Shown here: positions 1 through 27,996 of the stretch, one piece after another
How positions within the stretch are numbered: the stretch's first letter is position 1
Layout: every line of letters starts with the position of its first letter
Virus record (IMG/VR): IMGVR_UViG_3300047560_000667
Span: 1-27,996 of that record
From: a virus
Direction: 5' to 3' (one strand)
DNA length: 27,996 nt
Notes under the pieces: model-generated
Database searches by the model: none
What the model was told of the DNA's origin: nothing
What the model saw: only the letters and a program-made list of their open reading frames with translations
Position numbers and translations under genes: made by a program

Positions 1-258
1 ATAAGAGTGTGCAATATACCATTACCGGACCTGATAAAAATAGATGTACAAGGTGCGGAACTTGATGTTCTTATGGGAGCAACCAAAACTCTAGAAAGCT
101 GCAAAGACCTTCTCATAGATTTACAGGATATCGAATATAATATTGGTGGGCCACTCAAAAATCAGGTCATACTGTATCTCACCAATCTAGGTTTTAAGCT
201 GGTCAGCAACTATACCTCAACTGGTATAGACGGTTATCACCACTTCCAGAAAACATAA
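1..258 (+). CDS. FkbM-type methyltransferase, C-terminal part (5' truncated)
   Basis: The reading frame is already open at base 1 and stops with TAA at 256-258, so only the last ~85 residues are present. The piece LIKIDVQGAELDVLMGA is the signature of the FkbM family (Methyltransf_21): the acidic IDVxGxE segment follows the SAM-binding core and helps bind SAM. FkbM enzymes O-methylate sugars or other small acceptors; in phages they often sit near glycan or tail-decoration genes. The protein probably ends in its normal C-terminus (HHFQKT). The family call is firm from the motif; the acceptor cannot be told. Confidence 0.8.
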   Translation: MRVCNIPLPDLIKIDVQGAELDVLMGATKTLESCKDLLIDLQDIEYNIGGPLKNQVILYLTNLGFKLVSNYTSTGIDGYHHFQKT

Positions 259-261
259 ATA
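254..261 (+). promoter_or_regulatory. Late-promoter-like element CATAAATA
   Basis: The octamer CATAAATA overlaps the stop codon of the methyltransferase gene and lies 60 bases before the next start. It matches seven of eight bases of the T4 late promoter TATAAATA and is one of five similar elements in intergenic gaps of this window. Inference by similarity and position only. Confidence 0.35.
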
Positions 262-321
262 TGATTATATGCTGGCCTACACAGCTTGTATATCATAGTG
301 TCAAGGGTGTGTCAATAACAA

Positions 322-1365
322 ATGTCAAAAATCGTCTTAAAAAGAAAAGAAATTAATGAAGACGGTGCTGGAGCACCAGCAAATTCTGCGGGTGGTGGAG
401 GTGTAGCCTCAATAGGCATAAACCCTGCTGGTAAGCCAGCTAATTGGGGTGAACCTGGTATATCTAAAGGCAAGAAAAAGACTAATGTATTGAGACGCAA
501 ACCGCCTCAGGCCCTGCAAGAGTCCAAGAATGGTACGTTTGCGGGCCATACCACATTCATAGTACCATCAAATGTTTTCCATAAAGCTAGACTGGAAAAG
601 AAAAAAGGAAAACATTGGCGCACCTATATTGGTGAAGATGAGCATGGTGTGGCCATCCGCGACTATGATCGTAAGCACAAGGGTAAGAAGCCAATCATAC
701 TTCAGGATGAAAGCACTGGTGCTATGTGCTATGCTAAGTATGGTAAAAAAGAACCACCTAAGAATTTGCAAGAAGCCCCTTTGATCAAAGACATTAAAAA
801 GGGTGAAAAGTTTAACTATGCAACAGGAACAAAAGTTTCCGATGAAACCATGAAAAGAATGACTCATCAACATGTTGGTAGCATAGGCGACCATGATATT
901 CATTATATGCCACATACTCACAGATACCAAGTAAGACACCGCAAAACTGGTAAAGTAGATGCTGTCATTCAAGGTAAAACTGATGAACATGCTGACGCAC
1001 CAAAGAGTTTCAAGAAAACAAAATCATTCGAAGTCCATACGACAGATTCTACGGGTAAAGGACCAAAGATGCACAAGGTCTACCGTAAGATACTACAGTC
1101 TGGTCATGCCACATCTCTCGTAGGTTCATCACACTCGGAAGGCGGCCAGAAGCTATGGCAAAGACTGTCGAGCGAACGTGGTGTATCCGTTCACGGCTGG
1201 CATAGAGGTAAACCTGTAAACATAGACCCTAAAGATCCAGAAGAGACACATGTATCGACAGACGAAGCTGAAAAAGGCCATCTCAAAGGCAAAAAAGATC
1301 CTGTCGGTAAAGCAATTTATAAAATGAAATTGGTTGCATCATTACATAAAAGAAAGACGGTATAA
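322..1365 (+). CDS. Basic phage protein of unknown function (347 aa)
   Basis: No enzyme motif is recognised. The first ~60 residues contain a low-complexity stretch (PANSAGGGGVASIGI) followed by NPAGKP; similar Ala/Gly 'NxAGGG..A.IG' stretches occur near the N-terminus of uncharacterised proteins of T4-like phages, which I recall but cannot verify here. The rest is very rich in Lys, His and Gly with many GK and KKGK runs, so the protein is strongly basic. There is no signal peptide or membrane segment. The ribosome site is weak (AAGGGTG about 14 bases upstream). The stop overlaps the endolysin start (TAATG). Its place before the lysis cassette suggests late expression, possibly as a virion-associated protein. 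Confidence 0.75.
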   Translation: MSKIVLKRKEINEDGAGAPANSAGGGGVASIGINPAGKPANWGEPGISKGKKKTNVLRRKPPQALQESKNGTFAGHTTFIVPSNVFHKARLEKKKGKHWRTYIGEDEHGVAIRDYDRKHKGKKPIILQDESTGAMCYAKYGKKEPPKNLQEAPLIKDIKKGEKFNYATGTKVSDETMKRMTHQHVGSIGDHDIHYMPHTHRYQVRHRKTGKVDAVIQGKTDEHADAPKSFKKTKSFEVHTTDSTGKGPKMHKVYRKILQSGHATSLVGSSHSEGGQKLWQRLSSERGVSVHGWHRGKPVNIDPKDPEETHVSTDEAEKGHLKGKKDPVGKAIYKMKLVASLHKRKTV

Positions 1366-1985
1366 TGGCGTTAGTAACATTTGATCAGTTGAATGAGTTC
1401 TTTGAAGATACAGATGAGGATATCGTTCAAAAATATGTAGATCCACTGAATGAAGTATTAGAGTTCTACGAAATAAACAATCCTAAACGCATCTCAATGT
1501 TCCTCGCGCAGGTAGGTCATGAGAGTGGTGGTCTAAGAACAATCAAAGAAAATCTTAACTATTCAGCCGATAGACTGAAAGTTATTTTTCCTAAGTATTT
1601 CCGTGGTGTTGATCCAGCACCATACGCTCGCAATCCACAGAAGATTGCCAATAAAGTATATGCTGGCCGAATGGGTAACGGTGACGAAGCCTCAGGTGAT
1701 GGCTATCGTTATTGTGGTCGCGGTCTTATTCAGCTAACAGGTAAATCTAATTATCAGGCTTTTGCCTCTGATATGGAAATGCCACTAGAAGAGGCAACAG
1801 AATGGCTATCAACAGAACAGGGTGCAACCTGGTCGGCTGGCTGGTTCTGGGATTCAAGAGAATTAAATGATTGGGCAGATAAAGGTGATGTACTTACCGT
1901 AACAAAGAAGATTAACGGTGGTACAATCGGTCTAGAAGATCGCAAAGCGCATTATGCAGCAGCCTTAGAAATCTTTGGAGGTTAA
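1365..1985 (+). CDS. Endolysin, chitinase-like (glycoside hydrolase 19 type)
   Basis: This 206-residue protein is a lysozyme-like glycosidase of the GH19/chitinase-class fold used by many phages of Gram-negative hosts to cut the peptidoglycan glycan strands. The catalytic Glu is expected at E53 in AQVGHESGGL, and the substrate-binding signature YCGRGLIQLTGKSNY lies at about 116-130. Further conserved GH19 features are the NLNYSA segment (~64-69) and the C-terminal KINGG. There is no signal peptide, so it needs the holin encoded immediately downstream to reach the murein. It starts at the TAATG overlap with the previous gene and opens a lysis cassette of endolysin, holin, i-spanin and o-spanin. 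Confidence 0.92.
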   Translation: MALVTFDQLNEFFEDTDEDIVQKYVDPLNEVLEFYEINNPKRISMFLAQVGHESGGLRTIKENLNYSADRLKVIFPKYFRGVDPAPYARNPQKIANKVYAGRMGNGDEASGDGYRYCGRGLIQLTGKSNYQAFASDMEMPLEEATEWLSTEQGATWSAGWFWDSRELNDWADKGDVLTVTKKINGGTIGLEDRKAHYAAALEIFGG

Positions 1986-1987
1986 TA

Positions 1988-2476
1988 ATGCCAAAATTCG
2001 GTTTACCAGATGAAGAACCAGTAGCAGCAAAACCTGCTATGGATATGATACCAGCTGCTACGAAGGGTGCAGCCGCTTCTATTCCAACCTCATATGTTGA
2101 TAATATGCCAGCATATCGTTCACCTATGAGTTCGCCAGCACCACAGGTTCAACAACTATCAGAAGCAGCTCAACTAGCCAAAATTGAGCTAGAAAAGAAA
2201 CAATGGGAAGCCGAACAGGCTAAACAGAACGAAGACTGGATGGTTAAGAAGTGGCGACCTGCTATGGGTTGGTGCTACATGGTCATCTGTGTTCTTGATA
2301 TGGCTATCTTCCCTGTTCTATGGGCTATTGCACAGACTATGGCTAAACAACCACTCACACAATGGAATCCACTGACACTACAGGGTGCTGGTTTATTCCA
2401 TCTTGCAATGGGTGCTGTTCTTGGTATTGCTGCTTGGTCTAGAGGCCAAGAAAAGATACAAGGTGTTACAAAATGA
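1988..2476 (+). CDS. Holin (two C-terminal membrane segments)
   Basis: The first ~70 residues are polar and Ala/Pro-rich; residues ~70-92 form a charged helix. Two hydrophobic segments follow: one around MGWCYMVICVLDMAIFPVLW and one around GAGLFHLAMGAVLGIAAW. The combination KWRPAMGW ... WNPLTLQGAGLFHLAMGAVLG ... RGQEK closely resembles holins of T4-like marine and rhizobial phages (GTA_holin_3TM-like). Holins open the inner membrane to release endolysin. A strong GGAGG site lies 7 bases before the ATG, directly after the endolysin stop, and the stop overlaps the next start (ATGA). Confidence 0.82.
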   Translation: MPKFGLPDEEPVAAKPAMDMIPAATKGAAASIPTSYVDNMPAYRSPMSSPAPQVQQLSEAAQLAKIELEKKQWEAEQAKQNEDWMVKKWRPAMGWCYMVICVLDMAIFPVLWAIAQTMAKQPLTQWNPLTLQGAGLFHLAMGAVLGIAAWSRGQEKIQGVTK

Positions 2477-2943
2477 AAATAAAGCTTATCATCGCAATCA
2501 TTGTTGTTTCTACGATGACAACAGGTTATTTCTATATACAAGCTCTGAGCGGTCAGCTAGAGGCTGCTCAGGCCATGCAAGAAAAAATGGAAGATGTTAT
2601 CAAGCAACAAGAAGTCGTGATGGAAAAGCAAAAAGAAGATATGAAGAAGATGCAAGAGGTGAATAAAGAAATCTCTGAGAAGGTAAACAGGGCTCAGTCA
2701 GAAGTAAATGAACTAAATAAAAAGTTCGCTAATCGTGACCTTGCTGCTATTGCTTCTGCTAATCCTACTGAAACTGAAAAGCGCGTCAATAGAGGAACTA
2801 AAGATGCGCTTCGTTGTAATGAGATTGTTACTGGTGCACCTTTGACAGCCGAAGAAAAATCTGGTACCATCAAAAATGGTATATGCAATAGTTATATTCA
2901 GGATTTAATTGCAAAGGATAAAGCTAATGTTGTATCAAAATAA
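2473..2943 (+). CDS. Putative i-spanin (Rz-like)
   Basis: This 156-residue protein has one N-terminal membrane segment (about residues 4-25), then a long heptad-rich coiled coil with many Gln, Glu, Lys and Met (about 28-90), and a C-terminal part with two Cys (in LRCNEIV and GICNSY). That is the layout of Rz-type inner-membrane spanin subunits, which span the periplasm and with the outer-membrane partner fuse the two membranes in the last step of lysis. Position after holin and overlap with a lipoprotein gene (17 bases, different frame) support it. Spanins diverge quickly, so the call rests on architecture and context. Confidence 0.75.
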   Translation: MKIKLIIAIIVVSTMTTGYFYIQALSGQLEAAQAMQEKMEDVIKQQEVVMEKQKEDMKKMQEVNKEISEKVNRAQSEVNELNKKFANRDLAAIASANPTETEKRVNRGTKDALRCNEIVTGAPLTAEEKSGTIKNGICNSYIQDLIAKDKANVVSK

Positions 2944-3298
2944 AATTTTATACATTGCAGCATTAGCCTTTCTTCTTTCTGGTTGTGCGTCTAAACCAAA
3001 AGTATTCGACAAACCTGTCCTAGTTGATCGTGCTGAATTGGTTGTACCACAGTCTCAACCAGCTAGCCAAACATCTGTCGAATGGGTTATACTTACACCT
3101 AGCAATGTTGAAGCCAAGATGTTAGAATTGCAAGGTAAAGGTAATGTTTCATACTTCGCTCTTACGCCACAAGGCTATCAAAATCTTAGTATGAATGTAG
3201 CCGAGCTAAGAAGATATATTGAACAACAAAATGCTGTGATTGCTGCTTATCAAAAATATTATAAGAATGATAACAACAATCAACCAGCGAAGAAATAA
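2927..3298 (+). CDS. Putative o-spanin lipoprotein (Rz1-like)
   Basis: This 123-residue protein begins with a lipoprotein signal: Lys near the N-terminus, a hydrophobic core and the lipobox LLSGC with Cys20 as the lipidated residue. The mature protein should be held in the outer membrane. The start chosen is ATG 2927, with AAAGGA about 8 bases upstream; an in-frame TTG 18 bases earlier would spoil the signal peptide. The gene starts inside the end of the i-spanin gene in another frame, as usual for Rz/Rz1 pairs, though at 123 residues it is longer than classical Rz1. The C-terminus is rich in Gln and Asn with a helical segment. Confidence 0.75.
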   Translation: MLYQNKILYIAALAFLLSGCASKPKVFDKPVLVDRAELVVPQSQPASQTSVEWVILTPSNVEAKMLELQGKGNVSYFALTPQGYQNLSMNVAELRRYIEQQNAVIAAYQKYYKNDNNNQPAKK

Positions 3299-3783
3299 TG
3301 GCCGACAATCAAGACAATCGAATAGAAATTGAACTGCTCAAAAAGGATGTGAACATCATCACAAACCTTTGCGAGAAATTTGATACGACTATAGACAAGA
3401 TGCAGGAGATTGCATCTAATCTTTCTAGAATGGTATCTCTACAAGAACAGAGAATTGAAACACAAGAAAAAGTTACAAAAGAGGTTCAAAACGTCCTAGA
3501 GATGAGAAGACAAGAACACATCGAAGACATAAAAGACCTACACTCTCGCATCACAACCGTAAACCGTGAGCTATCTTCAAAGATAGAACAGAGCGAAAAT
3601 AAAATTTTAGCCGAGTTGCATTGTCTAAAAACCGAGCTAATAAAAGAAAAGAAAACATTTGGTCAAAGGCTGAGTGAGATTGAAGCATGGAAATATACCA
3701 TGGTTGGCGCTTTAATGGTTGTCACATGGATTTTGGCCAAAATAGATTTCAACACACTAATTAAAATTCTTTTCACACGTTGA
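3298..3783 (+). CDS. Coiled-coil protein with C-terminal membrane anchor
   Basis: No family recognised. The 161 residues are almost entirely a long amphipathic coiled coil (about 5-130), followed by a single hydrophobic segment around YTMVGALMVVTWILA and a short basic tail (LFTR), i.e. a tail-anchored protein with its bulk in the cytoplasm or periplasm. It overlaps the o-spanin gene by the TAATG junction, so it is probably co-transcribed with the lysis genes. It could be a lysis accessory protein (antiholin or second holin-like factor) or an exclusion protein; the sequence does not decide. A promoter for the next gene starts at its stop codon. Confidence 0.7.
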   Translation: MADNQDNRIEIELLKKDVNIITNLCEKFDTTIDKMQEIASNLSRMVSLQEQRIETQEKVTKEVQNVLEMRRQEHIEDIKDLHSRITTVNRELSSKIEQSENKILAELHCLKTELIKEKKTFGQRLSEIEAWKYTMVGALMVVTWILAKIDFNTLIKILFTR

Positions 3784-3808
3784 TTTCCAATAAAATCTAG
3801 TCTATAAT
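3780..3808 (+). promoter_or_regulatory. Sigma70-like promoter before primase
   Basis: TTGATT (3780-3785) and a perfect TATAAT (3803-3808) are separated by 17 bases. The -35 box overlaps the stop codon of the upstream gene, and the primase ATG is 27 bases past the -10 box. This is a near-consensus host-type promoter, so the primase-thyX-nrdJ block is probably read early by host RNA polymerase. Confidence 0.75.
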
Positions 3809-3834
3809 GTATCCTCTTGAAGGATTGGAAAGTC

Positions 3835-4842
3835 ATGTCTCTTTACGTCGATAAACAATTTATTATTCCTATTTCTACTAGACTTGAAAAGTTTAAGCAG
3901 AAAAGCGAATATCTATGGAATTTCCGTTGCCCTATTTGTGGTGATTCCTCAAAGAACAAATTCAAGACGCGAGGTTATGTTTATCGTCAGAAAGATGGTC
4001 TGTTCTTCATGTGTCATAACTGTGGTACTAGCACATCTTTCGGTAATTTTATCAAGATGATTGATCGTTCGATATACTCGCAATATCAAATGGAAAAGTT
4101 TAAGACGCAAAGCCATAATAATGTGCCTAAGCCTGACTTTTCTATTGCTTCTGGCCTACCTGTCTTTGAGAAAAAGATTAATCTTCCTTCAATCGATAGT
4201 TTACCTAATACACATGCGGCTCGTGGGTATGTGAAAGATCGCCGCATACCAAAAGATAAATGGTCGTCACTATACTATGCAGAAGATTTTGAAGCCTTTG
4301 TGAAAGAAATCTTACCTGATTATGACAAAACTCTTTATGCTGAACCCCGTCTTGTGATACCGTTCTATGATGAAAAAAATATTTTGTTGGGCTTTCAAGG
4401 AAGAGCGTTGGTGAACTCTAAGGTCAAATATATAACCATAAAGCTCTCTGACGACAACCTCAAGGTCTTCGGTCTTAACACGATAGACAAAAACAAAAAA
4501 GTATATGTCGTAGAGGGCCCTATAGATTCACTTTTTTTAGAAAACGCCATTGCAATGATGGACGCATCGTTGTATAATGCAATTTCGTCTGTAGGTAATT
4601 TGGACTATACGTTCATTTATGATAATGAGCCGAGAAACAGGGATGTTGTTAAGCATATGGAAAAGACAATTAGTCTTGGCAAAGACATTTGTATTTGGCC
4701 TGCTTTTCTTAATGACTATAAAGACATAAATGAGATGATACTTCGTGGTCAATCGCAAGCTTCGGTCCAGTCTATTATAGATAGTAATACGCACAAAGGT
4801 CTTAAAGCGAGACTTGAGTTCTCAAATTGGAGAAAAATCTAA
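3835..4842 (+). CDS. DNA primase (T4 gp61-like)
   Basis: This 335-residue protein has an N-terminal zinc-binding module: C32-x2-C35 (CPICGDSSKNK) and C60-x2-C63 (CHNCG), about the spacing of gp61/DnaG-type zinc ribbons. A toprim-like region follows with VVEGPIDSLF at about residues 224-233 and later YDNEPRNRD and KDINEM, which fit the acidic metal-binding positions of T4-family primases. The product makes RNA primers for lagging-strand synthesis with the phage helicase. ATG 3835 is chosen because AAGGA lies 10 bases upstream and a strong promoter ends just before it; an in-frame TTG at 3817 is less likely. The stop overlaps the next ATG. Confidence 0.88.
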   Translation: MSLYVDKQFIIPISTRLEKFKQKSEYLWNFRCPICGDSSKNKFKTRGYVYRQKDGLFFMCHNCGTSTSFGNFIKMIDRSIYSQYQMEKFKTQSHNNVPKPDFSIASGLPVFEKKINLPSIDSLPNTHAARGYVKDRRIPKDKWSSLYYAEDFEAFVKEILPDYDKTLYAEPRLVIPFYDEKNILLGFQGRALVNSKVKYITIKLSDDNLKVFGLNTIDKNKKVYVVEGPIDSLFLENAIAMMDASLYNAISSVGNLDYTFIYDNEPRNRDVVKHMEKTISLGKDICIWPAFLNDYKDINEMILRGQSQASVQSIIDSNTHKGLKARLEFSNWRKI

Positions 4843-5066
4843 TGTTTATTAAACTCACAAATGCCACACAAGGCTATCTCGATTCACCTCTTTATTTTAA
4901 CGTAGATTGGATTGTCACATATTATACACAATCAACAGATGGCGGAAGCTTAACCACTCTACTCTATGGTGGACCAACAGGCATTCACTGGTATGTTGAA
5001 GAGAGCCCAGAACAAATTACAAAGTTGATTAATGATGCTAGAAGCAAGTCTTGTTCTTGTAAATAA
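4842..5066 (+). CDS. Small unknown protein (74 aa), FlbD-like layout
   Basis: The protein begins MFIKLTNA and continues with a 'NVDWIVTYY' strand, a Gly/Thr-rich hairpin and VEESPEQITKLI near the C-terminus. This strand-strand-strand-helix order is like the small FlbD-type fold and like short uncharacterised T4-like phage proteins, but no function can be assigned. It ends in CSCK. The start overlaps the primase stop (TAATG) and GGAG lies 9 bases upstream, inside the primase gene. Confidence 0.7.
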   Translation: MFIKLTNATQGYLDSPLYFNVDWIVTYYTQSTDGGSLTTLLYGGPTGIHWYVEESPEQITKLINDARSKSCSCK

Positions 5067-5082
5067 TTGAAAGGTCTTTATT

Positions 5083-5757
5083 ATGAATAATGCGAAAATT
5101 ATTGCTGTTACGCAGCCAACCATCTCTCATCCTAATATGAGAGCCATAATTTCTGTGGATGAGTTCATTGCTTATGTGGCTCGCGTATCTAATCCATCCA
5201 ATCAAAATAACACTCTAACGGCCTCAAAACTGTTAAAGTATCTCGCAAAGCATAAGCATTGGTCACCTTTCGAGATGGTCAATGTTGTTATGGAAATCAA
5301 TACAACTCGCGACATTGCGAGGCAAATTTTAAGGCATCGTTCATTCTCATTTCAAGAGTTTAGTCAGCGTTATGCTGATCCAACAAAGGATCTAGGGTTC
5401 ATTAATCGTGAAGCTCGTCTTCAAGATATGAAGAACCGTCAGAATAGTATTGAAACAGGTGATGAGAGTCTTCAACTAGAATGGCTTGGTAAGCAGTTGA
5501 TGATCCAAGCAAGAGTTGAAGAAGCATATAAGTGGGCTGTAGATAATGGTATCGCAAAAGAACAGGCTCGCGCCGTTCTACCAGAAGGCCTCACAGTTTC
5601 ACGCATGTATATGAATGGCACACTTCGCAGTTGGATCCATTATTGCCAACTTCGCATGGGCCCTGAGACACAAAAAGAACATCGTCAGGTTGCACTTGAC
5701 GCATGGAATGAAATTATCAGAGTATTTCCGTCACTCGAAGACGCACTAGAAAATTAA
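5083..5757 (+). CDS. thyX: Flavin-dependent thymidylate synthase
   Basis: This 224-residue protein carries the ThyX signature RHRxxSxxEFSxR at residues 84-96 (RHRSFSFQEFSQR), which binds FAD and dUMP. Other conserved parts are VARVSNP (~32-38), HKHWSPFE (57-64) and the C-terminal LPEGLTVSRMYMNGTLRSW with the catalytic-site Arg. ThyX makes dTMP from dUMP with methylene-tetrahydrofolate and reduced FAD, as a homotetramer. Together with NrdJ directly downstream it supplies dNTPs for phage replication. Length is typical of the family. Confidence 0.97.
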   Translation: MNNAKIIAVTQPTISHPNMRAIISVDEFIAYVARVSNPSNQNNTLTASKLLKYLAKHKHWSPFEMVNVVMEINTTRDIARQILRHRSFSFQEFSQRYADPTKDLGFINREARLQDMKNRQNSIETGDESLQLEWLGKQLMIQARVEEAYKWAVDNGIAKEQARAVLPEGLTVSRMYMNGTLRSWIHYCQLRMGPETQKEHRQVALDAWNEIIRVFPSLEDALEN

Positions 5758-5775
5758 GTTTAGGAGTCAACAACA

Positions 5776-7692
5776 ATGAACAACAATTATCTTCCAACCC
5801 TTTATCAGCAGTTCATTCACAAGTCACGATATGCACGTTGGCTCTGGGACGAAAATCGTCGTGAAAACTGGGATGAAACTGTAGCACGTTATTTCAACTT
5901 CTTTGAAGATCATCTTAAAGAAAAAGAGAACTTCATTCTAGATGAAAAGGTGCGTAATGAATTGGAAGAGGCTGTTCTTTCACTTAAGGTTATGCCATCT
6001 ATGCGTTGCATGATGACGGCTGGCGAAGCATTGAAGCGCGAGAATGTCGCTGGCTATAATTGCTCATATGTAGCTGTAGATAACATTCGTTCATTCGATG
6101 AGATTCTTTATATTCTTATGAATGGCACTGGCGTTGGTTTCTCGGTCGAGTCTAAGTTTACTGAACAGTTGCCCGTAGTATCAGAAGACTTTCATGATTC
6201 AGACACCACAATCGCCGTCGCTGACTCGAAACTCGGTTGGGCGAAGGCTCTTAAAGAACTCATTGGTATGTTGTATGTCGGTCAGGTCCCCAAGTGGGAC
6301 CTTTCTAAGGTTAGGCCAGCAGGTGCACCATTGAAGACTTTCGGTGGTCGTGCATCTGGTCCTGCACCTCTCGAATCACTATTCAAGTTTTGTGTTTCCA
6401 CTTTCAAGAAGGCTACGGGCCGCCGCTTGACTACTATGGAGTGCCATGACATTGTTTGTAAGATCGCTGAAATTGTCGTTGTCGGCGGTGTTCGCCGTTC
6501 TGCTCTTATTAGTTTATCCGATCTTTCTGATGACCGTATGCGTGTGGCTAAGTCTGGTGAATGGTGGAAGGACAATATTCAAAGGGCGCTAGCCAACAAC
6601 TCTTATGTTGCTAAGGGTAATGTTGACGTTGGTATCTTCATGAAAGAATGGCTCTCACTCTATGAGTCACATTCTGGTGAGCGTGGTATCTTCTCGCGTG
6701 AAGCATCTAAGAAGCAGGCCGAGAAGTTTGGTCGTCGTGATCCTAATTATGACTTCGGCACGAACCCATGTTCCGAAATTATCCTTCGCAGCAGAGAATT
6801 TTGTAATCTAACTGAGGTTGTTGTTCGTGGAGATGATACCCTCGAAACATTAAAAGAAAAGGTTCGTCATGCTACTATTCTTGGAGTATTTCAATCAACT
6901 CTCACAAATTTCAGATACCTATCAAAGAAGTGGAGGGAAAACTGTGAAGAAGAACGACTGCTTGGCGTCTCACTTACTGGAATTATGGACAATGAGTTTA
7001 CGAACGGTAAGAAGGGTGATCTTCAGACGCTCTTGAACACACTTCGCTTTGTTGCTCAGTCTACTGCAAAAGAATGGTCACAACTGATTGGTGTTCCAAT
7101 GCCGGCGGCTATCACTTGTGTTAAGCCATCAGGTACAGTTTCTCAGCTAGTTGATGCGGCCTCTGGTATTCATACCCGCCACTCACCTTACTATGTTCGT
7201 ACGGTTCGTGCTGATAAGAAGGATCCTCTCGCCAAGATGATGGTTGAGATGGGCTTTCCTGTTGAAGATGATGTCACAAAGCCAGATCATACACATGTAT
7301 TCTCATTCCCTATCAAGGCTCCAGAGAACGCTATATATCGTAAGGACATGACTGCTATTGAACAGTTAGAATTGTGGCTTACCTATCAGCGTCATTGGTG
7401 TGAACACAAGCCCTCTATCACCGTTTCTGTTAAGGAGCAGGAATGGCCAGAAGTTGGTGCATGGGTTTGGAAGCATTTTGATGAAATGAGTGGTGTTTCA
7501 TTCTTACCATTCTCTGACCATGTGTATGCTCAGGCGCCTTATCAGGATTGCACAAGAGAAGACTATGAAGCTCTTGCTGCTAAGATGCCTAAGAATGTTG
7601 ACTGGGTTAAGTTGGCTGAATACGAAAAGCAGGACATGACCACTGGTTCACAGGAATTGGCCTGTGTCGCCGGTGCCTGTGAAATCGTATAA
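5776..7692 (+). CDS. nrdJ: Adenosylcobalamin-dependent ribonucleotide reductase (class II)
   Basis: This 638-residue enzyme reduces ribonucleotides to deoxyribonucleotides using adenosylcobalamin. Residues match the monomeric Lactobacillus-type RTPR: C96 in AGYNCSYVA (redox pair), N330-C332-E334 in GTNPCSEI (thiyl radical and catalytic acid/base), C343 in FCNLTE (11 residues after C332, as in RTPR), and a C-terminal relay pair C630-x4-C635 (ACVAGAC). KPSGTVSQL and ASGIHTRHS are also typical. It is shorter than RTPR (~739 aa), mostly in loops and allosteric parts. AGGAG lies 9 bases before the ATG. No small subunit is needed, which fits its lone gene beside thyX. Its electron donor may be the glutaredoxin at 12759. 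Confidence 0.95.
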   Translation: MNNNYLPTLYQQFIHKSRYARWLWDENRRENWDETVARYFNFFEDHLKEKENFILDEKVRNELEEAVLSLKVMPSMRCMMTAGEALKRENVAGYNCSYVAVDNIRSFDEILYILMNGTGVGFSVESKFTEQLPVVSEDFHDSDTTIAVADSKLGWAKALKELIGMLYVGQVPKWDLSKVRPAGAPLKTFGGRASGPAPLESLFKFCVSTFKKATGRRLTTMECHDIVCKIAEIVVVGGVRRSALISLSDLSDDRMRVAKSGEWWKDNIQRALANNSYVAKGNVDVGIFMKEWLSLYESHSGERGIFSREASKKQAEKFGRRDPNYDFGTNPCSEIILRSREFCNLTEVVVRGDDTLETLKEKVRHATILGVFQSTLTNFRYLSKKWRENCEEERLLGVSLTGIMDNEFTNGKKGDLQTLLNTLRFVAQSTAKEWSQLIGVPMPAAITCVKPSGTVSQLVDAASGIHTRHSPYYVRTVRADKKDPLAKMMVEMGFPVEDDVTKPDHTHVFSFPIKAPENAIYRKDMTAIEQLELWLTYQRHWCEHKPSITVSVKEQEWPEVGAWVWKHFDEMSGVSFLPFSDHVYAQAPYQDCTREDYEALAAKMPKNVDWVKLAEYEKQDMTTGSQELACVAGACEIV

Positions 7693-7702
7693 GGGTCAAT
7701 AA

Positions 7703-7858
7703 ATGTCTAGAGAAGTAAACAAAATTATATGCAGAGATTGTGAAAGTGAATATAAGTTGATGTATGATCTAGACGACACATCGGGGCATCCAAAGTTTTG
7801 CCCCTTTTGTGCCGCCGAGGTCTATGATGAGGATGATGAAGAAGAGCAAGAAGAATGA
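7703..7858 (+). CDS. Small zinc-ribbon protein (51 aa)
   Basis: The 51 residues contain two CxxC knuckles, C10-x2-C13 (ICRDC) and C33-x2-C36 (FCPFCAAE), about 20 residues apart, as in a single zinc ribbon. The C-terminus is a run of Asp and Glu (DEDDEEEQEE). The gene lies 10 bases after nrdJ, with AAGGGT before the ATG, and overlaps the next gene by ATGA. Function unknown; small zinc ribbons of this sort are common in large phages and may bind nucleic acid or protein. Confidence 0.7.
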   Translation: MSREVNKIICRDCESEYKLMYDLDDTSGHPKFCPFCAAEVYDEDDEEEQEE

Positions 7859-7974
7859 AACATATAGATGCCATCTTATATCTTAGTGCAGTTATAATTT
7901 ACAGCACTTTGCTATTTGGTGGCCTCTCATACGGATTTGTTCAGATGCACCACACATACTATTCCAAGAAGTAA
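7855..7974 (+). CDS. Small membrane protein (39 aa)
   Basis: It has one hydrophobic segment (about residues 6-29, ILYLSAVIIYSTLLFGG) and a short polar C-terminus with His, Tyr and Lys. It starts on the ATGA overlap with the zinc-ribbon gene. Function is not recognised. Coding potential is supported by the overlap and the clear membrane-protein composition. Confidence 0.5.
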   Translation: MKHIDAILYLSAVIIYSTLLFGGLSYGFVQMHHTYYSKK

Positions 7975-8003
7975 CATACATACCTCTTGACAGGGGGTAT
8001 ATT

Positions 8004-8399
8004 ATGTGGTACTATCAAGGTAAAGAGGTGAGCGATGAAGATATTCAGGAATACATTGGCTTCGTATACCGTATTACCAATCTCACCAATCAAAAGAGTT
8101 ACATTGGAAAGAAACTCTTCAAATCAACACGAACAAAGACGGTCAAAGGAAAACGTAAAAAAGTCAAGCTCGACTCCGGTTGGCGAGACTATTACGGATC
8201 AAACGCCCTACTCAAGCAGGACGTGGATAGCCTAGGGCCTGATAATTTCCACCGTGAGATACTTCACCTTTGCAAATCCAAAGGTACCGCCAATTATCTG
8301 GAGATGCGGGAGCAAATAGACCGCAGGGTTCTGGAATCCGACCAGTGGTACAATGATTGGATCATGGTAAAAGTGCATCGTTCCCATTTAAAATTGTAA
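8004..8399 (+). CDS. GIY-YIG nuclease, Seg-like homing endonuclease
   Basis: The 131-residue protein begins its nuclease domain with GFVYRITN and, 11 residues later, SYIGKKLF, the paired motifs of the GIY-YIG family. An Arg-rich basic segment follows, then WRDYYGSN and, further on, NYLEMREQ with the likely catalytic Glu and a WYN motif. This layout is that of free-standing phage Seg-type enzymes, which cut DNA and spread by homing. It stands alone between the nrdJ block and a promoter island and is followed by its own terminator, as expected for a mobile gene. AGGGGG lies about 9 bases before the ATG. Confidence 0.82.
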   Translation: MWYYQGKEVSDEDIQEYIGFVYRITNLTNQKSYIGKKLFKSTRTKTVKGKRKKVKLDSGWRDYYGSNALLKQDVDSLGPDNFHREILHLCKSKGTANYLEMREQIDRRVLESDQWYNDWIMVKVHRSHLKL

Positions 8400-8413
8400 C
8401 AAACCATGTTACA
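8396..8413 (+). repeat. GTAACA-N6-GTTACA element, copy 1
   Basis: GTAACA and GTTACA are separated by six bases and also form an inverted repeat (TGTAACA/TGTTACA). The first half includes the stop codon of the nuclease gene. The same pattern recurs at 19242-19259 and 20380-20397, each time at the upstream edge of a promoter-bearing gene. Possible operator; its protein is not known. Confidence 0.45.
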
Positions 8414-8457
8414 CCAGGAATTGCTGAAAACACAGTGGTTCCTGGTGTTGCTTTTTT
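8411..8457 (+). terminator. Rho-independent terminator after GIY-YIG gene
   Basis: ACACCAGGAA (8411-8420) pairs perfectly over 10 bp with TTCCTGGTGT (8439-8448); the loop is 18 bases and a run of six T follows at 8452-8457. It closes the transcript from the nrdJ/nuclease block just before the next promoter. Confidence 0.75.
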
Positions 8458-8529
8458 GCCACATTAGACTAAGGTCTAATAACTTGGCAATAAAATAGTT
8501 CTTGCATCCTCCACCAACTCCGTTATCCT
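8457..8529 (+). promoter_or_regulatory. Promoter with TAGACTAA upstream module, copy 1
   Basis: Bases 8457-8495 match 20417-20455 with only two differences, including the perfect palindrome ATTAGAC-TAAG-GTCTAAT at 8463-8480. A -35-like TTGCAT (8502-8507), 16-base spacer and TATCCT (8524-8529) follow, at the same distance from the palindrome as in the copy at 20417. It probably drives the Gp88-like gene. The palindrome is a good candidate operator or activator site. Confidence 0.65.
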
Positions 8530-8562
8530 GTAACCATGATGATTGATCTGGAGCTTGACAAT

Positions 8563-9354
8563 ATGACCCTGATTTATGACCTGTCTAAACTTGACCCTGC
8601 CGTCCGTGCGGAGATCGAAAGCAAGCCTAAAATCCGCAAGCTCTTTACTCAAAAGCCTGACAAGCTCCTTGGCGTCTCTGGTGATGCTAAGACCAGTAAG
8701 GGTGAGAAGCTTGGCTATCGCACCGCTATCCTTTACATGGCTCCCGCAATGCAAAGCGGTGAGCAATTATGCCCTATGGCGACCATCGCGCAATGTGATC
8801 TGGCCTGCCTTTTCACCGCTGGTCGCGGTGCTATGGCTCCCGTCTTTTATAGCCGCCTTCGCAAGGCTCTTTTCTGGCAGCAATACCGCGAGGAGTTTAT
8901 TGCTTTGCTCAAGAAAGAGATTATCAACCTTGAAAAGCAGGCTGCGAAGTCCGATTGGAAATTGCTGGTTCGTTTGAACGGCACCACCGATATTCGTTGG
9001 GAGAATTACGGAATTATTCAGGACCTTCCTGATACCGCTTTCTACGATTACACCAAGATTGCTAATCGCAAGAATATTCCTGCCAATTATGATCTGACCT
9101 TCTCCTACAGTGGCGTCAAGGCTTACATACCTTTCGTTATGAAGGCCATCGCACAAGGTATGCGGATCGCGGTTGTGTTCCGCACCCGCAAGCTTGTGGA
9201 AGATATGCTGTTCTTTAAGCAAACCTTCCTTGGTCTTTCTGTGGTTGACGGCGATGATACGGATGTCCGTGTCCTTGATCCGCTCGGTGTTGTTGTCGCC
9301 CTTTACGCCAAGGGCAAGGCTAAAAAAGATGCCACTGGCTTTGTTGTTGGTTGA
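8563..9354 (+). CDS. Gp88-like phage protein (unknown activity)
   Basis: Residue order recalls the GP88/DUF7227 family named from mycobacteriophage Gp88: a Cys-rich part CPMATIAQCDLACLFTAG (about residues 73-90) followed by GRGAM, then RLNGTTDIRWE, FYDYTKI and LTFSYSG. The biochemical role of the family is not known to me; the Cys cluster may bind metal. Two starts are possible: ATG 8536, which has no ribosome site and lies only 6 bases past the -10 box, and ATG 8563, which has GGAG 9 bases upstream; I chose 8563 (263 aa). Codon use is more GC-rich and host-like than in neighbouring AT-rich genes. Confidence 0.75.
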   Translation: MTLIYDLSKLDPAVRAEIESKPKIRKLFTQKPDKLLGVSGDAKTSKGEKLGYRTAILYMAPAMQSGEQLCPMATIAQCDLACLFTAGRGAMAPVFYSRLRKALFWQQYREEFIALLKKEIINLEKQAAKSDWKLLVRLNGTTDIRWENYGIIQDLPDTAFYDYTKIANRKNIPANYDLTFSYSGVKAYIPFVMKAIAQGMRIAVVFRTRKLVEDMLFFKQTFLGLSVVDGDDTDVRVLDPLGVVVALYAKGKAKKDATGFVVG

Positions 9355-9378
9355 CATTCAAACCAGACCTGCTACCAT
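9351..9378 (+). promoter_or_regulatory. Sigma70-like promoter before the 9401 gene
   Basis: TTGACA (9351-9356) and TACCAT (9373-9378) are 16 bases apart. The -35 box overlaps the stop codon of the Gp88-like gene. Spacer length and C-rich spacer resemble the other host-type promoters of the window. Confidence 0.6.
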
Positions 9379-9400
9379 CCTCTAGAAATCAGGAGTTAAT

Positions 9401-9724
9401 ATGAAATACGGTGAACTGACCCCCATGCTCGAAAAGATTGTCGCCGACTATAAGGCTTTCTCGCCTGGTTGGGAGACTGACAAGATCCGCAAACAGATGG
9501 TTGAGGAGTTTATTGCTGGCCTGACGGTTGAGGTCGGCAGTAAGTATATAAAGATTATTACTGGTAGTTCCGTCCACTCTTTCATTGTTCGTAATGACAA
9601 TGGTAAGTTTAAGGCTGGCGATATTCTCAAGGCCGCATCATGGCGTGCGCCTGCTAAGAATTTTGCCCGTGGTAACATCTTCGATGGTACCCTTGATCGT
9701 GTTCGTTGGACTGGAGCCTTGTGA
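9401..9724 (+). CDS. Conserved small phage protein (107 aa), unknown
   Basis: The N-terminal half is helical (MLEKIVADYKAF ... MVEEFIAG). The second half carries SKYIKII, SSVHSFIV and then ILKAASWRAPAKNFARGNIF. The 'AASWxAPAK..RGNI' tail is common in small uncharacterised phage proteins of many tailed phages; no function is known to me. AGGAG is 5 bases before the ATG. The stop overlaps the next start (TGATG). Confidence 0.72.
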   Translation: MKYGELTPMLEKIVADYKAFSPGWETDKIRKQMVEEFIAGLTVEVGSKYIKIITGSSVHSFIVRNDNGKFKAGDILKAASWRAPAKNFARGNIFDGTLDRVRWTGAL

Positions 9725-9930
9725 TGTATATACCGTTTGCTGAAATGAAGGTTGCACCTTTTACATGCTATGAGGACATTCCTCAGTTGACAAAAGAGTA
9801 TATCATCTATGTAAGTGGTGAGCGTGACCTTGCGAGTGTGCCGCTTGAAGACATTAACAGTTTTATGGAGATGCTCTATACAGTAGAGCTTCGGCGTCGT
9901 GAAGAATATGAAGATGGATGGGTGTCGTAA
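9724..9930 (+). CDS. Small unknown protein (68 aa)
   Basis: No family recognised. It begins MYIPFAEMKV and ends in an acidic/basic helix (LRRREEYEDGWVS). GGAG 7 bases before ATG 9724 decides the start; the upstream in-frame TTG at 9706 is not preferred. It overlaps both neighbours at TGATG and TAATG junctions, so it is translated as part of a tight operon. Confidence 0.6.
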   Translation: MYIPFAEMKVAPFTCYEDIPQLTKEYIIYVSGERDLASVPLEDINSFMEMLYTVELRRREEYEDGWVS

Positions 9931-10139
9931 TGGCTAGAAAGAGAAAAGAACCCGAGTTTGTAGAAATCACAGGCCCTTGCTATGCAAAGCCTAACCTGAA
10001 TACTAACTATGGTATGAAAGAGTTTGCTACAGGTAAGGCGGCTGCAAAGTACCTTGAACAGGTGACAGGCTATAGAATGCCTGTTATTGATTGGCAGATG
10101 GTTGGTAAGATCGTAGAAAAGGAGAACGCAAATGCCTAA
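9930..10139 (+). CDS. Small unknown protein (69 aa)
   Basis: It has a basic N-terminus (MARKRKEPEF) and a helix around GKAAAKYLEQV; ends KENANA. It starts at the TAATG overlap with the preceding gene; an ATG 12 bases earlier in the same frame (9918) is the alternative. It overlaps the next gene by eight bases. No motif or family recognised. Confidence 0.58.
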   Translation: MARKRKEPEFVEITGPCYAKPNLNTNYGMKEFATGKAAAKYLEQVTGYRMPVIDWQMVGKIVEKENANA

Positions 10140-10653
10140 TTGGTGCGAAAATACGTTTTCGGTTTCCCACAAAGATCCTGAAATGATGAAGAAGTTTGTT
10201 GATGGTGTGAACAAAGGCAACCTTTTCGAGACTTTGGTTCCTCTGCCTACGAAAGATGGTGAGTGGGATTATGGCACGGCTATCGAAACTTGGGGCACCA
10301 AGTGGGACGTATGTGATGGTAACATTGATGTTGATGATGATGGCCTGAGCGCAACTGGTTGGTTCAATACTGCTTGGGGCCCTGGAATTGATGCTTATCA
10401 GAAGTTGACTGAGCTTGGCTTCGAGCTTGATGTTATCTATTTTGAACCTGGTATGGGTTTCGTTGGTCACTATGATAGTGATGGTAATGACCAATGCTAT
10501 GAGTATGATTTTGAAGATGAAGACTGGCGTGAAGGTATCGAAGATGATGACATTCTCGACCGCCTAGAATCCGAATATGATATTTGGAAAGAGTGGCGAG
10601 ATGAAGATGAAGCCGAATTTGGTGAGACGAAAGAAGAAGACGGGGGTGAGTGA
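10132..10653 (+). CDS. Api92-like (DUF1281, ferredoxin-like fold) protein
   Basis: The start MPNWCENTFSVS is the hallmark of the phage Api92/DUF1281-like family (N-W-C-x-N then a beta strand), which has a ferredoxin-like fold and no Fe-S cluster. WGTKWDV and GWFNTAWGPG further on agree with it. The last ~45 residues are very acidic. These proteins are frequent in phages and plasmids and are of unknown function. AAGGAG precedes the ATG by 7 bases. Confidence 0.75.
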   Translation: MPNWCENTFSVSHKDPEMMKKFVDGVNKGNLFETLVPLPTKDGEWDYGTAIETWGTKWDVCDGNIDVDDDGLSATGWFNTAWGPGIDAYQKLTELGFELDVIYFEPGMGFVGHYDSDGNDQCYEYDFEDEDWREGIEDDDILDRLESEYDIWKEWRDEDEAEFGETKEEDGGE

Positions 10654-10868
10654 TGGGCTACCGTGAAGTCTGGGTCGAAGATCCTGATCTGGAAGACTTT
10701 GATGATCAGGATTTGATTGACGAACTTTCAGACCGTGGCTATGTCATTTATGGTGGTGAGACGGAAGTTGCTTTGTTCAAACTCCGTCAAGCCTATCTTC
10801 TTGATAGCCCGGAAAACTTCCGAAAGTTTGTCGAGAAGTTTCTAGATGAAAACGGTATGCCTGTATAG
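10653..10868 (+). CDS. Conserved small acidic phage protein (71 aa)
   Basis: Most of the protein reads as an acidic segment (VWVEDPDLEDFDDQDLIDEL, residues ~5-24) followed by SDRGY and an amphipathic helix with FRKFVEKFL. The 'D.DDFDDxDLIxELxxRGY' pattern recurs in small proteins of many phages, without known function. It starts on the TGATG overlap with the Api92-like gene. Confidence 0.65.
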   Translation: MGYREVWVEDPDLEDFDDQDLIDELSDRGYVIYGGETEVALFKLRQAYLLDSPENFRKFVEKFLDENGMPV

Positions 10869-10870
10869 GC

Positions 10871-10899
10871 TTGACACGACCATTGGTCTGTGCTAAGGT
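10871..10899 (+). promoter_or_regulatory. Weak promoter with palindrome in spacer
   Basis: A perfect TTGACA (10871-10876) is followed after 17 bases by TAAGGT (10894-10899), a poor -10 box. The spacer contains the perfect palindrome GACCATTGGTC (10878-10888), a plausible operator. The next gene starts 7 bases past the box, so a short leader is implied. Confidence 0.4.
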
Positions 10900-10905
10900 A
10901 CAATC

Positions 10906-11268
10906 ATGCTGATTTATTCGAACAACAGATCGAAGCGGAAAAAGCCGTCGAAGAAGACCTTGCAGCTTCGTCAAGAGCGTAAGGACTTTTTCGCGGCTAT
11001 TCTTGGTAAAAAGACCTATGCAAGGCCTGACTATAGCCCTGATCTAAAGGTTGAGGTTCGTACAGCACCTTGCTCCGACTCCATACCTGGTTACGGCTTC
11101 AAAAAGTCTGTAGATGACTGGAAGTGGAAGCGTGACCGAGACGAGAGTGCCGAAACAATCAAAGAGATCGAACGCAAGAAGAACCGCGTTGCGCCGGCCT
11201 ATAACAAGGGTGCAACACAATATATAACCGATGGTGCTGATCCAAAAACTCTAGGGCGAAAGATATGA
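10906..11268 (+). CDS. Basic unknown phage protein (120 aa)
   Basis: The N-terminal 35 residues are strongly basic (SNNRSKRKKPSKKTLQLRQE). The C-terminal part has APAYNKGATQYITDG and GRK, a tail I recall from uncharacterised phage proteins. No catalytic motif. AAGG is 8 bases before the ATG. It overlaps the next gene by four bases. Confidence 0.65.
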   Translation: MLIYSNNRSKRKKPSKKTLQLRQERKDFFAAILGKKTYARPDYSPDLKVEVRTAPCSDSIPGYGFKKSVDDWKWKRDRDESAETIKEIERKKNRVAPAYNKGATQYITDGADPKTLGRKI

Positions 11269-11459
11269 ACAACATCAAGATTGATAAAGTTCTGGCTGAT
11301 CAGGCAATCGAAAATGTAAAAGCTAATACGATGAACCTCATTGAGAATGAGGACTTTCAGAAGCTCTTTGTTCTTTTTGGTGGAACATCAACATTTCTGA
11401 ATGAAATGAAGTCTACGATGTCTCTTGAAAAGAAGACGAAAAAAGGACGTAAAGTATGA
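11265..11459 (+). CDS. Small unknown protein (64 aa)
   Basis: Mostly helical with a short hydrophobic centre (LFVLFGGTSTFL) and a basic tail (KKTKKGRKV). It starts at the ATGA overlap with the upstream gene and overlaps the next by four bases. Not recognised. Confidence 0.58.
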   Translation: MNNIKIDKVLADQAIENVKANTMNLIENEDFQKLFVLFGGTSTFLNEMKSTMSLEKKTKKGRKV

Positions 11460-11617
11460 TAGGCGCAATAGTCAATCTCATAGCCGTTTTAATCACCTAT
11501 GTTTTAGTTGGATGGTTAAACGATTTTAATAAAGAGAGTATGCTGGTTGCTTTTGCTCTCATTATCATGTATGATTTATGTTTGATCAAAGATAAGATTG
11601 AGGAACTAAAGAAATGA
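11456..11617 (+). CDS. Small two-pass membrane protein (53 aa)
   Basis: Two hydrophobic segments (about residues 2-19 and 29-44) are joined by a short polar loop (NDFNKES) and followed by a charged tail (KDKIEELKK). It overlaps both neighbours by four bases (ATGA). No known family; membrane-active mini-protein of unknown role. Confidence 0.52.
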   Translation: MIGAIVNLIAVLITYVLVGWLNDFNKESMLVAFALIIMYDLCLIKDKIEELKK

Positions 11618-12294
11618 AAATCGGTATCATGTCAGACCTGCATATGCACAGGACGGTACTGACCGAAGAGACACCTTGGGATTATGAGCCTGAGCCAGAT
11701 GTTTTCTATATCTGCGCCGGTGATATTTGTGAAGACCATAAGGCTCGTCATGAGTGGATCTGGAAACACAAAGAACATATGTTCGCCATCAAAGGCAATC
11801 ATGATTATTATGGTGACACATTCACCGAAGCAAAGTATCATACACTCTTGCATGAAGTGAACGGTATCAGGATTGCCGGTTCTACACTGTGGACTGATCT
11901 GTCTAATCCTCTTGATTGGGTGATGTATGTAAATGGTCTGATTGATAAAAGGTACATTTATGACCTTGATCAGAATATCATGATGGAGACGCATGAGGCG
12001 CAGAAATTCTTTTTGCTGAACTCTGAGGCCGATATTATCGTATCGCATCATACACCTTCGTATCAATCCATTCACGATAAATATAAGGGTAGCCCTTTCA
12101 ATCCATCATTCTCAAATAATCTTGACGAAGCCATTCTTTCGATGAAGAAGCCGCCTAAGCTTTGGATTCATGGGCATACGCACGATGAGTTTGATTATAT
12201 GATTGGTGAAACCCGTGTTGTGTGTCACCCGCGTGGCTATCGTGGTGAACGTGATGACTATGAAAACTATAAGCCTAAGATTGTGGAGATTTAA
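11614..12294 (+). CDS. Calcineurin-like metallophosphoesterase
   Basis: This 226-residue protein has the five metallophosphoesterase blocks in order: D8-x-H10 (SDLHMH), GD at 36-37 (CAGDIC), GNHDYY at 61-66, SHHTP, and GHTHDEF near the C-terminus. These residues bind two metal ions. Enzymes of this fold hydrolyse phosphodiesters, including nucleic acid ends and cyclic or dinucleotides; the substrate cannot be read. A counter-defence role against nucleotide signals is possible but unproven. It starts in the stop of the small membrane gene and ends directly before the deoxyribonucleotidase gene. Confidence 0.88.
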   Translation: MKIGIMSDLHMHRTVLTEETPWDYEPEPDVFYICAGDICEDHKARHEWIWKHKEHMFAIKGNHDYYGDTFTEAKYHTLLHEVNGIRIAGSTLWTDLSNPLDWVMYVNGLIDKRYIYDLDQNIMMETHEAQKFFLLNSEADIIVSHHTPSYQSIHDKYKGSPFNPSFSNNLDEAILSMKKPPKLWIHGHTHDEFDYMIGETRVVCHPRGYRGERDDYENYKPKIVEI

Positions 12295-12759
12295 TTGCAA
12301 CTGTTTTTAGATTGTGATGGTGTATTGGCGGACTTTGTTAAGGGGGCTACCAAATTACTTGGTATGCCCCCTTCTGAGTTTGAGGATAAGTATGGTGAAG
12401 CCGAGATGTGGAATCGCATTGAAGCTTCTAAGAATTTCTTTGGTAACTTAGAACCTCTTCCTGATTCTTATGAATTGTTCGATGCTGTCAAGCACCTTGA
12501 CCCTATCATTCTAACTGGTCGGCCTCGCGGTGTTTGGGCAGAAAGACAAAAGCTAAAGTTTCGTGATAAGTATTATCCAGGAACTAAGATGATTGTTTGT
12601 CGTTCGCGAGACAAGATCAAGTATGCCAAGCCTGGTGATGTTATTGTTGATGATTGGAAGAAGTATCAGCATCTTTGGGTTGAAGGTGGTGGTATTTGGG
12701 TTATGCACAAGAACGCCAAAGATTCTATCCGTCAACTAAAAAAACTAGGTGTTATATAA
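12295..12759 (+). CDS. 5'(3')-deoxyribonucleotidase-like HAD phosphatase
   Basis: The protein opens with FLDCDGVLADF, the nucleophile/acid pair D6 and D8 of HAD phosphatases in the form typical of 5'(3')-deoxyribonucleotidases (NT5C). ILTGRPRG is motif II and DVIVDDWKK motif III/IV. The 154 residues would remove phosphate from dNMPs and balance pools during phage DNA synthesis. The start is TTG at 12295: GGAG lies 6 bases upstream and the DxD motif is near the N-terminus, with no ATG that would keep it. The stop overlaps the glutaredoxin start. Confidence 0.82.
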   Translation: MQLFLDCDGVLADFVKGATKLLGMPPSEFEDKYGEAEMWNRIEASKNFFGNLEPLPDSYELFDAVKHLDPIILTGRPRGVWAERQKLKFRDKYYPGTKMIVCRSRDKIKYAKPGDVIVDDWKKYQHLWVEGGGIWVMHKNAKDSIRQLKKLGVI

Positions 12760-13013
12760 TGTTATATAAAGTGTATACCAAAGAGAACTGTGCATGGTGT
12801 GTAAAAGCAAAACAGCTACTAAATAGTGCAGGTGTTCCATTCACAGAGCTTCACTACGACAAAGATTATACCAAAGATGATCTAAGAGAGCTTATCGGTC
12901 CTAATCTCCCTCTCACAGTACCTCAAGTATTTGTTAAAGACCATCGAATTGGTGGTTATGAAGATTTAGTTGAATATATGGAAAACCACGATATGATGGG
13001 ACTCCAAAGTTAA
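12759..13013 (+). CDS. Glutaredoxin-like protein
   Basis: The 84-residue protein has a thioredoxin fold with the redox site CAWC in YTKENCAWCVKAKQLL, then TVPQVFVKDHRIGGYEDL, the cis-Pro and glutathione-binding GGY region of glutaredoxins. It probably reduces ribonucleotide reductase disulfides, as T4 NrdC does. ATG 12759 overlaps the stop of the upstream gene and lets the fold begin directly (MLYKVYT). A terminator starts at its stop codon. Confidence 0.9.
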   Translation: MLYKVYTKENCAWCVKAKQLLNSAGVPFTELHYDKDYTKDDLRELIGPNLPLTVPQVFVKDHRIGGYEDLVEYMENHDMMGLQS

Positions 13014-13048
13014 TTGAACGATTTATAGGGTTTGTTGTTCAATTTTTT
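13013..13048 (+). terminator. Terminator after glutaredoxin gene
   Basis: ATTGAAC (13013-13019) pairs perfectly with GTTCAAT (13037-13043), and the T run 13043-13048 follows. The loop is 17 bases. It overlaps the glutaredoxin stop codon and ends that operon. Confidence 0.6.
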
Positions 13049-13083
13049 AGTAAGTTAAAACCCGTTTCAGAAAGGAAAATACT

Positions 13084-13359
13084 ATGGCACCTTTTGCAAT
13101 CGTAGCAGTTGTTGCTGCTGGTCTGTTCACTACAGGCACGGTTATCAAGGATAAGGAACCTGTTGTTGGCCAGGTTATGCAGGGAGCCGCTGTTGGCGCT
13201 CTTGCTGGTGGCGCTCTTGGCGCTGCCGCTGGTACTGCCGCTGGCACCGCTAATGTTCTCGGAACTACTGGCGTTGTAAGCACAGTAACTTCGGCTGCAA
13301 CTATTGGTGGTGGCGTTGGCGCTGCTGCTGGTGGATATTTTGCTCCCGCCAAGAAGTAA
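13084..13359 (+). CDS. Gly/Ala-rich glycine-zipper protein (91 aa)
   Basis: The start is hydrophobic (MAPFAIVAVVAAGLFTTG), and from about residue 35 it is a run of Gly and Ala with GxxxG spacing (GAAVGALAGGALGAAAG, then GGGVGAAAGG). It ends FAPAKK. This is a glycine-zipper composition, able to form packed membrane helices. It resembles small virion or membrane-associated proteins, but no family is certain. AAAGGA precedes the ATG by 6 bases. It sits alone between two terminators, so it is a single-gene transcript; its codons are GC-rich, hinting at high expression. Confidence 0.7.
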   Translation: MAPFAIVAVVAAGLFTTGTVIKDKEPVVGQVMQGAAVGALAGGALGAAAGTAAGTANVLGTTGVVSTVTSAATIGGGVGAAAGGYFAPAKK

Positions 13360-13385
13360 TTAGTTTCTTCTTGTTTCGGCATTAA

Positions 13386-13412
13386 AGGGGAGCCATTGTG
13401 CTCCTCTTTTTT
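13386..13412 (+). terminator. Terminator after glycine-zipper gene
   Basis: AGGGGAGC (13386-13393) pairs with GCTCCTCT (13400-13407) over 8 bp with one G-U; the loop is 6 bases and six T follow. A strong promoter starts four bases later. Confidence 0.8.
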
Positions 13413-13415
13413 GTA

Positions 13416-13444
13416 TTGACAATTCGCCTGTGATGAACTATAAT
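13416..13444 (+). promoter_or_regulatory. Consensus sigma70 promoter of the 13468-19245 operon
   Basis: TTGACA (13416-13421), a 17-base spacer and TATAAT (13439-13444) make a perfect match to the consensus. The first gene start is 24 bases downstream. Genes from 13468 to 19245 run without an obvious further promoter or terminator, so this is probably a strong early phage promoter used by the host polymerase. Confidence 0.88.
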
Positions 13445-13467
13445 GTAAGCCTCAATAGGAGATCATG

Positions 13468-13710
13468 ATGTATAACCTTAAGCTTGATGCGGAAATGGTT
13501 GATAAGATTTTTAAGGATGTTCTTGTACAAGACTACAAGAGGATTTGCAAGTTCATCAATCAAATCAAAGATACCGAAACTCTCGAAGATTATCAGAAAG
13601 AGGATCTTGAGAATGATAAGCACTTCAAGAGTGGATTTGAAATTCTCTTAGATTACTATTTTACCACAGATGAAGCCAGTGAAATCAAGAAGGATGCTAA
13701 TAATGTTTGA
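13468..13710 (+). CDS. Unknown phage protein (80 aa)
   Basis: All-helical and charged (MYNLKLDAEMVDKIF ... VQDYKRICKFI). Two adjacent ATG codons are available; 13468 has AGGAG six bases upstream, the better distance than 13465. Similar 'LxLDxExVD.I...VL..DY' proteins occur in T4-like phages as uncharacterised genes. It is the first gene behind the consensus promoter, so an early role is likely. It overlaps the next gene by eight bases. Confidence 0.68.
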   Translation: MYNLKLDAEMVDKIFKDVLVQDYKRICKFINQIKDTETLEDYQKEDLENDKHFKSGFEILLDYYFTTDEASEIKKDANNV

Positions 13711-13966
13711 ACGTGATGTGATCAAAGAAACTCTGAAGGATTGTGTTGCGACCATCACCTTTGAAAAGGCCGATGGTAGTATGCGTGAGATGCGTTGCAC
13801 ACTCAAGCCTAGTTATCTTCCTACGCAGGTCATTGTTGAAGGTGCTACGCCTCGCAAAGAGAATCTTGATGTTCTTGCTGTATGGGATATTGACGTTGGT
13901 GGTTGGCGTTCTTTCCGAATCGACTCGATTAAGAGTTTTGTCATTTATGATATCCTGAATAGGTGA
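13703..13966 (+). CDS. SH3-barrel DUF2693-like protein
   Basis: The sequence ATITFEKADGSMREMRCTL followed by a hinge and a C-terminal DVLAVWDIDVGGWRSFRIDSI fits the short phage family DUF2693 (WYL-like SH3 beta-barrel), where 'KxDGxxRxMxCTL' is the core. Function is unknown. ATG 13703 has AAGGA eight bases upstream, inside the preceding gene. 87 residues. Confidence 0.7.
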   Translation: MFERDVIKETLKDCVATITFEKADGSMREMRCTLKPSYLPTQVIVEGATPRKENLDVLAVWDIDVGGWRSFRIDSIKSFVIYDILNR

Positions 13967-13970
13967 TACG

Positions 13971-14366
13971 ATGATAGATAAGCTTGAAATGGATCTTGAA
14001 AATTTTGCCAAGGCTGTCGCTAAGGAAAATCAACGTCTCAACTCTGGCCCCGGCGGCATAATGGAAATGAAGCAGACCATTGCTGATAAAGAGAAAGAGA
14101 TTGAGGCGTGGAAAGGTATCCACGAAGGCGCTGTTCTTGCTATGCAAGCCGAGATCACTCGTCTCAAAGAAAAGTGCGACAAGCAAGCAATGATCCTTCG
14201 TCGTTTGACACCTGAGAATCATCCAAACACTCTGTTCATCTCTGGCATTCTTGGTGCATTGGATCAGAACAATATGCCAAAGAAGATTTGTGTTGTTCCT
14301 GCTTATGGGGTTGACTTCTCTTACGTTTACGAATATAATGGTACTAATATAGTTCAGGAGTGGTGA
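13971..14366 (+). CDS. Coiled-coil phage protein (131 aa)
   Basis: Residues ~1-75 are charged helix with heptad character (MEMKQTIADKEKEIEAW), followed by a globular C-terminal part with PKKICVVPAYGVDFSYVYEY. Not recognised. GAATAGG lies before the ATG. Its stop overlaps the next gene (TGATG). Confidence 0.62.
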   Translation: MIDKLEMDLENFAKAVAKENQRLNSGPGGIMEMKQTIADKEKEIEAWKGIHEGAVLAMQAEITRLKEKCDKQAMILRRLTPENHPNTLFISGILGALDQNNMPKKICVVPAYGVDFSYVYEYNGTNIVQEW

Positions 14367-14578
14367 TGAATGACCAACTCTATAAAGATACTGATGTTCG
14401 TGTGATTGATCAGCGTATCGGTATGGGTATCGGTGGATTGAACACTGTTGTTCGTCTCTATCATAAGCCGACTGGTATTCTGATTGAGATGCCAATGGTT
14501 ATGCGTAATCAGTTTCTTGATAAGAAGCTTGCGTTTGAGATGCTTGAATATGCTCTCAGTGAGATTGGTGATAAGTGA
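14366..14578 (+). CDS. Release-factor-like mini-protein lacking GGQ (70 aa)
   Basis: The segment GIGGLNTVVRLYHKPTGIL (residues ~22-40) aligns by eye with the core of class I peptide release factors, where GGQHVN...AVRLTHIPTG is followed by QHKN and a helix. Here a helix with KKLAFEMLEYAL follows, in place of the 'NRxxAMxxL' helix. The catalytic GGQ is missing. Small RF-domain-3-like proteins are found in many phages and are annotated as release factor homologues. What it does without GGQ is unknown; binding the ribosome or tRNA is an inference. AGGAG lies five bases before the ATG. Confidence 0.6.
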   Translation: MNDQLYKDTDVRVIDQRIGMGIGGLNTVVRLYHKPTGILIEMPMVMRNQFLDKKLAFEMLEYALSEIGDK

Positions 14579-14823
14579 TGCTCACAAAAAAGCATTGGTC
14601 AGTCATATGTGAAAAGATAAACGACTCTAAACAGTTTCAACCTTTTATTCAAGGTAAGCGTGTTGTTGAAGTTGATTTGACCAATAATATTGTTGTAACA
14701 TCTTTGCAAGGTGAACCAAGAACTGTGTTTACTTTTGATAGTGCCAAAGATAAAACTTATAGTAGTGTCATGAGATCAATCAGATTGACAAATGTGTCTT
14801 TATTTGATATGATAAAAAGATGA
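14578..14823 (+). CDS. Small unknown protein (81 aa)
   Basis: Mixed alpha/beta: MLTKKHWSVICEKIN, then strands KRVVEVDLTNNIVVTSL and a C-terminal helix. Starts at the TGATG overlap with the RF-like gene and overlaps the next by four bases. No family recognised. Confidence 0.58.
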   Translation: MLTKKHWSVICEKINDSKQFQPFIQGKRVVEVDLTNNIVVTSLQGEPRTVFTFDSAKDKTYSSVMRSIRLTNVSLFDMIKR

Positions 14824-14948
14824 CGAATTACTTCACCAGACCGCCCAACCAACCTCTATGGCTTATCTGTATCGCCATCGTAGTCTTGTGTTATTATTGG
14901 GTTGTTCAAAAGTTCTACCAGCTGAAAGATAGAATTGGAAATAAGTGA
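14820..14948 (+). CDS. Small membrane protein (42 aa)
   Basis: One hydrophobic segment (LWLICIAIVVLCYYWVV, residues ~13-29) lies between a polar N-terminus and a basic tail. It overlaps both neighbours (ATGA and TGATG), which argues that it is translated. Function unknown. Confidence 0.5.
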   Translation: MTNYFTRPPNQPLWLICIAIVVLCYYWVVQKFYQLKDRIGNK

Positions 14949-15133
14949 TGACAGAGGAAACAAACAAGAAAGTATCACTAGCAGATCAGATCGCTAATGA
15001 AATTGTTTCTGTGCAACCAATGCCAAAGGATGTTATCAAGGAACTATATGAACAGTCTATGACTAGAGAAGAACTAAAGAAAGAAGGATATAAGCCTGTT
15101 TCTCGTCTTGGTTTAATGTGGGTGAAAGAATGA
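14948..15133 (+). CDS. Small unknown protein (61 aa)
   Basis: Helical, charged protein (SLADQIANEIVSVQPMPKDV ...) with MTREELKKEGYKPVSRLG near the end. It starts on the TGATG overlap and ends in an ATGA overlap with the next gene. Not recognised. Confidence 0.55.
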   Translation: MTEETNKKVSLADQIANEIVSVQPMPKDVIKELYEQSMTREELKKEGYKPVSRLGLMWVKE

Positions 15134-15348
15134 GATACTGGTCCTACAACGAATACACTGAAGACCCTGATGCTAATTCAGTTGTGACTAAATCAGAAGC
15201 AGAGATCCTTCATGAATACTGGCCACACTGGTATCATATGATGTGTAAGAAGTATGGCAGAGAGCATGTAGACGAGAACTATTCGTTTCATGACTGTCTT
15301 GATGATTGGATTGTTGTGAACTGGGCATGGGAGAGTAAAGATGACTAG
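15130..15348 (+). CDS. Small aromatic-rich unknown protein (72 aa)
   Basis: Rich in Trp, Tyr and His (RYWSYNEYTEDP, EYWPHWYHMMCKKYG, CLDDWIVVNWAWE). Start ATG 15130 overlaps the upstream stop. The 'W.HW...M..KYG' helix recalls small T4-like phage proteins, without known function. It overlaps the next gene by eight bases. Confidence 0.6.
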   Translation: MRYWSYNEYTEDPDANSVVTKSEAEILHEYWPHWYHMMCKKYGREHVDENYSFHDCLDDWIVVNWAWESKDD

Positions 15349-15625
15349 ATATTCTTTGGTTCGTGAAGGTGATCTTCGAGGCGACTCTGGACCTATGTGT
15401 CAGATACTCGATGGAGAAAGTTATCAGCCTATTGATGATGAAAAGTATCCTAGAGTTGGTTGTGGTGTGCGTGTTGGATCATACTATGCTCGCACCTATT
15501 CTATGCAGGACTGGTGGCAGACTTCTCCTATCACCGAGATACTTGAAGAGGGTGTTGATGATGAAGGACACAGGCGTGTGAGGTTTGCCACAAAAAACTC
15601 TACATACTTATGGAAAGAATTTTGA
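15341..15625 (+). CDS. Small beta-rich unknown protein (94 aa)
   Basis: The composition (GVRVGSYYARTYSMQDWWQT then ITEILEE and VRFATKNSTYLW) suggests a small beta barrel of the kind common in phage early regions. The pattern 'G..VRVGS..ARTYS..DWW.T..ITEI' is strongly ordered but I cannot name a family. The stop overlaps the next ATG. Confidence 0.62.
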   Translation: MTRYSLVREGDLRGDSGPMCQILDGESYQPIDDEKYPRVGCGVRVGSYYARTYSMQDWWQTSPITEILEEGVDDEGHRRVRFATKNSTYLWKEF

Positions 15626-15912
15626 TGAGCGCAGATAACGGAATTTATATTCTAGAGACCGCAGGCCCGGAATACCGAGTAGCCTACGGTTTTGCTATTG
15701 ATAATATTTACGGAAAGTTTAATGATTCGACCGCACACTGGGAAGGAGATATGGATCGAATGATAGACTTCTTCGGAAAGAGTAAAGTTTATCAAATCCT
15801 TGAGGAAGCACTTGACGAGGCTGAGAGGATGAGCTATGATTATGAATATCTCGAAGACGGAATCTGTGTGATACCCGACTTCAAGGAATTGAAGTTTGGT
15901 GCCATCTACTGA
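15625..15912 (+). CDS. Conserved phage protein (95 aa), MSADNGIYIL type
   Basis: It begins MSADNGIYILETAGPEYRVA, a start shared by uncharacterised proteins in many phages, followed by AIDNIYGKF and an acidic helix (ILEEALDEAERM). Function unknown. ATG 15625 (TGATG overlap) is preferred over the in-frame ATG at 15610 because it begins with the conserved MSADNG. Confidence 0.68.
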   Translation: MSADNGIYILETAGPEYRVAYGFAIDNIYGKFNDSTAHWEGDMDRMIDFFGKSKVYQILEEALDEAERMSYDYEYLEDGICVIPDFKELKFGAIY

Positions 15913-15923
15913 AAGGAAACAAT

Positions 15924-17012
15924 GTGGCTAAGCGTCTCGCAAAACTTGAAGATGAAAAGTTTATGGGCCCTGAGCCTACGCTGGCCGAAGATTGTACCGA
16001 TAGTGATCTAGCCAAGGCTTTCAACTGGTACAATTATTGCTGCGATAACAACCAAGCTAAAGAGTTTGTTATCGAATATCTGCGAAAGATCAAATACGAC
16101 AAGAACGAAATCAAGAAGTTTGGCCGTGCTAAGATTAACAATAGCACAGGCTGGATGGCTCGCATCCTTACGAATGGTGGTCACCTGCCCGAAGGATATG
16201 GCGAGCGCATGGGTGCTGCAATCAAGGCTGCTATCGCCTCTGTTGAGCCTGAGGTCGACAACGAACCTGTTGTTGTGAAGAATGTGGTTTCTATCCAAGA
16301 CCGCATCAACAACAAGGCTTCTGAATTGATCGGCGAGCTTGAAGAACAGATCGACATTCTAATTGTCAATGGTACAAATTCTTTCAATGCTGGAAATTGG
16401 TTTCGTAATAACAATGTGAAGCCGCAAATCGCATCAAAGATTGCCGCTCACTATCGCCCTCTTTATATCGAACTCTATGATGCCTTCGAAGGTAAAGATA
16501 AAGAGTTGAAAGAGGCGTATCGCCACCTCAAGAAGCTACAACTCAAGAACTATGTAGAATTTGTCCGTAGCATCTTGGCTTCGGCTGAGGCTCGTTCTAT
16601 CACTGAAAGAGCTTCGCGCAAGCCTCGCAAGAAGAAAGTGAAGCCTGCGGCTGTTCTGGCTTCTAAGGTCAAATATCTTGCAGAGTGTAAAGACTACAAT
16701 ATCGCCAGCATCAAGCCCGCTGAGATTGTTGGCGCGCAGCAACTCTGGGTTTTCAATGCAAAGACCCGTAATCTCACCGTCATCAATGCAATGAGCCATG
16801 CCGGCCTGTCCATCAAAGGCACCACTGTCATTGGCTTTGACGAAAAGACCTCTATCACCAAGAAGCTTCGCAAACCTGAGCAGACACTAGAAATTCTCAA
16901 GGTTGGTAGCAAGATTGTTCTTCGCAAGCTCATGGATAATATCAAGTGTAAACCCTCGGTCGCTAATGGTCGCCTAAATAAGGATACGGTGATACTGAGG
17001 GCAGTAAAATGA
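15924..17012 (+). CDS. Unknown phage protein (362 aa), GTG start
   Basis: The start is GTG 15924, with AAAGGA six bases upstream; the ATG at 15922 is in another, short frame. The N-terminal ~75 residues form a domain with FNWYNYCCDNNQAKEFV and TGWMARILTNGG. A long helical middle follows (~120-230, EELEEQIDIL-type), a basic linker at ~232-245 (ERASRKPRKKKVKP), and a C-terminal beta-rich domain with KTSITKKLRKPEQTL. The architecture suggests DNA or protein binding. Large T4-like phages carry similar uncharacterised proteins. It overlaps the next gene by four bases and sits in a replication-side operon. Confidence 0.72.
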   Translation: MAKRLAKLEDEKFMGPEPTLAEDCTDSDLAKAFNWYNYCCDNNQAKEFVIEYLRKIKYDKNEIKKFGRAKINNSTGWMARILTNGGHLPEGYGERMGAAIKAAIASVEPEVDNEPVVVKNVVSIQDRINNKASELIGELEEQIDILIVNGTNSFNAGNWFRNNNVKPQIASKIAAHYRPLYIELYDAFEGKDKELKEAYRHLKKLQLKNYVEFVRSILASAEARSITERASRKPRKKKVKPAAVLASKVKYLAECKDYNIASIKPAEIVGAQQLWVFNAKTRNLTVINAMSHAGLSIKGTTVIGFDEKTSITKKLRKPEQTLEILKVGSKIVLRKLMDNIKCKPSVANGRLNKDTVILRAVK

Positions 17013-17353
17013 CAAAGGTTGTAGAATTTCCTAAAAACAAAATTGTCCGTGAAATCAATAATGAGGCCTCAATCGTCAAAGCAAAACTCAAAAGTAGAGT
17101 TAAATATGCCGATGATATTATCGATGGTCTGGTCGACATGATAATTGAAGACCTAGAACAACAAGGTGTGGACATCGATGATGAATTTTTTATGAAGGAC
17201 TTCAGTATGACGGTTGACGCAATGCGAGCAACCATATACCGTCAGTTTGATCTTGATCATCCTCTCCATAAATTCATAGACGAGAATGTGACGGTAATCG
17301 ACCGTCGAACAGGCAAGAAAATCGAAAAGGTAGAAGACCTAGAAGACGAGTAA
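17009..17353 (+). CDS. Conserved phage protein (114 aa), unknown
   Basis: After a basic start (MTKVVEFPKNKIVRE) it is helical, with DIIDGLVDMIIEDL and then FFMKDFSMTVDAMRATIYR, HPLHKFIDE and an acidic end. The 'DF.MTVDAMRATIYRQ..L.HPLH.F.DE' segment resembles small conserved proteins of T4-like cyanophages and pelagiphages. Role unknown; it lies directly before RNase H. Confidence 0.66.
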   Translation: MTKVVEFPKNKIVREINNEASIVKAKLKSRVKYADDIIDGLVDMIIEDLEQQGVDIDDEFFMKDFSMTVDAMRATIYRQFDLDHPLHKFIDENVTVIDRRTGKKIEKVEDLEDE

Positions 17354-17359
17354 TACATC

Positions 17360-18211
17360 ATGATTTTGATTGATCTAAACCAGGTTCTTATCTCGAACCT
17401 GATGCAGCAAATTGGCTCAAACCCTAACGCCAAGCTGGATGAACCTCTTATCAGACATATGGTTCTGAATAGCCTCCGCTCATACATCAAGCAATTCAAA
17501 TCCAAGTATGGTGAGATTGTGATTGCTTGCGACTCCAAGAAGTATTGGCGCCGTGACGTTTTCCCTTTCTACAAGGCTCATCGTAAGACTGACCGTGAAA
17601 AGTCGGCTTTCGATTGGCATCTTATCTTTGAAACTCTAAACAAGATCCGTGAAGAGTTGAAAGAGAATTTCCCCTACAAAGTGCTTGAGGTTGAAGGCGC
17701 AGAGGCCGACGATATTATCGCGGTTCTGGCTGGTCGTATTTCACCCAATGAAGATGTCCTTATTCTGTCGTCAGATAAAGACTTCGTTCAGTTGCAGAAG
17801 TATGCCAACGTCATTCAATACAGCCCTATTTTGAAAAGGTTTGTCCGCACCGATAACCCCGCCGAGTATATCAAAGAACATATTATTCGTGGTGACCGCG
17901 GTGATGGTATTCCTAACTTTCTATCAGCCGACAATACCTTTGTGATTGGTGACAGACAGAAGGTGATAAATAAGAAGAAACTTGAAGAATGGCTTTCTAA
18001 GAGCCCTGAGGAGTTCTGTACCACAGACAACATGCTTCGAGGCTACAAGCGCAACCAGATGCTTGTCGACCTTGACTATGTACCTGAGGATATCAAGACT
18101 AAGATTGTTGAGGCGTTCGATAGGCCAAAGCAGGGCAACCGTAGCAAGATGCTCAATTACTTTATCGAAAACAGACTGAGAAACCTAATCGAAGTATTGG
18201 ATGAATTTTGA
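17360..18211 (+). CDS. rnh: RNase H / 5'-3' exonuclease (T4 Rnh-like, FEN family)
   Basis: This 283-residue enzyme shows the FEN/5'-nuclease acidic sites: D5 in LIDLNQ, ACDSKKYWRRDVFPFYKAHR (second Asp and the basic arch), VEGAEADDIIAVLA (EAD-D), ILSSDKDFVQL (SDKD) and GDRGDGIPN (metal-binding Asp of the H3TH region). T4 RNase H removes RNA primers from Okazaki fragments, so it works with the primase encoded at 3835. Length is close to T4 Rnh (~305). The stop overlaps the next ATG (TGATG). Confidence 0.9.
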   Translation: MILIDLNQVLISNLMQQIGSNPNAKLDEPLIRHMVLNSLRSYIKQFKSKYGEIVIACDSKKYWRRDVFPFYKAHRKTDREKSAFDWHLIFETLNKIREELKENFPYKVLEVEGAEADDIIAVLAGRISPNEDVLILSSDKDFVQLQKYANVIQYSPILKRFVRTDNPAEYIKEHIIRGDRGDGIPNFLSADNTFVIGDRQKVINKKKLEEWLSKSPEEFCTTDNMLRGYKRNQMLVDLDYVPEDIKTKIVEAFDRPKQGNRSKMLNYFIENRLRNLIEVLDEF

Positions 18212-18630
18212 TGAAAAACATATATGAAGTATTTGACGAGTTCGCAAAAGCTGACACAAAGCAGGATCGAATCGAGGTTCTGCGAAACAACAAGACATAT
18301 GCCTTGATGAGTGTTCTTCAAGGTACGTTCGATCCTAATATTGAATTTGTGATTGAACGAGTTCCATTCTATAAGCCCGAACAATGCCCTCCAGGTATGG
18401 GATTCTCTTCGATTCATAAAGAGATCAATCGTGCTTATCTATTCCAAAAGAACCATCCCAAAGCAGATAAAAACCTTACAGACAAGAGAAGAGAAGAGCT
18501 TCTTATCCAAATTTTGGAGGCTCTGGAAGAACGCGAAGCACAGGTCTTTATGAATATGATTTTGAAGAAGCAGAAAGTTCCAGGCCTAACCGCAAAGATT
18601 GTTCAAGAGGCTTTTCCTAATATCTTTTAG
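18211..18630 (+). CDS. DUF6433-like conserved phage protein
   Basis: The 139 residues follow the family found beside RNase H in T4-like marine phages: IYEVFDEFAKA, IEVLRNNKTYAL, LQGTFDPNIEF, PPGMGFSSIHKEINRAYLF, then RREELLIQILEALEEREAQ and a KVPGLTAKIVQEAFP tail. The family is known as DUF6433 as I recall it; its function is not established. Synteny with RNase H suggests a DNA-replication or late-transcription link. Confidence 0.78.
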   Translation: MKNIYEVFDEFAKADTKQDRIEVLRNNKTYALMSVLQGTFDPNIEFVIERVPFYKPEQCPPGMGFSSIHKEINRAYLFQKNHPKADKNLTDKRREELLIQILEALEEREAQVFMNMILKKQKVPGLTAKIVQEAFPNIF

Positions 18631-18638
18631 GAGAGAAG

Positions 18639-19058
18639 ATGGCAAAGAAGAAAAAGAAGTCAAACCTTGAAAGATTGATGGAATCAAAAAGAGCTGACAA
18701 TCTATACGAGACTTCATATGACGATTGCCGAAAATGGATACGAATCTTGAACCAAGAGATATTCTCAAACTCTTTACCTCCAATAGAGAATATTGATATA
18801 AGATGGCGAAGAAAAACCTTCGCATACTATTCTCATATCAGAGACACTGAAGATCCAGATTACAAGGCACATATGCTTTGTATGAACAAGAGATATAGAT
18901 CAAAGAAATTTTTCGTTGAAGTCTTAGCACATGAATTGGTCCATCACTACCAATTCTACAACGATCAACCTATGGGACATGGGCCCTCCTTCAAAAAGTG
19001 GTCCAAAGCTTTCAACAAAAAAGGGCTAAAGCTAGTAGAGGCATATAATGAAGAATAG
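18639..19058 (+). CDS. SprT-like zinc metalloprotease
   Basis: The 139-residue protein has a basic N-terminus (MAKKKKK) and the zinc site HELVHH (H98, E99, H102) in VLAHELVHHYQFYND, with a third ligand in MGHGPSFKKW (H114), the order seen in SprT-like peptidases. Typical ICGExxxxHH-type helices follow with SKAFNKKGLKL. SprT/Spartan proteins cut DNA-bound proteins; phage copies are common and of unknown target. GGAG is 7 bases before the ATG. It overlaps the next gene by 11 bases. Confidence 0.85.
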   Translation: MAKKKKKSNLERLMESKRADNLYETSYDDCRKWIRILNQEIFSNSLPPIENIDIRWRRKTFAYYSHIRDTEDPDYKAHMLCMNKRYRSKKFFVEVLAHELVHHYQFYNDQPMGHGPSFKKWSKAFNKKGLKLVEAYNEE

Positions 19059-19245
19059 GCATCAGAGTGATTATGATGATTTTGATTACGAGCCTTATGA
19101 AGAACGAAAAGGTAAAATTAGGCGCCCGGACTCTGAGAACCACAAGCGCCGAGAAATCCGAAACTGGAAGAAGGTCTGGTCAGACCATGAGGATGACGCA
19201 GACGAGGTTGATGACTTCTACGCCAAGCCCGTGCCTAGAAAGTAA
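19048..19245 (+). CDS. Small charged unknown protein (65 aa)
   Basis: The protein is extremely charged and hydrophilic (acidic N-terminus YDDFDYEPYEE, then basic KRREIRNWKK and an acidic DHEDDADEVDDF), probably disordered. It overlaps the SprT-like gene by 11 bases and its stop codon is part of a GTAACA element. It is the last gene of the operon started at 13416. Not recognised. Confidence 0.52.
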   Translation: MKNRHQSDYDDFDYEPYEERKGKIRRPDSENHKRREIRNWKKVWSDHEDDADEVDDFYAKPVPRK

Positions 19246-19259
19246 CAGTTTTAGTTACA
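19242..19259 (+). repeat. GTAACA-N6-GTTACA element, copy 2
   Basis: GTAACA and GTTACA separated by six bases; the first half includes the stop codon of the upstream gene, as in copy 1 at 8396. It marks the upstream edge of the GC-rich island. Confidence 0.45.
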
Positions 19260-19265
19260 TTTGAG

Positions 19266-19343
19266 CTATGCGTTCCGTGCAACCCAGACCTGCAAAAATA
19301 ACACTTGTGGGTCTGGTCGGAATATGCTGGAATCCGAGCATAG
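19266..19343 (+). ncRNA. Structured leader or small RNA candidate
   Basis: CTATGC (19266-19271) can pair with GCATAG (19338-19343), and inside it CCAGACC (19284-19290) with GGTCTGG (19310-19316), around an A-rich loop. The gap has no reading frame, lies between a GTAACA element and the 19366 gene, and has no clear promoter of its own. It could be a regulatory leader of the 19366 gene. No known riboswitch family is recognised. Confidence 0.3.
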
Positions 19344-19365
19344 TCCTCTTACCTAGGAGCCAGTT

Positions 19366-19575
19366 ATGACCACTGTCCATCGCAACCTCACCGAAGCCCA
19401 AGCCAAAGCCCACCCTTCCCGTATGCTAGACTACACCATTGTAGTCCGTGACAAAAAGGGTAAATTTGTTGAAGCCGCCCGTTACGAAGGGTATTCAGGC
19501 CACGCCATGTGGGACGTGGAAGATGGGTGGCGCAACCAATACCCCCGCGACAAGGGCTTCACCATAGAGTGGTAG
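19366..19575 (+). CDS. Small unknown protein in GC-rich island (69 aa)
   Basis: It reads MTTVHRNLTEAQAKAHPSRM and continues with strands YTIVVRDKKGKFVEAAR and a C-terminal GWRNQYPRDKG. No family recognised. TAGGAG precedes the ATG by 8 bases. Its stop codon (TAG) begins the next promoter module. Codons are rich in GCC and CCC, unlike the AT-rich genes on both sides of the island. Confidence 0.6.
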   Translation: MTTVHRNLTEAQAKAHPSRMLDYTIVVRDKKGKFVEAARYEGYSGHAMWDVEDGWRNQYPRDKGFTIEW

Positions 19576-19637
19576 ACTAAAGTATACCAAGCGTGGCAAG
19601 AGAAAGTGGTTGACTCCACCGACCGATCCTGTATGAT
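19573..19637 (+). promoter_or_regulatory. Promoter with TAGACTAA module, copy 2 (diverged)
   Basis: TAGACTAA (19573-19580) and AAAGTGGTTGACT at the end match the copy at 20424-20467 over the same 43-base length, without gaps, with about 15 changes between. TTGACT (19610-19615), a 16-base spacer and TATGAT (19632-19637) form the promoter. The next gene begins 33 bases later behind AAAGGA. Confidence 0.68.
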
Positions 19638-19669
19638 CCGACCATAGAGATTGAGAAAGGAACTAAATC

Positions 19670-20299
19670 ATGGCTATTACGCTGACCAAGTCCACCTATA
19701 CCGCCGACTCCAACTATGTAACTGAGACTGTTACAGTCGGAGAGGGTGCGACCCTCAAGGTCTGGCAGGATTCGGTCCAGGTCATGTCCGATATATGGGA
19801 GATGACCACTCTCGCCACCTATTGGGACGAGGCTCTGGGGCGTCTCCAGACTGTGGAGTGGGTCAAGACCGCTCAGGTCGACGCCACGCCTGAGGTCCTT
19901 GAAAAGGTCAAGGCCTACCTGTACCAGCTGGAGCTTGACCGCGCTATTGCTCAGGCCAAGAACGAGGCTGCCCGTATTGGCAAAGGTTCGGTTGTCAAGG
20001 TGGTCAAGGGTCGGAATGGTAAGGGGACGGTCGGACAGGTGGTTGTCACCATTGAGCGACCCTACCAGACAGGCTGGCGGTCGAGCATGGCCACCAAGCT
20101 TGGGATCGCGACCTCCGACGTAAAGGTCAAGGTTGCAGCCGCGAACGGCAAGGTTTACGAAAATTACAAAGATGTTACATGGGCTTGGGCTATGAACTGT
20201 GAACTGGTTCAGGTCCCCGAAATCAATCTGGAGGAAGCAAAGGAGCGCGCCAGGAATGCAGCGGGTTACACCTTCAAGGGTATCTATAAGGCGGCCTAA
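19670..20299 (+). CDS. Unknown island protein (209 aa), possible KOW-like core
   Basis: Residues ~1-60 are beta-rich (MAITLTKSTYTADSNYVTET). A helix with many Ala, Glu and Lys follows (~75-100), then KGSVVKVVKGRNGKGTVGQV, which resembles the short KOW/SH3-like loop of several phage proteins. The C-terminal half is polar with VTWAWAMNCELVQVPE. GC-content is clearly higher than elsewhere in the window. Strong promoter and AAAGGA ribosome site. Function not known. Confidence 0.62.
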   Translation: MAITLTKSTYTADSNYVTETVTVGEGATLKVWQDSVQVMSDIWEMTTLATYWDEALGRLQTVEWVKTAQVDATPEVLEKVKAYLYQLELDRAIAQAKNEAARIGKGSVVKVVKGRNGKGTVGQVVVTIERPYQTGWRSSMATKLGIATSDVKVKVAAANGKVYENYKDVTWAWAMNCELVQVPEINLEEAKERARNAAGYTFKGIYKAA

Positions 20300-20379
20300 C
20301 CCTGTCGCCAAGGCGCTTCGGAATGGCGCCCTCCGACCTCAAATTGTCAAGTCCAAGCGTATCTATAAACGCAAAGATC

Positions 20380-20397
20380 GTAACAATTTGAGTTACA
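20380..20397 (+). repeat. GTAACA-N6-GTTACA element, copy 3
   Basis: Same arrangement as at 8396 and 19242. Here it lies in the gap between the 19670 and 20518 genes, 19 bases before the second near-identical promoter module begins. Confidence 0.45.
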
Positions 20398-20403
20398 TAA
20401 AAG

Positions 20404-20425
20404 AATGTGGCAAAAATGCCACATT
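20404..20425 (+). repeat. Perfect hairpin AATGTGGCA/TGCCACATT
   Basis: AATGTGGCA (20404-20412), loop AAAA, TGCCACATT (20417-20425) form a 9-bp perfect inverted repeat. Its right arm runs into the TAGACTAA module; the copy at 8457 has only the right arm. It lacks a T tract, so it is more likely a protein-binding site than a terminator. Confidence 0.5.
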
Positions 20426-20489
20426 AGACTAAGGTCTAATAGCTTGGCTATAAAAAAGTGGTTGACTTATCCGACCACTCCTTTATAGT
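20417..20489 (+). promoter_or_regulatory. Promoter with TAGACTAA module, copy 3
   Basis: 39 bases (20417-20455) match 8457-8495 with two differences, including the palindrome ATTAGAC-TAAG-GTCTAAT (20423-20440). TTGACT (20462-20467), 16-base spacer and TATAGT (20484-20489) follow. The 20518 gene starts 29 bases later behind AGGAG. Confidence 0.75.
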
Positions 20490-20517
20490 CAATCCGTAAT
20501 CAGTTAGGAGATGTTGT

Positions 20518-20805
20518 ATGACCTATGCCCGTGCCCGTAAGACGGTCCCTGTCCAGCCCTTGCTGGACTATGCGAATGGTTATTTGTCTGCCAAGGGTGG
20601 CACCCCCGATGCTCGCAAGGCGATCATCGCCTTTATTGAGTCCGTTCTTTTCAAGGCTGACAGGTATCGTGGTTTCACCTACCTGACCCAAGACCAACTT
20701 GATGCTGGTGATCTTCCAGGTATTCGTTGGCTCGACCGCGTTCCTGGTATGGTTGGTGATCCTTGCTTTGAAAAGTGTGATGACACTCGCCGCCGCTACG
20801 TTTGA
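20518..20805 (+). CDS. Conserved small phage protein (95 aa), unknown
   Basis: MTYARARKTVPVQPLLDYAN is followed by a helix (DARKAIIAFIESVLFKA), then the conserved YRGFTYL and FEKCDDTRRRYV. The NYRGF-type segment is common in short proteins of many tailed phages; their role is unknown. AGGAG is 7 bases before the ATG. GC-rich island codons. Confidence 0.65.
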   Translation: MTYARARKTVPVQPLLDYANGYLSAKGGTPDARKAIIAFIESVLFKADRYRGFTYLTQDQLDAGDLPGIRWLDRVPGMVGDPCFEKCDDTRRRYV

Positions 20806-20812
20806 GGTTGAC

Positions 20813-20959
20813 ATGATTATCGAAGAATTGGTCTATGACGCAATCGAGGCTGGTGCTAAGACCGACCAAGACGTTCTGGCCTACGTCCGCGGGTATGTGG
20901 ACGTTGACCTTGAGACGGTACAGGCGATCACCGCTCCTTGGGTATCCGAATGGATGTGA
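20813..20959 (+). CDS. Small acidic unknown protein (48 aa)
   Basis: From ATG 20813: MIIEELVYDAIEAGAKTDQD, then YVRGYVDVDLETVQAI, ending WVSEWM. It is a small two-helix acidic protein with a helix-turn-helix-like spacing. A GAGG lies just upstream; longer in-frame starts would overlap the 20518 gene and are not supported. Not recognised. Confidence 0.5.
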   Translation: MIIEELVYDAIEAGAKTDQDVLAYVRGYVDVDLETVQAITAPWVSEWM

Positions 20960-20964
20960 GAGGG

Positions 20965-20993
20965 TTGACAGACCTCTCCGTTTCTGCTAGTAT
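20965..20993 (+). promoter_or_regulatory. Sigma70-like promoter before the 21029 gene
   Basis: TTGACA (20965-20970), 17-base spacer, TAGTAT (20988-20993). The gene starts 35 bases on, behind AAAGGA. It follows directly on the stop of the 20813 gene. Confidence 0.75.
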
Positions 20994-21028
20994 TATCACT
21001 GTCAAACACACACAGAAAGGACACATAT

Positions 21029-21544
21029 ATGCCTATCGTTTCAGCTTCTAATGGTATCCGCCCTGAGATCCGCGCCCTTGCGGTGATCAAGCTTAACAAG
21101 CCCGTCACTCCCAAGGAGATCAATGATTGCGTTGGTACCGGTGACTATGCTGCAAAGTATATCTCATTCCTGAATACCCGCTATGGTTTCACCATCGAGG
21201 CTCAGAAAAACGGTCGTACCGTTGTTTCTTATACCTGCATTGCTGAGCCTGCTAATGTGGCCGACCTTCGTGCTATGAAGCCCAAGGTCAAGGGCACCAA
21301 GGTTGCTAAGGCGACCAAGCCCGCTAAGACGGCCAGCCTGATGACCCCTGCTGAGATCAAGGCTAAGAACCTTGAGACCATGCGTAAGGTCACTGCAAAG
21401 AATGAGGCGGTCAAGGCCGCTGCAAAGAAGGTCAAGGTTGATGTGGTCGAAAAGACCCTCGGCTCCACTGGTGAGATTGCGTTTTCGATTGACGCAGGTT
21501 TTGACTCCATGGATAATGTGAATGTGAAGGACTTCCTTCGCTAA
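21029..21544 (+). CDS. Unknown protein with winged-helix-like start and Lys/Ala-rich linker (171 aa)
   Basis: Residues ~10-65 (EIRALAVIKLNKPVTPKEI, then AAKYISFLNTRYGFTIE) look like a small winged-helix or HTH module. A long Lys/Ala-rich stretch follows (~80-145, VKGTKVAKATKPAKT and further), able to contact DNA or RNA, and an acidic end with FSIDAGFDSMDNVN. No family is sure. It has its own strong promoter, AAAGGA site and a UUCG terminator, so it is a single-gene transcript that may be highly expressed early and could be a regulator. Confidence 0.65.
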   Translation: MPIVSASNGIRPEIRALAVIKLNKPVTPKEINDCVGTGDYAAKYISFLNTRYGFTIEAQKNGRTVVSYTCIAEPANVADLRAMKPKVKGTKVAKATKPAKTASLMTPAEIKAKNLETMRKVTAKNEAVKAAAKKVKVDVVEKTLGSTGEIAFSIDAGFDSMDNVNVKDFLR

Positions 21545-21574
21545 AAGCTCCGCGAGGAGGCGTTCGTCAACTTG

Positions 21575-21599
21575 GCGGCACTTCGGTGCCGCTTTTTTT
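21575..21599 (+). terminator. Strong UUCG terminator of the GC-rich island
   Basis: GCGGCAC (21575-21581), loop TTCG, GTGCCGC (21586-21592) and seven T (21593-21599). This is a textbook intrinsic terminator and the downstream edge of the GC-rich island. Confidence 0.93.
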
Positions 21600-21604
21600 A
21601 TATG

Positions 21605-21611
21605 CTAAATA
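21605..21611 (+). promoter_or_regulatory. Late-promoter-like element CTAAATA
   Basis: CTAAATA is six bases past the UUCG terminator and 32 bases before the QueC-like ATG. It fits the TAAATA core seen in five gaps. Inference by similarity to the T4 late promoter. Confidence 0.4.
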
Positions 21612-21642
21612 ATATTGACCGACATCTTTAAAAAGGTTCAAT

Positions 21643-22494
21643 ATGACAAAGACAATTCTAAATTTCAATGGCGGCCTAGACAGCACCTATGTTTTATGGA
21701 AGTTGCTCGCAGAAACACAAGATGATGTGACAGCTTTAACATATAGATTTCCAGAAAAAAATGCCACATTAGAAGTTGCAATGCACGATGATGATGTAAT
21801 TCAAGAAAAAAAGATTGAAGAGGTGAAATCTGTTGTAAATTGGTTAAAAACTAATATCAGAGATTTCACACACACAATTATCGATTATGATGATACATAT
21901 CTAGATGATGTCACTGATTTCGGTGATACACATTTTCCAAAAACCATTGAAGTTTATGTTGTTAAATATGGTGTACAAAACGATTATGATAAAATCGTCA
22001 GCTCATTTGAAAAAGAAAACGATGGATTTTCTTATATGCGTTATCACGATATTGAAACTCCAAAAAGACCGGCAGCATCTTCTGCAAAAGGTGTATTTAA
22101 GAAAATAGCTACAAAAGGAGAAATATCTTTTCCCCTTTTAGATATGAAATATCATCAAGCATATGCTCTGAGAGAATTGCCTACCACATTATTGAATTTA
22201 ACAAAATCGTGTGATGCTAATAATGGTTTACCTTGTGGCATATGCTTCAAATGTAGCAAAAGAAAGTTCTTCATTCAGTGTATTGGAGAAGGTAAAACGA
22301 ACGAAGAAATACAGTCTGTCATAGACGAGAATAGCATAACACCAGATGGTAAATGGATTTCTATGAAATGGTGGTTGCGCGATTATATAAGCACATATAA
22401 GGGTTTCGTTGCTGAGGAAGATTATGATACTGTCTATAATAAAGAAACTCAAGTTTGGCCTATGCCTATTTGGCCCACTTCTTTTAAACTCTAA
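21643..22494 (+). CDS. QueC-like PP-loop enzyme (7-cyano-7-deazaguanine synthase family)
   Basis: The N-terminus FNGGLDSTYVLW has the PP-loop (SGGxDS form, GGLDS at residues 10-14) that binds ATP. The C-terminal half has a QueC-type zinc site: C190 in KSC, then C198-x2-C201-x2-C204 (PCGICFKCSKRK), followed by RKFF. QueC makes preQ0 for queuosine or deazaguanine DNA modification; phage copies are known in genomes with modified DNA. No QueD, QueE or FolE is seen in this window, so the actual substrate is uncertain and another adenylating enzyme is possible. AAGG lies 7 bases before the ATG. Its last 71 bases overlap the next gene. Confidence 0.75.
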   Translation: MTKTILNFNGGLDSTYVLWKLLAETQDDVTALTYRFPEKNATLEVAMHDDDVIQEKKIEEVKSVVNWLKTNIRDFTHTIIDYDDTYLDDVTDFGDTHFPKTIEVYVVKYGVQNDYDKIVSSFEKENDGFSYMRYHDIETPKRPAASSAKGVFKKIATKGEISFPLLDMKYHQAYALRELPTTLLNLTKSCDANNGLPCGICFKCSKRKFFIQCIGEGKTNEEIQSVIDENSITPDGKWISMKWWLRDYISTYKGFVAEEDYDTVYNKETQVWPMPIWPTSFKL

Positions 22495-23383
22495 TGTAAT
22501 AGCAAAAGACCTCACAATAGTAACCCATACACCGAGTGGTGGTTACTTCATAAGCAGTAAGCTGGTATCAGATTTTCTGCCTAGATATTTGCCTGATACT
22601 TCGGTAAAAATCAAGGTTGTACCTGGTGCCAGTGGTATTGTTGCTGCGAACTACCTTTATGAAGTAGCGCCTAGAGATGGTAGCACCATAGGTACATTAT
22701 ACAACACCTATATTCTACATTCTATTATCGAAAAAAACCTAACCAAATATGATCCAGCCAAGTTCACATATTTGGCTTCTGCAATCGACGGTAGAAAAGA
22801 ACCAATGATGCTATGGTCTAGAATTGCCGGCACAAATGTTGTTGGTACTGAATCATCATTACCGTTTAGTTATGCTACACTTTTGAAGAAAATGATTGGC
22901 CTAGACGTTAAAGAAGTCCGAGGATATCCTGATGGAACAATGCAGAGAAATGCCTTTGAGAAAAGGGAGATCGATCTGTTCTTCAATAGTCTTGGTGGTA
23001 TGAAACTATCTTCTAAAGCTTTGCTGAATGATAGCACCGTCAGGCCTATCCTACAATTTGGTAACGGAACAATCAGGCATCCAGAATATCCTGAAGCACC
23101 AACCGTCATGGAATTATTGACAGAAGATAAAGCCAAGAGGGCTTTACAAGCGATAGAAAACCAAGTATTATTATCGAGGTTGTTCGCCGCACCACCAGGA
23201 ATACCAGATCAGGAAACTAAGACGTTGCGTAACGCATTATGGAATGTATTGCATGATGATGATTATATCGCAGCCAGTAAAAAGCTTGGTCTTGATGTGA
23301 GTGCGGTCGACCATGAAACCATAGAAAAAGCCGTAAAGTATATAATGAAAAACCAAGATGTTGTCTTAGAATATCTGAGGTGA
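22424..23383 (+). CDS. TctC/Bug-type periplasmic solute-binding protein
   Basis: From ATG 22424 the protein has a signal peptide (MILSIIKKLKFGLCLFGP, cleavage likely after NVIA, residue ~27), so it is exported. The mature part KDLTIVTHTPSGGYF, then VKIKVVPGASGIVAANYLYE and APRDGSTIGTLY follows the Bug/TctC order (IVV-PGGxxD, NKPGAxGxIAxxxxAxAxPDGYTL) of tripartite tricarboxylate transporter binding proteins. Later FAAPPGIPDQETKTLRNAL agrees with the family's second domain. About 319 residues, the usual length. The start lies inside the QueC-like gene, behind GAGGAAG. The ligand is unknown and no TctA/TctB is seen; the phage role is unclear. Confidence 0.78.
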   Translation: MILSIIKKLKFGLCLFGPLLLNSNVIAKDLTIVTHTPSGGYFISSKLVSDFLPRYLPDTSVKIKVVPGASGIVAANYLYEVAPRDGSTIGTLYNTYILHSIIEKNLTKYDPAKFTYLASAIDGRKEPMMLWSRIAGTNVVGTESSLPFSYATLLKKMIGLDVKEVRGYPDGTMQRNAFEKREIDLFFNSLGGMKLSSKALLNDSTVRPILQFGNGTIRHPEYPEAPTVMELLTEDKAKRALQAIENQVLLSRLFAAPPGIPDQETKTLRNALWNVLHDDDYIAASKKLGLDVSAVDHETIEKAVKYIMKNQDVVLEYLR

Positions 23384-23386
23384 GAA

Positions 23387-23923
23387 ATGAATATCTTCTA
23401 TATCGATGAAAACCCGTTTGTTGCCGCTCAACAAATGGTCGACAAGCATGTTGTCAAGATGATACTTGAGACTGCACAGTTGCTTTCAACCGCGCATCGG
23501 TTGCTTGATGGTATTGAATATGTCGGTCGAACGGCGACAGGTCGAAAAGCAAGGCGATGGAGCCTTGATCATGATCGTGAAACCACACTCTATCAGGCCA
23601 CACATATCAATCATCCATCTGCTGTCTGGTGTCGTCAATCAAAGGCGAACTATCACTGGCTACACCAGCACTTTTGCGCTTTGCTGAAAGAGTATACCTA
23701 TCGTTATGGCAAACAGCATAAATGCCAGCACATGGCCTTCTTTCTAGGTTTGTTCCCTAAGAATATTCCTGATGGTGAGTTCACGCCTGTCACACCGGCT
23801 ATGGCTGAACAGTATATCATTTCGACTGATAGCGTGATCAATTATCGTAATTACTACAAGCAGGGCAAAACGCATCTTCACAAGTGGACTAATCGTGAGC
23901 CGCCGGAGTGGCTGGTTGCCTAA
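23387..23923 (+). CDS. Conserved phage protein, possible pyrimidine-dimer glycosylase-like
   Basis: The start MNIFYIDENPFVAAQQMVDK and HVVKMILETAQLLSTAHR, then HINHPSAVWCRQSKANYHWL, are typical of a conserved phage family. I recall members annotated as pyrimidine dimer DNA glycosylase-like, but the T4 endonuclease V active site is not evident here, so that name is doubtful. The protein is His-rich and compact, without signal or membrane segment. GAGGTGAG precedes the ATG. 178 residues. Confidence 0.68.
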   Translation: MNIFYIDENPFVAAQQMVDKHVVKMILETAQLLSTAHRLLDGIEYVGRTATGRKARRWSLDHDRETTLYQATHINHPSAVWCRQSKANYHWLHQHFCALLKEYTYRYGKQHKCQHMAFFLGLFPKNIPDGEFTPVTPAMAEQYIISTDSVINYRNYYKQGKTHLHKWTNREPPEWLVA

Positions 23924-23926
23924 ATA
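23921..23926 (+). promoter_or_regulatory. Late-promoter-like element (CC)TAAATA
   Basis: The stop codon TAA of the upstream gene is part of CCTAAATAAAA, which matches the TAAATA core. The secreted hydrolase gene starts 73 bases later. Inference only. Confidence 0.3.
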
Positions 23927-23939
23927 AAAGGTACATTCT

Positions 23940-23956
23940 GCTTCGGTGAAGCTTTT
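23940..23956 (+). terminator. Short hairpin, weak terminator
   Basis: GCTTC (23940-23944), loop GGT, GAAGC (23948-23952) and TTTT. A 5-bp stem makes a weak intrinsic terminator; it may partly end the 21643-23923 transcript. Confidence 0.4.
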
Positions 23957-23998
23957 CTCAAGGGAGAAAAATATCGTAAACAACTAAAAGGACAGACT

Positions 23999-24556
23999 AT
24001 GTTCCGTCTTAAAATAACCGCTTTGGCGGCTGCAATACTGGCTATGTCAGTTGCATCCGCCGAAGCAGCGAAGATAAAGAACAGAACAGGTTCAACGTAT
24101 AGTTGCACAGTTCAAAATAATAATGAAGTCTGCATAACGAACCAGGCTGAATGGCCTCAACCTTATGAAGACAATAATTCTAAAGTAATCAGAGAAGCCG
24201 AAAAGCATATTGGTTTACACGCTAATAAAGATAGAAATAAATTACAGTCTATAATCCATGTTGATCCAGTAGTCACACCTTGGTGTGCAGCATTTGTCAA
24301 CACCGTACTGGAGAAAATAGGTGTGAAAGGTTCAGGTTCTCTTACAGCAATGAGCTTCGCTTCATATGGTAAGGTGACCAAAGAACCTAAAAAAGGTGAC
24401 ATTGTTGTTATGAGTAGCCATGTTGGATTCTTCGATAGTTATGAATACATACATGGTGTGAAGTATGTTAGAGTGCTGGGAGGCAATCAAGCCAAGATGG
24501 TAAAGATTGCTCATTATCCAGCAAAAAGAGTAGTTTCTTATAGGACACTTTCGTAA
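23999..24556 (+). CDS. Secreted NlpC/P60-like hydrolase (TIGR02594-type)
   Basis: The first ~24 residues form a signal peptide (MFRLKITALAAAILAMSVAS, then AEAA), so the product is exported. The mature part contains TPWCAAFVNTVLEKIG with the likely catalytic Cys, ALTAMSFASYGK, PKKGDIVVMSSHVGFF with the catalytic His, and YVRVLGGNQAKMV. This is the order of TIGR02594/CHAP-like peptidoglycan amidase-peptidases. It may cut the wall from the periplasmic side in exclusion, lysis or entry. AAAAGGA precedes the ATG by 7 bases. 185 residues. Confidence 0.85.
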   Translation: MFRLKITALAAAILAMSVASAEAAKIKNRTGSTYSCTVQNNNEVCITNQAEWPQPYEDNNSKVIREAEKHIGLHANKDRNKLQSIIHVDPVVTPWCAAFVNTVLEKIGVKGSGSLTAMSFASYGKVTKEPKKGDIVVMSSHVGFFDSYEYIHGVKYVRVLGGNQAKMVKIAHYPAKRVVSYRTLS

Positions 24557-24560
24557 TTGA

Positions 24561-24567
24561 ATAAATA
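24561..24567 (+). promoter_or_regulatory. Late-promoter-like element ATAAATA
   Basis: GAATAAATA directly follows the hydrolase stop, only 9 bases before the next ATG, so as a promoter it would give a very short or leaderless transcript; it may serve the gene behind or be chance. Confidence 0.25.
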
Positions 24568-24575
24568 GGTGTAAG

Positions 24576-24836
24576 ATGCCAGTATATACATTTGAAGACA
24601 AAGAAACAGAAGAACAATTCGATCTCACCATGTCATATGATGAGTTAGAAGGATTCTTGAAAGATAATCCAACACTTTTCCAGGTATTCAAGATGAACCT
24701 GGTTGACCCTGTTGGCATAGGTGTAACCAAACCGCCAGCCGATTTTCAAAAATATGTCCTGAATAAAGTTAAGCATGTGCCAGGCGCAAACAAGGACACT
24801 ATCGAAAAGAGATGGCAGATAGCAAAAGAAATATAA
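24576..24836 (+). CDS. Conserved T4-like phage protein (86 aa)
   Basis: It begins MPVYTFEDKETEEQFDLTMS, then ELEGFLKDNPTLFQVF and KPPADFQKYVLNKVK. This layout (MPxYxFxxKETGExFExxMS...EEFLxxNPxxxxV) is a common T4-like phage protein related to the FmdB zinc-ribbon start, but without Cys. Function unknown. AGGTG precedes the ATG. Confidence 0.7.
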   Translation: MPVYTFEDKETEEQFDLTMSYDELEGFLKDNPTLFQVFKMNLVDPVGIGVTKPPADFQKYVLNKVKHVPGANKDTIEKRWQIAKEI

Positions 24837-24870
24837 TTTGAGTAATAGAAAATTATATAGGAGAGTAAGG

Positions 24871-24906
24871 AGAGGGTCTATCAGAAATGGTAGGCCCTCT
24901 TTTGTT
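24871..24906 (+). terminator. Terminator before phoH
   Basis: AGAGGGTCTA (24871-24880) pairs over 10 bp with TAGGCCCTCT (24891-24900), with one G-U; loop of 10, then TTTTGTTTTT. It ends the upstream transcript and shows that phoH starts at 24922, not earlier. Confidence 0.85.
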
Positions 24907-24921
24907 TTTAAAGGAGATACC

Positions 24922-25629
24922 ATGAGCAAAAAGCCTAAGAATAACTCAAACAACAAGAGCCAGATGCAGCATAATCACTTTGAGCTTCGCACAATAAAAC
25001 CACTAACCGCGAATCAGCAAATGACATTCGACTATTACAGAAAAGGCTATAATCTAATGTTGCACGGCTATGCAGGAACAGGCAAGACATTTTGTGCCTT
25101 CTATCTTGCACTAGAAGAGTTATTGACAGGCAAATCAAACTATGATAAGATCATTCTCATTCGCTCTGTTGTACCTTCGCGTGATATGGGATTTCTACCA
25201 GGTTCTATTCGTGACAAGATAGCCATCTATGAAGAACCATATAAGGAGATTTGTGATGATCTATTTGGTCGTGGTGATGGATATAATATACTCAAAATGA
25301 AGAACATGGTGCAATTCACAACCACATCATTCCTTCGTGGTATCACCTTCAATAATGCAATAGTGATCGTTGATGAAACGAACAACATGACGTTTCAGGA
25401 AATCGACACTGTGATGACAAGGCTTGGTAATGAAAGCCGTGTGGTATTTTGCGGTGACTACAGACAATCAGACTTGAATAAGCCACATGAGAAGACTGGT
25501 ATCCGTGAGTTCATGGCCATCACCCGTAGAATAAATACGTTTAAGCATGTTGAGTTTGAAAAAGAAGACATTGTTCGCTCAGGTGTGGTCAGAGACTATA
25601 TCATTAATAAGACGGAACTAGGTTTATGA
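24922..25629 (+). CDS. phoH: PhoH-like ATPase
   Basis: The 235-residue protein has the P-loop GYAGTGKT (residues 49-56), NYDKIILIRSVVPSRDMGFL, a Walker B VIVDETNNMTF with the Asp-Glu pair, and VVFCGDYRQSDL. This is the PhoH family, cytosolic ATPases related to RNA helicases and common in marine and rhizobial myoviruses; the exact role is unclear. ATG 24922 has AAGGAG 7 bases upstream and lies after a terminator; an upstream TTG frame start would read through that terminator. It overlaps the nuclease gene by four bases. Confidence 0.93.
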   Translation: MSKKPKNNSNNKSQMQHNHFELRTIKPLTANQQMTFDYYRKGYNLMLHGYAGTGKTFCAFYLALEELLTGKSNYDKIILIRSVVPSRDMGFLPGSIRDKIAIYEEPYKEICDDLFGRGDGYNILKMKNMVQFTTTSFLRGITFNNAIVIVDETNNMTFQEIDTVMTRLGNESRVVFCGDYRQSDLNKPHEKTGIREFMAITRRINTFKHVEFEKEDIVRSGVVRDYIINKTELGL

Positions 25630-26309
25630 AAACATTTAATTATGTGGAGGGGCTGCCTGAATTGCGGTCCCTCCCAGTTGAAGAATTTGGTGGCAAACGA
25701 CATTACATATCACCAAACGGTAAGAAGCTTCCATCTGTCACAACCGTTCTAGGATATTTCAAAAAAGAAAAGATCAATGAGTGGCGAAACAGAATTGGTC
25801 ATGAGGAAGCGCAGAAGATTACCAATCGTGCTGCAACCAGAGGCACCAAATTCCATAGTATGGTAGAGAGATATATCAGCAATGAACACTCTACTTTATT
25901 TGAAGATGTTATGCCTGATATGAAACAGGCCTTTCGTGATGCACAACCAGCACTTGACAGGATAGACAATATACATTATATTGAATCTCCACTTTGGTCA
26001 GAAAGATTAGGATTGGCTGGCAGAACCGATGTGATTGGTGAGTTTGACGGTAAGCTTTCTATCATTGACTTCAAGACTTCTTTGAAGCCTAAGAAAGAAG
26101 AATGGATCACCAATTACTTTGAACAAGGTGCTGCATATTCTCTCATGTATAAAGAGCGAGTTGGTAGTCCTATCGATCAGATCGTAATCATCATATCAGT
26201 TGATGGTATGACAGAGCCACAAATCTTCGTAAAAGAAACGATTGATTATGTCGATTCACTAATCAATAAGGTATGGCTCTACAGAAAGGAACATCCGCAT
26301 GTTTGTTGA
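25626..26309 (+). CDS. PD-(D/E)XK exonuclease (RecB/Cas4-like)
   Basis: In order: KLPSVTTVLGYF (N-terminal helix), GTKFHSMVERY (His of the motif), IESPLWSERLGLAGRTDVIG (with Asp135) and LSIIDFKTS (D148, K150), then a conserved Gln in FEQGAAYSLMY. These are the active-site elements of phage RecB-like single-strand exonucleases, which process DNA ends in recombination and replication. 227 residues. It overlaps the phoH gene by ATGA and the next gene by 11 bases. Confidence 0.88.
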   Translation: MKTFNYVEGLPELRSLPVEEFGGKRHYISPNGKKLPSVTTVLGYFKKEKINEWRNRIGHEEAQKITNRAATRGTKFHSMVERYISNEHSTLFEDVMPDMKQAFRDAQPALDRIDNIHYIESPLWSERLGLAGRTDVIGEFDGKLSIIDFKTSLKPKKEEWITNYFEQGAAYSLMYKERVGSPIDQIVIIISVDGMTEPQIFVKETIDYVDSLINKVWLYRKEHPHVC

Positions 26310-26520
26310 TCTTTGGGTTGTAAGCATTTTCTCAATTCTGTTTGGTGTCTGTGCTGTATGGAATCGCATGAGAGGTATTCATGTTGGTATTGAGAAGACC
26401 CTAGATAAGCTTGTAGAAGATAGAATTATTCGCATCGTAAACGACCGTGTTGTGCGATATACACCAACAACCAGAAGAAGAAATAAGAAGACCTCTATTG
26501 ACACCTCAACTCAAGTATGA
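26299..26520 (+). CDS. Small membrane protein (73 aa)
   Basis: One membrane segment (DLWVVSIFSILFGVCAVW, residues ~4-21) is followed by a charged helix (LDKLVEDRIIRIVNDRVVRY) and a basic Thr/Ser-rich end. It resembles a small conserved T4-like phage membrane protein, unknown function. AAAGGA precedes the ATG. The TGA stop is followed at once by a TATAAATA element. Confidence 0.62.
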   Translation: MFVDLWVVSIFSILFGVCAVWNRMRGIHVGIEKTLDKLVEDRIIRIVNDRVVRYTPTTRRRNKKTSIDTSTQV

Positions 26521-26528
26521 TATAAATA
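26521..26528 (+). promoter_or_regulatory. Late promoter TATAAATA before tmRNA
   Basis: A perfect copy of the T4 late -10 element TATAAATA follows the stop codon of the upstream gene. The acceptor piece of the tmRNA begins a few bases later, so this may set transcription of the tmRNA at late time. The assignment uses knowledge of T4; the phage's own consensus is not proven. Confidence 0.55.
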
Positions 26529-26530
26529 CA

Positions 26531-26890
26531 CTTGCTGAGGTCGTTGAGGCGAACAGAATAGACGATTCGGACGCGGGGGCAGTACCCGCCGCCTCCACCA
26601 TGGGTACATTAAGAGCCGTACTGGCAAAGCCAACGAAGGATTCTTGAGAAAGAACACCAGTCAGGAGCCCTACTTGATGTATCTTTGATGGGGGCGAAAT
26701 AGGTTCGACGGGTTGTAGTAAAAGAACGAGTAGACCAAAAGCAAAAAAACTAAATGCAAACGATAACTTTGCTCCTGAGGCTTTCGCTCTAGCAGCGTAA
26801 TCCCCACGGGTATGGGCTCCACCTCGGAACAGAACGGGCCTACTTACGCCGCTGTCAGTACTGTGGGAAGTGCAGATGGATAACACTAGG
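26531..26890 (+). ncRNA. ssrA: tmRNA, circularly permuted two-piece type
   Basis: The 3' CCA half precedes the 5' half. Acceptor piece: T-arm GCGGG/CCCGC (26573-26577 with 26585-26589), acceptor strand CGCCTCC (26590-26596), discriminator A and CCA ending at 26600. Coding piece: GGGGGCG from 26690 pairs with CGCCTCC over 7 bp (one G-U), then AAATAGGTTCGACGGG, the tmRNA D-loop signature, and the tag frame at 26756-26800 (resume codon GCA). TCGTT (26541-26545) may pair with AACGA as helix P2, and CCCAC/GTGGG around 26857 fits P5. The spacer 26601-26689 should be removed in maturation. The 5' end and the 3' end of the coding piece are approximate. With SmpB it would rescue stalled ribosomes. Region 26521-26940 holds no accepted protein gene. 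Confidence 0.88.
26756..26800 (+). other. tmRNA tag reading frame
   Basis: The codons from GCA 26756 to TAA 26798-26800 give ANDNFAPEAFALAA, with a further Ala added from the charged tmRNA. It starts like other tags (ANDN) and ends LAA, the ClpX/ClpA recognition end. Alphaproteobacterial tags are of similar length (e.g. ending FAVAA or LAA). Confidence 0.88.
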
Positions 26891-26919
26891 ACGCCGTTCG
26901 AATCGGTACAGTGGCACCA
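26848..26919 (+). tRNA. tRNA-like element with CCA end (degenerate)
   Basis: GCCGCTG (26848-26854) pairs with CAGTGGC (26909-26915) over 7 bp (one G-U). A T-arm with the standard loop TTCGAAT (26897-26903) lies exactly at tRNA distance, followed by A and CCA. A possible D-stem is GTAC/GTGC. The anticodon arm does not fold well, the total is short (about 72 bases with CCA) and the first half overlaps tmRNA helix P5, so a functional tRNA is doubtful. It may be a remnant or a processing signal at the end of the tmRNA transcript. Confidence 0.3.
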
Positions 26920-26940
26920 CACAAACACAAGGACTATATT

Positions 26941-27177
26941 ATGGCTAAGAACCCTTTTGAAATCCGCCTTGAGCTTCTTCAGATTGCCAATGGTATTCTC
27001 TCAGATAAGAACTGGGCTGAACGCAATCGTCTTCAAGATGATTGGAACACTCAGCGTGAAATTGCCATGGACAATAGCAGAGGTAAAGTTCCTCCTGCGC
27101 CCACTTTCCCCACCGTCAATGAAGATGACATCATCACCTTGGCTCGCAAGTTGAATGAGTTTGTTTCCAATGGCTAA
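26941..27177 (+). CDS. Conserved small phage protein (78 aa)
   Basis: MAKNPFEIRLELLQIANGIL starts a helical protein with ERNRLQDDWN and PPAPTFPTVNEDDIITLARK, ending in KLNEFVSNG. 'NPFEIR.E.L..A' starts are shared by small proteins in T4-like phages next to gene 33-type genes, as I recall; function unknown. ATG 26941 has AAGGA about 9 bases upstream; an in-frame GTG at 26911 overlaps the tRNA-like end and is rejected. It overlaps the next gene by eight bases. Confidence 0.7.
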   Translation: MAKNPFEIRLELLQIANGILSDKNWAERNRLQDDWNTQREIAMDNSRGKVPPAPTFPTVNEDDIITLARKLNEFVSNG

Positions 27178-27397
27178 TAAAGAAGAAATCATCGAGTTCT
27201 CTATGCAGATTGAAAAGCTTGCAAAGGAGAAGAATACTTCCTATATGGATGCTATCATTCTCTATTGTGAGAATACTGGATTTGAGGTTGAGGTGGCCGC
27301 AAAGCTTATCTCTAGCAACCTCAAGTCCAAGATCAAGATGGAAGCAGAAGAGCTTCACTTTCTACCTAAGTCCAACACCATAAAGTTGCCTCTATGA
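27170..27397 (+). CDS. Late transcription co-activator, gp33-like
   Basis: In 75 residues the protein follows T4 gp33's C-terminal half by eye: an N-terminal helix (IIEFSMQIEKLAKE), NTSYMDAIILYCENTG (gp33 has MSYLEATTAFLEE), VAAKLISSNLKSKI and EAEELHFLPKSNTIKLPL (gp33: QSEAIDENLL ... KTNTLDFLL). Gp33 binds the host RNA polymerase flap and the sliding clamp, and with gp55 allows late transcription from TATAAATA promoters. That fits the TAAATA elements in this window. Start ATG 27170 lies inside the preceding gene. Confidence 0.65.
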   Translation: MANKEEIIEFSMQIEKLAKEKNTSYMDAIILYCENTGFEVEVAAKLISSNLKSKIKMEAEELHFLPKSNTIKLPL

Positions 27398-27996
27398 ACG
27401 ATACATGTGTCGTGACATGCTACTATACGAAGTTGCATGGCACTAAATTTGGTGGTAGAAAAGGTCTTGATGCTCGGTATCAAGAGTCATTAATCTCTCT
27501 TTTGAAGATGACTAATGCCGACTTTTATATCTATTGTGATCCATCTCAAGAAGATGAATTGAAAGAACACCTCAACCAGCGTGTTGGTAATTGGAAAGAG
27601 TATGTCACTCTTATACCATACGATCTTTCCACATTCTACATGGCCGAACTGTTCGAAAAATATAAGAACTTCGAACAGGCTATGAAGTCTGATCGCTGCA
27701 AAGAAATCCAATACAATAAAATTTTTTGGATGAAAGATGTTTTGTCTAAATACAATTATGAGTATTGTTTTTGGATTGATATAGGTATATCCCATTCAGG
27801 TCTTATTCCAGATAAATTCATGATTGTTTTGGATAATAGACCTTTTGAATGTTTCAATAATACTCTTTTCTCGAATAATCTTATCGATGGTATGAAGAAG
27901 TTTGTACAAGATAAGTTTCTGATCTTCACTATTCACAATAGCCATCCTATGGGCTATAGAGTTCCTGTTTACTGGTATAATATATTAGAACCATAC
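27394..27996 (+). CDS. Glycosyltransferase-like protein, HtrL/WlaTC type (3' truncated)
   Basis: The frame is open from ATG 27394 (ATGA overlap) to the window end, 201 codons with no stop. MNDTCVVTCYYTKLHG and GRKGLDARYQESL begin the fold; SDRCKEIQYNKIFWMKDVL and YCFWIDIGISHSGL (WIDxG, in the place of a DxD motif) resemble HtrL/YibB-WlaTC glycosyltransferases of the GT-A type. It may decorate virion or host glycans, in line with the methyltransferase at the other end of the window. The C-terminus is missing. Confidence 0.6.
   Translation, partial: MNDTCVVTCYYTKLHGTKFGGRKGLDARYQESLISLLKMTNADFYIYCDPSQEDELKEHLNQRVGNWKEYVTLIPYDLSTFYMAELFEKYKNFEQAMKSDRCKEIQYNKIFWMKDVLSKYNYEYCFWIDIGISHSGLIPDKFMIVLDNRPFECFNNTLFSNNLIDGMKKFVQDKFLIFTIHNSHPMGYRVPVYWYNILEPY

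Follow-up and report, generated by a model that had tools for sequence, protein, structure and literature searches.

Results

A permuted tmRNA gene among T4-like neighbours

The DNA analysed here, an IMG/VR virus record of 27,996 bases that we call the window, carries a circularly permuted, alpha-type two-piece tmRNA at positions 26534-26842. The locus is composed of the following features, among them a tRNA-like element (TLE).

24838-25626, + strand: PhoH-like protein (Pfam PF02562, phrog_170)
25626-26309, + strand: PD-(D/E)XK exonuclease, syntenic marker upstream of the tmRNA (phrog_298, E 5e-70)
26498-26503, + strand: -35 box TTGACA of the tmRNA promoter, 17 nt before TATAAATA
26521-26528, + strand: TATAAATA, -10 position and putative T4-type late-promoter box, sole copy in the window
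26534-26600, + strand: tmRNA acceptor piece (Rfam, covariation, G3-U70; 5' end placed from the promoter)
26539-26542, 26573-26589, 26590-26596 and 26597-26600, + strand: acceptor-piece parts, namely P2 strand GGUC, T-arm, CGCCTCC and ACCA
26601-26689, + strand: intervening segment, expected to be excised, ending in TTTGAT before GGGG
26602-26613 with 26673-26684, + strand: closing hairpin of the intervening segment (end-to-end pairing)
26690-26842, + strand: tmRNA coding piece with GGGGGCG, D-loop, shortened PK1 region and tag (ARAGORN, Rfam, covariation)
26733-26736 and 26813-26842, + strand: coding-piece parts, namely P2 strand GACC and 3' hairpin
26756-26800, + strand: tag reading frame ANDNFAPEAFALAA and stop UAA (ARAGORN)
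26848-26919, + strand: TLE, 72 nt with ACCA end (model R1, 94 bits)
27155-27397, + strand: gp33-like late-transcription coactivator, syntenic marker downstream of the tmRNA (PF16805, E 3.7e-20)

The Rfam models alpha_tmRNA (115.2 bits, cut-off 50, E 4.7e-31) and tmRNA_permuted (109.9 bits, cut-off 47) match far above chance, and ARAGORN calls a permuted tmRNA (tmRNA*) with the tag ANDNFAPEAFALAA and then a stop. Both scans therefore agree with a preliminary description of this DNA, which had proposed such a gene with the acceptor half before the coding half. The CCA end indeed lies at 26600 and the first base of GGGGGCG at 26690; GGGGGCG and CGCCTCC pair at 7/7 positions, including the G3-U70 wobble, across the 89-nt spacer 26601-26689, and the D-loop signature GGTTCGACGGG is present, as had been described. 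The extent given there, 26531-26890, is too long on the 3' side: the tmRNA closes with its 3' hairpin near 26842, and a separate tRNA-like element follows from 26848 on. The alanine identity pair G3-U70, the encoded CCA and a tag reading frame with a stop after the resume codon are all present. The label T4-like was also borne out, since T4 RNase H, PhoH and the gp33 coactivator, besides the PD-(D/E)XK exonuclease, are neighbours of the tmRNA, and the locus has the order PhoH, PD-(D/E)XK exonuclease, tmRNA, gp33 known from the methylophage Melnitz. Elsewhere in the window, a QueC-like gene with a partial PHROG match (21643-22494, phrog_1550) is overlapped by a 324-aa open reading frame without PHROG match (22409-23383).

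Conservation among phage relatives

To follow the gene beyond the window, the flanks of the best 80 exonuclease relatives in IMG/VR were scanned with ARAGORN and a motif search. ARAGORN called a permuted tmRNA in the fetched flank of 43, and the motif search added others that it had missed. About 40 diverse IMG/VR phage contigs carry a permuted tmRNA near the exonuclease. No permuted tmRNA match was obtained in the phages C48C1, phiM7 and S-CREM1, all of which have the exonuclease. The parsed set holds 41 distinct phage tmRNAs, including those of the isolates Melnitz and Phosso, and the tag was parsed in 40.

Judged by comparison of these sequences, the acceptor stem, P2 and the 3' hairpin covary. 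The acceptor stem occurs in 11 forms with 7/7 pairs in all 41 sequences, a count to be read with the finder's own demand of at least 6/7 pairs; P2 also has 11 forms, and just one shuffle in 10,000 attained its own pairing; the 3' hairpin, whose ACAGAA loop is conserved, comes in about 20 forms. The search for SmpB gave nothing in the window, where the preliminary description had likewise seen none, in nine relatives of 89-174 kb or in Phosso, and host SmpB is therefore presumably used.

A shortened PK1 region

A pseudoknot, PK1, upstream of the tag is typical of the tmRNA family, and the Rfam models do not need it. The window tmRNA seems to lack a family-typical PK1, as judged by the length of the region and the absent alpha PK1 consensus. 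The distance from GGGG to the tag, 66 nt in the window, is 61-67 nt in 27 of 40 phage tmRNAs and 80-87 nt in the other 13. Bacterial genes were measured in two sets. Those from a pattern scan, picked by acceptor and D-loop sequence and not by PK1, gave 82-97 nt (among 94 listed), and a class-wide alphaproteobacterial draw of 50 loci, mostly top-scoring matches plus 20 from further down the list, gave 81-89 nt in 41 genes (9/50 unparsed). A shortening by about 20 nt is thus seen in 27/40 phage versus 0/134 parsed bacterial tmRNAs, 134 being a conservative total for both sets. We found no earlier report of a shortened PK1 region in phage tmRNA in the literature. PK1 helices are absent from the tmRNA of Oenococcus oeni and from mitochondrial tmRNA (PMC1168896).

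The shortened region might lower the efficiency of the tmRNA, and it would fit an altered RNA that inhibits or competes with the host tmRNA instead of rescuing ribosomes. This has a precedent in mycobacteriophage DS6A, whose CDS-less tmRNA form inhibits the endogenous tmRNA in E. coli, according to a study cited in PMC11915505. However, the phage tags keep an AANDN or ANDN start and the LAA end in 39 of 40 cases, the frame and its stop are kept in nearly all relatives, and G3-U70 is invariant in the 40 tmRNAs with a parsed tag. A pure inhibitor would not need a degradation tag, and its conservation therefore argues against an inhibitor, which we regard as unlikely. The intact alanine identity and tag rather favour a working tmRNA, as far as sequence can tell.

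A hybrid promoter

Of 37 distinct phage tmRNA upstream regions, 21 contain exact TATAAATA at -74 to -81 relative to the CCA, and in 20 of these 21 it is preceded at exactly 17 nt by TTGACA, TTGACT or TTGCCA (at most one mismatch). At the corresponding place it is absent from both bacterial ssrA sets. In large relatives, TATAAATA without a -35 box precedes the genes for the major head protein (two genomes), tail tube, baseplate wedge and tail tube cap; it is thus common to late structural genes there, as expected of a T4-type late promoter. In most TTGAC-type promoters of the large relatives the final hexamer is TATAAT or a different one whose last base is T. The tmRNA promoter joins both types, since it combines a TTGACA-type -35 with the late-gene box, and it would accordingly be a sigma70 -35 set on a box that seems to behave as a phage late-promoter box. 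A scan with the promoter and CTCCACCA alone returned 13 contigs, 10 of them with a coding piece pairing at 7/7 positions; two of the remaining three stop at the contig edge and one has no coding piece. No earlier report of TTGACA-N17-TATAAATA on a phage tmRNA was found in the literature.

The same hybrid, TTGACA then TATAAATA, stands before an Hsp20 gene in the large relative G002 (L244:7128-7598, minus strand) and also before an unknown open reading frame in that phage. The Hsp20 case suggests a small class of early-plus-late genes.

The intervening segment

The ends of the intervening segments pair better within than between sequences in the parsed phages (-15.9 versus -9.8 kcal/mol), and bacterial segments show the same to a smaller degree. 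Within the segment of a 174-kb phage contig (L049:5668-6159, shared with L046 and L047) lies a complete 144-aa HNH homing-endonuclease-like open reading frame, which has its own TATAAATA box. Inside an excised segment, such a reading frame should be harmless for the mature tmRNA.

A tRNA-like element behind the tmRNA

The TLE is built of a 7-bp covarying stem, a D-like arm, a UUCGAAU T-loop and a 14-nt arm of the form AGAU(N)GANAA(N)ACU, which stands in place of the 17-nt anticodon arm of a tRNA. ARAGORN did not call it, and Rfam gave no match at E up to 5. Successive pattern scans found it in 5, then 11, then 42 viral stretches beyond the window, and model R1 scored 67-96 bits on the 38 searched sources including the window. 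In an alignment of 31 distinct sequences, which was fitted to the model and is hence biased towards the structure, 92.2% of cells pair, all seven stem pairs show double changes, and two-sided changes number 118 cells against 37 in shuffles; pairing drops to 26-41% when the structure is slid. The stem and D-like arm are paired in 98.7-99.5% of cells, and the T-stem, of just 2-3 bp, in 63.7%. The structure had been drawn from a MAFFT alignment of five sequences, which agrees with this picture. Folding of the single sequence is unremarkable (z -0.36), and the structure is visible by comparison only.

Read from sequence context, the TLE lies within tmRNA intervening segments (e.g. L076, 5993-6064; L323, 1746-1817; L346; L345), before the acceptor piece (L338), after the tmRNA (window, L319, L318, L344), after COG2908 RNA (e.g. 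L321, 6061-6132; L324; L330) and in or beside tRNA arrays (e.g. L341, 5243-5315; L343; L358). Whole-contig search of seven TLE contigs showed that six carry a permuted tmRNA, three of the seven being known beforehand to do so. Five phage contigs (L321, L324, L326, L328, L330) combine a beta-type permuted tmRNA with COG2908 RNA followed by the TLE, and this COG2908-TLE unit sits behind a TATAAATA box in the upstream sequences inspected.

A decayed tRNA gene that happens to adjoin the tmRNA would account for the tRNA-like elbow elements and for the presence of the TLE in tRNA arrays. Moreover, 190 alphaproteobacterial genomes gave just weak matches to the TLE model (at most 34 bits), of which five were checked and proved to be ordinary tRNA-Thr and tRNA-Asn. 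Against decay stand the near-fixed 14-nt arm, the covariation in all seven stem pairs over the 31 distinct sequences and the repeated placement within tmRNA intervening segments, which make it an unlikely explanation. By blastn against 50,697 phage records, three TLE versions gave nothing significant: the window copy had no match at E up to 1, and the other versions had weak partial Microcystis phage matches (E 6) and one fragment (E 0.2). No description was found in the literature searched, where absence is no proof, nor any earlier report of such an element directly behind a phage tmRNA. The TLE is apparently an undescribed RNA. On balance we hold it probable, with some reserve, that it is a tRNA-shaped phage RNA with a near-fixed 14-nt hairpin for the anticodon arm, which travels with phage translation RNAs and in the window forms one unit with the tmRNA under the hybrid early/late promoter. 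One guess at its role is a processing handle; another is that of a tRNA decoy or SmpB-binding decoy in infected cells.

Probable inheritance within phages

The preliminary description took the gene as a capture from the host. As a recent event, this found no support. Recent capture of the present host's ssrA would be in line with the alpha type of the tmRNA, and the tree, built from tmRNA pieces too short to resolve it well, neither proves nor excludes a single phage origin. Phages are also known to acquire host genes. However, one and the same locus recurs in about 40 divergent phage contigs, and tmRNA distances follow exonuclease distances (Mantel r 0.73, p 0.0002), a correlation that favours inheritance within phages; the phage-type promoter and, in the window's class, the shortened PK1 region are absent from the 134 parsed alphaproteobacterial ssrA genes. 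Recent capture is thus very improbable. The tmRNA appears to be an inherited trait of a T4-like phage group and not a fresh theft from the host, and it likely derives ultimately from alphaproteobacterial ssrA by an ancient event. A non-functional relic or attachment-site remnant of an integrative element, for which the use of ssrA as a common integration site (PMC11915505) could be cited, is scarcely credible for a complete gene with promoter, tag and several helices covarying across relatives.

Discussion

The whole is best explained, with a probability of roughly 0.85, by a working permuted two-piece tmRNA that is inherited in T4-like (Kyanoviridae-type) phages, uses host SmpB, is expressed from a hybrid promoter and probably shares its transcript with the TLE. 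One transcript would start just downstream of TATAAATA; the hybrid promoter suggests that host sigma70 RNA polymerase makes it early in infection and gp55/gp33-type machinery makes it late. Excision of the intervening segment by tRNA-processing enzymes is established for the permuted tmRNA family, and the intervening hairpin would be removed in this way here; the same transcript probably also yields the TLE by processing. The acceptor and coding RNAs would stay paired via the acceptor stem and P2, and the acceptor RNA may be charged with alanine through G3-U70 and bind host SmpB. The assembled tmRNA would rescue stalled ribosomes in infection and add a ClpXP-type tag, presumably for host ClpXP.

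With these results the phage two-piece tmRNA, so far a curiosity, becomes the trait of a lineage. Its expression programme, in which one promoter is perhaps read by both host sigma70 and the phage late machinery, can be tested, and a class is defined in which a shortened PK1 region persists over many phages. The TLE would constitute a new phage RNA class; as it recurs next to tmRNA and tRNA genes, a role in translation, in the processing of RNA or in defence against immunity that cuts tRNAs can be tested directly.

A phage-borne permuted tmRNA has already been published for methylophage Melnitz, in a paper that counts 133 phage tmRNA structures, 53 of them two-piece (PMC9004378), and the kind is therefore known. 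The closest system is the ssrA of Methylophilales phage Melnitz (gene 86, MZ577097; PMC9004378), together with Pelagibacter phage Mosig; the features compared are those of Melnitz. Both Melnitz and the window have an alpha-type permuted two-piece tmRNA in a T4-like phage, the order PhoH, PDDEXK nuclease, tmRNA and late-transcription coactivator (gp33), and TTGACA-N17-TATAAATA in the same place, a promoter termed early in the Melnitz paper (PMC9004378). Melnitz differs in its longer pre-tag region (82 versus 66 nt), in a glutamine riboswitch just 3' of the tmRNA and in giving no TLE match in the 75 kb searched. Alphaproteobacterial ssrA (Rfam RF01849 / RF04321) shares the permuted order, the G3-U70 acceptor stem, the T-arm and the ANDN tag, whereas in the genes parsed the PK1 region is longer (81-97 nt between GGGG and the tag), exact TATAAATA is missing and most intervening segments are shorter. 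Sinorhizobium phage Phosso (PV764938) also bears a permuted alpha-type tmRNA (L002:3446-4091), unannotated in its 469-kb genome, but it is a jumbo phage with another gene neighbourhood, a kept PK1 region and a 410-nt intervening segment. As for the TLE, a tRNA-Ala gene carried in a permuted tmRNA's intervening sequence (PMC11915505) is similar in placing a tRNA-type RNA there; that one is an intact tRNA gene, whereas the TLE has no normal anticodon arm and occurs also outside tmRNA genes. The window tmRNA is thus a genuine member of the published kind, distinctive in its shortened PK1 class and its promoter and joined to the TLE.
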